From Nereocystis luetkeana (Eukaryota > Sar > Phaeophyceae > Laminariales > Laminariaceae), in the NCBI GenBank assembly GCA_031213475.1, contig JARUPZ010000026.1, forward strand, positions 6,741,785 through 6,805,784: a stretch of DNA of 64,000 bases. Direction: 5' to 3'. The stretch's first letter is position 1. Each line of letters begins with the position of its first letter. The notes under the pieces were generated by a model that was given only the letters and a program-made list of their open reading frames with translations, ran no database searches and had not been told where the DNA came from. A program made the position numbers and the translations under genes. Of the stretch, positions 1-64,000 are shown piece by piece.

Positions 1-711
1 GAATCCCATTTTCGGAGGGTGAGACGCGAGAGGCGCGGAGGGGGGGCGGGAGTGGAGGAGGGGAGGCAAGCTGGTGGCGGATGTTCATGAGGATGTCGCC
101 CAACAGGTTGAGTCCTGGCCAGTGTGGAGCTTGTAAGGCTCGCGTATCGTCACACCTGAAGCCGATGCCCCAGACGAGGTCGTAAGGACTTGCTTCGGCG
201 AGGAACTTGTCGCCGGTGTCTACGAGTTGTTGCAGTAAAGGGGGAGCCGAAAACTTGGTGAGGTTGCCCTCGAAAACGATGTCGTACCGATGTGTACCCA
301 ACGCTCTTGGTTAAAATTGGAGACGGAGCGGCCGGGGCGTTTTTGTTGTGCGGGATTCGGAGAGGACATAATCTTCCGGCGAGTTGCTGTGTCGCCGAAA
401 AGCTTGGCCTTTTCCGACATCATGTACTGTTCCGCACGGTTGTAGTGCTCGTAGTCTACGGCGAACGTCGAAGGGTACCACTGGGGAAAGACCGAGGAAC
501 GATCCAAAAAAAAAGAATTTGGGAGGGGCTCAGGGTCGATGGGAGCGGAGAGGGGGACGTTGTGTGGGACGTTGTCGGGGAAGGCGTGGGTGAGACGACT
601 TCGCCCCCCGAAAACGTGTGGGGTAATGTCGATTGTGACGAGGCCCCGGGAGGATGTACGTGACGGCGAGACACTCGTGACGGAGCTCCCAGGAGTCCCT
701 GCTAACAGCAT
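1..711 (-). pseudogene. NADAR domain (YbiA-like), frameshifted, running off the window
   Basis: The minus strand from 711 encodes a NADAR (DUF1768) domain. Visible hallmarks are a FPQWYPSTF-type opening, the signature YNRAEQYMMSEKAKLFGD at about residues 91-108, and a GRSVSNFNQERW segment. The frame breaks near 286-292. In the next frame the rest of the fold follows (DIVFEGNLTKF, then LVDTGDKFLAEASPYDLVWGIGF and a WPGLNLLGDILMNIR end) down to about position 60, and then a proline-rich tail reaches the window edge. Known members act on N-glycosidic or ADP-ribose-linked substrates: YbiA acts on riboflavin intermediates, and other NADAR proteins remove ADP-ribose from guanine. The domain lies downstream of the Gag-like region on the same strand, so it looks like cargo or a polyprotein domain of a retroelement. 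The shift means this copy is probably dead, unless a sequencing error or programmed shift explains it. A TAA stop lies just before the first ATG. Confidence 0.8.
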
Positions 712-838
712 TTATCGCATGCGGAGGAGGGAGAAACTCGGAAGAACATGCGGCACCTGTAGTAGTCCGTGCCCGGGGTGTGGGTGTCGGTACAGGTGGC
801 TCCTGGCATAATCTTGGTGACTTGGTCGAGTCTTCCGC

Positions 839-1441
839 TCATGAATCCGCGGGAAAGCCGCCCCTTGGGCCCAGGGAGAGTGGTGTGGTCAGCACGGGGC
901 GGGCAGCTACAAGTCCGGGAGATCCTGTAGACCCAACGGAGGTCGACGTATGTGCTGTCCGGGGTCGACGGACGCCGGTTGACGTGTGCCGATAACCTCG
1001 TTCGTCAGAAGACGTAGATGAGTTGGGGGTCGATGGCCCAGGGGGAGGAGCAGAGCCGGAGAGGGAGTGGATACCGCTGTTGGCCGTTGTTGTCGTGTCG
1101 CCCACAAGATTGGCAAGATCCGTAGACACTTCGGCGCACTTGGGCAAGGCGCTGCGTCGCGCATCGACTGGGGACACCGAGGGGAGCGTTGAGGGAGTGT
1201 TCCGTGTGCCCATCTCCTCCTGCCCACACCTCAAACCAACCGCTTGAACAAGGGAGCCAACCCTAGATCGAGTGGTTGATATTGAAGATAGGTTTGATGG
1301 GGGGAGAGATAAGGGGGATAGGTCGGGAGAGTAAAGTAGAGCCGGCGGATCCTGAAAAATACGCTGCACGAGGATCCAGAGAGGTTCCCGGCGCGGTTGC
1401 GTGTAGTGCTGCTGGTGAAGTCGCGAGAGGTTCTTCACCAT
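839..1441 (-). pseudogene. Ser/Thr/Pro-rich open stretch between Gag-like and NADAR parts
   Basis: A 200-codon minus-strand open frame rich in S, T, P and G, with no recognisable domain. It lies between the nucleocapsid-like tail and the NADAR domain on the same strand and has the same low-complexity composition as the Gag-like linker, so I read it as a linker of the same decayed polyprotein. No protease or reverse transcriptase motif is visible here. Confidence 0.3.
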
Positions 1442-1449
1442 CGGTTGGT

Positions 1450-1957
1450 CAGTTAGTACCGAAGGTGCCCGGTTGCCGGGAGTTTTGATTACCTCCGTGT
1501 TGTGAAGGATCGAGGCGCATGTTAGCTGGGGTAGTGGAGGTCTGGGTTGTGGGGCCGGTTACGGTGAGGGCAGATGAGGGAGGTCCTTGAGGGGAGGGGG
1601 GAGCGAGCTGTGGTGCCGAATTATCCCGAGTGTTGGTTGTTGGGAGAGTAGTTCGTCCACTGAGAGCTTGCAGCACGGCCGGAGTTGCTGTGGGAGCGCT
1701 CGTTTCTAGAATGGGAGTTGGGCCGGCGGTTGTTATTGGAATTGCCGGCAGAGTTGTGTCCCCTCGAGTTGGAACGCTAGGAATAAGAGTTCGAGTTTTG
1801 TTGTACAGTGCGCTCGTATTGTCCCCGACGGTATGAGAGCATATGTTGTTGCCACTGTTGAAAAGCGTAGCCTCCGTCGTCGAGTTGGCCAAGCCGGGGG
1901 ATGAGAAATACCTGACTTGTTTCTAAAGGGGCTTTGGCACGTTTTGACGCTGTGGTC
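1450..1957 (-). pseudogene. Nucleocapsid-like tail of the Gag relic (shifted frames)
   Basis: Downstream of the zinc knuckle the plausible coding sense moves to another frame. One piece is Q-rich (FQQWQQHMLSYRRGQYERTV, about 1875-1810). After one TAG it continues into a stretch dominated by N, S, R and H (about 1770-1620) that ends at a TAA. Basic, Asn/Ser-rich tails after a CCHC knuckle are usual in retroelement nucleocapsids. The stop and the frame changes show decay. Confidence 0.45.
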
Positions 1958-2953
1958 CTACCCGCCGCAGTTGAGGCATATGTCACGCCATATGCGGAGA
2001 GCGGTCGCTCTGGCATTAGCGCCAAGGAGCGGGCTCCAGAGAGGGGGGGCAGTGGTTGAAAACGTGGTAGAGACCATGTGCATTTCATCGAAGTGTTCAA
2101 GGGGCCAATGATTGTAGCCCAGAGTGAAAGGGCCAGTGTCTGGGGGCGTAGAGACGTTCATGACAAAGGGGTTGCGTTGGGAGCCTTGTTGATTCTGGCT
2201 GGAATGATTGCGTGAACGCGTATGCTGAGCAGGAGCCGATGACGGCGGGGACGACGAGAACGTCGTGTGGCCCCCGGAGGAAGTAAAAGAAAGATATTTT
2301 TCGCCATTTATGGCAGGTTTGTTATTCGTCGCATACACTTCATGAGCCTGCCACATGGGCGAGACTGAAGGAAAAGGCTCTACCGCAGTCATCAATTCGT
2401 CCGGGTACAATACCGGAGTCGAAGCTGGAACCTGTCTACTAACACTGGTACGCACTACCTCTAACACCATGGCGTCGCTAGGCTTGAAACCTTTTTCAGA
2501 ACCTTGCACCACCGATGTCAACTCCCTCAAAGCCCGCAAATAAATCGAATACACACTGCCCGTCGGTATTCCGAACGCCTGAAGCTTCTCGAATGCACGG
2601 CCTTGGTCGCCGTGGTCGAAGTGCGTGCTCAGCAAACGCAGTAGCAAGCGAAAGGCTGACGGTCCAGCAGTGTCCTTCTCCCGAAGGTGATCGGGCACCT
2701 GTTTGAAAAAGTTGTTGATAAGGAGGGACATCGGGGAGTTGGTGCCTGTCTAGGTTGCTTTCCGGAAACGCCGGTGAAGCGGGGTGACCCATCCAGGTGA
2801 CCAGCGCAGGGAGTCTAGAGTGCCATTCGGGGAGTCGTCACAGCGTGAGAGGATGTCCGCCAATACGAGTTTAACGCTTGCAATGAGTTGTTGAACTCCG
2901 ACACAGTCATCGGTTCCCGCGGGAGAAGGGAGTGGGTCGATGAGCTCCAATTT
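1958..2953 (-). pseudogene. Capsid-like region and CCHC zinc knuckle of a Gag-like relic
   Basis: One minus-strand frame runs through TGA (2956-2954), TAG (2752-2750) and TAG (1960-1958). Between the stops lie protein-like segments: KLELIDPLPSPAGTDD with a hydrophobic helix VQQLIASVKLVLADIL, then a 250-codon stretch with an FRLLLRLLSTHFDHGDQGRAFEKL helix region typical in feel of retroelement capsids. The frame ends in a zinc knuckle at 1978-1937 with spacing C-x2-C-x4-H-x4-C, and the third spacer residue of its x4 is the TAG. The shared frame on both sides of all three stops argues for point-mutation decay rather than separate genes. I cannot assign a retroelement clade from this part. Confidence 0.6.
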
Positions 2954-3778
2954 TCAGGAATCCAGGTCGATGTACTTGCGGTTAACATCAAAGTCGTGAC
3001 TACTAGCTGCGGTGTGGCGGGGCGTAGTTGCAGGTGCAACCGGAGGGACCGGAGCGGGAGTGGGTGTGACCAGTGTGGGAGTGGGCGTGCTGTTTGGCAG
3101 GGGGAGGGGGGGGGGGGATAGCGCCGCGTGATACGGAGAGGGCAGGGTCGCAACGGGGGCTGTGATGTGGGGCAGTGAGGAGTGAGCCACTGAATACTGA
3201 GGTGGTAGCGGTGTGACGGTGGGTGCGGAATTGGGGGGGGGGCAGACCTGTTGCGGCGCAGAGGGCTGATACTGGCCAGCAGGTGGAGCAATAGAGATTG
3301 CGGCGTTGATTTCGGGGGCAGGTTGGTACGGAGGGGGCGACGGCGTGTCCAGAAGATTGGTCGCCGCAAAAGAAACAGATAACGGGGCAATATCACAGTC
3401 AGTTACTCGTCTGTTCTCTGAATTAGTCCTCGTCGGTCGAAGAGGAGGAATAGTCGCCCTCGCTGCGCTGTCGTGGACGTTATTCGGGCCCGGGGGAGGT
3501 TCCGCTGTTACCGGGCCGGGGGCGGGTGGTGGAGCTGGATGATGACGTAGGACGGGTCGACATGTTTGAGTTGTTGTTGTTGCTGCTGCTGTTGTTGTCG
3601 CGGTCCTGGTCGTCGTTCGGGCACCAGCGGCTGCTTGGCAGACGGTTGTCCGAACAACCCGTCGCCCGCTGTTGGCGCTGACCGCGGGAGGCGTTTTATT
3701 CTGCAACGGTCGGCCAAGTGTGGTCGTATGTGGCATGAAAGGTCCGCAAGAGGGCGACCAACCTGAGTAGTTTGACAC
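2954..3778 (-). pseudogene. Proline/threonine-rich linker of the Gag-like relic
   Basis: A 274-codon minus-strand frame rich in P, T, A and Q, with polyproline-like runs. It is in the same frame as the capsid-like part, separated only by the TGA at 2954. Its upstream end overlaps the coiled-coil ORF in a different frame, so a frameshift between 3696 and 3778 joined them in the ancestor. It is low-complexity and carries no catalytic motif. Confidence 0.45.
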
Positions 3779-4565
3779 GCACGATGTCGTTGGTCACGTT
3801 AGGGAGAGACTCCAGGGCGTGACGGAGGGTGGTAGTGGCGGTAGAACGATAAAACCCCTTAATGGCGGAGGCAGCCGACGAGATGGCTGCCCGCCTGTTC
3901 TCCGGGACATGGTGAGACGAGATCAGTTGGCGGATAGAGACGTGCAGAAACGCGACGTCAGAAAATTCCAAGACAAACCTCAGCGGGGCAAGGTTTCTCG
4001 TGGGAGAAGTAGAGGGAGTCGGTGTGGCCGGGGCGAGGGCTGAAGAGTCAGCCGGGGGAGTCGAGGTAGCAACCGGGCCCGTGCGGGGGGGAATAAGGCC
4101 GAGGCCGGGAGTCGAGGCAGCGGCCGAAACCGCGCGGAAGGGAGTGGAGTCGACGCCTTGAGAGGCCAGAGTTAGGGCATGTTTGGCCCTCAGTGAGGCC
4201 ACCACTTTTTCCGCCTCCTCGATCGCGTCCCTCTCCTTCGTTTGTTTCCCCTTTAGGAGCCGAGAGAGTCGCGCTTCATGTGCGGCGCGTTGGACGTTGT
4301 GTATAGCCAGCCACTCCTGCAGCTCCGATACGGTCAGCTCGTTTTCTGGTACTGTTGATGAGACGGCTGCCCGTGTTCTCGCGGTGTCGGCCGGGTCGGG
4401 GTCGCGGGCGTCCTCCGAGGTGGTCGGTGCAGCAGTGATGGGGCTGGCTGTCGCGGTGTCGGCCGGGGCAGTGTCGTTGATGACGGAATGCGGGGTGTTG
4501 TCCCCGTCGTCCGAAGAGTAAGGTCCGAAGTCCAACTCTTCCTTCTCGTCTTTGACGTTAACCAT
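3696..4565 (-). pseudogene. Gag-like N-terminal ORF with acidic head and coiled coil
   Basis: A 289-residue ORF from the ATG at 4565-4563, chosen because the upstream part of the frame has leader-like composition. It has an acidic N-terminus (VKDEKEELDFGPYSSDDGD), an Ala/Thr/Pro spacer, then a long amphipathic helix region (ELTVSELQEWLAIHNVQ through RDAIEEAEKVVASLRAKHA, about residues 75-135) and a C-terminal helical part ending TWPTVAE. Context makes it the N-terminal part of the Gag-like unit that continues in the next frame to the zinc knuckle and NADAR domain. It could instead be a host gene fragment. No named family is recognised. Confidence 0.5.
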
Positions 4566-5210
4566 CGTTGCTGTTGGAAGAAGCCGACGGCAAGGAAGCG
4601 AAGGGAGGGGAGGAGGGAGGGAAGGGGAACAGGTGTGAGTCCTAAGGGATCGTGCCATGTGGCGCAGCGAGCGGGGTGTGGGAGGGGGTGGGCGCTTGGG
4701 GGAGATGTCATCCATGTGCGAGCAGAGGTTATAGTGACCGGTCGTGGTGCCGCAGTGTGTTCGTGTGCGCCCTCCGTCCATCTGAGTGTACTGTAGTCTC
4801 GTTCGGCGCTCTGGTGTAAGCCTAGTTATATATGGGCTCAGGTGGTCCCGCTCGTGTCCCGTGATGGAATGAGGTATAGAGATACGACCTTGTAGACCCG
4901 TACTAAGAGAAAGTGTAGAGACACTTCTGTGGATTTGGCTGTAGTAACGGGGTGTAGAGACACTCCGTTTGTTCGCAACAGTATCTTGGGTTTCTTGAAC
5001 GACGCCGGCTGGACCGGGTTTTTCGTACTGGGGGGGGTGGAAAAAGGACCCGAGCCCGGGCTGGTTTGGGAGGGCGGGAGTCATATACCCGGGAGAGGAA
5101 GGGGAGGGAAAAGCCGAAAAACAATAAAAATGAGGCAAAAGTCCGGAGGAACGCGGGTGCGGGAAGGTGGTGTCTGTCGAATGGATGGAAAAGGGTACCC
5201 TACCAACCAT
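4566..5210 (-). promoter_or_regulatory. Leader/possible LTR upstream of the Gag-like ORF, with TATA-like box
   Basis: The stretch upstream of the Gag-like ATG is open but compositionally not protein-like. A TATA-like run (CATATATAAC on the minus strand, about 4835-4826) lies about 265 bases upstream of the start. The short near-repeat GTGTAGAGACACT occurs twice, at about 4912-4924 and 4951-4963. A partner LTR would lie outside the window, so the LTR reading is untested. Confidence 0.3.
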
Positions 5211-5459
5211 GTACTCGACTCGCTTGGAGACTCAAAAAAAAAACTCTCGGTAAATCCATCCTCCAATTCTTCATTCTGTATCTGAAGACCGCTGTCGGTT
5301 GCTGTCAGATGAATACTGCTGGTGTTTGCGTCTTCTACGTGGCGAAATGTGGTACCGTTCGTCGGGAGCTCGACTGAATTTATATCCCGAAAAAAAATAC
5401 CATCAGCACGGCCCAAAATCCCAGTTGTACCGTTTAAAATTCCTCAAAATTATTCAAGG
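5211..5459. other. Unassigned, no gene seen
   Basis: AT-rich with short A-runs. I see no convincing coding frame, RNA gene or repeat apart from fragments resembling the adjoining minisatellite. Confidence 0.4.
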
Positions 5460-6400
5460 TTACAATAGTGTGCAATTCTCGAAAAAAAATGCGATTATGC
5501 CGGACCAAAATTACTCGTGGATCTTCGAAAATTTGGCCATATTTATCCAAAGCTGCAAAAGTGTGCAGATCCGGAAAAAAAATGCCATTCTGGAAATTTA
5601 AGTATGTTTCATCGAAAAGTGCATCACCCGGGGGACTTGCGTGTTATAGGATGAATCTACGTAGGTGTCGTCAAAAAAATCATCACTCACGGAACCGGCG
5701 CATTTTGGCAAAAAAAAAAAAAAAGTGCTAGTAGGACGACCAGAATTAACAGACAAAACGGAAAAATGGGAACGAAACAAAAAATGAGAACGGACGCTTT
5801 TTTTTAGAAAGCAAACCAATTGTGTACAACTCCAAGAAAAAAAGTTGACAGTCCTGTGGGGCTGTACAGCAGCCTTCGAATGAGCTGTCGCTCAGGCTGG
5901 AAGTCCTCGGCATCGCCGCGGTAGCCAGCATCTAGAGAAATCACAATAGAGCCAGCGTATATCGCTTTTTGCGCCCACCCGAAGGCACGAGATGGAGTGA
6001 CCGTTCTGACGAGCTCCTCTCACAGGGCTGGCCAAGGGGTTTCGCAGGATCATTTTGGTTCTCTGATACACCACATGGTTCTGGAGATACTGCTTGGTTC
6101 TCATTTTAGGCTTCGTTCCCATTTTTCCGATTTGTCTGTTAATTCAAGTATGTTTCGTCGGATAGTGCATCACTCACGGGACCTGCGCATTTTGGCAAAT
6201 CTGAAAAAAAAAATGCGATTACGACGAGTAGAATTTATGTATGTTTCGTCAAGAAATTTATTACTCACGGGACCTGCGCATTTTGGCAAACCCGAAAAAA
6301 ATGCGATTACGACGAGCAGAATTTACGGACGTGTCGTCGAAAACCTCATCACTCACGGGACCTGTGTCCAAAAATACACTCTCATTGCGAAGTGATAAAC
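5460..6400 (-). repeat. Degenerate 88-91 bp minisatellite with intron-like features
   Basis: The units share ACTCACGGGACCTGCGCATT followed by TTGGCAAA, an A-run and ATGCGATTACGACGAG. The last three units start near 6181, 6272 and 6360, giving spacings of 91 and 88 bp. More diverged units extend left to about 5460. Read on the minus strand, a typical unit has a T-tract (ending CAG in one unit), about 23 bases, then GTGAGT, which resembles acceptor, tiny exon and donor. The array is continuous with the 3' end of the minus-strand ORF at 6261-6890, so it looks like repeated duplication of that ORF's end. Confidence 0.65.
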
Positions 6401-7030
6401 AAAAAGAGTAGTATTTTGCGAAAGCGTCAGATGGGTCATCGGTGCAAAATATGCTCTCTAAAACGTCACGCTCGGGAGGGTCCACTAAATTTGTGAGGGA
6501 GGGTGGGGCGCTGCGTTCGGGGCTTCTCTGAGACGCAGTACGTACAGGGTCCAGGTAATTTTCAAGCTCATCAGGGCTTAGTGAGGACAAATGGACTGCG
6601 TGCTCTGTCGGAGGGAAATCTGACAAAAATTCAGCATCGTCCAACTGTGCGTGTTGCAACTCATCATTCATGAACGGAGCGACTAGGTCCGTGGGTGGTA
6701 GCGGGTGGGGTATCTGCAACCTGTTCATTACCCGCGCAAAATGACTGCGTGGTGAAGGACGAGATGCTGGGCGTTCGCAAAAAAAATCATACATGGCCTC
6801 ATCGCGAGGATACGTTATATGAAAATCGTATGGGCTACAAGCGACGGTCGACTCTGTGGGTGTGTACGGCTGAATATTTTTGGTTTTCAACCGTGATGGT
6901 TGGAGAGAGTAACTTCAACGCAGCAATAGTCTCTGTTGGTGTCGACATGAGCGCCTTCGCGTCAGCAACAGAGATGTGCCTTTCAGTGACTTCTGGTTCG
7001 TCATCGAGGTTCAAACTATAAATAGTTTCA
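6261..7030 (-). pseudogene. Unrecognised acidic protein relic, possibly of an LTR element
   Basis: A 209-codon minus-strand ORF (6890-6261) with ordinary protein composition, acidic and rich in P, D, E and S (for example LSSLSPDELENYLDPV and NLVDPPERDVLESIFCTDD). Upstream, another frame also looks coding (LNLDDEPEVTERHISVADAK through ALKLLSPTITVENQK, about 7020-6885), so the ancestral frame was broken near 6880 in an A-rich stretch. The C-terminal 30 or so residues coincide with the minisatellite unit. A GTGAGT at about 6355 could be a donor. I recognise no family. Confidence 0.4.
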
Positions 7031-7384
7031 TGAAAAAGAATGATCTGAGGGGAAATATCACTACGGAAGGCTCGTCAGACGGGTCGATCATTGGAAACGC
7101 ACGGTCGCGAAGGCGAAAGTTGCTTAACGGGCGCGCGTGCTATGGCGGTTGTCTCTACAGGCGGGCGCAATGCGCGCGCGTTGTGTTACGTTGCAGTGCC
7201 ACCCAGGGAGAACGCGAACGCTGATAGACAAAAAGATGAAGACAAAAAAAAAAACAAGGACGAAAAAAAAAAAACAAGGACTAAAAAAAGGGAGAAAGAC
7301 GAAGTAAATACAGTGACTCGAATCATGCCAAAACAAAAAAAGGAGGAAGGCTCACACCTAAAGGGAGAAGGCTCGAAGAACAGG

Positions 7385-7700
7385 TCGAGGTGATGGCCAC
7401 GAGGTGAGATGTAGTCCTGCCGACGACGCCAATTGTGATGTGGGAGAGAAGGTAAGGGTGCCAGAGATGGTGATCCACAGAAGAAGTGTGACAGGTGCCT
7501 GTGCTTGGCCAAACTCAGACGCAGTTCGTATGACGTTCTCTTTTATTATAGGTGTGCGGCTTGCTCGAAGGGGCAAGAGACGAGTGAGCAAGGAGGGGGG
7601 GGGGAAGCAGCTGGTTTTTGAAGACAGAGAAGTATCATCTGTCTTCAACCGGCTATGATCTACTGGCAAGGGAACACACGTCACCCTCAACTTCAATAGT
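7385..7700 (-). mobile_element. Possible LTR end and primer-site-like sequence
   Basis: On the minus strand a TGTCACACTTC stretch, about 50 bases of pyrimidine-rich sequence and then ATTGGCGTCGTCGGCAGG (about 7435-7418) resemble an LTR/leader junction followed by the 'TTGGCG' type sequence common downstream of gypsy LTRs. The relic at 7030-6261 would then be its Gag. No second LTR was found, so this is tentative. A-rich runs at 7230-7290 (plus strand) lie between. Confidence 0.25.
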
Positions 7701-7704
7701 GGAA

Positions 7705-8007
7705 AACACCGTATGTTGTATGGTATGTGTTGACGGTATGGTACTGGAAAAATACAGTATATGGTAAGGTACGTTCGCGGTATGGTACCATGGTACGATG
7801 TCGTGGGTGTATTACATGGCTAAATTTGCCTGGTGGTATGGTATGTTTCAGTATGTAAGGTCCGTAAGGGTCGAATACGTCGTACGAATAGCATCTGTAC
7901 CAAGCTGGTATATCGGCCATTGGAAAGAGTTCGAAATTATAAGCCTTGCGGACAGACAGACAGATTTGCATTTACCAAAAGAGACTCAGTTCTACAAACT
8001 GAGATTA
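7705..8007 (+). repeat. Dispersed ~300-bp repeat, copy 1
   Basis: Closely matches 19140-19443. Shared blocks are a GGTATGG-rich start, GGTATGGTACCATGGTACG, GCTAAATTTGCCTGGTGG, GGTCCGTAAGG, a GACAGACAGACAGA tract and CTCAGTTCTACAAA. The plus-strand frame is partly open but shows no family. This is a transposable-element family of unknown type. The TCAGTTCTACAAACTGA end is a small palindrome. Confidence 0.75.
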
Positions 8008-9204
8008 AATAGTATTACCTGGTGCCGGTAGTTGTTTTTTTCGACTTCAAGAAGAAGAGAAGGTAGTTGTTTTTTCCGACATCAAGAGGAAGAGAACCTA
8101 ATCGCAAAACTCGTACCTAGGTAGGACTTTCGCCCTCTAAAGTCCCAGATCCCGAAAAAAGGGTGTATTACGGTCATGGGCTGTGGGCGTCTCGTCTTGC
8201 TAGCGCGTCGAAAATTTGAGGCAGGGGGTACATCCCGCGGGCCTGCTTTCCATGTTGACCACCCGTGTGGCTGGAAAAGGCGGGTGTATCCCCCCCTTTG
8301 ACAATTTTCCAAAAATAACAGCAGCAGCGGCGCTCGTAGCTGGGGCTTCGAAAATCACAACACATACGACGATACTCAAGAAATAATACATCGAAGGCGG
8401 AATATTGTCACGCATACGACGACATCAGGATACTAGAGTGACGCAACACGTGAGATGGCGTACCAGGTATCGAGAAATCATCCGGCCAAGTATAACTTCC
8501 GGGCATACAACGTGCACGGCATGCATTGCGTCGCAACACCATGAAAAACAAATAAAAAGTCTTGGTGCAATTTCAGCACTACTTCACGTGCTTGCACCTG
8601 ACCTGATGATAACTGATACGGGTATGTGATAATAGTACTATACGATCAGCAGCACTGACGGCTAACCCCGTGCAGGCGCGTCATAGGTACGCACTATCGT
8701 AACAGTACTTCATTTCTAAACAAGTAAAATCGATTACGTTCGGGTGTGCTATCCTGGTGCTGCAGCCTAAGTTGAGGGCGGCATCGCGACACAGTCAACA
8801 ACGGAGCCGCCTTGAGTCCTGATCTAAATTTACAGACCGTCATTGCTGTCAGCAGGAAAGCAATCAAGCAGAAGTGGAGAATTTGGACACGCAACACATG
8901 TTTCTCGCTGTGCACCGTCCGTACAGCCTGCGTTCGTTCGCGTTCGAGTACGGCAACATAAGTGAAACCACTACATCTTCGGAGACTAGCCACCCACGAT
9001 ATTCCAACAACCCGTCAGTCAGCTCAGCCCAAGCCATGGCAACGTTCCCAGCATACCCACACCTACTACATAGAAAATATATACCGCTGCATACCAGGGA
9101 TTACTCTGTATATCAAACTACGGTAAACATCTAATCTGGAGCTGGCGCCAGAGCGACGCACTACAACAACAAACCTATTGCCTGCGAGAAAACAAGAACA
9201 AAGA
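8008..9204. other. No gene recognised
   Basis: Short open frames only. There is a weak internal duplication near 8030-8095 (GTAGTTGTTTTTTCGAC-like twice, with AAGAGGAAGAGAA). Nothing else is supportable. Confidence 0.4.
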
Positions 9205-9340
9205 TGGGGGACTGTTCTACCTTTGCTCCGCGAGCACGTAAAGCCTGTTCCTGGTGCAACTCACAACTACAGGGGACTGTCTACCGTCGCCCCACGAGTA
9301 CGTAAAAAGTCTTTTCGTGGCGCAGCCCACAACTACGTCC
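9205..9340 (+). repeat. Two tandem ~65-bp units
   Basis: The segment GGGGACTGTTCTACC...GAGCACGTAAAGCCTG...CTCACAACTAC is followed directly by a diverged copy (GGGGACTGTCTACC...GAGTACGTAAAAAGTC...CCCACAACTAC). No coding assignment. Confidence 0.6.
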
Positions 9341-9451
9341 AAAGGTTGCTCGAAAAATCAACGAACGGCGAAGGTTTATTTCTTCAGGTTTACAGCACCA
9401 CCGACAAGAACTATGAAAGCTATTGCACTAAAGTATTAATAGCCACAGCAA

Positions 9452-10021
9452 GTGTCCTCCTATCATAGACTTTCGACATGTACATACTTATACAACAACA
9501 ACAAAACACATCGATGTGACAATAAGTCAATTGCCAGAGATGGTGGGTACCCAACCGCCCTATGGCGCCGCCTAAGCCCGCCGCCTGCGTATTCCCTTCT
9601 GGTACAACGAACAAGATTTCATCTTCAGAATAGAGTCCATGCCGCGGATGCTCTACGGGCAAATGCTGAGGTTCGCGACGAGATTAATCAGAGAGAGGTA
9701 CACTGGTGGCTCTGTGGACAGCTGGGCCAAGATTCCATCTTCAGAACAGTCCATGCCGCGGATGCCCAACAAACAACCGCTGGGGTGCGTGACGAAATGT
9801 TTAGGAAAGAGGTAGAATGGCGGCTCCGTGGACTGCCGGGTCGGGCAGCAACATCGAGTCGGCACGTTCGCCAAGGTGCTTCAATTTGGATTTCAGCGAC
9901 GCCAATCCCTGTACAAACGCCGACAACAAACGATAGCAAAGGACGGAGACAGGCGAATCGTGATCTATCCAATGCACACAAAGGAAAGTTATCTGGTAGA
10001 GCGCGAAGCAAGATTATATAG
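9452..10021 (+). CDS. Unrecognised ORF with two in-frame ~38-residue repeats
   Basis: A 189-codon frame containing two tandem repeats of about 115 bp (about 9620-9845). Each begins VHAADA and continues as EVRDEINQREVHWWLCGQLG in unit 1 and GVRDEMFRKEVEWRLRGLPG in unit 2. Unit conservation at the amino-acid level hints at former selection. On the opposite strand the same units are also open (STEPPFYLFPKHFV / STEPPVYLSLINLV), so the coding strand is uncertain. The N-terminal part is not protein-like, so the true start or a splice acceptor is unknown. This may be a fragment of a mobile element. Confidence 0.3.
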   Translation: MSSYHRLSTCTYLYNNNKTHRCDNKSIARDGGYPTALWRRLSPPPAYSLLVQRTRFHLQNRVHAADALRANAEVRDEINQREVHWWLCGQLGQDSIFRTVHAADAQQTTAGVRDEMFRKEVEWRLRGLPGRAATSSRHVRQGASIWISATPIPVQTPTTNDSKGRRQANRDLSNAHKGKLSGRARSKII

Positions 10022-10234
10022 GCGCTATCCGCGCTTGTGCGCGTTTGGTTTTTCTTGTGTTTTGCCCAGAAGGTCAACAAACGCGTGCCAAGATGCGAAA
10101 CCTTGTGTGTATCCCTTGCAACGTGAATCGCGCACATGTTCTTGCTTTGGAATCCGGTGCTTGTGAGGCGAAGACATTGAGGCAAAAATGGGGTTAAAAT
10201 GGCTCGTAGGGCCTGCCTTCCGAATCGTGCACAC

Positions 10235-10650
10235 CTCGGATAACTTAACACTCGGACATGACTTATCTACGTTATGGGGCCTAAAACAGGAACGTGGTAA
10301 CGTACCAACATACCAGGTAGTGTTAGCACTGGAGGAACGATCACGGTAACGCGGTAACACAATGTTAACTGGAAACCCACGAAGGTGCACACGCCTTAAC
10401 GTTATGTTGCTGCTCGATCTCGTCCATCTCTGGTACAGTAACACTATGCTAGGCCGTGATCGGTCTTTGAACTAACACTGTAACACAAGTGTCAGGCTTT
10501 GACCAACACGCACGCTATCACTCTTAACATGCCCAGATCGATATCCGCATATTTACGAACACGATAACATAATATTACTGTCCACACAGCGCTAGACATA
10601 ACACACTAACATAGCGTTACCCCTAGGAGGAGTTTTCAGAGAGGCAACCT
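10235..10650 (+). repeat. Dispersed ~400-bp repeat, copy 1 (TAAC/GTTA-rich)
   Basis: Matches 15980-16440. Shared blocks include CTACGTTATGGGGCCTAA, GTGTTAGCACTGGAGGA, ACACGCCTTAACG and TGCTCGATCTCGTCCA. The second half is a string of short TAACATA/GTTA motifs in both copies. Orientation is the same in both. No protein family seen. Confidence 0.7.
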
Positions 10651-11477
10651 CGGGAATGCGGCGGAATTTATTTTCGAAGCGTGCTGAAACGCTCTTGTCT
10701 ATTTTTAAAATACCGTTTTTGGGCGTTTCAGGTCGATCCAGGTTATTTTTTTCGCACATTTTTAAATAGCTGGGAAGGAGCAGTCACGCTCTATCCCGGA
10801 CGGCGCCTATACGAAGTAAACTCCCAACTTCCAACAACAGATTCAGGAATGATCCAGGTGTAACACATGATCGCATAGGCTTAAGCCTCAAGCTCTTAGC
10901 AAACCACTACAGTACCTCATACTAGGCCCATAAAAACAGTACCATATACACTCCCAACAAATCAATGGTATCAGGCCGAAAACAGATGATAGTGCAACTC
11001 CCGACAGATCAACATCATATCCAGGACTAACGGCATCATACGAATTCCCAACAAATCAGCATAATATCCTCCGCAAAACACTCTAAAAAAAAACTCCCTA
11101 AATAATCTCCCTACAGCTTAACATTCAACCCACTGGAAGTGGAGGTAATGGAGCGAATCCGCTGAATTTGGAAGACCTTGTACCTACCCCTCGAAAACCA
11201 CGTTCACAGCGCTCGAGCAAAAACACAGCAAAGTCTACCTAACGAGACACAACCTAACACACGCCAGCCGACCACGAAAAATGAAATCATCGATGCACCA
11301 GGGCAGATACCAAGTATACACAATAAACACTCCTGCTACAAAGTAGAGCAGGGCAAAGGATGCCCTGCCGTTCCCCAGGTGTTACCATGTAGTACAAGAT
11401 TTACACATTAAGCACCCCTACTACATACCAGGTATACTAAAAACTATAAATATTTAGTAATATCGATACTATAAGAC
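10651..11477. other. AT-rich spacer, no gene seen
   Basis: Contains scattered ACAAATCAGCAT-like and CTCCCAACAAATCA short repeats (10940-11080) and one TACCAGGTA motif (about 11431). No coding frame of note. Confidence 0.4.
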
Positions 11478-12000
11478 ACTTGCGCTATCGTTGCGCGGGT
11501 GTTACGAGCGCCGCGACCCCTCTGTGGTAGGCAGCGAGGGGATCACGTGAAAGCAGCCGAACGATGGGCGAGCCGGCGAAGGCACGGGCAACAGCACGGG
11601 ACCGACCCACGAATGAGCAGGCGGGCGCGGGAAGCGACTGCCTGCAAATCGCTGTAGACAAGGGGTCCGCTGCATTTTTAGGGGACACGGCGCCCTAGCG
11701 GAAAACAGACTAGAGAGTATGCCCGCTGGCGGACCTCCTTTCTTCGAGGAGTGATGGTCCTGATAAGGGGAAAGGGAACAAGCCCTTTGGGGGACCTCGA
11801 TCCTTTGCGGGAGTGATGGCCGTGCCAGACGGGACGGAGAACAACCCGCTGGCGGACCGCAATCCTTCGAGGAGGGATAACTCGCTGCAGAGGGGGCAAG
11901 AGGCTTCTTCTTTGAGGACGGGGAAACGTAGTCAACGGGTTTTCCTACATAAGTGTAGTGGTTCAGGATACCTGACAAATACACCACCTCCCAGTTTTGG
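11478..12000 (-). repeat. LTR (3' copy) of the gypsy-like element
   Basis: Aligns with 22616-23520 once the insertion there is ignored. Shared blocks include CTCTGTGGTAGGCA/CTCGGTGGTAGGCA, AACGATGGGCGAGCCGG, CAGGCGGGCGCGGGAAGCG, CCCGCTGGCGGACCTCCTTT, TCGAGGAGTG and GTGGTCCTGAT. Tandem-like GGCGGACCTC...CTTTCGAGGA motifs recur three times inside each LTR. The right boundary is uncertain (12000-12170). A small hairpin (CACCACC...GGTGGTG, then CCACCAAAAC) sits at 11992-12035. Confidence 0.7.
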
Positions 12001-14427
12001 TGGTGTTTTACGATGAGTACTCCACCAAAACTCAAGTAGAATGAAACAGGTGCCCTCGGTACCAACCATGTATGTGACGGGCTCCGACGAAGACAATGGG
12101 GAGGACAGGTGCAAGGTATAGCGTGTCCGGGGACTACCAAAATCTGGACATTCGAAGACAGCGAATGTGACAGGTACCTTTGACAGACAAAAAATAAAAC
12201 CGAGATCGAATATTTGGGTGTGTTTCCTTCACATTAAAACGTTATTTTTACCGGTCGACATTCAGCACAACCGGTGTCCGTGCCGATTCTTCAATCCTAT
12301 AGATATACAAGCTCCGTGGCCACAAAACTACGACAGAGACATTACATTGTTATGCAGTAAGCAGAGTAGACAGTGCAACGCCATATCATCGTACCGGACA
12401 CGACAGGCACGACATACACGTTCTATCAAGAGGGAAAAAGCGAAAGAAACCAAGGAACACAAATCGAGGAACACGCGTGCCCAGGATAGTTAAGACCACA
12501 CGAAGTGGGTCAGGAGTGACTGTGGACATTGAAGGTATATAGGCTCGTTTCACAGAGAGTGCAACAACAAACGTCTCCGCGTTCGTGTGGTGTTGGGGTG
12601 CTGCGGCCTGCAGGGCTGGAGATATACGCGACTGACAACACAAATGCGCGTATGGGTCATGACATGGTTCTCATGGTGGTAACCCTGACAATTGGGAGTT
12701 GGCAACGGGTTCTGCATCATGGCCTTGGATGCAAACTGACCATGCACGTACCGGGGGGCGTGTGCCGGACGGCGCGGTAGACGGAACAAGGCATGCACTT
12801 TTGTGTAGTTGACGTTTCTTTAAAAAGTCACGGCGACGTGACAAGAGTAGACAGGTGCATGGGTTTATACGAAGGAGGAGCATGTCCTACTGTCGGATGG
12901 CTTTCGAAACGAATCTGTGGCCGTGTTGCTTCAGGTGCTTACATGTTGCGCTTGGCGGAATTGAAAAAAACTTTAAAATAGGCGTGCTCCGAGAAACTGC
13001 ATACACGACAGGTTCTGACGCCGTCCCGGTTTCTTTGAGTTCAACACGGGTGATCAGACTAGTTGTGAGTACAGGCGGGACTCATGTCTTGAGGACTGAG
13101 AACGAGAACATTCTTCATTATTTTTACTTGCGTGCGGAACGACCAGTAGTATTGGTAGATACCAGGTACCTGGTATGCCACGCTGGTGTTCAGAAGGCGT
13201 ATAATGATCAGCAGCGGTGACAGACACACAAATACGGCGGTGTGGAGAAAAAATAATGACACAACACCGTTCGCTGTGACTTGAGCGTATGATACCTGTA
13301 TATATTTTTTGTTTTTATAAACATAAGAAGAGGTGCTCGGTACTTAGCCCTCAAGCCTTGTGGGCATCGGAACCCGACGTCTAGACAACAAAAAAAAACA
13401 TAAAAATACAAGAAATAACGAACATAGAACGCACCAAAGATTACAACGCATGCTGGAAGGTGACGACACAAGAGCTGCAGCGAAACCCGGGCTGGCGTCA
13501 GCGGTTGCGAAGATTGACGCGAACAACTGTGCGCGCGCAAGACAAGCCACGACGGAAAATGTACAATAGTGCTCGTGGGTATTTGTGACTACTGACGTGG
13601 CTGCCGATTAGGGAGGTCGCATGCTGCTGGATCCTGAGACAAAAGTGCAGCGCGGTGTGACGCTATTTACGGCGGAACGTTGTTTTCTCGACTAAAAACG
13701 CGTTCATTTTTAATAAAAATCCTAAAATTCCAAAAAATATACCGGTCTTCAATCGTTTTGGCCCACCTGGGAATGTTTCGTCACTGGTTGCAACAACCTA
13801 CACACGTAAAAACGTTACACGCTGGACTCTGTACTTAAGAATGAAACTACAGTACCATCACATGAAAGCTACAGACTTCACCGATTTCGGTGAGGCCTCT
13901 ACTGTCATGACTGGATTAGTGTTGGCGTTGTTGAAGGGAAGTGGCGGAATATTATCATGCAAGCTAGAAACAGAAAAAAATGGGATACGTGTAACAAAAA
14001 CAAGAACATAAATGAGAAGGTTTCAGTCGAGAAAACAACGTTCCTCCGTAATACCATTCTTCGACACTGTGGGAATTACCTAAAAACGACGCCAGACACC
14101 GAGCTGAGGAGGGTGGTCTTTAAGCTTTGGGTGATCAAACTTGGCAAGCGAATCGGCTCCTACCCCTTGTTTATGCTCGTTTATGGTCCCCAGTGAACGG
14201 TCGGACAGTCTTTGGCCGCTGAACCTTCAAGATCAAGGACGGGGAGGGTAGCTTCGAGGAACATATCGTCAAGTGCGTCAAGGCCCGGGACCGGAGACGT
14301 GGCTGGGAAATTGCAGTTTTCGCGCGACCGAGATGAGCAACCAGTTTCCTTGGTTGCACCTTCTTTGGTGACCCGGTAAACAAGACAGGAGGAAATTTCG
14401 TTCGAACAGCATATGGGCCGTGCCAAG
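12001..14427. other. Interior of the gypsy-like element, no gene recognised
   Basis: No frame longer than about 120 codons looks coding. A 69-codon plus-strand frame at 13360-13569 (LEGDDTRAAAKPGLASAVAK) and a minus-strand piece at 14181-14400 (PGLDALDDMFLEATLPVLDL) have protein-like composition, and the latter could be the integrase C-terminal remainder. Neither can be assigned. Confidence 0.35.
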
Positions 14428-14433
14428 GGCTGT

Positions 14434-14790
14434 GTTTTTTTTTGTTTTTTTTGTTTTTTGCTCATCCCATTTATTATCTTCGCCCATCTTCTTCTCTCTC
14501 TCCTTCCAACTCGTCACTCAGATCCGGGGTCACATAGCAGGCTCTTCTTCCCCCTTCCCGCTACGGTACGTGCCTTCATTTTTATCGCGAGAAGATTTCA
14601 GCCTTTTCTTCGCTCGTCGACTTGCATCGAATTGTGCCTACCCACGCCGCTGCAAGGCGCTCTCAACAATTGAATCCTTTTGATTTTCTTTTTGAAAATA
14701 AACTCAAAAGTCCGACCCACCTGGGGCTCGAACGCAGGACTCAAACACAAGTAGAATTCGAGGTTAACCACTTGAACCACCGTGGCGACC
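14434..14790 (-). mobile_element. tRNA-derived SINE, copy 1
   Basis: Same family as 41978-42320. The minus strand begins with a tRNA-like head (GGTCGCCACGGTGGTTCAAG with A-box-like GTGGTTCAAGTGG, then a degraded B box CCTGCGTTCGAGCCCC), continues through a body (AACTCAAAAGG relative, GAGAGCGCCTTGCAGCG, AATCTTCTCGCGATAAAAA) and ends in an A/T-rich tail (14434-14458 as T-runs on plus). Flanks carry an imperfect 9-bp duplication, GGCTGTGTT (14428-14436) and GGCTTTGTT (14791-14799). Inserted within the gypsy-like element. Confidence 0.8.
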
Positions 14791-15544
14791 GGCTTTGTTA
14801 GCTTGGGGTAGGGGCCGACCGATCTGTGGTATGGGCGATTTATGAAGACTTGGTAGCCCGTTTTGAAACTAGGAAACGACAATTTGTATCATTTGTAATT
14901 GCTTGCTTGTGCGCTCGTTCTTCGAATGACGGCGGGTCCACTCGTACGCGAGCTGTAAGTTTTCGGCCGTGCGGCGTGAGTAGTCGAGTTGGGACTATAG
15001 TTGGGTCGCGGCTGGCAAGCCCACAAAGGGATCGACAGGCAAAACGGCGCGCCCGAATATTACGTAAAGGGGAGTCTCTTCGAGTGTGGAAGAGTACGCG
15101 ATGATTTGCGCGAGCTGAATGAAGGGGAGCAGCTCTGTCCAAATATACCACGCTAATATAGCTACCATATTATGGACCGTACTGTGCACAGCTAGCCCTG
15201 CGCCTGAAGTCCAGTTTTTGGGCTACTTCCATGTCCCTGGCCGTTACAAACGGAATTTTATTTTATCCAATCACTATGAAGCTGAAATGCAGCAAAGGTT
15301 CAACCTTTCATCGTTCTACAAGCTTCAAACGAGAAGAGCAGAAGCAACTTGCCTGCGGCAAGAAAACAAAACGAATACGTAGTCTACGAGGACATACATA
15401 CGAGCACATCTACGTGTGGCTGACCAAAGAGACACGGCAACAGCAGCAGCAGCAGCAGCGCGACATGGATGGAGGCGCGGCCGCGCTGGTGCCTCCCCCT
15501 CCCCTCCGGGTCGCATCATGCATGTACATCGTATCGGCTGCCTG
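14791..15544. other. No gene recognised; short CAG tract
   Basis: Contains a (CAG)n-like run at about 15438-15460 and open but unassigned short frames. Nothing else is supportable. Confidence 0.35.
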
Positions 15545-15992
15545 TTTCATGTCCTCCACCTCTCCGAAAATGCTGCTGTAGCTTTGCGCCTCAGCAGCTC
15601 CTCCTTCTCTTTCAACAGTTTTTTTTCCTCGGTGATTTTTTCTGCAGACCGACGATTTTCAATTCCCTCATTGCATCGAGTAATGGCAAGTTCGCGTGAC
15701 CGAGTTGCGTCTTTGTGGGTAAGCTCCAATGTTTGGTAGTACCACGCTCCGCAGTTATCTCAGCGCGCTTGATCCTAACTGAGTCGTTGAAAGTAGCTCC
15801 CGTGCGAACCACGAACTCGGCGTTGTTGTTTTTTGGAGGTGCCTTGCGAGCTATTTTCGGTTTAGGTGTTTTGAGTTGATGCATGAGATACCACCTGTAT
15901 AGGAGAGGGCTGTACTGAAGTTCTTGCTTCTCCAGCGCAACAGTGTGAAATGCTGCACACCTCCCTCCGATAAAGTAGCACTCGGATAACAC
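15545..15992 (-). pseudogene. Coiled-coil protein relic, one frameshift
   Basis: On the minus strand, KPKIARKAPPKNNNAEFVV through SVRIKRAEITAERG (about 15870-15750) is followed, after a frame change near 15740, by LTHKDATRSRELAITRCNEG and IENRRSAEKITEEKKLLKEK, ending LRRKATAAFSERWRT at a stop at 15547. The charged, helical C-terminal part is convincing coding sequence. Similar charged helices close the trihelix/Myb-like proteins of some DNA transposons, but no DNA-binding motif is visible. It lies between integrase relic and 3' LTR, so it is probably an unrelated insertion or an extra ORF of the element. Confidence 0.4.
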
Positions 15993-16440
15993 TCATCTAC
16001 GTTATGGGGCCTAACGCAGGGACGTGGCCATGTGCCAACATAGTGTTAGCACTGGAGGAGAAATCGCGTCAACGCCGTAACGTCGTGTTGACTGGAAACT
16101 CACAAACGTGCGCACGCCTTAACGCGGTGTTTCTGCTCGATCTCGTCCAGCTCTGGTACAATAACATAATGATACGCCGTGATCCGTGCTCGTCCTAACA
16201 CAGTACCACAATGTTAGTATTTGACGATACACGTACATCATCACCCTAACATACCCAGATCGATATTCGCAGATTTACCATCATAACAGAATGCTATTGT
16301 CTACGCCGCGTTAGACGTATCACACTAACATTGTGCTACCCTACAGAGGAGTGCTACAAATAACCTAACATAACGTTACCATGCTGGCCAGCACTAACAC
16401 CTACCTGGTATATAATGATAACATGATGTTACAAAAAACA
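15980..16440 (+). repeat. Dispersed ~400-bp repeat, copy 2 (TAAC/GTTA-rich)
   Basis: Matches 10235-10650 in the same orientation. Ends in a series of TAACATAACGTTACC-like motifs and contains ACCTGGTATA at 16404. Lies inside the gypsy-like element. Confidence 0.7.
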
Positions 16441-16859
16441 CACAACACTACATTATTCGAACCCCCCGTCTGATTGCTATAGGGTGTATGTTCCTACACG
16501 AAATGTAAAGCAACACGCACCAGGGGCGGACGGACCGAAAACACGCAAACACACGTTTTCAGGTCTTGTCGAGGTCGCCTGAAAAGCGGTCAACCAACGA
16601 TACTATTACTCATACTAAAGCATACGGCTTACCGCCTTTTTGAGGAGTGGCAAGACCCAATTCGTGACGCAAGACGAGATTTTGGCGATCTAGTGAGCAT
16701 ATTTGATTGACGTCTAAATTTCTAGTTGCTTCGGATTATGCTGTCTATGAGAAGCATTATACCAAGTGGTTGACAAATGCTCGTGAATAGTCCTTAACTT
16801 CATGCCGCTTTTTTGTGGTTGTTACACCTCAGGCGTAGGCTAACAGTTGCCTTGGGGAC

Positions 16860-17508
16860 GGCAGGGAGCGGGGCGGGCGTACTTATATGTCAAGAGATTC
16901 TGCACCTCATCAACGAGCTGATTCTCAAATTCACTACCTTGATCTTAGTCAGGAGTTTCCGGGGGTCCGAATACAGAAACGACATGCTCAAAAACACGTT
17001 GGAGGACAGGGGTGGCCTTGTTTATTTCTGAGTCCATCAAAACCACAAATCGGGTGAGATGATCGATCACCGAGAGGACAAATCGGTGGCCTTCCGACAC
17101 TGACTTGTATTCCACCAAATCAACCGCTACAAATTAGTTTCAACAAGTGTCAGGCCTGTGCCCGACAGGTATCTTGGGGGGGCGCCGAGACGTTTTGCGG
17201 TGCTGACATGACCAACAGTTGTCGGCATGTTGATGCACGTCGGTATGTATTGTGGGCCGCCAGGAACGGTCACGGACCTTTAAAAAGGTAAATTGCCGCT
17301 CGAAGCGGGGAGACCTCGACGATAATTCACTAATTGTTATTGCCCTCGATGAAAAGCATTCGAGCGCTGTTCTCAGTTTGGTTGTCTTTTTTTTGTGAAG
17401 TCGCAGTTGGAGTTGGTGCGAGTGTGGAGAAAGACCACAGTCGGCACCGGCACAGACATTGTCGGGTGGCAAGGATAATAATAAGTACTTACCATTTGGG
17501 TGAGACAA
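16860..17508 (-). pseudogene. Retrotransposon integrase relic (zinc-binding plus core)
   Basis: One minus-strand frame contains an HHCC-type module (IHTDVHQHADNCWSCQHRK, about 17255-17200), then stops TGA (17142-17140) and TAA (17136-17134), then the catalytic core: VAVDLVEYKSVSEGHRFVL, the IDHLTRFVVLMDSE strand region, VFEHVVSVFGPPETPD, a TAA (16947-16945), and DQGSEFENQL. The two Asp residues of the D-D-E triad are visible (VAVD and DQG); the Glu should lie further downstream in sequence I could not place. Three stops in a single frame show decay by substitutions. Neighbouring gag and LTRs fit one element. Confidence 0.75.
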
Positions 17509-19139
17509 GAGATAAAAGCATCGATCGATTACACGATGCCAAAACCACGGGATGAAGAGGGCAAAACACGTTCGAATCGAAACCTTTGATTATTGAAACG
17601 ATACAAAAATCATCGAAGTATTTTCGTTCAGTAGCACTCTCAGCAAGTAAGTGGCCCCGCGAACATGCCCACGAACCAATCCACGGGTCTGAGGTCTGGC
17701 TGGTGTACTCCAGGTACAACAACGATATTTCAGTATGATTCAAAGAAGAAAAATACTGCAAGCTACTACAACTTGTACCTACAGCAAGCACCATATTATC
17801 TACAGTATAGAACGAATCTTACCCCCACTTCCACGATCTCGCGTCCAAGGAGTGTGAGCAGCAGCTTCGGGGCGCGCCTGCAGGACCATACACAAAATAC
17901 GAGTAGCAGTATTGTACCACCATGTCTAAAGATATAAGGATTGTTTATTTTCCGAATTCGGCGAGACGAAATACAACCAAAGCGTGAAATATGTTTTTCC
18001 TAAAATAAGTACATGCGCACTTTTCCGGCCAAGCACATACAACAAGCAGCATCCTCGTAATATTAATTGGTCGTCGTAATTTTCTGGGCCTTCTTTTTCA
18101 TAGTGTGGCACATCATACAGCACACAGCACAGCTCTGCCGCAAAACGCAATCAACAAGCATTATACTCGTAATAATATTATTTGGTAGTCGTAAAGCTTT
18201 TCTGGACAATCCTTTTTCATAGTGCGGCACATCGTACAGCACACAGCACAGCTCTGCCGCAAAAAGTAACCCACTGCTGTTGTACTGTAAAATACCTGTT
18301 ATAGTATGCGAATGGAAACGCGAAGTACGAAAGTTTTCTTTCAGCTCGTGCGACGATAGACGCTCGATCTCGACATAGACTCAGCCCACGGCCAACCCGC
18401 TTGGTGGTGGGCAAAATCACCTAGTATAGATGACGGGCTCCAAGAAATCAGGTGCATCCTTGTTCTAGGGGGCGAGAACTTGACGGCGGCGTCCTACGGT
18501 ATCCTCCCAAACCTGAAAAAAAAAAACATTTTTTGCCATTCGAGATGGATACAGTAGTACTCGTAGATATTTTTCTTATCTATTTTGAGCACCACCAGCA
18601 GCCAATGCGCTGCACTGCGCGTAGGACCCAAGCGCCCGAGCCAATTCTGACTGCCTTTCTTTGGTCTGGCGGCGGAGAGACGTGCCGAGTCAACTCGTCT
18701 TGGTATTTTGTGCTTCACAATGTGACTGACTGCTGCCGCTGCTGCTGGTGTTGCTGCTGTGCCGCTGCTGCTGTAGTCTATACGAGTACGTATCCACCGA
18801 GAGGTGCGCGCCGAGTGCGCTTCTCTTGGTCTCCAGGCCCAAACCCGCGCGAGCTGCTGTAGTCTGGCCACGGAGAGATGCGCCGCCCGCTGACCGCACG
18901 TCGGGCACGAAGCAACGACGCTACACAATTGTGTCGCCATCCAACTCATCGATCGTTCTGCTGCTGTTTGTCGTAGTGGAGAGCATCTTGAATTCAGATA
19001 GCTTGCTCTTCTTGTGTACTTGGTGTGATATCATATGTTGGTACATGGTGTGATGGTGCTACACGGCTTGAAATACTGTATGGAACAAACACGGTGGTAT
19101 GGGATATGGGATATGTTGGTGGTATGGTATATGGGAAAA
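17509..19139. other. No gene recognised
   Basis: Includes a ~60-bp internal duplication: 18090-18145 and 18200-18262 share CTTTTTCATAGTG, CGGCACATC and TACAGCACACAGCACAGCTCTGCCGCAAAA. A GCTGCTGCTGCTG-like tract lies at 18733-18775. No coding assignment. Confidence 0.4.
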
Positions 19140-19443
19140 ACACCATGTGGTATGGTATGGGTTGACGGTATGGTACGGGAAAACACAGTATATGGTATAG
19201 TACGTTTGCGGTATGGTACCATGGTACGGTGTCGTGGATGTACTATGGCTAAATTTGCCTGGTGGTATGGTATGTTTCAGTATATAAGGTCCGTAAGGAT
19301 CGAATACGTCGTACGAGTATCATCTGTAACGGGCTTATATATCGACCATTGGAAAGTGTTCGAAAATATAATCCTTGCGGACAGACAGACTGACAGACAT
19401 ATTTGCATTTACCAAAAGAGACTCAGTTCTACAAATTGAGAAT
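19140..19443 (+). repeat. Dispersed ~300-bp repeat, copy 2
   Basis: Same family and orientation as 7705-8007, sharing the GGTATGG-rich head, GCTAAATTTGCCTGGTGG and the GACAGACAGACTGACAGA tract. Inserted in the interval where the gypsy-like element's polymerase should be. Confidence 0.75.
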
Positions 19444-21154
19444 ATGCCAATTCTCGGAGTAACGTACGTAGGTACGACAAGTTGACCCAATAAGTCACTA
19501 CGCCTACTTAGGTGACCCCGGAGGTACGAACGGTGAGGCAGTGTATTCTCGCAGGGAAAAATGGTTCATAATGTGCTCCGTTTGGTTCGGAGGGACTGGT
19601 GCTGATTTTGGCAGCTTGAGGGAATAGAAGCATGGTCCGAATTCTTCCATATGGCATTCAAGTATCATAGCTTGGAAGTATCGACAGGTCGGGTATCGGC
19701 GGGGAGAGGAAACGTTGCTTCCGCAATGGTACAGCGGCTTAGCTCTGACTTTGACGTCGAAAAACAGGACGCTAGTTCGCGCACAGTGTGAGTACTGCGT
19801 CCTTTTGGACAGTGTTGAGCGTTGCACTTTCAAACGCTCCGAACATAAAGCTCAGATTTGGCGCTGTGGATATATTTGGGTGACGAAGGAACGCGCGCTA
19901 CGGCGTTGACATGGAGTTGATCGATAGATACCGAGAGGATATGCCCGAGGCAATTGACTGATAGGGCGACTCCATCACATCACGGGTTGGCAATTTGACC
20001 TACCACCAAGCCATCGGTAGCGCTCCAGGTAGCTAACGTACGTCCGACAATTTTCGAACAGGGGGCGTACAACTATTCTTGGTGGAAACATTTTGCGCCG
20101 AAACAATTTTAGGTTCAACTACCACTGCTGTGTGATCTTTTGGTAGGATAAAACCGGTAAACGCAACGGCAAGGGCATCGTGTAGCGGTTTAAGGTCGAC
20201 ACTTTCACGCAACATGGTAAATATTGCCTCAGCATCGCAGTGGACAGCAGCGACAGACGGCTGGGTTTCCTTGGGTGCCGGGGGGACAAGAGTTCGCGCG
20301 AGGGGCGTTGTTGCTAATACGATGGACAGCTAGAATTGAGGAACCAGTTGATGAAAATGACACCGTTTCTCGATCCCAAAATAAGACGTCTCCGAGTCAG
20401 TCATGGCGTGGTTATCGAGAAGTAAGGAGTCGGGTCCAAGGGACGTGACCACTAGTGCAGTGACAGTGCACGCCAGGCCATCAAGAGTCAAAGGAAATGG
20501 CTAAAATTAAGAGCTTCTATTAATACGGGAAGACATCGACGGCAGCGCGTAGTGATACGCCTGCGCGGGGGCCGGCTTAGAGGGGCTGATTGCAAGGAAG
20601 GATATGATCTGAACCATCCGAGTGAGACAACGGACACGTCTGTACGAAGCAGAGTCAAGTGCGATATTAGACACAGGATGGTTATCGGCCGAGTCCACCT
20701 GGGGACTCTTCGAGACCAAAAAGACAACAAATCGTAAGTTTTTCTCTTGTGCGCCAGCCCAAAGCTGTACCACACTTTCATCTGAATTATTATCTGCCAC
20801 CGGCGGGAGGCAACCTTGGCCCCAGAACGTAGACACAAGCGGAGAAGCCGCGGCTCAGTACTGACACTCTTACAACAACTACTGTACTGTACTGTAGACG
20901 GCAAACCAAAGGTCGCGCATGTTTTCGCGGGGCCTATTACATACATTATCTGGTTTAGGTACAGAACACTCAGGCTACGCGGCAGATAGACCTTCTCGAA
21001 ACGTAGAAATTTACAGATGTACGCAGACATCATGCGCTACGGCAACAAATGCACCAACTGCTACAGGGGTGGAGAGGTGTTTCCTCTCCCACGCCTTTCC
21101 GGCGAACCGGACACAACCCAATGGGGTTCAGGCGAAGATCCAGCTGGGCCCAAT
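19444..21154 (-). other. Expected protease/reverse transcriptase interval, not recognisable
   Basis: Between gag and integrase of the gypsy-like element. Minus-strand open pieces at 19504-19833, 20033-20215 and 20507-20836 have partly protein-like composition (for example a VFLVSKSPQVDSADNHPVSN stretch that might be a ruined protease region), but no D-S/T-G, and no YxDD motif could be found. Recorded as unresolved. Confidence 0.3.
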
Positions 21155-22551
21155 TCACGGGCCCTTGTCGCCCTCTGACTCCTCCCGCTTCTTGCCCTCG
21201 CCCTCATCGCGATGGGCACGCTTGCCTGCCATGGCGTCCACCTTTTCCTCTCGGATGCGTTTGTAGCATGTTGCCGTCGTGTGGCCGAGTGGCTTACGGC
21301 AGCCCGGGTATTCGCATTTGGGCCTGTCGGCCCGCACGCCGTCCGTGCCGCCTCGAGACCCACCGCCATCATTGTTGTTGCTCCGGCGCTTCGATGCCCC
21401 GCCGCCTCCTGACGTGGAGGGCGGGCGAGGCCCACGTTGGGCGTTGGCCGCGTCATGAGTGTACTGCGAGACAGCAAGCCGGTCGGGGACAGGAGTGAGT
21501 GGCATGGCACTGACAGTGCCCCCGCCGAGGCTGGCGGCAGGGTGGAGGGGTGCGCGGTCGACAGCTTCGCGGAGCGAAGTAACCGGCTTATCGGGTAACT
21601 GGAGGCATTGGACGGACGGGATGAGTTTGTGTTGGAAAAGAGTGACCCAGAAGGCGGCCCAGGGTGTACGTCCCGGGGATTCGCGTCCAATCGCAGACTC
21701 AAAACGGTTAGTGAGAGTGTGGACACATCGAGGAATCTCTGACAGACTCGGTCGCTCCCTGCTTGAAGCTCGCTAATTTGAGTGCACATTTTCCGACACT
21801 GTTGGATGGCATAAGGATGTCAAGAAGAGCCGAACTGAGCTTGGTCCACGTTTCCGGAAGGGAAAACGAGCAGACAGTGGTGTCGGAGGCTTCACGAGAA
21901 GCGACAGAGACACGCCAATCGATGGTGCCAGCAGAGAGGTTTACGCGAGGGCAGACCCGTCGCAAACAAGCGAGAGGTACTCAAATGCGAGGGAGTTAGC
22001 GTACTCCTCGTCGTTGGGGCGAACAGCCTTCACCCTCAAATCAGCAACGAGGCGGTACTGGGACAACACGGCTGCGACATCGACATCCGGACTACCATCA
22101 AGGCATGGAGGCCTGCGTACATCGCCAGCGGTCAACGACATCGTTTTCGGGGACGAAACGGCTTGAGCGAAGAGACAGGGGCGCGACAGGGGGAGGTAAA
22201 CCAGACGTTGCCTTACCGACAGAGCTCGCGCTACGACAAATACCCAAATATGCTCACCAGGAAGTCCATGAATGTTTCCGTCTGCTTCGAAAGCTGCGGA
22301 ATCTGGCCGGTCCTGAGCAGCTCGAGCTGCTTTGCGACGATCCTCCGGAGTATGGCCGTCGTCGTGCTCAGGTCGACGATGGAGTTGGCCTCGGAGCCGG
22401 TGTACCTGGGAGTCGCCAGATCCCTGTCGCTGTTGGTGGTGGGGATGGGGATGGTGTTGGTGGTGTTGGGGGGGTCGTGGAATTTGGAATCCTCAACCTC
22501 TCCTTTCTGGGGGGGATCCAATACGGGATCGATGGATTCCTCGTTCAACAT
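21155..22551 (-). pseudogene. Gag of the gypsy-like element, several frameshifts
   Basis: Consecutive minus-strand pieces in changing frames: 22551-22231 (MLNEESIDPVLDPPQKGEVE, ending in a helical ETFMDFLVSIFGYLS), 22141-21941 (DVAAVLSQYRLVADLRVKAV, NDEEYANSLAFEYLSLV), 21965-21708 (SFSLPETWTKLSSALLDILM, VGKCALKLASFKQG), and about 21735-21155 (GRTPWAAFWVTLFQHKLIPS, then a basic Gly/Asn/Arg stretch). Near the end, CEYPGCRKPLGHTTATC is a zinc-knuckle-like motif with spacing C-x4-C-x5-H-x4-C, longer than the usual 2-4-4. At least three frame changes are needed, so it is dead. Confidence 0.65.
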
Positions 22552-22615
22552 GACCGCAGGACCAAGGTCGAGACAGGCTCGGTAGATTTTCTGTGCCAGT
22601 CGACGTCAATAGCGC

Positions 22616-23520
22616 GCACTTTCTCTATCGCTATACGTGGGTGATGCGAGCACCGCGACCCTCGGTGGTAGGCACCCCGTGCGTTCATGAGGTGTTGCGC
22701 TGTTGCGCTGGCGTAACATTTGGGACGGAAATGCGGTCTTGGGGCAACAGGCGCCGGAAGTCGGGGGGGGGCACACTGGTGCGGGCGTCTTATTCGCCTA
22801 AGTCGAGATTTGTTTTGGAGGTACCTTTTGACGATCGTCGTAAGCGACAAAAACAGTTTTAGGCACGCACTTTGTCAAGTGGATTTCGGGCATATATCTA
22901 CTATACATGGCACTGTTGAAATTCCGGCGGACAGGGCGGTTCGGTGGCCCTACGGGGACCGCCGGAGGGCTAATACGCCTGCCCCTCGTGCTGAGCTGCG
23001 CGCAACACGCCTTCCGGCCCCTGCTGCGCTTCTCGCAACAGACGCCGGATCCCCAATTAGTGCCCTGGGTAGGCACCGAGGTTATCATGTGGAAGCAGTC
23101 GAACGATGGGCGAGCCGGTGTAAGCACGGACAACAGGACGGGGCAAGGCCGCGAGTAGGCAGGCGGGCGCGGGAAGCGCCTGCCTGCGAATCGCCGTCGA
23201 CAAGGCATTAACTGCATTATTGGGGGACACGACACCCTAGCGGACAACACAGACAAAGAGTAAGCCCGCTGGCGGACCTCCTTTTTTCGAGGAGTGGTGG
23301 TCCTGATGAGGGGGACAGGCAACCCCAACTCCTTGGGGGGAGTGACGGCCGTGACAGAGGGGACAGAAAACAACCCGCCGGCGGACCTCGCCCTTTCGAG
23401 GAAGGGTAGTCCGCGGCAATGGGGACAAGAGACCTCTTCTTTGAAAACGGGTATACGTCATCAAAGGGTTTCCCTACTTGAGTGTAGGCATGATGGTTCA
23501 AGGAGCCTGTAATTTGCAAT
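22616..23520 (-). repeat. LTR (5' copy) of the gypsy-like element, interrupted
   Basis: Homologous to 11478-12000; the match is interrupted at 22677 and resumes after 23067. On the minus strand the LTR ends near 22616 and is followed by ATTGACGTCGACTGGCACAG, placed like a primer-site/leader junction. Confidence 0.7.
22677..23067. mobile_element. 391-bp insertion in the LTR with 10-bp target-site duplication
   Basis: GGTAGGCACC occurs at 22667-22676 and again at 23068-23077, exactly at the points where similarity to the other LTR stops and resumes. The other LTR has only one such site (about 11526). The insert has no coding frame. Its ends contain GTGTTGCGCTGTTGCGC and CTTCTCGCAACAG, weakly complementary. 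A 9-11 bp duplication is typical of Mutator-like elements, but the termini do not prove that. Confidence 0.65.
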
Positions 23521-23600
23521 AAGAACAAAATCAAGAACGCAGGCCTTTTCAAACTACAGCAGGTGTCACCTTGCCTGCAACACCTCTATGCTGTAGGGGC

Positions 23601-26600
23601 TCACCTTTGTGGGGATAAGGACCGCTTCCGCCTCTGGCGTTTACTGTCCCGATAACGCCTGCCATCGCGCGGAGACCGCGATCTGCTGTCAAACCCACCC
23701 CTTCTAACTCTGTTGCTGTCATAGTCTCCATCCCTCCACCCCCCCCTGCCGAGGTCATCGCGCGTGTTGTATCTACTGTCCTCCCTGCGACTGCGGCCGC
23801 TGCTATCCGAGGAGCCTCGGCTGCCCGACCGCCCGAAGTCCTCGTATCGGCGGCGGTGATGGCCATCGTCACGGCTGCGCGGCCGATCATGATCGTCGCG
23901 CCCGTCGTACCTCCTTTTCTGCCTGCTGCTACTGCCACAACTGCTGCTTTCGCCAGGGCTGTGCCTGGGGCTGTCACGGCTGCGCGGCCGGTCATCCTCG
24001 CCGTGTCTTCTCCGCTCTCTTATACCACTACTGCTACTGCTGCCCCGATTGCTCCGTCTGGAGCTGTCGCTTCTCGACCGACGACGCGAAGGGGAGGACG
24101 ACGTAGGATAGCGACGAAACCCGAGTGGGTTCGCGTCTAAAGCGGGCCTGCTACCATCGCGAGAAGAACAAGGAGCTGCAGGCTTTTCCTCGACCAACTT
24201 CCGCCCATCGTGGGCTTGGCCTTGACCATTACTTTCCGGGTGCCCGTTGGCCTCCCCATAAACTTGGCAGTGCCCATTGCCCTGCGAGTGCCCGTTGGCC
24301 TCCCGACTATCTCCAAGGACGCTTTCAACGGCCGGTTTCGTAGTTGCGGCGGGGTCCATCTCCCGAGCGTTTGCGCGCGCGAGAATCATAGCTTTGAGCT
24401 TCGGGTCGATAACCTGACCAGGTGTTTCGTCGCCCAACTTGCCCGGGGGTTGCTCGGGAGGGCCGGAAGGAGGGAGAACTTGTTCCGCCTCCACCACTTC
24501 CTCTTTCTCGTCGCATCGCGGCGTGGAAGAGCCCGGTGTAGAAGGGGGAACAAGACCCTGCGTTCGCGAAGGCGGGGGAGGCGGGGGAGACGCAAGCAAG
24601 TCCGGAAGCTCAAGTGGAGCACGTGGCATTTGGGGGATCGCACCGTCGTCTGCGCCGGACTCCACCGTAGCTTCGCCTAAAAGCTCGGCAACCTCCGGCG
24701 GCAGCTGCAACATGCTTGGGGGAACGCCGCCCCCTTGCCTCTCCGGCTGACGATCGAAACGAACCGCCGGCCGGATTGCGTTTGCCACAATCGGCGCGAG
24801 CCGGCTCGGGGCCCGCCACGCAACCTTCGCAACTGTTCCATTGGGCAAAAGCGATGGGTCCGAGGGCGCTGGCATTTCGTGGGCACCGGACAGACTCCGC
24901 GCCGCCACGTTTTCGGCTAGAGGCTTCAGTTCTTCGCCAGGGGGGAGTGGCGAGGTCGCACAGGGCGCCGCGGTCGAAAGGCCAGCGCCGGAGCTGCCCC
25001 CTAGCCTGCGAGGTTGGACCCATGCAGTGCGTGGTGATACGGTGCCCCCAACGGGCACTTTGTTCGTGTTGACACGGCGAGAAACTTCCAAAGGGGTGCT
25101 CCAAGGCACTTGGGCAACCGGAGCCGAAGGCAGGGATGGCATCGTCGGCGCGGTATCCCTGACGTCGCCGTTGACCTCGCCCGCGGCAGCAGTCAACAAC
25201 GGCAGAGGCACAGGATCGTCTTCGACAGTCGCTCCGTCAGCTGAGGGAGCAGCCGCAGGAGCACCAACGGGGGGCACTTGCCTACTGCTTCGAATATCGG
25301 CAAGAAATTTCTCGAACCCGGGAGGCTCGCCAGTGCCGTCAACGTTTTCGTCTTCTTCCGCTTGCGCTTCCTCCTCTTGTGTACAATATGCTGACCGCAA
25401 CGCATCCGAATGCTCTCCCGTTCCTTCCGAGTAAGAGAGCTGTACGACGTCTGCGGGATAGGTCCGCTCCATCTCAATGGCATCTTCCGCCCCCGCTTCG
25501 CTGCAAAGCTCCATCTCGTCATCTGCGGAGACGTCGTCTGCGTCATTTACCGGGCCGCCATTCATCATCATGCTTAGCAGAAGCTCGCGTCCATCCTCCT
25601 CGTCCCGGTTTCCCTCCGCTTCTTCCTCCGTGGGATTTTGCTTCTGCGGTGGCGACAAGCCCGCACGTCGTGGGGAGCCCTCGGCCTTGCGCCGGACCTG
25701 GGCAAGACGGTCGGACAAAATCCCCGAAGGGGCCACCGGCGCGGCTTCTTCCTCCGCGGGCTGTTGCTGCCGCGGTGGTGACGAGCCCGCCTCTCGTGGG
25801 GAGTTCTCGGCCTTTCGCCGGACCTGAGCAAGACGGTCGGACAAAAGCACCGTAGGGGCCACCGGTACGGCAGCCGTTGAAATCTCCCCACCGTTGTGCA
25901 GGCGGGCGCCGTCCGCTACGCATTCCACTTCCCGACCGTCATCCTCCCCCGCCTCCCCCACCTCCGCCCCCGCCCCCGTTCCCCTTCCCGCAGTGTCTCT
26001 CTGTTTGTGCTTCCCACCAACCGCGACTGCGACCGCCGCCCCACTCTCCTCCCCCAAGCCCGAAGCTGTTATAATCACACCCCCATTCGCCACGTTGGGG
26101 GTTGGTGCTGCTGCTGACACGGACAGCTTTGCTCGGTCACGGTCACTCCCATTGGCCGGCCCCTGCGCGCTCGAGGGCGCTTCCGTCAACGGCGACGATA
26201 CCGGGGCGCTGACCTGCCCCGCTGTTGGCGGCACCGGATGCTGTGGCGGGGTTGGCGCTCGCGGCGTAACCGGCCCCGTGTGCGACATCGGCATGGCGCC
26301 GTGAGCGCCTGGGGTCGGGGTAGATGGAACGGCCTTAGTCGCGGCCCCAGCAGCGCGCGTAGCGTTTTCATCAGAGGCAGAGGTGGGATTGAGCCCAGGT
26401 TTGGTTGCTCCATCATCCGCTAACGAGTCCTCTGGAGGTCCAACTGGCATCTTCTCTGTGGACACTTCTTCGCGTGAAATGCCAGTCTGCGCGCAGGACC
26501 ATCGCGTGTCAGGCGCGGGCCGACCCTGCCGCCCCCCGACCAACCCTGAGCGGCGGGGGAGCACGCCTATGTCCCCGGGCACGTGCAGGCCATCGACGGG

Positions 26601-27084
26601 TCGAAACGTTTCCGTGGTGACCGCCCAGCTAATCGAGTTCAACAACGGATAGGCCAGCGCGGGCTGATCTTGGTTTCGACCTTCGTTTGTGCCGCCGCCG
26701 GTTTCACTTTTACGCGCTTGCATCGAAGGGTCGATCTCGAATTTAGACGCATCAGACACGTCGTAGGACGGGACGACCGGCGGGGCGTGTAACGGGCCTG
26801 AAGCCGGCGGCCGCTGAGGCTGCTGCCGAGACGGTGGTTGGGGCTGCTGCCGGGGCGGTGGCTGAGCCTGCTGCCGAGGCGCCGGCAGAGGCCGCTCTTT
26901 GGGCGCAAAGAACAAATTCTTCGTCGCCTTGTTCGCAGGAGCGGGAGCAGGCTGACCTTTACTGTATGCTGACGTCAAACTTTTTTTCGCTATCCGCGAG
27001 CCACCATCACCTTGAGAAAGCTGGGTAAGGCCGGGAATTTCCGCATGTGAAGGCGCCCTCGAGTCGCCAGAGTTCCGCCTAGGC
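23601..27084 (-). CDS. Gene 1, large 3' exon: proline/acidic-rich protein with RS-rich C-terminus
   Basis: This exon starts at 27084 after GTGCAG and is open to a TGA at 23603-23601 (about 1160 codons). The protein has a basic start (PRRNSGDSRAPSHAE), Q/P-rich repeats around PPRQQPQPPSRQQPQRPP, and two tandem copies of LSDRLAQVRRKAE...SPR (about 25850-25660) with VAPTVLLSDRL / VAPSGILSDRL. A long acidic part follows, then a proline-rich part, and about 150 C-terminal residues rich in RS, SR, RD and DR, ending KRSLSPQR. RS tails usually act in nuclear RNA-processing or chromatin proteins; that is inference. The same frame stays open upstream of 27084 but with non-protein composition, hence the acceptor choice. 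The last codons overlap AAAG|GTGAGC, a good donor, so the gene may continue further left instead of ending here. Confidence 0.65.
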
Positions 27085-30000
27085 CTGCACGCATGGATTT
27101 GTTGGGGACCGACGCAAAAGAGACAGCTTACGCGGGAAATTCGGCATCCACAAACGACGACCACAAAACACTTGCATTGCTGCATATCACGTACCAGGGT
27201 ATGGAGAAGCGACAGAAGCGACCGTATAAAAAACACACGAGCACGCCAGCCTGGAACCGCAAATTGCCTGTTCGTCCAACATTTTAACATCGATCGGCGA
27301 TATGACATCCAACAACGCGACAGGCACCTTCGAATTGCACTACGAATGAATGCGAATATCATACTGCAAGCGTAGAGTGGACAGTCCCCACCTTGGCCAA
27401 ACGCTTCCTTTTGACACATCGTTGACAACGCTCGCGCAACACGTTGCGATACAGCAATGAATGAAGGGAAACGGTCAAAGGGGGGTTGTACCGCCGCCCT
27501 CTTCAGCCAAACCATGGGGGTAGAGAAAACAGCCCCGCGGACAAGGCGTTCGCCCCGCGCATGGCCCAAATCTGCCTCAAAACAAATTATTGCGGGCGCA
27601 ACAAGCCCACAGCCCATGCAGAGCACGTTCACTCTCTTTATTTTTGGGCGTTTTGGGGGGGCTGACGGCACGGTGGCGCAGGAGGGTGCAAAAGAGATCC
27701 CTGCCTTCGACCGCAACTTGGGGAGGTATGCCCCGTATTTCTACTACACCAGGTGGTATATATCCCGGTTAGGCTTTCATTTCCCACCATTTCACCGAAC
27801 GCATGCCCCCTTACGACACAATTCAAACGAAGGCCAAGCTACAGCAGTGGGTCTCCACGTCACAGTTCAACAGCCCAAACAGATCGACGGCGAAACATCG
27901 AGTAGTTGCGATCGGAGTTCACCAAGTAAATGTGCAAGAACCCGTAGCACAACTAAAATAAAAACGCAGTTATTTTTTCTTATCGCTTATCAACAAGAAA
28001 AAAAAAAAAAAAAAAATGTTTGAATTTGGAGAGACACGCGGTGGAGAAACCGTACTCGACGACAAACACGACGCGTGGCGACCTGCACAGGGTACACGCA
28101 TCTACCAAAGTGGAGAGTTTCCATATTATTGCGCGCGCATTCTGTGCTTCATCGAGACCGGTCTTCACCACGTGTCCTCCGAATTGAAAGTTATGTTTTC
28201 TACTTTTTTTTGTAAAGATAGTATTTTCGTTGAAACAAGCAACACGACAGTCGTCGGTGTAGAGCAATTTTCGTCCCGCCGCGGGGTTTGCGCGTTTGCG
28301 CAGTGAACTCCCGATCGGAACTATTCCATATCCGCCGTGGAACTCTTCGGACTGATCAACAGTGACGAGGAGACCTACCGCAATTTGACCTACAGTATAC
28401 CTGATACGCCTCAAGCTGCTTAAAGTGGTCAAATGGGGCATGTTTGAGGTCATAATGGGGCATGTTTGAGGTCAAAATGGGGGGAAAATGGTAGTCGAAA
28501 AGGGGTATTACACAACTAGCTGGGATTGTATCAACAGTGCGGGGGTCCACCAACCAAGTTGTGGTCAAAAGCGGGGGTGCGCCACGGTGCTGGCAGTGCC
28601 AATAACGTGGCCGACGAAAAAAGGATGTACCAGGTACGTGCTCTGCATGGGCTGATGGGCGTATTGTTAGGACAACTTTGGGCGACTTGCTAGCGGTTGT
28701 GGCACGCGTGGGCGGGAATCTTCCGAGGACCCGTGTTCCCTATACCCAATATGCGAGTAGTGCTGTGATGCCGGACGGGGAAATATCGAAGTATGCTGAA
28801 ATTTTACGAGGACTTGCATGGGGATTACGTTGCTACCCAATTTATTCAAGATATATATCAACGACCTGATAGTAGCAGTCGAAGCGGCAAAGCAGGGAGT
28901 CACCGTGGGGGAAGATACGGTGTCGGGATTGATGTTTGCGGGTGACGTCGTGGGGACATCAAAAACACACAAAGGATTGCAGAAACAAATAGAGAATGCG
29001 TTAGAATACACTGGGAAATGGAGGGTGACGGCGAACGTCAAGAAGTGCGCAGTAGTTGCATGTAACGAAGATAAGGTGAACCCGGTAAAGTTCAGTTGGA
29101 AGTGGGGAGAAGATGAATTACCAATCGTAGACCAGTATACGTGCTTGGCGTAGAGATCTAAAAAAACTGCTCTTGGGATACACACATAGCAAAAGCAATA
29201 GGAAAGGGTAAAGCACACGTAGACAAGATGGATGTGATCCTAACAGACTCACACCTTGACAATAGGATCAAGAGATATATCCTGACGAATGTGAAAGTAC
29301 CAAAGCTAGAATATTTAGAAGAAGGATGGGAAGAGAACGAGAAGTTCGTAGAACAGTTGGAAACAGTGTAGATGACAGCAGCTAAATAACTACTGAGATG
29401 CTCAAGTACGACTAGTAAAGTATCAAGAGCAGAACTGGGGATGTGCCCATTCAAAACAAATAGAGACATGAGAAAGTTGAAGTGGCAATATAAAGTAAGG
29501 AACATGCCAAAAAAGAGCTTGCCAGCCATAATCGATAGAGCTGTATGGGAGAATATAAGTAAAGGGCGAATTGGTATAGGGTGGGATAGCGTAGTTGAGA
29601 AAGTATGGAAGGATATAAGAGAAAGCCCAGAAGAACGGATGTCCGCAGAGAAGTTTGGGAGGTACAAGGCAGATATAGAATCAAGGATAAAGAGAAAGGC
29701 TAGAGCTAAGAAACAAGCTGAACCCGGGAGAAACACGTAGAAATATACGGGGGATAAAGCGAGGGGGGAGGAATGATATTTGCACGGTCCAATGGACTTC
29801 ACGAAAACGCTGAAACTGCGATTTTGGGTAGGCGACGCGGACCTGCCAGAAAGAAGAAAGAGCTAATACCAGTAGCCGGGAGGAGGAGGAAATACATGCA
29901 CAGATGTGCCCGTGTGACAAAGTATAGAGAGTAGAACTCACACAGTAGAAGTGTAAAATGTACACGTAGGAACGGGATGTGGTAAAAGAGATGAGGGAAA

Positions 30001-30629
30001 TAGACGATTGTGACAAGGAGGAGTTTGGTACACTAGATAGCGAGAACACGATCGATATACTAGGCGATAGATGGTAGCCACAGGCTGCGAAACAGGAAGG
30101 GGATAAGATTCGCAAAAAGTTTATAAGTACTATTATGGAAACAATCTAATGAGCGCCGAACTGTTGGCGGTGTCTCTATTAGGATTAGGGACGGTGCTCC
30201 GTCTCGAAAGGAATGCGTTGTCAATGGTCAAATGGCTAAGGCAAGCAACAACTGGAAACCCGACGTGTCCCGTCCCGACATTGTAGGGATGCAAGGGTCT
30301 ATGGTCGTACGACGACGGCCATGAATGATTTTGAGTACCCTCCACGACTACGGTCGTGCATGAATATGAATACACTCCCCCCCCGCTCCCCCCATTTGGC
30401 TGACGAAGGGGGGGGTATGTCCCACCCTGACAATTTCCCGTCACAAAACCAATGCGGCGCTTCACATATAATCGAACAAACCGGCACGGCTTCAAACGCT
30501 CAACGCATCGCATGTCGCCGAAGCGCTACGACATGGTTGTGGCCACACACACCCTCCTGCCGTGGCCAGCCCCACGTGAAGATGGTATACTCGTACGCAG
30601 CCGAAAACGGAAGTCAATTCACTGCTCAC
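27085..30629 (-). other. Intron of gene 1, holding a LINE relic
   Basis: Bounded by donor GTGAGC (30629-30624) and acceptor GTGCAG (ending 27085), phase 2 at both ends. It contains the truncated LINE copy 28740-30420, a long A-run (27990-28016) and a short tandem (GGGGCATGTTTGAGGTCA twice, 28433-28478). Confidence 0.5.
28740..30420 (+). mobile_element. 5'-truncated, dead LINE copy (non-LTR reverse transcriptase relic)
   Basis: Nearly parallel to the copy at 60420-62400 over the region from SAVMPDGEISKYAEILRG onwards: LPNLFKIYINDLIVAVEAAK, VSGLMFAGDVVG and the KWRVTANVKKCAVVACNEDK block. The polymerase box reads FAGD (28935-28946) where the sister copy has FADD, so one catalytic Asp is lost. 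A downstream open piece (29441-29740, TNRDMRKLKWQYKVRNMPKK) and multiple stops follow. The 3' end runs through GGTGCTCCGTCTCGAAAGG and the shared tail (CCCGTCCCGACATTGTAGGG, CGACGGCCATGAATGA) into C-rich sequence at 30375-30395. Lies in an intron of gene 1, antisense to it. Confidence 0.8.
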
Positions 30630-30701
30630 CCTTTCTGACTTTCCCGCGCGGTTCTTGTCAGCTTTGTCAGCTTGGCGTACTCTTTGGCGCACAATTCCGC
30701 A
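30630..30701 (-). CDS. Gene 1, 72-bp internal exon
   Basis: Acceptor: a strong pyrimidine tract followed by CTACCAG ending at 30702. Donor: GTGAGC at 30629. The 72 bases read in phase 2 at both ends and give AELCAKEYAKLTKLTRTARE plus SQKG, a charged helix. Joining the previous exon (ending ...GKPYD + AG) and the next (G + CCTAGG...) keeps a single frame. Support is splice-site quality and phase agreement, not homology. Confidence 0.6.
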
Positions 30702-31658
30702 CTGGTAGGCAGCAAAATCGCGAGAGCGAGCAAAGAGAGTTGATAAAGACTTGTGAGGTGTGGCCACGCGGCGGCACTGCACTCGAGCAAGTTCGGCTGC
30801 GGGACTAGCGCGTTGTTTCGGTCGTTATCAGCGCCCATAAGACTCCTTGGCAGATCTCTTATTACGCGGCGGTGATCTTTGATACTGGCGCAAGCGAAAA
30901 CGCGATGGTACCCGGTTGGTACGCATTGTGATGCACGCTGAGGCATGCATACGACCACGTATAATACTCCATTCACAAGTAGCAACTCCCCCCTCAAGCA
31001 AAAAAACACGCGCGGCGCCCTTTGTTGGGGAGAGGTTGCGCGCGATGTGCATATTTCCATACGGCTACAACGGTTGCGAGCGCCGGGCGCTATAAAAACG
31101 GGGCGGACGACGGCGGCATCTTCCGAACAAATCCTCTACTGTAGAAGCCACGAAGCCACCATCCTCCTGTGGTAGAGGTATGAGTCGGCAGGATTTCGCG
31201 ACTAACAAATACGTTCGGTAGGTTCCGATAGCCGACTAGCTTGCCTTCAGTCGGCAAGTCGACTGGCGAAGGAAGCTAGCCGATGGCCAGCAGCCGATTC
31301 GACGAGTTAAGTAAGGCGAGCATCGCGAGCCTACTCAGCGCCCTCCCGTGGCCAAGGAGGCTCCGCGCGCTAAAAAAGAGAAGCGTATCCCGCATTCAAC
31401 GATCTAGGCAACACGTGCGGAAACCCAATTTAGTCGGAAAGTCGGCAGCTCCGGGGAACGACTATAAATAACTATTACGCCGACTAATACCTAGTTGGCA
31501 ACCCATTTAGGACAGCATTCCCGTTCTGGAAACAAACCACTCAAATTACAAATAGTTTGTCCCCAAAACGGAAGTGCAGTCTTAAAAGGGTTCAAGGCGT
31601 GCCGACTCGCAGCTCCACCTGTTATGGGTTCGCGTCAATCTGACCGTCTCCCTCTCAC
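30702..31658 (-). other. Intron of gene 1
   Basis: Donor GTGAGAG at 31658, acceptor CCTACCAG at 30702. It holds MITE family B (31501-31593), a direct TATA-like box on plus (CGCTATAAAAACGGGG, about 31087-31102) without a following gene, and a stretch with complementary AGCCGACTAGCTTGCC / GGAAGCTAGCCGA motifs (31228-31282). Confidence 0.5.
31501..31593. mobile_element. MITE family B, copy 1
   Basis: Imperfect palindrome: ACCCATTTAGGACAGCATTCCC left arm, CAAACCACTCAAATTACAAATAGTTTG centre, CCCCAAAACGGAAGTGCAG right arm. Diverged relative to the copy at 33481-33574. Confidence 0.7.
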
Positions 31659-33031
31659 CTGTCGTAGGGTTTCCCATCGTGCAGCTTGTCATGCACCCAC
31701 AAGAAGTACTTGCTGTTGGAATACTTACGGACAACACCTTCGAAATGGGGGATCATAGTGTACGGCGACTTCTTCGGAATCGGTGCAGGAGGGCCCTCCT
31801 TTTCATCAGGCCTGGCCTTCCCCGGCTTTGGGCGCCGAGAATCGGTCACCTCCGCCCTGCGCTTTCCCATTTTTTTGGCCGGCGCTCCTACCGTGGCACT
31901 GGCCGTGGAACGGTGTTCCGGCTGGCTTGAGGATAACTCGGGGATGGACCGGAGTGGTCGCGTGCCTTGTCCTGGTGGCGACTCCGGACGCGGAGAGGTA
32001 CACCCGTTCGCAGGCAAACCATCCCGTCTAAAAGTGGCCGTGTCCAAAGACTCGGTCCGTTTTAGCGGAAGGCGATCGCGACCAGCCAAACCACTCCCTT
32101 CCGCCGCATTCGCGCGGCCCTGCAAGTTGTCCGACGACAGCCGCTTCTTGAGCTTCGGATGGCTTCCGTGGTGCAGGGGAAACAAAGAATCAACCGAAGT
32201 TGCCCTTTGCAAGGGAGGACCGTCCATGAGCACGCCAAGAAAATCATCACTTCCACGGCCTCCTGAGTTAGTCGCAGCCGCCTCGGCGGTGGCCTGTTTG
32301 CTGAAACGCTTATTGCTGCCGAGGCGCGCTGGTGCTGGCACCGGGCCGGGCGCGGGCGCGACGGCGGAGGGGGTGGTATCATCATCACTCGAATCCGTAT
32401 GCAAGATATCGACTACAGTCTTGCCGACAACGGAAGGGTTGTTGACGGCGCGCAGTTTCTTGTCCGCCCTCTGCCCCCTGTCCCCCGCGCGGGGTTTGTC
32501 CCTCTGGGCGTCACCGTTGATCTTACTGCCGTTGCCACTGCCACAGCTGTCGCTTCCCGACGAGTCGTCCAACCCCGCGGCCTCGGACGAGGAGTACCTC
32601 AACGCGTGCATCCCGCCTTCCTTGCTCAACCGTCTCTTCATCCTCGGGAATTTAACCTTGCCGTTTTCGCCCCCGGCCGCCGATTTTTTCTTCGGGATTT
32701 TTTCCTGCTGAGACTTTCCGCCAAGTCGCGCGGAAGCAGCTGCCGCCGACCTGTTCTTGTGTCGCTCCTTGCGGTCACTGTTCGGGCCGTTGTTACTCTC
32801 TCTGCTTTCTCTGCGCAGCCTCCTGCTGGCACGCTGGTCGACCATCCCTGGCTTGCCGACGCTGCTGGCCGCTCGCTCCCTCTGCGGCTGCCGGCGAAGC
32901 CTCCGCGAGCGGGTTCTATTTCTACTGATGGTTCGGCCGCTGTCAGAGTCGACATCCGATCGATGTACGCCAGCTCGTTGGAGGTCACGTGTCTGAGGGG
33001 TTGTCGCACGACGAGGACCGACATTTGGGGG
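31659..33031 (-). CDS. Gene 1, second large exon: basic/serine-rich part
   Basis: Open from an acceptor CCATAG (33034-33032 is TAG in frame) to donor CGACAG|GTGAGA (exon end 31659). Length is 1373 bases, i.e. phase 0 in and phase 2 out. The protein is basic and RS-like at the start (RTISRNRTRSRRLRRQPQRE), continues with K/R-rich low complexity (KKKSAAGG, KFPRMKRRLSKEG), Ser/Asp patches and polyproline, and ends in an ordered-looking segment (YTMIPHFEGVVRKYSNSKYF, then LWVHDKLHDGKPYD) that continues into the 72-bp exon. I do not recognise that segment. An alternative donor GTAAGT occurs within it (minus strand, about 31727-31722). Confidence 0.65.
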
Positions 33032-33480
33032 CTATGGGTTACAACAAGCGACTTTGCGGTATCATGTAGAATGAAAGCATCGGCTTCGCAGTGCCGTTCG
33101 GATTCAGTTTCCTGACACGTATAAGAGCAGCACTCAACACGATGTATGGGGGAGTCCAGCGCGACCCTCGAAACTGCCGGTGGTTCTCAGCCCAAGCGCA
33201 ATAAACTCAAAAGCACAGGCTTCGTACAGCTCAGGCACGCTAAAAGCCACCGTGCGGATGCAGAGATTCCACAGCTCTCGAACAGGTAAGGTACGCCGTG
33301 TACCCGGAAGTACGTGTTTATCCCGCCGTTCGAATCATCATGTTGAGAAGTGGTAAATAATATCAGGCAGCTACGTCTTGATAGTGAAACAAACACGCGT
33401 TCCACGTCTGTCTTCATATCAACAGGACAAAGCTACGGTGTACAGCAGTAGTGAGAGACCTCCACGCAGCCGTCCGCTTT

Positions 33481-33574
33481 AACCCTTCTAGAACCGCAGT
33501 CCCGTTTTGGGGACAAACCACTCAATTTTCAAGTAGTTTGTCCCCAAAACGGGACTGCGGTTCTAAAGGGGTTA
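33481..33574. mobile_element. MITE family B, copy 2 (best preserved)
   Basis: Nearly perfect palindrome with arms of about 40 bp: AACCCTTCTAGAACCGCAGT, CCCGTTTTGGGGACAAAC, loop CACTCAATTTTCAAGTA, then the complement GTTTGTCCCCAAAACGGG, ACTGCGGTTCTAAAGGGGTT. Lies between exons of gene 1. Confidence 0.85.
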
Positions 33575-33894
33575 ACTGGAGGTATTCGGGGTGAAAAAAA
33601 ACCCCACCAAAACCGCGGAACGACATACACCGAGAGGATTCCGAAATCCGCGAAAATGGTGTCTGCGATCTAGAAAGCAACGCCGTTCGGTTAGGACCAA
33701 CAGGATCAGCAGGGGGTTATGCGGGTTATCCTGCGCCCAGCAACGAGCTCCTCTTGCACGGCCTGTCCTACAGCCAGAGAAAAGCTTTCGGCGGGGGACC
33801 ACTCATAATAAACCGACGATGGCCTCGTCACAGCAAAATATTTGGTACCGGCCCAGGGCACCTTTCTTAAGTGTTCACACATACCGGTAAAAAG

Positions 33895-34020
33895 GGAACA
33901 GAGCATTCGGAACACGCCATCTCCGGCTGGGTCTAGCTCTAGCTTGGTGGCGGCCCTCATACGTGAGTGCACTGCGGCGCCTAAGCGCAGGAAATACTTC
34001 ATCGCTGTACGGGTTGCACC
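33895..34020 (-). CDS. Gene 1, possible small exon
   Basis: Bounded by acceptor TTTCATAG and donor ACCG|GTATGT. In phase 0 it reads KYFLRLGAAVHSRMRAATKL and ELDPAGDGVFRMLCSLFT, a helical, protein-like stretch that joins exon 1 in phase if exon 1 uses GTGCGT at 34120. Its own donor phase does not match the next exon as drawn, so either boundary could be wrong or another exon is missing. Confidence 0.3.
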
Positions 34021-34120
34021 CTATGAAACTAATCTCCACGGAAATCGCACCCGATTCCGCGCTCATCCTGCAAACAAACGAAAAAACAGCGAAAGTGTTG
34101 GATACAAATTATTTACGCAC

Positions 34121-35233
34121 GTATGTTTCAAAGCACTCCCTACAGAGTGACTGCTTGTAGGTCCTGCGCTCCTTGTGTATGACGGAGCACGGTGGGAACG
34201 GGACGTCCACCTCGAAGCCATCGCCGTCGTAGTCCATGTCCGCGTCGCTGCTGTCCTCCGAACCTCTCTCGGACTCATCGAACGAAGAATCGTCGTCGTT
34301 CATGCTCTCGGGGGTCTGGCTGGCAAAACTATCCGACGACCTGTTCTTATCCAGAGGAGATCGTGCTGAAGACGCCGCACTCGTCGCTGAGGACGGCGGC
34401 CTATGCCGCGCCGGCGGGGTGGCTGGGGGTGGCCTCTCCACGCTCGTCCCGGAAGCGCGGTCGTTTTCTTGAGCGGGCGGCGCCGGGAGGGCACCCTTTT
34501 CAGGCCGTGAAGCTTTGCCGGCTCTTCCGATGGGCTCGTCTTCGCTCGATACCTCATCGCTCGAAATCTGTTCGTCATCGAATCCGGCTGCACCCGCCAA
34601 CGTCTCCGTCTCCAACGCTGCCGCCGGGTTGGCCCCGGCCCCTTGTTGCCGGAAGCTGTTTGAAGCCTGCTCCTCGTCGCCCTCCTCGTTGTCGGTTCCC
34701 CTATCGTCCGCACTGTCATCCAGGCTGTCATCGGATATTTCCAGGACCTCCACCTCGACTCTTTCCGCACCTTCCACCACCGCGCGGCCATCTCCCGGAA
34801 GCACCCCTCCCCCACCCGCGCCATCTCCGCCCGAACCCGCGCCGCCTGCGCCCGCCACGCCATGGCCATCCTGTCGAAGCGCCCCACCCCGCGCACCAGC
34901 CCCACCTGAAGCCGCCCCACCTCCGTCTCTCCCACGCTTCTGCCGCTCTTCGTCGCCACAACGCTCCGAGTCGTCGTCGCTGACATCGTCTACGGGAGGG
35001 AGGGGGTTGCTCGCTTTCCCGGTCGAGGCTTCTCCCCCGCTCCCGCCGCCCGCTGTGGCGGTTGCGGCGCCGTTGCCCATGGCATCGCAAGGTGGGGCGG
35101 CTGAGCTGTCATTGGCCGGAGAGAGGGGCTCCACCGGGGTTTCTCCAACCACAGCCTCCATGAGGAGATCCAGGTGCCAACTGCCGTCGGACCCGGAGGC
35201 CAGGGGATTCATCAGGGTCACCGTATACACCAT
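34121..35233 (-). CDS. Gene 1, first coding exon: acidic low-complexity protein
   Basis: Start ATG at 35233-35231 in a strong CCACCATGG context; 371 codons to a donor GTGCGT at 34120 (alternative donor GTAAAT at 34116). The N-terminus MVYTVTLMNPLASGSDGSWH is protein-like. Then come Gly/Ala-rich and strongly acidic Ser/Asp/Glu patches (LEISDDSLDDSADDRGTDNE, QISSDEVSSEDEP, MNDDDSSFDESERGSEDSSD) and a terminal Cys-containing segment (PPCSVIHKERRTYKQSLCRE) with C-x-x-C spacing (CREC) that could start a zinc-binding module. Acidic start plus RS tail suggests a nuclear protein; no family is recognised. In total gene 1 encodes about 2000 residues. Confidence 0.6.
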
Positions 35234-37390
35234 GGTGGAGCCCTCCTTCCATAAAAGACCTGGTCGAGGCAAAACACGTTTTTTGGGGGAAAACCAAGAA
35301 ACGATCGTGAAATAATGTAGCTGCAACGTGTGCACACCTCAGACAGAGAAATCTTCTACAGATCATTCCCACTCGATGATCTAGATCTATGACGGCAGAT
35401 ATATAATCTATTCCCGATATTGTTTGGTCTACAGTAACTAATGCTGCCGGGTGGGATCTGCATAATCTGCATCTATACATGACATGTCTCCTGGGTTGGA
35501 CCTGTACTATGCACATCCTGCACAGCCTCTCGCAACGGTAGGTGAGGAACTATATTACAGATTATCTAGATCATGACCTGTCCGAGGTGCAAAAGGGAGT
35601 ATACTGGTATTTCATACCAGGTATCCATACAACGTACCATGTAAATTATTAGTAAGTGGTCTTCGGTTTCTGTTTCTTCGTCTATTAAATGAAGTGCGCT
35701 CTGCTACAAATGCCATACTTCCGAGTATAAGGTAGATACCTGGTAGTAAATATCGCTGTGGAGTGGGGCATTTGTTTGGGTCAGAGCGATACTGCGGCAT
35801 TCATATTTAAAGGATGGTCGAATTCGGACTGGAACGCGTAAGACACATTGTCGAGGGGCAACGCCGTACATTGCCGGGCGGGTTCAATATGGCAACATGG
35901 TTACGGAAGAAATGGTCTTTATTTCGTTTTTTTTTTAGTTACCCTCCTTGAATTTTTCAGGGGTGACAGTCATACGATACCCCAGGGAAAACGTGATAAA
36001 GCATGCACTGCGGCGCAAGCCGTAAGACAAGAACAACAATACCACGTGGGTATCCTTTGTAAGACTGTCATAAATTATAAGGGGTCCTTATTTCTGTTTC
36101 TATTGTGGGCGGGTCACTCCAAGCCGACAAATTGCCGAAATAGTCCCACTCATGCAAAGACAGCCTGATGCGTGTAAAAATCGTGAATGAAAAAAAAAGG
36201 GCGACTTACGGAAGCATCTGAAAATGCACATAAAACGGGCTCTTGCGCTGGCGGGGAAACTCAGTAGTAGCCCAAGCCGCGACGATCGGGCGGGTCAAGA
36301 AACCACGGAAGCGTGGCGATCACCACCGGATGAGGGACGCCAACATCGATCGCCTTAGCACAGCAAGGTGCCACCCGCGGCCGAACGCACCGAGACGGCT
36401 GAAGCTTGCCGATCAGCGGAGAACATGGCTGGAGAGCGCGCAACACGCAGTGACCAATAATCGGCAGCCCCGAACACAGCCGTGCCACAGGCGCGACGAA
36501 GTGATGAAGGTTAAGCGTTGGAGCAGAACGAGCAGAGGCTGCACGCGGAATCGAACGCGCGTTTGGTACAAGGCGGCGACGGAAGCCGACAAGAACCGGA
36601 GGCGTGCGCCAAAATCGGCGAGTTTGGGGAGAAGATGCGCCGCTTGTTCGTGGTCAAAAGATGGGCTGACAAAACGAAAGACAAAATCTCGTAGTGGTGA
36701 TTCCCGAGGGTTGTCCTTGGTGAAGGACGCGCGGCAAAACTAAAAACAAAAGCTCGTCTTGGTGGTCTGCGAGAGGGCAGAGCAAGGGCCGCTTGTAGCT
36801 CGGCGTGATCAACCAGTATTGCCTCTCCTGGAGCGGCTCGTCCGTGACAAGATGAGGACTAAGCAACATATCGCAGCGTAGAGCTCCGAGAGCGGGGCAA
36901 CCGCTGTCGCATGCCGTGCGTGCCGCGCTGTTGCCGCTGCTCGAGCGGGCTTTGGGTACATACAAACAAGGCTCTGCATTGTAACGTGTGTACAAAGTAT
37001 ACATCTACGGTTGTCATTGGCTCGAAAACAATTTTGAGGAAAATGTTCAATGGGTGCACAGGACTGGACTTACATGTACAGAATGGGACGACAAGTACAG
37101 TACTACCTCGCTTGGCTCTGCGGCAGACACGCATGCATGAATGCCGGGAAAGCTTGCGCGGCCGCGTCAGCATTCATTCTCCGCGCGCCGTCCGCAAATC
37201 GATTGAGTTTTTCCCTTTTATCCAGCTCTGACGGCAGATAACCACTCGACATACACGTAAATATGACTCTGTAAAAAACTTTTGGTCGCTTTTAGTGGTG
37301 AACCGGAATATTGACGTGGCCCGAACTAACGCAAGCCGTATCTCCCTGTTTTTTCGGCGCACCGCGTGTCTGCTACTCTTCGTGCTCTAG
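35234..37390. other. Spacer upstream of gene 1
   Basis: 35340-35580 carries GATCT-rich short motifs like those at 48.5-49.4 kb. An uninterrupted 166-codon plus-strand frame at 36243-36743 is Arg/Lys-rich without domain features and is probably chance in a GC-rich patch. No promoter element is clear. Confidence 0.35.
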
Positions 37391-37512
37391 TATTATGGGG
37401 AACCATAGTTATCAGGGCCCATCATATACGCAAAAACCTATACCTGGTATATTACAATATTCTTACTAAACATATTTGGTCCTGATTACTACTGGATGTT
37501 CCCCCGAAATAC
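37391..37512. mobile_element. MITE family A, diverged copy with TACCTGGTATA insert
   Basis: Arms TATTATGGGGAACCATAGTT and its degenerate complement near 37470-37512. The middle carries TACCTGGTATATTAC not found in the main form. Resembles the copy at 53841-53960 (GTTATCAGGRCCCATCAT type), so these two form a subfamily. Confidence 0.65.
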
Positions 37513-37812
37513 CCTGTTTTCAAAGATTTTTCTCGCTGCTTCTGCTCCTACGGCAAAGCGCAACTATTCATCTAGCCGTCTCTTCCGGTCTCTCGTGAAG
37601 GTCAACGAGTGGTTGTTGCATACCATGTGGAACACCACAAAACGCTTTCACGTGCATTAGATCTTGGTGCCCCCGTCAACTTGCGGGTTTGGCCGAGAGT
37701 ATCCCATGGGCGTGTACAGTATTCGGTCTGCGTATCGTTACAAGTTATTTCGTTGCTTGGCCAGATGCCGCACCTTCTGCAAACGAAAGTCAACCTGAGA
37801 ACTAAATTTAAT

Positions 37813-37902
37813 ACTTTTAGGATCGCAGTCCCGTTTTTGGGGACAAACCACTCAAATGTCAAGTACTTTGTCCCCAAAACGGGACTGCGGTTCTGAAAGG
37901 GT
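37813..37902. mobile_element. MITE family B, copy 3
   Basis: Palindrome with GATCGCAGTCCCGTTTTTGG / CCAAAACGGGACTGCGGTTC arms around ACTCAAATGTCAAGT, close to the copy at 33481-33574. Confidence 0.85.
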
Positions 37903-38369
37903 AAAGGAGGGGCACATTCTTGGGAGAATGCACATCAAGCCAATCGAGTTTTGTAGAGTATCGACAATATTAACATAACATATCGAGCTGGACGATCGAG
38001 CTTCTCGCAGTGCAACCATTTTGGCACTCTGGCACGAAGAAAAAGCATGCAGCGCAAGGAGTCGACTTGGGCATCCTACTTCGACGAAGCTCCCAATTGT
38101 GAGCTGTACGTCGTTCTCGCAGTCCTACGTTTCCACAGAGCACCCCTTGGGAGTGAAACCCAGAAAATCGCCGAAGACGGAACTCAAACATCTCCACCCT
38201 GCTGTCAGACTCAAAACGCGCTCTCTAAGAGCGCAACAGTCTTGATTTTCAACCACCCCATCCACAACTGCTGGTCACGATTTGGGAGCCTTTCGGGTGA
38301 TGCAGCCACACGAGGCGAACCCCGTCGGCGCAGATGGTGCTTCGGGCCCCACCGGGGATCATGCTATGA

Positions 38370-38610
38370 AGACACGGCCGGAGATCGTGCCAGGCCCAAG
38401 CGGAGATCATGCCAGCGACGAAAGGAGCTTGCGCCATATTCGAACGGAGATCGTGGCAGGCCGAAACGGAGATCGTGGCAGGCCCAAACGGAGATCGTGC
38501 CTGGCCCAAACGGAGTTCGTGCCAGGTCCAAACGGAGATCGTGCTAGGTCCACAAGGAGATCGTGCCAGGTCCAAGCGGAGATCGTGCCAGGCCCGATCG
38601 GGGGGGGGTG
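38370..38610 (+). repeat. 22-23 bp minisatellite
   Basis: About ten diverged units of CGGAGATCGTGCCAGGCCCAA. Substitutions such as AGTTCGTG, GTGCTAGG and GTCCACAA distinguish units. One unit near 38408-38430 is interrupted. Both strands stay open across it only because of the repeat. Confidence 0.9.
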
Positions 38611-39570
38611 GAAGACCGAGAACGTACGTATACTCCCGGTATTCACACCCGTACACTGCTGTGTACAATAACTTCGGAAAAATTGAAATATTGAGCCTCT
38701 CCCATGACCACCGACTATTAAAATACCTAAAGTAGTAGGTTCAGGTGACGTCTCAAGCACTTCAGCAGTGGAACCACATTATTAAGGACGCACCACTAAC
38801 TCGGACTTATTGTGGGAAAACACGCGGTGCGAAGTAAAAGGGGTAAAAACTTTGACAAGAACAACAGCAACGATACCGTCGCTCATCGCCACGGACTAAA
38901 TTGATTGCGGCGATGATTTCATGTCAGGGAAGCAAACATCAGCAGCGAGAAAACTAAACATCAACAACGACAACAGCAGCAACAACAAAAAACAACACCA
39001 CTAATGCCATCATCACCACCGACACCGACGCCAACACCAACACCGACACCGACACCAACACCAACACCACCAACACCAATGACAACGACAACAGTCGTTG
39101 ACGATCCCATTTCACGCTTTTGCGCATGATGTATGAGATCAATATCCTACGTGCGGCAACGTTATCGATATGTACCCCCCCATCCCACCAAGAATCCATC
39201 CGTGCTTCAAAAAAGCTACCTGGTACGACACAACGAACAAATCTCACATTAACCCTAGGACAGAGGTACCGTACAAGGCGCAAGACAATACACTCCTCAG
39301 CGGGATAAACTTCAGAACCGACTTTTCTACCAAACCAGGGGAGCTGGGGTGCACATAACGAAACGGCGGGTTTGAGAAAATCTCGCCGAGATACTTGCAC
39401 ACGTCGTCGCTCGGCGTTCACAGTCTTCCCGCTGTCGAAAAACATCAGCTTTGAAATTATTTCGAGGCGGTGGGTGATATCGCGAGTGTGTTCATATATC
39501 CAGGTAGACGGTATACGTAGACTTTGAAAAACGCGATGAATGCGGTCGATCTATGTCATACCTTTCATCA
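38611..39570. other. No gene; CAACACCGACACC-type simple sequence
   Basis: 38960-39090 (plus) is an AAC/ACC-rich simple-sequence tract (CAACAACGACAACAGCAGC, ACACCGACACCAACACC). Nothing else is supported. Confidence 0.5.
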
Positions 39571-39648
39571 ACCCCTTTAGGACTGAAGTAATGTTTCAAA
39601 TCAAAGTAATTTGTCCCAAAAACGGGGCTGCAGTCCTAAAAGACTTAG
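39571..39648. mobile_element. MITE family B, diverged copy 4
   Basis: Arms CCCCTTTAGGACTG... and ...GGGGCTGCAGTCCTAAAAG around CAAATCAAAGTAATTTG; part of the left arm is missing. Confidence 0.6.
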
Positions 39649-39671
39649 TGGGAAAAAACACGCAGCAGTTT

Positions 39672-39722
39672 TGCCTTGTGAGGCAACTTTGAGCTCCTCG
39701 TGCGAGTAACTACTGCAGTAGT
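39672..39722 (+). repeat. Short duplicated block, copy 1
   Basis: TTTTGCCTTGTGAGGCAACT followed by TTGAGCTCCTCGTGCGAGTAACTACT recurs at 40527-40572 with one change, in the same orientation. It includes the palindrome TTGCCTTGTGAGGCAA. Confidence 0.75.
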
Positions 39723-40020
39723 TAGTGCAAGTATCATAATCGTGCATGCTGCGAGGGTGTCCTACCTATCCGTATGTTGCGCTTATATAGGACTATTATC
39801 AAGCATAGTGTTGGGATGATTTATTCATCTATATTTTCGAATTTAATACGACACCGATGAACAAAAAGAACAAAGCCGACACAACTGCGATAATTGAAGC
39901 TCCCGTTCAAGAGTGTCAGTATTGAAGAACACACTGGGACGCCAGGGAATGGAGGGCTAGACACAATTCGATACGATATTGCTGCTTATCGAAAGTTCGA
40001 TATTTCTCGTGTGGTACCTT

Positions 40021-40118
40021 GACCCCTATTATAACCGCAGTCCCGTTGTGGGGACAAACCCTACGTAGAACTTGAGTGGTTCGTACCCAAAACGGGACCG
40101 CAATTCCGAGAGCGTTAG
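40021..40118. mobile_element. MITE family B, copy 5
   Basis: TATAACCGCAGTCCCGTTGTGG and CCAAAACGGGACCGCAATTC arms, with a longer centre (CCTACGTAGAACTTGAGTGG). Confidence 0.7.
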
Positions 40119-40338
40119 AAGGCGTGCCGAGTCACAGCTGTAGCAACAACAGAAGGAGCTATTCGACACCCACGCAGGCAGCATGGTGATGCTCGTTCGT
40201 TCCGATAGTCGCTTGATACTGTCGTTTCTCGTCGTTTCTTGGGGCGCAACACAATAATATATACCAGGTATATATTATACCATGGTATATATACATATAT
40301 GAATGGGCTCCCAACGGGTTGACAGCTACTACAGCTAC

Positions 40339-40447
40339 TATTACGGGGGGGCATAGTTAATAGGACCTATGGTATACATCAAACCCTACATATTTAACCA
40401 ATTTTACTAACAATATTCGGTTCTATTAACTATGGTCCCCCGTAATA
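40339..40447. mobile_element. MITE family A, copy 2
   Basis: 109-bp palindrome starting TATTACGGGGGG and ending GGTCCCCCGTAATA-like, with GGACCTATGGTATACAT and CCAATTTTACTAACAATATT in the middle. TA at both edges may be the target duplication. Confidence 0.85.
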
Positions 40448-40526
40448 CCCGGCAGACGCTTGACAAGACCGCCCTTGTCGCTTTTTCTGTCGCTGTGTCG
40501 GCTCACACTAGTAGGGGTTGCCCTTT

Positions 40527-40572
40527 TTTGCCTTGTGAGGCAACTTTGAGCTCCTCGTGTGAGTAACTACTG
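40527..40572 (+). repeat. Short duplicated block, copy 2
   Basis: Second copy of the 39672-39722 block, between two family A MITEs. Confidence 0.75.
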
Positions 40573-40629
40573 TGCATACCGGATAGTATGATTGCTTTAC
40601 AAGCACACCCGCCCGCGACACAGCAGAAC

Positions 40630-40738
40630 TATTACGGGGGACCGTAGTTAATAGGACCAAATATTGTTAGTAAAAATGGTTAAATATATAGGTTTCTACA
40701 TATATCATAGGTCCTTTTAACTATGGTCCCCCGTAATA
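40630..40738. mobile_element. MITE family A, copy 3 (inverted orientation)
   Basis: TATTACGGGGGACCGTAGTT...GGTCCCCCGTAATA. The internal ACCAAATATTGTTAGTAAAA is the complement of the usual right half, so this copy is inverted relative to the one at 40339. Confidence 0.85.
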
Positions 40739-40872
40739 GTGCACGGATCGCGCCCAATCCTCGACGAGCGTGTTCGGATTGCTCCCGTAAATCCGCCATG
40801 TCTGACAGAGTTTCTCAATGTGCCCGAACAGCAACTAGAGTATTTTCGGGAACAACAACCAAGTAGGCCTCT

Positions 40873-40893
40873 GGTTAGGGCTAGGGTTAGGGT
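40873..40893 (+). repeat. Telomere-like TTAGGG tract, very short
   Basis: GGTTAGGGCTAGGGTTAGGG, about three degenerate units. Too short to be more than an interstitial relic or chance. Confidence 0.35.
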
Positions 40894-41964
40894 AAGAGTT
40901 CCGGGTCGGGGCGGTGGCCGCTGTGAGCCGAAGCCGGAAATATTATCCCCATCGGGAAAAAAACCCGACCAGTTTCGTGACAACCCTTTCCCCATTAGAA
41001 CAGCATCATTTTCTTCAGGCGCCACTGAAGATCTTTACCCGAGATCGTAGATTGGCTGTGGATGGTGTCCGGACGGTCTTCCTTTGTCGACCTTACTGGC
41101 TACCAGGTATTGTGTAAAAGTGCGCATACGAAGAGATATCTTCGAAAAAAATACGAAAAAACAACAAAACATACGGATACACATTTGTTCCATGTGGGAC
41201 TAATTTTACGTATTGATAGTTTTATGTACGCGTACTCGTAGCGATTTTGGTCAGGTTGCGCGAACACACGTCTTCAAGGTCACGGTCCGGGTGAGACACT
41301 CAGGACGCTCCTCATGTGCGGAGGAGCTCAGAAGCCAAGGCACCATCACCCCGACCGTTGATTTTCGCTCTTTCGCTAAACCAGGGTCCCAAAAGGCTGA
41401 GAACCACTAGGTGCGTACAATAGACTACACCAAAAACGGTGTGCCCATCGACATCCAGCACACCCAATGTTTTCGTCACCCCTATCAACAGTGGTAAACC
41501 GCGGTACTTCTCTGGCCTTTCGCTGGAGTTCGATTATTCTCGAGGATGGCATATATATATATATATCGGGGGGAAAAGGAGACTCTGTTGAAAGCGCCTA
41601 TTAATAGCGTGTGTAGGTACGATTCGACGCGAGTCGACAAGGGAAGGAAATTTGGATCCCTTACAGACGCAAGGCACGCACGGTACTCGTGGCGTAGTGG
41701 GGGGGGGGGGGGGGGGAGACCCCTGCTTTTGTGACCCCTTCCAGAGTCACGACTATTTAGGGAGAGAGCTTGTAGAAGAGGGACGGAAGAAAAAACAATG
41801 GGATAGGGGGAAAAAAAAAAAGAAAGTTGTACGTGCTGATTCTTCACCCCGTAGAGATACCAGATCTGTCGTCACAAACTGCGAGACGGATATCAGGACT
41901 CAGGACACACATGGAAAAGGATCACTATTCAATCAACCGTTTTAGTACCGCACTCCGGTTTGAA
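40894..41964. other. No gene recognised
   Basis: Contains an (AT)n tract (41551-41566), a G-run (41699-41718) and an A-run (41811-41822). No supportable coding region. Confidence 0.4.
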
Positions 41965-41977
41965 GGACAGATTACTT

Positions 41978-42320
41978 TTTTTTTTTTTTTTTTTTTTTTC
42001 CATCCCATTCATTATCTTCGCACATCTTCTTCTCTCTCTCCTTCCAACTCGTAACTCAGATCCGGGGTCACATAGCAGGCTCTTCTCCCCCCTTCCCGCT
42101 ACGGTACGTGCCTTCATTTTTATCGCGAGAAGATTTCAGCCTTTTCTTCCCTCGTCGACTCGCATCGAATTGTGCCTACCCACGCTGCAAGGCGCTCTCA
42201 ACAATTGAATCCCTTTTTTTATTTTTGCAAATAAAGTCAAAGTCCGACCCTCCTAGGGCTCGAACCCAGGACTCAAACAAGTAGAATTCGAGGTTAACCA
42301 CTTGAACCACCGGGGCGACC
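41978..42320 (-). mobile_element. tRNA-derived SINE, copy 2, with perfect target-site duplication
   Basis: The minus strand starts with GGTCGCCCCGGTGGTTCAAG (A-box-like GTGGTTCAAGTGG), followed about 50 bases on by the intact B box GGTTCGAGCCC (within CCTGGGTTCGAGCCCTAGGA). Then a body shared with 14434-14790, ending in a pure A tail (T-run 41978-41999 on plus). GGACAGATTACTT is repeated exactly at 41965-41977 and 42321-42333. A perfect 13-bp duplication and poly-A show LINE-mediated insertion; the better B box suggests a younger copy than the other. Confidence 0.9.
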
Positions 42321-42333
42321 GGACAGATTACTT

Positions 42334-44690
42334 GGAATTGGAGGAAGGTGAAATTTTCTGTGCAGTACAGCAGTAGTAAAAATAAAAAGACTTGACATGT
42401 ACGTACAGGAAAAAAGTAAGAAATTCGGAAGCCGTGATACTGAATTTAGTGTGCAACGCACCCATTCTCTACCAAGGTTCAGTCTTACCGGAGAGTGTTT
42501 TTTCCATAATTTCCAAAAGTTTGGAAATAATAGGAGATATGTATCAATATACGGAGGCGTTCTGTCACCATTCGTGAAATTCTCCAGAACCGAAAATATC
42601 AAGTTCGTTAACATTCCATTATTTGGAAAAAAAACAGGACAATACGGAAGACTGAAAAATTGCGCGAAAAAAATGTCGAAAAATTGGAAAAAAAAAGGTC
42701 TCCGATAAGAATGACCCGAATAAACCAGTCTGGACCAGGTTTCCTGTTCTCTCAGACGACAAAGTTGGCTCTTACGTATATATAATCACGACGTTTTCAT
42801 TGTAACTTGGAATTAAAAAAATTGCAGCTACTGCTGTATCGCATTTGTTTCGATTATGCTCTATCGTACTCGGTACGTTTTCCGCAGTGGCATGACTGCT
42901 GTAGCTCCCGATTGGTTGGGGATTCAAATGATGTTCTGTCTCACACCACTACTACTGTATCATAGAACTACATACTTAGATCACAACCCCTGAGCGTGCT
43001 CGGTTGGTACATCCCTGGCCTCTCAGAGCTCCCACTTCCAAACCGCCTCCTTTCATTACTTGCCGGACCTTTCCAGCAGTTCTTTGTTTTCTCGGTCCTT
43101 TCTTCCTTTTTTCTTCTTTCGTTTCGTGTGCGTGCGTGTACTCCGAACACGGCATCGCGGGAGGATCCGGCACCGTCGCGGGTGTCAGCGGGTGCTGGCG
43201 GGTAGAGGGGGGGTTGCAAGGAGCGCGGTCGCCGCTTTCGTGCCTAGGCGTCGCGTGTGCCTCGAGACACGAGGGATGCATGAACGGGATTTGTCTGCCC
43301 CTCCATTTATGACTTTTGATAGAGTATGTACGAGTTATAAGGGTCGTTCGGGACGGCGAGATAATATTCAAGCGGTGCTTATTTTCGCGACCACGCTGAT
43401 TGAATGAGGGAGATGTGCAGTTTGAACACCAACGTTATCGAGATGGCGAACGACGGCCACGGTGAGCACCGGGCTTCACGCGAGGCGGGCGACGGGGCTG
43501 ATTGTGGCAGAGAGTGATAAAAGCTTTACCCGGACCGAATCGGTAGCGAGGTGGTCGCGAGAGGGGCGGGCGGCGTACGAGGCTGAGAGAGAAGTTCTTC
43601 TGTGCGATTTTTTTCTTTTCTTCTTTTTTACCGGGTGTAAGGTGTTCCAATCAGGCAGAAAATTATTACACGAGAGGGGACGGGGATGTTTTTCCTTTCC
43701 GAGTTTTCGGCTTCATTTTCATTGTTTTCACTGCTGTGCCGTGCTGTGATTTCGCCTTCTTCGTACATACGAGTACAAACATAAGAGCATATCGAAAGAA
43801 GAAAATAAGTACATGTACGTACGTGCGACATCCGCGACGCGAAGCGTACCAGTATGTGGCATCCGAGTTGGCATCGGAGCTGTTTTTTCCTGAAGCATGG
43901 CGGCGGGACTCTTGGCATTATCAAGTCGCCGGTCTGCAATTACGAACTAAACTCAATCGTAGACCTCTGTCACTTCGCATAATTTGATGTACTTTTTTTC
44001 CTTCCTGAGCGAGCGTAGCGGGCGGCGTAGGCCGCCGGCTGAGCGAAGCGCCTTGTACTACTGAATATGCCTGTGACCATATAATTTGTGATGGTCAATT
44101 CCACTATAGCTGTAGGACGAAAAATCGGTGTACGGTGTACGGACACTGGGCGCGCTGTCGCTGTCCTCGGGCAAAATCTATACCAGGGTATACGATATAC
44201 AGAGGTGAATCGAACGAGTTATTTGAGTACACTATGGTATGTACCTGGTACTGCACTCCTACAGACGTGCGAACGAAACCGGAAACAACAGGAAGCCGCA
44301 GGCAAGCCAACGATCTCACGCTCACGCCTCCTGTACAAAAGCCTGGCGCGAACTCGTTCGTAATTCTGCTGATACACAGCAGTAGCAGTACTCTCGAGTT
44401 GATTGGCATGCACAACAGTAGATTGCCCCAGCAAACTGTACCAGGTACGTAGGCATGTGCAGCAGTAGATTGCCCCAGCAAGCTCTACGACTGTATGTAT
44501 GATACATAACAGGACATGATACGAAATCGTGTGATACCTCCGCATCACATCTGCACGAGAGACCAAAGCAAACTCACACGTACCTACTGCTGCTGTATAC
44601 CAGGTACGTACAGCTTGCAAATGGCGAATTTCGACGATATTTTCGATCTCACGTGTGATAAGAGGTGACACATCAGTAAGATCGTGAACC
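42334..44690. other. No gene recognised
   Basis: Only short open frames. A pyrimidine-rich stretch at 43020-43130 and GTACGTACGTGC at 43816-43828. No promoter, RNA or family supported. Confidence 0.35.
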
Positions 44691-44694
44691 GACC

Positions 44695-44696
<2 letters not shown>

Positions 44697-44730
<34 letters not shown>
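44697..44730 (+). repeat. (CAG)n microsatellite
   Basis: Eleven or so uninterrupted CAG/AGC triplets. Confidence 0.95.
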
Positions 44731-44731
<1 letters not shown>

Positions 44732-45189
44732 GCGCGTGGGTCGTGGGGAATCCAGCAAGACCCACTCGCAGAAGTACTACAAATACCAGGTATTTGCAAG
44801 TACTACCCGCTGCGTGCCAAGAGGCTACGTGTACACGAAGTATGCTATTGAGCGATGCAACACCAGCAGCACTGCTTCACACTACTGCTGTGCTGTAGAC
44901 ACAAACGACAAAGAAAGGGCCGCAGTAAAGCCAACGCTCTCAACCAGACCCCCCCCCCAAAGTCGGGGACTTGAATTGTTGATTCTGTAATCAGCTTGAT
45001 TGAATGTCCCACGCTGCGTCGGACAGATAGATCATGCTGAATGAAGATCGCGTGTTTCCAAGTTCCTCACCTGCCGGCGCGAGAGGGTGTGCAGGATCTG
45101 CATATAGTAGCGCAGATCCAACCCAGAAAACATGTTCTACCTGGTACAGCAGTACCTGTGCTACCTGGTACCAGGTACGTACGTGATAA
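44731..45189. other. Motif-rich spacer
   Basis: TACCAGGTATT (44784), TACCTGGTACAG (45137), and TACCTGGTACCAGGTACGTA (45161) lie here, with TACAGCAGTA-type motifs. No gene. Confidence 0.4.
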
Positions 45190-45301
45190 TATTATGGGGG
45201 GGCATAGTTAATAGGTAGGACCCATGGTATACATAAAAACCTATATATTTCACCATTTTTACTAATAATATTTGGTCCTATTAACTATGGCCCCCGTAAT
45301 A
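45190..45301. mobile_element. MITE family A, copy 4
   Basis: TATTATGGGGGGGCATAGTT...AACTATGGCCCCCGTAATA with the usual internal ATGGTATACATAAAAACC; a GGTAGG duplication lengthens the left half slightly. Confidence 0.85.
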
Positions 45302-45761
45302 GTTTGTTGATTATATTTGTAAAGATCATGCAAATTATAGTCCCACCAGGCAACATGAGCTACAACACAACATACCAGTGAAAAAAAAAAAAAAAAGTAC
45401 AGATCAGGACGAAAGACAGACCAGGCGTCTATCTGAAAGATCTATATTTACAAATAGAACATGAAGTGGGAATCGATCCTCGGTCCTACCTGGTACACTA
45501 TTAATACTGCAGGTCAGGAGGTGTGATGTGTTAGTATGGTTTTCGTAGCAAGACTGCTGTGGCCGTATCGGTGAGATTTTCTCGCATTGCTTGCGGGTCC
45601 GAGTTCACGCGTGCAACAGCAGCAGAAACAGCAGCGGCAGCAGCGGCACCAAATGAACTGCCGCATCATGTCTCCTCCGCTGTCTGTCGGCTGCGGTATC
45701 AGTGTGGTGTGGGGTGTGGGTCTGTGGGTATGTCACAGAGTTTTGAGTTTTGAGAAAAAAA

Positions 45762-45945
45762 TGGCGAGACACAAAAAAATGCACAGGAAAATGGAGCATA
45801 GATTATTACAGCTCATGGATCTTGGTTCAAAATCAGGAGGTGGTGGCCAGTGCCGTGCTACGCAGAGAGCCCTCTTGTCTGCTGTTGATGTACCTGAACT
45901 TCGCGCTGGCCCCCCGCCAGTCGAGGCAGGCAACTACGGTCGGCA
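45762..45945 (+). CDS. Possible upstream exon (of gene 2 or separate)
   Basis: An ATG in AAAAAATGGCG context opens MARHKKMHRKMEHRLLQLMD followed by a Gly/Ser patch, up to GGCAG|GTATGA, a plausible donor at 45946. The basic N-terminus would suit the start of gene 2, 4.3 kb upstream of its first supported IQ exon. No homology is recognised. The alternative frame is also open. Confidence 0.25.
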
Positions 45946-48540
45946 GGTATGACAGGTACAAGCAGTAGTGCTCGTACCAACGATCACACCAAACGCTATT
46001 TCATAGGCGTAGTGGGTGCCTTTAGACTACGATTGAGTACGTATGGACGCGGCTTATCTATTTGGTTCATCGATTTGCAAGACCAGCAAATGCCAGCGAT
46101 CGACCTCGAAGTCGGCCACAACGGAGCCTGACGGTACAGCCTCGGCGAGGTGCATACAGCGTGGAACGCCCCACCGAGGATCATCGGTCATCGTCCCCGG
46201 GTTCGAAGGTGCTCTACCGCTTGCCTGAAAACCGTCGACGGTGTTGGTATCATATCAACCTCTCCATACTTTATCATCCCCCTCTTACCGTGGAGAGGCC
46301 CTGCTTCAAAATCGCGCCAAACGGTGTGTGTGTCCGGGGGCAAACTTCTCCTCTTCCAAGGAGCCCCCTCCCCACTGCCACAGCAAGCGCGTCGCCTTCA
46401 GTGGTAGGATCCCAGGGATAGGCTGGTTCCTCCAGTCCCCAGCTAGCATTCTCTCTTGCTTGTTGGGGGTGGATCGAGCAGCAAACGCGGCGCGCTCGTC
46501 CCGATACTTTCGAATGATGTCCCCTGTATGATGGAAGAGGCGTTCTTCAAAAACTGAAACGGTCGCTCATCGATTTTCATTTTGGCTGTTTTCGGAGATC
46601 CGTCTTCATTTTTCCTTTCGACTCAACAATCGAGCACCAACAGCGCGGACACATATGCAACAAGTATATACTCGTATAGCAAGACATACCAGGTAAGGAC
46701 TATAAATAACGTCGTCTAAAGTGTAGTGCCTGGTGAAAAGCAGTACAAAGAGAATAGCAACTGGCCGGCCTGGCATGTCCTCTCCTGAAGGGGTTAGGGT
46801 CCGAGAGAGCCTCTTCTCTGCCTCGTCCGATAGGGCTTGCACCTTCAGTCATCGTGCCGACGACGGCGGCATCGATATCGATGGTGGCGCATACATAGAA
46901 CACCCGAGGAACAGCCAAGACCGACACGACCGACTGCCACAAGCGCACGCAACAACAATAACGAGAAAAGCGTGTCCCACCGCTGCTGGGTGGAAATCGG
47001 GCCGGGGTCGACCGTGGCGAAGTACGTTTACCCGCAAGCCCGGAACTGCACAGAGGGTGATCATACGTTCGCCATGGACGAGCCCGGTTGCGGCCCACCA
47101 CCTCGCCGCATTGCATGTGAGATGATAGGCGGTGTAGGACTGCTGTATCATAAACGTTGGATAATTACTGCACAATTCGTACAGCAGTACGCTCAGTCTG
47201 CATGAAGAATAAAGACTCCACCGACGGAGCGTTATGTAAGAAGCGTCTCGAACTTATTTACGTACGTACGTACAGCAGTACGCGCTGCAATACTCGTACT
47301 GCTGTACTGCTGTACCGTACGTGTATTTACAGCAGTCGTAGTGCACCTCATGGAAAAAAACACGTCAACATATCTTCCTGCCGTGCTTACTCGCACAACG
47401 AACGGATTGACTGTGACGCGTGTGAAGTCGTGGACTCACAAGCACGTGATCCCCCATTACTGGTACGAGTACCAGGTATCATTCATGTTGCAACGCCCGG
47501 GTAGCGTTCGACTGCTCTTCGCGCTGGCACCTGCGTAGCCTTGTCACATAACGATGCATGTTTGTGTGATGTACGCTCTGTACAGCAGTACTGTACTAGG
47601 TATTATAAGTTGGTTCCTTTCTTCGGTACGTACCGCGGGCATGCGTTATTTCTTATTTCATTCATTTGCGGCTGGTGCGGGGGGGGGCATCAATGAAAAA
47701 TTGTGGGGTGAATTGCGCATATTATATCATAGATGCTTCCAACTCTTGCCTTGAGGGTTGCTCCATTTCATTTCTTGGGTTCTATGGCGCAATTTGTACG
47801 GCCCGGGCCGTATGTACCCAACCATCGTGCGCGAAACAGTTGTCATGCCAGGCACGCCCAGCACGCGAAGCAATTATCGAATATGGTACCTAGTCCTGTG
47901 GCATGATTTACGCCTACGAACATAGACCCTGTATACTCTCCCGCTTCCAGGGATGCACGCAAGACCCTTCACGTGCAGTCTTTCGCAGCGACACATACAG
48001 CGTCTTAAAATGAAACCCTCTAACAAGCGTATACAGCTACGAGTATGATCCAGGCAAATCATGTCTCCACCGTCTAGCCATGGCTTTGATAAGGCTAAGG
48101 CTCATCAGGCAGTATCTTAGTACGTAGTGGCACCACGACCACAGCCAGCCGCAGTGAGATACGTAACCGAAACTCGTAGGTGACGTCGCGTTTTCTGAAA
48201 TGCGCGATGAAAAAGATCACGGTGTATATTATTGGAGCGTAAACCACGTTTGTGACCACAGAGTTGCTGCACTACCAATAGCGTATCTATAAAGTGAACG
48301 GCCGGCACCGCCTCTGGGTGTGTTATCGATGTCAACGGGCGGAAAAAACGGTATCATGTGAAGACCACACTCATACCCATATCACTCACCTCTTGGCCCA
48401 GTTTTGACGAAACGGTTGAGAACGTACCCAAACTTTTCTACTAAAAGCGACGAATTGCGAGGAGAATTCCAAGATCAATTTCCCCAGCCGCAGGAAACCA
48501 CAAACAGGAAACAAGTTTGAACACCTATTAATAGGACAGA
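45946..48540. other. Unresolved; possible additional exons
   Basis: Plus-strand stretches at 46062-46421 (SVERPTEDHRSSSPGSKVLY) and 46980-47125 (RCWVEIGPGSTVAKYVYPQA, six Cys nearby) have protein-like composition but no clear splice frame or family. 47170-47340 is dense in TACAGCAGTA/TACTGCTGTA and GTACGTAC motifs. Confidence 0.3.
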
Positions 48541-49445
48541 CCAGATCCCATTTCCGGGATCTAGATCTTTTGGGGCAGATAGATCCCTGATCTGCAGGGA
48601 TTTGCGGGATCTAGATTATGTTTGCTGTAAAGGATCTGTGCGATCTAGATCATATGTACACATCTGCCTGTGGGTGGGATTTGTATGATCTAGATATTGT
48701 GTGCATGTTTCTGTGTGTGGGACCTATGTGGTCTATATATTACACGCACGTTTGCCCGCATGATCTGTGTGATCTGCCTGATCTGCACATGTTTAACTGG
48801 TGAGATAAATATGATCTGCGAGATCTAGATCATATACCCGTATGCCTGGAGGAATCTGCATGATCTAGATCTTACATACATGTTTCGGTGGGTGGAATCT
48901 GCATGATCTAGATCTTACATACATGTTTCACCAGGTGGGATCTGCAGATCTGCGTGATCTGCACATGTTTCACAAAGTGGGATCTGTATGATCTAGATAT
49001 TACATACATGTTTCGCCAGGTGGGATATGTATGATCTGGGTGATCTGCATATGTTCGCCAGGTGAGTTCAGTATGATCTGCGTGATCTGCACATGTTTCA
49101 CCAGATGGGTTATGTATGATCTAGATCTAGCATACATGTTTGCCCGGGTATGATCTGTATGATCTGCCTGATCTGCACATGTTTGCCTGGTGGAATATAT
49201 ATGATCTGCGAGATCTAGATCATATATGCCCGGAGGGATGTGTAAGATCTAAATCTTACATACGTGTTTCGGTGGATGGGATATGTATGATCTGCCTGAA
49301 CTGCACGTGTTTGCCGGATGGGATCTGTTTGATCTGCATGATCTGCACATGTTTCGCCGGGTGGAATCTTTATGATCTAAGATCTTGTGCACAACTTTTA
49401 TGTACCTGTGAAAAAGGATCTAGAAGATCTAGATCGTGATCTGTC
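48541..49445 (+). repeat. GATCT-rich higher-order minisatellite
   Basis: Roughly 60-bp units alternate GGGATCTGTATGATCTAGAT, ATTACATACATGTTT, CGCCAGGTGGGATCTG and TGATCTGCACATGTTT. Units differ by loss or gain of the half TGATCTGCATGATCT. The palindrome GATCTAGATC recurs many times. Related motifs occur at 35.34-35.58 kb, 45.08-45.12 kb and the last 60 bases of the window. Confidence 0.9.
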
Positions 49446-49561
49446 CTAGGTGTGGAAGCTTCGCGCTCAAAAACTTTTGAAAAAAATGCCTTCATCGTTG
49501 GACCCCGGCATCGCAGATATTCCGAGAACTGTCCCAAGATCAGCGACAGAAAAAACAGTAC
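49446..49561. other. Short spacer
   Basis: No feature seen between the minisatellite and the next MITE. Confidence 0.5.
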
Positions 49562-49670
49562 TATTACGGGGGGCCATAGTTAATAGGACCTGTGGTATAC
49601 GTAAAAAACTATATGTTTAACCATTTTTACTAACAATATTTGGCCCTATTAACTATGGCCCCCCGTAATA
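49562..49670. mobile_element. MITE family A, copy 5
   Basis: 109-bp palindrome TATTACGGGGGGCCATAGTT...AACTATGGCCCCCCGTAATA, arms about 36 bp, nearly perfect. Confidence 0.9.
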
Positions 49671-50030
49671 TTAATAATAGTATTAACGGTGTTTACGATT
49701 GACCAGTTTCGACAAAATCGTTGTTTACAGCGCCTCATCACACTTTTTGCATGAACTCATGCATTCCAAAATATGTATAATAAAAACTTTTGAAAAATTG
49801 AAATTTGGGGGGTGGAACAAGGGAAATGTAGAAACTTGTGGAAGAAAATCAAAGTCAAGTCAAGTTAAGCGTATTTCTCTCATTTTGTCGAAGTCAGGCC
49901 AACGTGTTTACAGCCCTCGAAAAAACGGGAACATCACGTTTTTTTGCAATAAAAAATACGTATATTCAAAGCTTCCCCATGCTCAAAACGGTTCCGGTAA
50001 TCGCAGATACAATGCCAGGTCCGAGGGTTC

Positions 50031-50302
50031 TTGCTGCGCAAAGAGCGTGTTGTGGGTCTAGGCCAAGGTGCCGAGCGCTTGGCGAATGCTTCCGCGGCCG
50101 CAACGGAAGAAACGCGGAAAAAAAATGGCAATGTAAACGGCAAGAGGCGTTCTCGAGCCGGTAACCGCCAGCTGGACAAGTATCTCCGTTTTGTGGCGGA
50201 GAATCAGTCGCGGGGGGAAGGAGCGGGAGAGGGGGGGTGCGGAGGTTACTCGGACTGGTGCGGTTGCCGGATACAAGCTTGGTGGCGTATGATTACTGCG
50301 AG
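50031..50302 (+). CDS. Gene 2 (C11orf65/MFI-like), exon with first visible IQ motif
   Basis: Open frame ending at donor GCGAG|GTAAGC (50303). The C-terminal part reads CRIQAWWRMITAR, an IQ calmodulin-binding motif (IQ-x-x-W-R-x4-R). Upstream are basic stretches (EETRKKNGNVNGKRRSRAGN). No in-frame ATG is present, so the left edge is an ORF limit; the true acceptor or start is unknown. The exon leaves phase 2 (AG|), which the next exon completes to Arg. IQ-motif repeats before the conserved core are usual in protist relatives of human C11orf65/MFI. Confidence 0.6.
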
Positions 50303-52376
50303 GTAAGCAATCGCGTGCGGTACTTAGCGGCACTTAGACTCTTCTACAACAGTAGAGGTCTACTATTAATAGTGAGATGCCCACTACAATCAATGGTGTA
50401 GCCAGCATTCAGAGTAATCGGTCATTCATTGCGGTTGAAGTTAATTACACCGCATCATGAATACTGGAATAGTCAGAAAAAAGTTAGGGCCCATCTTAAC
50501 GGGGAACGCTATTTGGGAGTGAAATTTTAATATCTATGAATTTTAATTTGATTTCGAAAAAAAAACGTGTTTGTGTCCTATCGGGGAACAGCGTACTAGT
50601 TGTCAATCAAAAAATGTTTCTGGAACAACGCGCGGCGTCACACAACGCCCAGCAGACAAACAGCGACGAGCGTAGACGAGAGCGAAGGTTTGCGCTTCCG
50701 CGTGCGCGCCGCCGCCAGCCTCTTTCTCTTTTTGGTCGCGCAGGATAGCAAGCTATCACTCTCAGGGTGTCTTGGGTGGGCGGAGGAAGCCCTCAAGCGC
50801 CACGTGCGGAACAGCAGCGGTGATGCAGCTATCGAGGTCCAGAGCGTATCCTCCGTTTTTTTGCTCATTTGCTCGGTTTTCGCGATTGTTGGCCGATCGA
50901 GCAGGCCGAAAAATTGGGATTACGGCCGCCATGATTACTTTTGAGGCGCCACCGCCGGGGTACGATGTGCCATGGTGTGTGGGCGTGGGCGCGGCTATTG
51001 CTCCGGTCACCTCTCGTTGAGGTTCGCGTTTTATCGCCTCGATCGTGGTCGCCGAAGCAGCCTAGAATCGCCCCAGACTCCACCGAGGGTGTTGACCCAC
51101 CATGAACATGCTACGTCAAGTCCGAGGAGCTCCCAAATTCCAAATTGGAATTCGAAAAATCACACGAAAAAAGTCCCAAAAGACGTTTCGCTCAAATTCA
51201 ATTTTTCTAAGTTGCCTGCTTGGTCGTTCACTCTTCGGCCAATCAGGTACAAAAAAAATAAGAAAAAAAAATGAAAAAATAAACATGAAAAAAAAAAAAA
51301 TCCCGTTAAGATGGGCCCTTAGAGAAAAACAGATATTTGGGATCTAGGACTTGCAGCGATCAACTGTGAAAACGCCTATTCGCGTGGGTGGAAGGAGAAT
51401 GTTGCACGGAGTTCTCGATGACAGCATGGCGTGTTCCGGTGCCGGGACAACCTCGTTTTACCGACCATAACTGACTGCTGTGCTCAGCTCTGATGCTGGC
51501 GCTTTCAGATGTAACGTCAATAACACATTTGTTTGTGGGGGATTGCGTGCTGTGAAAAAAACATGAAACGCTCGCCACCTGGTCAGAAAATGCCACAAGC
51601 CAGTGCCAGCCGGGGGGAGGGGGGGGTCGCTTCGAACGCGAGAGGTGGCATAACCGTGGTTTATGGAACACAATGCGTTTCGTCGCGGTATTTGCCGGAG
51701 AACCAAAGGTGCAGCGGACGTGAGAAACCGCGGTTTGACCGCTCGACTGACAGCCCTCTGCAGTAAAAACGGTAGAATAAGCCCAAAACACGCCTCGGCG
51801 TGCCCAAACAAATCGGTATCCTAGCATATTTCCGGGAGAACAGCTATACATTCACACGCCCCCCCTCTCCCCCCCCCATCGAGTACACCCACCTCTTCGA
51901 CACACCAAGCACGCCCTCCCTACTCTCGAGAACGTGTATCAGACCTCAAAGCTTCCAGGGGTGCTACAACGAAGTTCGTGGCGACCAGAGACACTTGCAT
52001 GCCGTACCAAAGCGGGCACCAAGCAACTACTTTGTTCCAATACTTCGTACGATGTGTAACTGGCATGACCGATAGATAAGTCAACGGGCGGGCAAGTTTC
52101 TATGGCTAGGTATACTACCTCCATCGAGGGGGCGTATCAGGAATAGGACCTCGGGACTCTATTTTCAGAAGGTCGGCAGCAACGGCCGTATTGGGGTTCT
52201 AATACACTTGACGCCGTACGGATCGAGCGGCGTAACTTGTACCTGGTGCCTATTTGTTTGCATTTGTTGGCGGTATTTTTCAGATTGGCGGCGAATTTGA
52301 GTTTCAGATATCTCAACAAGGACGACAGACGGTACGTTCTAAGTTCTAAACTATGGCCTCCCGTTATGACGCACAG
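50303..52376 (+). other. Gene 2 intron with a DNA transposon
   Basis: GTAAGC donor and GCACAG acceptor. Contains the PIF/Harbinger-like element 50487-51318. The minus strand of 51360-51851 is open for 163 codons (HVRCTFGSPANTATKRIVFH) without recognised function. Confidence 0.5.
50487..51318. mobile_element. Non-autonomous PIF/Harbinger-like DNA transposon
   Basis: 832 bp bounded by inverted repeats GGGCCCATCTTAACGGG (50487-50503) and CCCGTTAAGATGGGCCC (51302-51318), perfect over 17 bp, each flanked by TTA (50484-50486, 51319-51321). A TTA target duplication and GGG-starting ends are the Harbinger signature. The interior lacks a recognisable transposase and ends in A-rich sequence with AATTCC/TTGGAATTCG segments. 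Inserted in a gene 2 intron. Confidence 0.8.
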
Positions 52377-52830
52377 GTTCAAGTTTCGGTACAGGCGGTT
52401 CGCCTTCTACGGCCTGGCGGCGCTTCAGATCCAGTACGCGTGGAAAAACCACCAGCAGAACGCCATCTACGACATGAGCACGAGGTGGGATGATTGTACT
52501 CGGCGTTCCATACGATACGATTGTGTAACGGTCGGGAGAACAGGTAGACACAGGAGGCATGTTTCTCCCTAAGGCACGTCGTGTACCTCGGGCGGGTGCC
52601 TCCACTTCACTGTACTGTACGGGGGTATACCTCGAAAATATAGAATACTATTATTAGAGTGTCCTGCCATCATGCATGCCTGCAAATGAAACTATCCCAG
52701 CATGCCCCATTACTCCCAGAGGCATACCGAACACGCTAGCGTTCACTGTAGTAGCGCAGAGTTACGCCTCAGTAACAGGAGAGCATCGCTCCATGGTGGA
52801 GGAGGTACAACCTTACATGTCCGGCAAGAC
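52350..52830 (+). repeat. Segmental duplication, unit 1
   Basis: Diverged match to 52970-53420. Shared blocks: CAGCAGAACGCCATC, AGGCATGTTTCTCCC, TCGGGCGGGTGCC / TCAGGCAGGTACC, GCATGCCTGCAAATGAA / GCATGCAAGGCTATC, CAGCATGCCCCATTACTCCC and CGAACACGCTAGCGT. The unit includes gene 2 exon 52377-52484. Confidence 0.75.
52377..52484 (+). CDS. Gene 2, second IQ exon
   Basis: 108 bp between acceptor GACGCACAG and donor CGAG|GTGGGA, phase 2 in and out. Encodes FKFRYRRFAFYGLAALQIQY then AWKNHQQNAIYDMST: a second IQ-like helix (LQIQYAWKNH). Exon phase matches the previous and next exons exactly, so the three join to one frame with Arg codons spanning each junction. Confidence 0.65.
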
Positions 52831-52969
52831 CCGCTCCCCCTGGTCGTTGGAAGGATCTGTCCATTACTCTACGCTTATATACTATAGTACTATTAATACT
52901 ATTAATAGTACGTGGTGTTAATATCGTGGCAAGATGAGACAATACTGCATCATACTTGCAACAGGCCGT

Positions 52970-53420
52970 TTTCGTTTGACGTAAAAAAGAGGTAGAGCAA
53001 CAACATATCGGCGCTTTAAAATTGCACAGCAGAACGCCATCCGCGACACGAGGTGTGTTGAATCTACTCAGGGTGTCATACGAGGTGGGTGTTCAACGGC
53101 CCAGGTAATTCGTAGAGACAATAGGAACGTTTCTTCGAGAGGCGTTTCAGGCATGTTTCTCCCCCAAGGGATGTCACGTGCCTCAGGCAGGTACCCGCCC
53201 TTCCCTTTATTCCTTCGAGGTATATGGAAAACCTGAACCGTGACAGTTTATTCTACCCACTGTGCCCTATGCACGTCTGCATGCAAGGCTATCCCGGCCT
53301 GCCCCATCACCCCCAGAGGACTACCGAACACGCTAGCGTCTATTGCTGCAGCGCAGCGTTACGCCTGAGCGGTAAGAGGGCTTCGCTCCATGGCGGGGAG
53401 TCAAGGCTTACACGTCCAGA
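52970..53420 (+). repeat. Segmental duplication, unit 2
   Basis: Second unit of the tandem duplication. Both units contain the exon 3' half and about 370 bp of following intron; divergence is considerable, so the event is old. Confidence 0.75.
52996..53052 (+). CDS. Gene 2, duplicated partial exon (alternative or decayed)
   Basis: 57 bases after AGGTAG and before CGAG|GTGTGT, in phase 2 both sides, reading ATTYRRFKIAQQNAIRDT. It corresponds to the 3' half of exon 52377-52484 (QQNAIYDMST). Inclusion would keep the frame and add 19 codons, but the acceptor is weak and the IQ core is not complete. Could be an alternative exon or a relic. Confidence 0.35.
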
Positions 53421-55752
53421 AAAAGAGAGCCATGGCACATATGGGTTGTACTTCGTATACGACCGTCAAACATGGCTTATACTCCCGGTCAGAGCGGTAG
53501 CAACCTGAGAAACTCTGGGTACCCCCTCTACTTTGTGTGTAGCATGACGAGCCCCTCCCCCGCCCCACCCCGATGACGTTGAGCACACACACGCCCAAAC
53601 CCCACCCCGCGCGCGTGCTGTGTGTGTACGTACTTCGATCCGCCCGTCGTTTTTTTGCCGCGGTGTAACCGACCGCCAGGGAGTTAGCGGCAAGCAGGTG
53701 GACCCGATCGGCGGACGACAGCAGTAGATCGCCAGGAGAAAGGGGTCCCTACCGGCGAGCCGATCTCGAGCGTGGTGTTTGTTGTGATATACTGCTGTGC
53801 CAACCCTCTGATAAGAAACCGAGACCATGGCCCAGATGGCTACTACGGGGGGTCATAGTAATCAGGACCCATCATTTTCACTAAAACCTACCTACCAGGT
53901 ACATAATTTCTATTTTTACTCAGCACGTTTGGTTCTGATTACTGCATCCCTCCGTGAATACGATACTCTCTTACTCCAGAAACGGGTGTGGATAACAATG
54001 GCCCGATAGCCTGCGAGATTTCTTGTTTTTGGAAAAAAGGTAGTGGACAAGAACGGCCCAGGAGGCTCTCCACACGAGATTTTTTTTCCTCCTTTTTTTT
54101 GTGAAAAGGGTGTGCTTGTCCACACTAACCTTAAGGCACGTATGCACAACCTCTCCCGAATTTCTTCTTTCCCCGGCAATCTCAGGCTGGGTTTCTTGTC
54201 GATAAGGTTATTTCTTGAAAGAGGGTGAGTAGTAGGGGACGTCGGCCGCGCGTGCCCTGTATCCCTCGCGAAGCATACCATACAAACCGTTGAGGGTCGT
54301 GCCCAGGGAGGGGTGGTGCGATCGTTTTTCGTCGCGCTCGATCTTTCCAGAACGGAAAGGATAAGGTCGCCAAAAATGACGAAAAAGGGCGTTTTCGGAA
54401 AGGATCTGGTCGAGAAAAGAGCCTTCCGAAAGTTCAATGTTCGACTTTAGCGCCCTTACCGTAACGTGTCGAGAGAACTATCAATAGCGATCAAAAACGA
54501 TCGTAAAAGACCCTGTCCTGTGCGATTTTCAACGCTCTTTTTCGGTGTATTATGTTTCGAAGAAACGACTATTATTACCAACAAATATGCTCTTGAAGAG
54601 GAGACCGGTCTTTCGGACGCGTCGAGGACATTGCCCCCTCACGTGCACCTAGTTTTGGTTGGTCGGGGCGGTCAGGATAGGGGCCGGACCGCGGTCTCCT
54701 CCTTGCTAACTATCAATGGTATCTTTGTCTGCCAATGAAATAATGAAAGGCGTTTCTGCTCATTCATGTACAGGCTGGTGCAAGCAGAAAGTAACGATAT
54801 TGTTTCCGAGGTTTTCTTCTTTCGGGAAGGTTATGAGTGATCCATGTTGAAGATCATGCTGCACATTGTCGGATGGCAAGAGAAATAATAATATTTGCGT
54901 CAACCATGAATGCCGCATGCAAATAGCTACTCGAGTGTCATATATCTGGTACCAACACATATTTGGTATCATATTGGCCGTATTGAACAGCGGAAGCGGA
55001 TGGCACATCCATTATTTTTTTGTCACGGGCCTAGGGTCGGTGCTAGCGGCGAAATTGATTCCCGACTAACCACAGGCCTTCACCAAGGTCAACCATAGTC
55101 AGGCGTTTCCGTGGGAAGAAAACCGTGTACGAGGTTCTTTTTTTTCTGAACGAAACGGCTCTACAGTAGGTACTCCAAGGCATATGCTTGAAACGAATTT
55201 GCGCAAATGATCGAAGAATTGACTGCGAAGGGTCAATTCAATATCTAAGCAATTTTTTACCCCAGGTCGATTTATGTACTGAAACCAAGTAATTCGACAA
55301 AAAAGTTTTTTCCCCCCACCGAAGCTCAGAAGTTTGGGCGGTGTTTCGACCCTAAATTTCGTAACACCTTCCGTGCCGCTATGCCGAGGGGCGTTTGGAG
55401 GAGGTGCAAGTATTTTCTGTTTTGTTCATTGCATATCTGGGGTCCCAGAAATCCCTATATCCAGGTAAAACCTCAAGACCCCAGAGAACTGGCGGAAAAA
55501 AAAAAAAAAAAACTTGCGCCCTCTCCATGCACCCCTCGGCTTAAGGGCACCGAAGATGTGTGCAAAGTTTCTGGGTCTGACTAAAAGAAACGGCGTGAAC
55601 TCCTGACTTCAAAATCATATCTGGAATCCCTGAACCGGTTCGAACGCGTCCGCTGTCGTGTCAGGAGCTACTGGGTCCGGCTCCCGCCCAATATTGAATG
55701 TCTTGTATTCGTTTTTTTTGTATTGTTGACTACGATATAAAATTCCTTGCAG
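53421..55752 (+). other. Gene 2 intron, distal part
   Basis: Contains a MITE (53841-53960). Open minus-strand frames at 53916-54437 show no family. The intron ends in TTCCTTGCAG. Confidence 0.45.
53841..53960. mobile_element. MITE family A, subfamily with TACCAGGTA core
   Basis: TACTACGGGGGGTCATAGTA...ACTGCATCCCTCCGTGAATA. Shares ATCAGGACCCATCAT and the TACCAGGTA insert with 37391-37512; arms strongly diverged. Confidence 0.6.
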
Positions 55753-55857
55753 GAAATTGATGGAGGAGCAGGAAGATTCCGCGGAAAATCACGCAACCAA
55801 GGTGATTCAAAACTGCTGGAGACGAAGGGTGGCCCAGAGTATATTCCGATACTACAG
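55753..55857 (+). CDS. Gene 2, third IQ exon
   Basis: Acceptor CCTTGCAG; 105 bp; phase 2 in and out. Encodes KLMEEQEDSAENHATKVIQN then CWRRRVAQSIFRYY: canonical IQ (VIQNCWRRRVAQSIFRYY) immediately ahead of the conserved core, as in human C11orf65/MFI, where an IQ helix precedes the 'INP-E-A' domain. The only donor that preserves the core reading is ACAG|GCGAGG, a GC donor (55858). The nearest GT (about 55868) breaks phase. Downstream of it the frame runs into TGT/TTG repeats. Confidence 0.7.
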
Positions 55858-56569
55858 GCGAGGAAGCGGTTTTTGTTGTTGTTGCTGTTGTTGCTGTTTT
55901 TGGCGCGTTTAGTCGATAGGGGCAGTGATGGGACTTGTTTTTCCCAAAAAAGAATGGGTGCCACTTCTGAAGGGTGAGTCTACGGCCTCTTTCTGCTCGG
56001 TGATATTGACAAATTCCGAACATCCCTCTGCGTGTTTCTGAGGTATGTGCGGGATGCACCCACCCCAGCAGGAAAAAAAAAAAACACCGAATCTGAGCAA
56101 AGCCTCGCCATCTTGTTGGTGACCCCCATCTCGAGCATAGATCATTATAAACCGTGCGCCTATTGATAGTACTGCAGGCCGAGCCCAATCAATGTCTTAT
56201 TGAAGTACTACCTGTGGCATGAATGAACTAAAACAATCCCCACAAAAAGCAGTTTGCGCAAGCAAGGAGTTGATTAATTCCGCCCACCCACATCCACCCA
56301 CCCACCCTACTTATATACCATGTACTATATATAATTCCTAAGAGTGTTACACCTGGCACCTGGTAACAGATGGTATTTAGGGCAGCGCTCGCCCCTGATC
56401 ACAGTTTATTATTAATAGTCCTATTTTCTGAGCGTCCCTCAAAAACTGAGCCTTACCATGGTATGTTCTTATAAAGCTACCTGATACCTGGTATTTATTA
56501 TTCATGTGCCTATACGTACAGCAACTGCTGAACATGTTGTTTCCCTGCTCCTCCGTCCTGTGGCGGCAG
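55858..56569 (+). other. Gene 2 intron, probable GC-AG type
   Basis: Starts GCGAGG after CAG and ends GGCGGCAG; 712 bp. Contains a (TTGTTGTTGCTG) run at 55873-55897 and TACCTGGTATT near 56480. Confidence 0.5.
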
Positions 56570-56720
56570 GAACGTTATCGGGTTCAAGCTTGCCGGTGAT
56601 CCGCGCCTCCTGCTGCGGGCCATCAACCCAGGAGAGGCGGCGCTATTCGACCGGGCGGCGGGGGTTCACGTCCGCTTTCGACTGGGGGGTTACACGTTCC
56701 CGCCTTCAATATACTACAAG
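56570..56720 (+). CDS. Gene 2, conserved core exon (C11orf65/MFI family)
   Basis: 151 bp, acceptor GGCGGCAG, donor AAG|GTATAA. Encodes NVIGFKLAGDPRLLLRAINP, GEAALFDRAAGVHVRFRLGG and YTFPPSIYYK. The blocks INP-E-A-L-x-D-x-AAG-x-HVRFRLGG and FPP-x-IYYK are, to my recollection, the hallmark of the C11orf65/MFI family of small IQ proteins, conserved from protists to vertebrates. Molecular role in protists is unknown; the human protein is reported to bear on mitochondrial fission. Phase 2 in, phase 0 out. Confidence 0.8.
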
Positions 56721-56864
56721 GTATAATACCGAATTATATGCAACACACAGCCGCCGAAATGCCATTTTGTTGTCTGCGGGACGAACTATTTGGGTGACCC
56801 CGACAGAGTAGGACCACATCATGCACTGTTGTAACACCCCCCCCTCCCCTGCCTGGTCGGTGAG

Positions 56865-56965
56865 AGCCCGACTTGCCCCGTCCCGGCATTGTGGGGATGC
56901 GAGGGTCTCGTATGGTCATGCGACTACGGCCATGCGTGATAAATGAGTATATACACCCCCCTATT
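56865..56965 (+). mobile_element. Poly-C-ended LINE tail, truncated copy
   Basis: CGTCCCGGCATTGTGGGGAT, GGTCATGCGACTACGGCCAT and then GAGTATATACACCCCCC; same 3' block as 30271-30380 and 62845-62960. Confidence 0.7.
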
Positions 56966-57034
56966 CTGATCTCTGAACAGTCGCCGGGGTGCACTTTTGT
57001 TGCTTGGGGACGAGCGTTTGCAACGCCCCCTGCC

Positions 57035-57142
57035 TATTACCGGGGGCCATAGTTAATAGGACCTATGGTATACATAAATCCTATGTATTTAACCATTTTT
57101 ACTAACAATATTTGGTCCTATTAACTATGGTCCCCCGTAATA
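57035..57142. mobile_element. MITE family A, copy 6
   Basis: TATTACCGGGGGCCATAGTT...AACTATGGTCCCCCGTAATA, nearly perfect palindrome. Confidence 0.9.
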
Positions 57143-57237
57143 GTAAGTAGAACCACGTCATGTGTTACACCTATTTGTGTAGAGATACGCACGCATTAAC
57201 AGGCCACGGAGCTGGCTATAGCATCGGCGCTGATTGC

Positions 57238-57346
57238 TATTACGGGGGACCATAGTAAATAAAACCAAACATTGTTGGTAAAAATAGCTACATATATAGG
57301 TTTTTGTGTGTATCGTTGGTCCTATTTAGTATGGTCCCTCGTAACA
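57238..57346. mobile_element. MITE family A, copy 7 (inverted)
   Basis: TATTACGGGGGACCATAGTA...GTATGGTCCCTCGTAACA; internal order ACCAAACATTGTTGGTAAAA shows inverted orientation relative to copy 6. Confidence 0.8.
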
Positions 57347-57639
57347 GTATTAAAACGTTGTCGCCCAGGAGACAGCCCCCCCACAACCGCCGTCACTCCT
57401 CACGGCACCCACACGTAAAGCCTCCAACAAGTCTATAGCTCTCAGTGATTCGCGACCCCGTTGTCAAAAATAGCCCCGCTTTTCTTCTTCGAACTACCGA
57501 GTGCGTCACTAGCACGAGCCTTGGTGTCTATCAGCTCCCGGCGACAGTTTCTGCTACCGGTCGCCTCTCTAGTGGCGTTGGATGTCGAACGAGAATCCTC
57601 TCTGGTGGCGTTGGATGTCGAACGAGAATCGGGTTCGAT

Positions 57640-58145
57640 GCGTTATCGACAAAGAAAAAAAAAACTACTCTATGCGACAAACAAACAAACAAAAAACTGT
57701 TCGATACGATACCGATAAACAAACGAAAAGTTACAAGTATTCGATGCGATGTCGACAAACAAAATTTAACAATCGATGTGATACCCATAGACAGAAAAAG
57801 CTAATCGGTACGATACCGATAAAGGGGGGGGGAAAAAAACTAATCGATACGATACCGATAAACAATAAAAAAAACGATCCGTTACGATACCGATAATAAA
57901 AAAAAGCTAATCGATACGATACCGATAAACGGGGGGGGAAAAAAACTAATCGATACGATACCGATAAACAAACAAAGAAACGATCCGTTACGATACCGAT
58001 AATAAAAAAGAGCTAATCGATACGATACCGATAAACGGGGGGAAAAATAAAACTAATCGATACGATACCGATAAACAAACAAAAAAAACGATTCGAAACA
58101 ATACTGATAATCAAAAAGAGCTAATCGATACGATACCGATATCCG
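57640..58145 (+). repeat. CGATACGATACCGATAA minisatellite
   Basis: Repeated TAATCGATACGATACCGATA separated by variable A-, G- or C-rich spacers (AAACGGGGGGGGAAAAAAAC, AACAAACAAAGAAACGATCC). At 57570-57640 two copies of GGTGGCGTTGGATGTCGAAC precede it. Confidence 0.9.
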
Positions 58146-58474
58146 ATACGCCAGAGCTTTCGTCCAGTGCCAGCAGGAAAAACCAACGCGGGGACGCACC
58201 AGGGGGTCGGAGGGCAAAGTACCTTCGATACCGATGTTTTGAAAGTTCGATTTTTCGACATATCGAACCTTTTCGATACAAGATACTCCGTCTGGCTGCT
58301 TGTTGAGCCTGATCTTCAGATCTACCCCAACTATTATTCCAGTTCCAGTCATTTTTGTTTGCGTTTTCCAGCATGAGCTTCAACGTCGAATCATTCACAA
58401 AACAAACACCCCCCCCCCGAGACAAGAAAAAAAAAAAAAACAGGTGCAAACAATGTCTGCCTGGTCCGTGGAAA

Positions 58475-58575
58475 CCCTCCCGACGTGCTCTGTCCCGGCA
58501 TTGTAGGGATGCGAGGTTTTATAGTCATACGACTACGGCCATGCATGGTATCGAGTACACCCCCCCCCCCCCCTC
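58475..58575 (+). mobile_element. Poly-C-ended LINE tail, truncated copy
   Basis: GACGTGCTCTGTCCCGGCAT, ACGACTACGGCCATGCATGG, ATCGAGTACAC then a C-run (58560-58578). Confidence 0.75.
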
Positions 58576-58624
58576 CCCCTGAGAATCCCCTCCTACTCTG
58601 TTGAAACCCAATTTCGCTGTATAG

Positions 58625-58846
58625 GTATACACCCACCAGCCGGTTGCGGACATCGGTTCCTTCGCCCCGCGAGCGTACGTGGAAGACGCTAGAGATAGCC
58701 CCGGGGAGCGTTGGAACCACGTGAGAAGAGACAGATGGGCGCCATACACACACGGCAAAAATCGCATTTTGGTTATCGATGTCGCTCCCGCCACCCGCTT
58801 CTACCACCCGCCCGACCTCAAACGTGCAGCAGCACTCCGACCGTGA
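58625..58846 (+). CDS. Gene 2, last exon
   Basis: Phase 0 after acceptor CTGTATAG; 73 codons to TGA (58844-58846). Encodes VYTHQPVADIGSFAPRAYVE, then RWNHVRRDRWAPYTHGKNRI and FYHPPDLKRAAALRP. The (I/V)-x-T-H-x-P-V-x-D-I/L...A-P/S-R-x-Y block directly continues the IYYK end of the previous exon in the C11orf65/MFI family, and the W-x-x-V...W-x-P block follows as expected. Human-type proteins carry a longer helical C-terminus; here it stops early, so either this lineage is short or a further exon was missed (a weak GTGAAA follows CGACC). Confidence 0.75.
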   Translation, partial: VYTHQPVADIGSFAPRAYVEDARDSPGERWNHVRRDRWAPYTHGKNRILVIDVAPATRFYHPPDLKRAAALRP

Positions 58847-59211
58847 AACATTTTTGATCACGCATGAAACATTTCCGCGCGAACTTTAGAAGAAACACCG
58901 TGTTGCGCTTCGTGAGGCCTTCCGTTGCTATTTGTGCAAATCGAGCAGTTTGTTTTGGCTGCCGTACGTACATCACCGTTTTTTTTCTGGTGGTATATAG
59001 TATGCGAGTGTATTGACACCTTGACCCCGCGCCAACCATAGAACGAGGGTCGGCCACAGCCAGCAACCAGTTTCGTCGAACCACGAAGTGGTAAAAACTG
59101 CCACCTCCTCTACACCGCAGTAGGGGTCCCTCCATAGCGCCGCTCGAGAAGCACAGGTCACCTCTTCCAATGGCACGGCCCCTAGGTGCGCCATGTACAG
59201 TAGCATGCGTC
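58847..59211. other. Spacer 3' of gene 2
   Basis: No clear AATAAA signal immediately downstream; no other gene recognised. Confidence 0.4.
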
Positions 59212-59558
59212 TACTACGGGGGAACATAGCAAATAGGACCAAAATACTGCAGGTAAAAAACAGGTAAATATTTTAGGTATATCGTAAACAGGACCAAACA
59301 TTTTCAGTAAAAATAGGTAAATTAATACCAGGTACCAGGGTATTTAGTTTTTTTTGTGTGTGTGTACCTACCTATTTTTACTTTTGTGTGTACCTATGTA
59401 CCTGTTTTTACTATTACGGGGGACCATAGCTAATAGGACCTATGGTATACATAAAAACCTATATATTTGACCAATTTTACTAACGATATTTGGTCCTATT
59501 AACTATGGTCCCCCGTAATAACAATACTTGGTCCTATTTACTATGGCCCCCCGTAATA
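59212..59558. mobile_element. MITE family A copy 8, split by another copy
   Basis: Left half 59212-59300 (CTACTACGGGGGAACATAGC, AATAGGACCAAAATACTG) and right end 59521-59558 (CTTGGTCCTATTTACTATGG, CCCCCCGTAATAG) flank expanded GTGTGTACCTACC sequence and copy 9 (59412-59520). Confidence 0.65.
59412..59520. mobile_element. MITE family A, copy 9 (nested)
   Basis: Intact 109-bp palindrome TATTACGGGGGACCATAGCT...AACTATGGTCCCCCGTAATA inside the older copy. Confidence 0.9.
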
Positions 59559-60189
59559 GCGCACACCATTTCGCACGCCTAGGACGCATCAGATTTGACA
59601 AACATAGATATTTCGGGTCAGATAGACGGACAGATAGACGAACCCCCTGGTGACCGTCTTAGGATCTGCACGACCTGCTACCAACCTATAGTCGTAGATC
59701 GTATTTGCCGGATGGGGATGATCTGTTCTTGACCCAGCTCTTCCTTCGGCGAACTTGTCTACTTGATTTGCCGTCGGTGGGGCCTGTTCAGACGCAGACC
59801 TTCTTTGGCCGAAACGTGTGTTTTGGTTTCTTTTTTCGCCGGGTGAGGACCTGTGTGAGTCCGCGCTTCCACATGACAGACTAAATATCACGTAACAGCA
59901 AACATCAGATCTACAAAAAATTATGTACCAGGTATGTTCTACGTTTATACAGATATTGATCTTGTACGACGTGTAAAGGTTCCAATAAGGCGGCACACCC
60001 TCCATCCCTCCCTCTCGGTTTTTTTTTGTTCTCCAACGACGGTCTCCCGGCATCGTAAAAGCCACCAACCACCGGTTTCCAAGAGAATTCGCAGGCCGGA
60101 CGGATCAGGGTTGGCGCTTCTTACTTCGGGACGACGGTTAGGCAGACGGGAATACAGGTAAAATGTGTTCGACCCCCCCCCCCCCCCTT
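59559..60189. other. No gene recognised
   Basis: An open 159-codon minus-strand frame (59589-60068) shows no domain. TACCAGGTATG at 59926. Confidence 0.35.
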
Positions 60190-60290
60190 TCCCCCTCCGT
60201 GCTCCGTCTCGAAATGACTAAGGAAAGCAACGAATGAGTACGCGCCCCCCCCCCCCCCCCTCCCCCCCCCCCCCCCCCCTTTTCGGCCAT
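60190..60290 (+). mobile_element. Truncated LINE 3' end with long C-runs
   Basis: GTGCTCCGTCTCGAAATGAC, TAAGGAAAGCAACGAATGAG and TACGCGCC lead into C-runs at 60245-60286; the same sequence ends the LINE copy at 62290-62375. Another C-run lies at 60171-60187. Confidence 0.65.
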
Positions 60291-60419
60291 ATGCCCCGCT
60301 ACTTCTTGCGCCGCTTTTTTCCGACGCCAAGCAAGCGCCAATAATTACACCCCTGTTGCATCCTTACAACTGCCACTATAGTTTTTGAGACCCAACCGCC
60401 CCCCTCCCCGCCCCCCTCC

Positions 60420-62400
60420 ATGCTGGTTATGCTGTATAACTGGATATGGAAAAACGAGTACGCACCTAGGAGGTGGAGAGAAGGAGTAGTAGTAAACTTA
60501 GTAAAGAAAGGAGATGAGGCTGACCCGGGGAACTATAGGGGGATAACGCTACTAAGCACAGTAGTAGGCAAAACATTTTGTAAGATTTTGAACGATAGAA
60601 TGGGAACGATGATGGAGAAGGAAGACAAAATAAGCGAAGGGCAAGCAGGGTTTAGGCGAAACCGTAGCTGCGTAGACCATGTGTACACTCTAGGTAAGAT
60701 AATCCAAGGTAGGAAAGACGCGGGACTACCAACGTACTGTTTCTTTCGAGATGTACAGAAGGCCTACGACACAGTATGGAGAAATTGGATTGTGGGAAAA
60801 ACTATGGGAAATAGGAATCAGAGGAAGGATGTTGGAGAATGATGAACAATATGACGGAATGTGCGAGAAGTGCTGTGATGCTGGACGGGGAAATATCGAA
60901 GTATGTTGATATTTTACAAGGAGTTGCACAGGGATGTACTTTGTCACCCAACCTATTCAAGATATATATTAACGACCTGATAGTAGCAGTCGAAACAGCA
61001 AAACAGGGAGTCACCGTGGGAGAAGATACCGTGTCGGGATTAATGTTTGCGGATGACTTCGTGGGGATATCAGAAACACCCCAAGGATTGCAGACACAAA
61101 TAGAGAAGGCTCTAGAATACACTAGGAAATGGAGGGTGGCGGCGAACGTCAAGAAATGCGCAGTAGTTGTTTGTAACGAAGATAAGGTGAACCCGACAAA
61201 TTTCAGTTGGAAGTGGGGAGAAGATGAATTTGCCGATCGCAGACCAGTATACGTACCTTGGCGGAAAAATCTCAAAAGACTGCTCTTGGGATACACATAT
61301 AGCAAAAGCAATAGGAAAGGGTAAATCACACATAGGCAAGATGGATGCGATCCTAACATACTCGCACCTTGACACCAGGATTAAGAGATGTATCCTGATG
61401 AATGTGATAGTACCAAAGCCAGAATATGCAGGAGAAGTATGGGAAGGGAACGCGAAACTCGTAAACCAGTCCGAAACAGTGCAGATGACAGCAGCTCAAG
61501 TAAGACTAGTAATACAGTATTAAGAGTAGAACTGGGAATGCACCCACGCAGGACAAATAGAGATATGAGAAAGCTGAAATGACAATATAAAGTAAGAACA
61601 TGCCAAAAAAGAGGATGCCTGCCATAGTTGATAGAGCTGTATGGGAGAAAGTAACCGAAGGGCGAGCTGGAATAAGGTGGGATAGCGTAGTTGAGAAAGT
61701 ATGGAAGGGTATAGGGGGAAACTAAGAAGAGGTGATGTTCGCCGGGAAGTTTGGGAAGCACAAGGCAGAAGTAGAAGAAAGGATAGAAAGAAGGGAAAGG
61801 CTAGCGCTACGAAACTAGGTGGACTCGGAAAAACACCTAGAGATACACGGGGGATTGAGGGAAGGAATAGGAATGAAAACGTATTTCCACGGCCCAATGA
61901 ACTTCGCGAAAACGCTGAAACTGCGCTTTCGTGTAGGTGACCTGGACTTGCCAGAAAGAAGAAAGAGGTATACCAGTAGCCGGGAGGAGGAGGAAATAGA
62001 TGCACAGATGTGCCCGTGTGGCAGAGCGATAGAGAGTAGAACTCACATAGTGGGAGAATGTGAAATACACAAGGAGGAACGGGATGTGTTAGAAGAGGAG
62101 ATGAGAGAAATAGACGAATGTGACGTGGAGGAGTTCGGTACAGTAGATAGCAGCGAGAAAACGGTCGCTATCCTAGGAGATAGATGGTGGCCACAGGCGG
62201 CCAAACAGGAAGGGGATAAGACAAGCAAACAGTTTCTATGTAATATATGGAAACAACGTAGTGAGCGGCCAATTGTTGGAGGTGGCTCCATTAGGAGTAG
62301 GAACGGTGCTCCGTCTCGAAGGGGATGCGTGGTCAATGGTCAAATGACTAAGGCAAGAAACGAATGAGTACCTCCCCCCCGGTGGCCATACAACTGCGGC
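60420..62400 (+). mobile_element. LINE with frameshifted reverse transcriptase, 5'-truncated
   Basis: Reverse transcriptase blocks in order: NYRGITLLSTVVGKTFCKIL, EDKISEGQAGFRRNRSCVDH, CFFRDVQKAYDTVW (motif A Asp), then after frame changes near 60790 and 60838, GVAQGCTLSPNLFKIYINDL, VSGLMFADDFVG (catalytic FADD at 61046-61057), KWRVAANVKKCAVVVCNEDK, then another frame change to QYTYLGGKISKDCSWDTHIA. A separate downstream frame (61819-62367) ends in CPCGRAIESRTHIVGEC, the C-C-H-C motif common at LINE ORF2 ends. The left edge is abrupt C-rich sequence, so the endonuclease is missing. At least three frameshifts make it inactive, though the catalytic Asp residues are kept. Closely related to 28740-30420. 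Confidence 0.85.
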
Positions 62401-62844
62401 CATGCATGGCATGAGTATACCACCCCCCCCCCCCCCTATTCTAGATAGGTTGGGTTGGCGTCGGTTGGCAACCACACAGTAAAACATGCTGCTCACTACG
62501 TGAGCTAGACCACCGGGGTACCGTTTTTATTTTTTTTTGGCGGTCGCCCGCAGCTGGTTGTCGAGTTAGATCATTTGTGCGAGGTAAAGAACCTTTACTC
62601 CGCACAAGGGAATTGATCGTATCACGTAGTGTTCAAGGTAAGGCGCCCAAGCGGCAGCTACATTGTACTCCCCTTGCTGTCTCTGGAAGTGCTTACGCCG
62701 GAAATTAAACCAAAACTCATTGAAGCTGTCATCCATATGCAAGTCCACCTCAAAAGCGGTTCTTAGTGGGATGCAGCTCACCCTTCATGCGACTCGCCGG
62801 ACACTTCAAGGCGGGTTGGTGCAAGCAATGTCTGCCTGGTCGGT

Positions 62845-62965
62845 GAAAACCCGACATGCTCCGTCCCGGCATTGTAGGGATGCGAGGGTCTATGGCCATA
62901 CGACTACGGCCATGCATGAGATCGAGTACATCTCTCCTATCGAGTACACCCCCCCCCCCTCCCCC
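62845..62965 (+). mobile_element. Poly-C-ended LINE tail
   Basis: CGGTGAAAACCCGACATGCT, CCGTCCCGGCATTGTAGGGA, CTACGGCCATGCATGAGATC, then CGAGTACACCCCCCCCCC. Preceded by GGATGCAGCTCACCCTTCAT, which recurs at 63351-63370. Confidence 0.75.
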
Positions 62966-63146
62966 CGTGCCTGAGGGCGCCGTTTTTTAGTTTTTTGTTT
63001 AGTTTTTGGCGGTTACCACGGCTGGCGGTCGAGTTAGTGCTCTGTACGGGGTGGAGAACCTTCACTTCGCACCAGGAGGATGATCGTATCACGCAGTGTG
63101 CTCACCAGGTGTAAGGTAGGGCACCCCGAGAGGGAGGTACTACATA
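62966..63146. other. Repeat-derived spacer
   Basis: The segment around 63000-63115 (GGCGGTTACCACGGCTGGCG, GGATGATCGTATCACGCAGT) parallels 62520-62640, so a longer repeat unit (about 560 bp including the tail) recurs from 62.5 to 63.7 kb. Confidence 0.5.
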
Positions 63147-63255
63147 TATTACGGTGAATCATAGTTAACAGGACCTATGGTATACATAAAAACCTGTATA
63201 TTTAACCATTTTTACTAGCAATATTTGGTCCTATTAACTATGGCCCCCCGTAGTA
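63147..63255. mobile_element. MITE family A, copy 10
   Basis: TATTACGGTGAATCATAGTT...AACTATGGCCCCCCGTAGTA; left arm diverged. Confidence 0.85.
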
Positions 63256-63334
63256 GTAAGCCCATTGCTGCCTCAGGAAAGTGGGCGTGCCAGAAAACGA
63301 TATTCACTTCATTCTGTTGCAAATCCGCCTCTAA

Positions 63335-63765
63335 AAGCGGTTCTTGGTAGGATGCAGCTCACCCTTCATGCGACTCCCCCAACACCCCTCGGCGCTTCGC
63401 GCTTGGCGCAAGCATTGTCTTGCCTGGTTGGGAAAGACCCGACGTGCTCCGTCCCGGTATTGTAGGAATGCGAGGGTGTGTGGTCGTACGACTACGGCCA
63501 TGCATGACGTGGCCCCCACGCGGCATGGTCATACGACTACGGCCATACCAGGTACATGATATCGAGTACACCTCCCCTCCCCCCCTGTAGTAGGGATGCG
63601 AGGGTATAGGGTCATACGAGTACGGCCATGATATTGAGTATACCCCCCCCCCCCCCCCCCCCGCCTCCGGGTCTATGGTCAAACGACTACACGGCCATGC
63701 ATGAGATCGAGTACATCTCTCCTATCGAGTACACCCACCCCCCCCTCTCCCGTAGACATCCCCCC
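63335..63765 (+). mobile_element. Cluster of poly-C-ended LINE tails
   Basis: At least three partial tails (63435-63580, 63585-63662, 63668-63752) each carry CATACGACTACGGCCAT or a close variant plus GAGTACAC/GAGTATAC and a C-run. The second half of one unit is repeated at 63525-63555. Confidence 0.7.
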
Positions 63766-63769
63766 CCAT

Positions 63770-63945
63770 GATATATCATCTACAGACAGATCATCTACAG
63801 ATAGATCAGCTACAGATATATCATCTACGTGTATATCAGGTACAGATATATCATCTACAGATATATCATCTACAGATAAATCATGCACAGATAGAACATC
63901 TACGGATAGATCATCTACAGATAGATCATCTACAGGAAAATAATC
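63770..63945 (+). repeat. 15-bp tandem array
   Basis: About twelve units of ATCATCTACAGATAG with variants (ATCAGCTACAG, ATCATGCACAG, ATCAGGTACAG). The frame stays open only because 15 is divisible by three. Confidence 0.95.
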
Positions 63946-64000
63946 TAGATCCTAAACTGCAGTTATTAAATGCTGTGCTGGATCTGTGTAGCGCAGATCC

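Follow-up and report, generated by a model that had tools for sequence, protein, structure and literature searches.

Do a Gag-like region and a NADAR domain that lie on one strand of Nereocystis luetkeana DNA belong to one retroelement and, if so, how would the NADAR enzyme be made and what could it do there? The question was raised by a 64,000-nucleotide stretch of this genome, which is called the window below. Ectocarpus has a NADAR-bearing Gypsy lineage (Gypsy-12_Ec32 and its kin), described in 2025 (PMC12477816). The Gag-NADAR-Pol architecture is, on that account, already known from Ectocarpus (PMC12477816), and the window holds a further member. Judged from its sequence, this member is a decayed LTR retrotransposon of the Ty3/gypsy type.

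Parts of the element in the window

On the minus strand of window 1-4565 we found a Gag-like head, a capsid-like region, a CCHC knuckle and then a NADAR domain. The order from Gag-like head through CCHC motif to NADAR on one strand, given in the original prediction, is thus present with all its parts. The open reading frame list shows this copy to be broken across several frames. Its features are as follows.

3697..4565, minus strand: Gag head, N-terminal region, in the open frame of 3696-5231 (minus)
2954..3793, minus strand: proline-rich Gag middle, in an open frame other than that of the head (the copy is frame-shifted); DNA 80-83% identical to L033
1958..2749, minus strand: Gag capsid-like region, with at least 150 matches in its own genome and no Pfam family
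1937..1978, minus strand: CCHC zinc knuckle CLNCGG*DHSVKTC, interrupted at 1958-1960 by an in-frame TAG
1449..1922, minus strand: Gag end (GTFGTN*PTDGEE), closing at the conserved TGA 1449-1451; in the window copy it is not in frame with the knuckle
1413..1440, minus strand: 8-bp stem with a 12-base loop, beginning 8 bases past the TGA
502..1448, minus strand: Pol N-terminal linker, of low complexity and in broken frames, similar to the family-B Pol linker
68..501, minus strand: NADAR domain (PF08719), with a frameshift near 295
1..67, minus strand: Pol stretch between NADAR and protease, continuing into L009 (VALLDTGSPQTFI, then RVT_1)

The ATG at 4565 was picked by eye from a frame that opens at 5231 and contains earlier ATGs. 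A piece of 842-1558 (minus) matched the family-B Pol linker at 41.7% over about 60 aa (E 7e-5 to 8e-5). Window base 1 is base 9786 of L009, and the element extends to the left of it: past the left window end an aspartic-protease motif (DTGS) is followed by a reverse transcriptase, as far as which the window copy was traced. No LTR-like pair was found for this copy between window 1-9000 and L009 or L010, and Rfam and tRNA scans of the window gave no matches. L035 matches this part of the window once, at 7434-7692, beyond the stretch that matches L033.

By eye, the Gag head of the window resembles that of family-B copies; BLASTP at E 1 did not link the two.

The best other genomic copy of the capsid-like region is 83% identical and lies in an 822-aa frame, and dN/dS against L033 is 0.23. 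Pfam returned nothing for 1958-2749 (minus) except FAM153 at E 0.31, no family at E 0.01 for the Gag regions, and none at E up to 10 for the Gag of L034. The position of this region before the CCHC motif and its genome matches, 44 pairs of which place it upstream of 43 NADAR matches, indicate that it is probably Gag-like. The knuckle reads CLNCGGQDHSVKTC in L033 and L026, and CLNCNGTDHSQKTC or the same motif ending in KAC in L011, L013, L014 and L016, in all of them without an in-frame stop; in L018, L replaces H. The distance from knuckle to TGA in the window is 527 bases.

Linkage of Gag and NADAR in the genome

We scored 150 NADAR matches in the 465-Mb host genome. For 43 of them a Gag relative lies 1.4-2.3 kb upstream on the same strand (44 pairs, among the Gag matches listed), and no Gag-NADAR pair in any other arrangement within 4 kb occurs among the matches listed. 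The gag-pol junction motif is found 948-1729 bases upstream of NADAR in 100 of the 150, and never in other arrangements. One copy, C1 (L018/L019), is bounded by LTRs of 519 and 493 bp (93.6%, TGTGA...TCACA) and has a CAAT target-site duplication. Because of this fixed linkage and of the LTR-bounded copy with its duplication, we conclude that a single Ty3/gypsy element contains both Gag and NADAR, the latter near the beginning of its Pol. This agrees with the original prediction, against which NADAR copies always standing apart from Gag, or Gag exons belonging to a spliced host gene, would have spoken: 43 NADAR matches have their Gag relative, and the spliced host gene was rejected in view of the LTRs that enclose copies. 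Taken alone, the window copy with its several broken frames might have been a host NADAR gene beside a dead Gag relic, neighbours by chance. This explanation was rejected on the linkage counts (43/150 and 100/150, none otherwise); with a fixed arrangement repeated genome-wide and a copy bounded by LTRs, it has next to no probability. The original prediction also asked whether Gag, knuckle and NADAR lie in one uninterrupted frame between LTRs. An LTR-bounded copy does exist, but the frame is not uninterrupted, as a conserved UGA intervenes.

Pieced together from several copies, the domain order is Gag head, capsid-like region, CCHC, UGA, linker, NADAR, protease, reverse transcriptase (RT), RNase H and integrase, and the assignment to Ty3/gypsy is based on the order RT-RNase H-integrase. 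In the 2428-aa frame of L013, NADAR begins at residue 372 and is accompanied by RVT_1, RT_RNaseH, Integrase_H2C2 and rve, the last at 27.5 bits, under its cut-off of 32.6. The protease is recognised by its DTGS motif in families A and C, and in family B by a Pfam match at E 0.13 only. Long Pol frames are present in L011, L013, L014, L016 and L018. None of these has a capsid-like region near NADAR among the matches listed, and in L011 and L018 the Gag head and the knuckle are in different frames, so that a long Pol frame does not imply a complete element. The LTR-bounded L018 carries a TAG ahead of the junction.

The gag-pol junction

The same TGA stands at the gag-pol boundary in families A, B and C. 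With search patterns that left the codon free, 81 of 82 family-B junctions showed it, as did 91 of the 100 family-C junctions listed (of 105); three more of the latter have TAA. A decayed arginine codon was considered and rejected, CGA occurring in 0 of the 82 and 0 of the 100 listed (of 105).

The Gag frame of the C18 copy, 898 codons long, stops exactly at the TGA, and a 2372-aa Pol frame continues in register. Knuckle and TGA share a frame in 5/5 family-B copies (L018 with a TAG between them). The family-A copies checked (the window, L033 and L026) are all three frame-shifted and have knuckle and TGA out of frame with each other; in the Gag frame of L033 a TAA precedes the TGA. Four pairs combine a Gag frame of >890 aa with a Pol frame of >2000 aa, three of them in a common frame and one, C6, not.

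When the reverse complement of window 1-5300 is searched for perfect 8-bp stems with loops of 3-20, the stem at 1413-1440 (minus) is the only one; elsewhere such stems number 5 in L011 (shuffles 2.6) and 9 in L033 (shuffles 2.4). The junction stem is 97.2% paired with 9 doubly changed cells, and 0 of 500 shuffles were as high in either measure; two pairs covary through compensatory changes. Two of the five stem measures were not above shuffles, 321/500 and 478/500 of which were as high. The folding of the 103 bases past the UGA is ordinary (z -0.63, -1.69, 0.08 and -2.11), and family C carries a different stem, of 6 bp.

A conserved UGA with a downstream stem that shows compensatory changes suggests programmed readthrough. 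In murine leukaemia virus a pseudoknot lies downstream of the gag-pol stop. A single stop separates gag from pol in that virus (Gag-UAG-Pol, PMC4178896) as it does here, and also in Tca2 of Candida albicans (Gag-UGA-Pol, PMC2194720), where structure is likewise present downstream. What the algal elements have, in contrast to both, is a predicted 8-bp stem with a 12-base loop.

Pol might instead be made without readthrough, from a spliced RNA, by re-initiation or through use of the UGA as a selenocysteine codon. Such routes would accord with the frames of Gag and NADAR matches, which differ in 29 of the 44 pairs and agree in 15, and with Tca2, for which the way past the UGA was described as unclear (PMC2194720). 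They are distinctly unlikely in view of the uninterrupted register of C18, the frame common to knuckle and TGA in family B, and a conserved TGA with a covarying stem eight bases downstream, all of which argue for readthrough.

The NADAR domain

The NADAR domain predicted in window 1-711 was recovered by a profile search with PF08719 in two halves, 220-711 (minus; E 1.1e-15, 58.7 bits, profile 9-87) and 2-310 (minus; E 3.4e-20, 73.4 bits, profile 87-162), both above the curated cut-off of 35.1 bits. PDB 8bau gave a sequence match at E 8.7e-18, and E. coli YbiA (2b3w) one at E 2.3e-6. With an offset of two the numbering of 8bau agrees with the published one, and we therefore assume that 8bau is the NADAR of Phytophthora nicotianae.

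The equivalents of E43, K50, D130 and W133 are kept in all 14 copies outside the window, which represent three families, and that of E125 in 13 of them, L007 having K. In the window copy, read by eye, these five are kept, with Q at the place of D86 and F at that of Y84. The domain is placed in the YbiA subfamily by its glutamate at position E125 and by the retention of E43 and K50, all three read by eye in the window. It shares the catalytic E/K/E residues with YbiA-type enzymes, and differs from them by its location in a Gag-Pol polyprotein and, in the window copy, by the two replacements just named, at Y84 and D86.

For NADAR, dN/dS was 0.23-0.59 in five of six family-B pairs (one undefined). 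In family C the 15 pairs that exclude L008 gave 0.22-0.54; the six that include it gave 0.52-1.52. In family A the two halves, with few changes to count, came to 0.58 and 0.64, compared with 0.23 for both RT and capsid. These family-A values, the two replacements in the window and the K of L007 are what might be expected if NADAR were a non-catalytic, binding or structural module of Gag-Pol. The retention of E43, K50, D130 and W133 throughout the three families, and of E125 in all copies but one, argues against such a module and makes it quite unlikely.

A tree was made of element, bacterial and viral rows, with no other eukaryotic NADAR in it. The seven element rows need two label changes, which is compatible with a single origin, and they have no settled place among the bacterial and viral rows.

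Comparison with known elements and proposed role

A nucleotide-care enzyme, dUTPase, lies between nucleocapsid and protease in betaretroviruses. Its position is like that of the element NADAR, but it belongs to another enzyme family and has another substrate. In the Ectocarpus lineage, as here, NADAR occupies the N-terminal region of Pol, the host is a brown alga, and the outside relatives are mainly bacterial (PMC12477816). The genomes measure 465 Mb here and 200.2 Mb in Ectocarpus (PMC12477816). Gypsy-12 has a putative C-terminal chromodomain (PMC12477816), whereas Pfam at E up to 10 found none here in two C-terminal Pol pieces, L013:124-1407 (minus) and L019:347-1258 (plus). The UGA and stem are present here, and the passages of PMC12477816 on the Ectocarpus elements make no mention of them. 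Tx1 LINEs of Crassostrea gigas also bear NADAR, but they are non-LTR elements and have it in ORF1 (PMC12477816).

Our explanation, which we regard as probable, is that the window holds a decayed Ty3/gypsy copy whose Pol starts with a linker and a YbiA-type NADAR, that the UGA is read through, and that NADAR in the particle clears ADP-ribose from guanine. A minority of ribosomes would pass the UGA, aided by the stem; NADAR would thus be produced only within Gag-Pol and would enter the particle as part of it. There it would remove ADP-ribose by hydrolysis from guanine in the cDNA or RNA of the element, or act on related ADP-ribose adducts, and the template would thereby be kept fit for reverse transcription. 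We infer, by way of hypothesis, that NADAR may protect the nucleic acid of the element.

Hydrolysis of guanine-ADP-ribose has been described for DarT1-linked NADARs and for an oomycete NADAR that is not DarT-linked (PMC11543638), and the residues of these enzymes are kept here. The substrate could instead be small ADP-ribose products or RNA-repair intermediates, for example of the host Tpt1/KptA, or NADAR could serve in RNA processing. Processing of RNA intermediates is what the Ectocarpus authors propose (PMC12477816), RNA repair and small ADP-ribose derivatives are among the NADAR roles that a survey of the virus world permits, and a search of the host genome matched Tpt1/KptA, in three pieces on C13, but DarT nowhere. 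Set against the guanine-ADP-ribose hydrolases whose residues the elements retain, we find this alternative possible but somewhat unlikely. More tentatively still, and in our judgement rather unlikely, the clearing of guanine might be one side of a conflict: brown-algal Gypsy elements would package a guanine de-ADP-ribosylating enzyme with their RT against a host that defends itself by ADP-ribosylating nucleic acid. A putative host transferase would be the other side, and the whole would parallel, in eukaryotes, the conflict between DarT and NADAR.

In a genome other than that of Ectocarpus, NADAR thus recurs as a standard component of a large lineage of retrotransposons. The conserved UGA and the covarying stem behind it add a likely candidate route by which NADAR would be expressed. 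Activity of the enzyme in particles, if real, would be direct evidence that ADP-ribosylation of nucleic acids bears on eukaryotic retroelements.

Domains and damage of the window copy

The original prediction joined a Gag-like head, a CCHC zinc knuckle and a NADAR domain into a single retroelement on one strand of positions 1-4565. The NADAR domain was confirmed by two parts of the PF08719 profile (E 1.1e-15 and 3.4e-20), and the knuckle is present but interrupted by a stop codon.

about 68-501, minus strand: NADAR domain in two frames, with a frameshift near 295 (profile search)
1937-1978, minus strand: CCHC knuckle CLNCGG*DHSVKTC, with an internal TAG

Open frames do occur where the Gag-like head had been placed, but no Pfam family was found for those between knuckle and head. 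The copy is disrupted at several places. Its continuation lies in the adjoining stretch L009, base 9786 of which is base 1 of the window; there, on the same strand, the end of NADAR is followed by a VALLDTGSPQTFI motif, an aspartic protease as judged by eye, and then by a reverse transcriptase (PF00078, E 3.8e-20). In DNA the copy is most like L033: four pieces of the window part are 80-90% alike and the L009 part 91%, and the similarity stops at about L009 base 7194. A C-terminal Pol stretch (L035) had no DNA match in L009 or the further stretch L010, and Pol families were absent from the remaining scanned frames of both, the copy being traced as far as the reverse transcriptase. No LTR pair was found for it.

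Left of the end of L033 similarity, L009 holds a second reverse transcriptase frame (3628-4467, minus strand; RVT_1, E 2.3e-30), judged by eye to be of LINE type and lying within a stretch of about 2548-5100 on the minus strand; it may have inserted into or beside the Pol of the element. Long open frames at 61520-62167 and 29158-29862 of the window (minus strand) resemble, by eye, the antisense of this LINE type. Several imperfect repeats around GACCTGCGCATTTTGGCAAA were seen by eye at 5400-6400, upstream of the Gag head, and a 1379-aa open frame at 23601-27740 (minus strand), whose end is rich in arginine and serine and which matches no Pfam family at E 0.01, is perhaps a host gene.

Linkage of Gag and NADAR in the genome

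The genome of the window (465 Mb, 1987 contigs) was searched for further copies. Of 778 NADAR candidates 150 were scored, the window's own domain not being one of them; all 150 were above the cut-off, and 48 lie in open frames longer than 2000 aa. With the capsid-like piece of the window as query, at least 150 matches were obtained, the nearest other copy among the matches listed being 83% identical. With 133 of the 150 Gag matches used, at least 43 of the 150 NADAR matches (at least 44 pairs) have a Gag match 1449-2258 bases upstream on the same strand; no pair in another arrangement within 4 kb was among the matches listed. In a separate test, the gag-pol junction motif preceded at least 100 of the 150 NADAR matches by 948-1729 bases on the same strand, and none of the junctions listed showed another arrangement within 2.5 kb of NADAR. 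This fixed linkage, together with an LTR-bounded copy, bears out the view that Gag head, knuckle and NADAR belong to one retroelement, which is almost certainly of the Ty3/gypsy type with NADAR in Pol.

Families, Pol order and LTRs

The copies were grouped into family A (window, L033), family B (L006, L011, L013, L014, L016, L018) and family C (L001-L005, L007, L008). NADAR is 50-52% identical between B and C, and that of A is about 51% identical to both. The 2428-aa frame of L013, scanned in five pieces, carries NADAR from residue 372, then RVT_1 (E 1.9e-28), RT_RNaseH (E 1.8e-28), Integrase_H2C2 (E 2.4e-15) and rve (E 3.8e-6, below its own cut-off). The aspartyl protease profile reached E 0.13 at best in L013; the window family has a DTGS motif between NADAR and reverse transcriptase, and family C has one after NADAR.

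The LTRs that bound copy C1 (L018/L019, family B) measure 519 and 493 bp and are 93.6% alike; they read TGTGA...TCACA and are flanked on both outer sides by CAAT. The copy is itself damaged: its knuckle has L in place of H, and a TAG precedes the junction. Four other copies (L012, L015, L017, L020) have sequences 90-97% like these LTRs downstream of Pol; 5' partners were not found in the stretches examined.

In five family-B copies (L011, L013, L014, L016, L018) Pol frames of 2248-2428 aa were seen, and no capsid-like match near their NADAR was among the matches listed; they may represent a Gag-deleted derivative spread with help from complete copies. Knuckle and Gag head are in differing frames in L011 and L018.

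A conserved UGA and stem at the gag-pol junction

It had been asked whether gag, knuckle and NADAR share one uninterrupted frame between LTRs. An LTR-bounded copy exists, but a TGA intervenes: the end of Gag reads AAC TGA C in copies of all three families, and the Pol frame is the one after the TGA. In copy C18 an 898-codon open Gag frame, with capsid-like match and knuckle, stops exactly at the TGA, and NADAR starts in the same frame after another 315 codons, inside a 2372-aa Pol frame. Knuckle and TGA share a frame in five of five family-B copies examined and in none of three family-A copies (window, L033, L026), all frame-shifted. One frame is shared by 15 of the 44 Gag-NADAR pairs; four pairs have a Gag frame above 890 aa and a Pol frame above 2000 aa, and three of these share a frame. 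With the stop codon position left free in the search pattern, family-B junctions had TGA in 81 of 82 cases and TGT in one; among 100 of 105 family-C junctions listed, TGA occurred in 91, TAA in three and a sense codon in six. A looser pattern, AACTGACMRRYCGA, had 296 genome occurrences, against 39 for its reverse.

In families A and B a stem of 8 bp, closing a loop of 12 bases, starts eight bases past the TGA; at the same base family C starts a different stem, of 6 bp. A scan of the reverse complement of window 1-5300 for perfect 8-bp stems with loops of 3-20 gave the stem of families A and B alone; base shuffles gave 1.1 anywhere in that length. Counting the junction stem, L011 has 5 (shuffles 2.6) and L033 9 (shuffles 2.4). 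Covariation was evaluated on 18 distinct rows of families A and B with 500 shuffles. The stem positions pair in 97.2% of cells, against 26-69% for slid versions, and at two of the eight pairs both partners change, from G-C to A-U, one within B and one between A and B, perhaps reflecting few events. The paired percentage, the doubly changed cells and the covariation score were not equalled in any of the 500 shuffles; the number of pairs changed on both sides (321 of 500 as high) and of further pair types (478 of 500) did not exceed them. Single-sequence folds after the UGA were ordinary (z 0.08 to -2.11). Taken together, the conserved UGA and stem are good but not conclusive evidence for programmed readthrough, and the UGA is likely to be read through. 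In Tca2 gag and pol are likewise reported to be separated by a UGA (PMC2194720), and in murine leukaemia virus by a UAG (PMC4178896).

Catalytic residues and constraint

In an oomycete NADAR, E43 and E125 are reported to touch the distal ribose and K50 the adenine and phosphates, and E125 marks the YbiA subfamily (PMC11543638). Structure 8bau_A, which matched a family-B domain at E 8.7e-18, was taken to be this protein, its numbering being two above that of the paper by our count. Equivalents of E43, K50, D130 and W133 are retained in 14 of 14 copies and that of E125 in 13, with K in L007. Inspection by eye shows all five in the halves of the window copy too, where Y84 is replaced by F and D86 by Q. 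For NADAR, five of six family-B pairs gave a dN/dS of 0.23-0.59, the sixth being undefined. Values for family-C pairs were 0.22-0.54 when L008 was not involved (15 pairs) and 0.52-1.52 when it was (six pairs). Family A gave 0.58 and 0.64 for the NADAR halves, 0.23 for reverse transcriptase, 0.23 for capsid and 0.61 for the linker. Judged by these small counts, families B and C show constraint on NADAR, which in A is weak. We lean towards intact copies retaining the predicted guanine-ADP-ribose hydrolase activity.

Origin, host and proposed function

Among the best 80 of 200 matches, the nearest outside relatives of the family-C domain are bacterial, coming from Myxococcota metagenome genomes, one at 59% and one at 60%; viral contigs reach 55% identity to the NADAR of the element. 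NADAR domains were seen in 65 viral-contig loci (L036-L100), 42-55% identical, several contigs exceeding 300 kb. A tree of 141 rows gave the element domains no firm place and is compatible with one origin. EsV-1-7 repeats, expanded in brown algae, were found in the host (PF19114; all 150 scored of 1710 candidates above the cut-off); taken with the precedent in Ectocarpus, they point very strongly to a brown-algal host. The host search gave no match to DarT, though intron-split or diverged transferases could escape it, one Tpt1/KptA match in three pieces and one PARP piece (E 1.1e-5), so that no guanine-modifying enzyme is pinpointed among these matches.

NADAR in Gypsy elements of the brown alga Ectocarpus is described in PMC12477816. 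Among the titles listed for literature on NADAR, YbiA, retrotransposons, Gypsy and brown algae, none pointed to a further report of NADAR in an LTR element. The window element is thus another member of a described kind, in another genome. In such an element Gag would be the main product, and UGA readthrough would yield a Gag-Pol through which NADAR, protease, reverse transcriptase, RNase H and integrase would reach the particle, where NADAR would remove ADP-ribose from guanine of RNA or cDNA. Tentatively, NADAR might in this way benefit the element by protecting its own nucleic acid.
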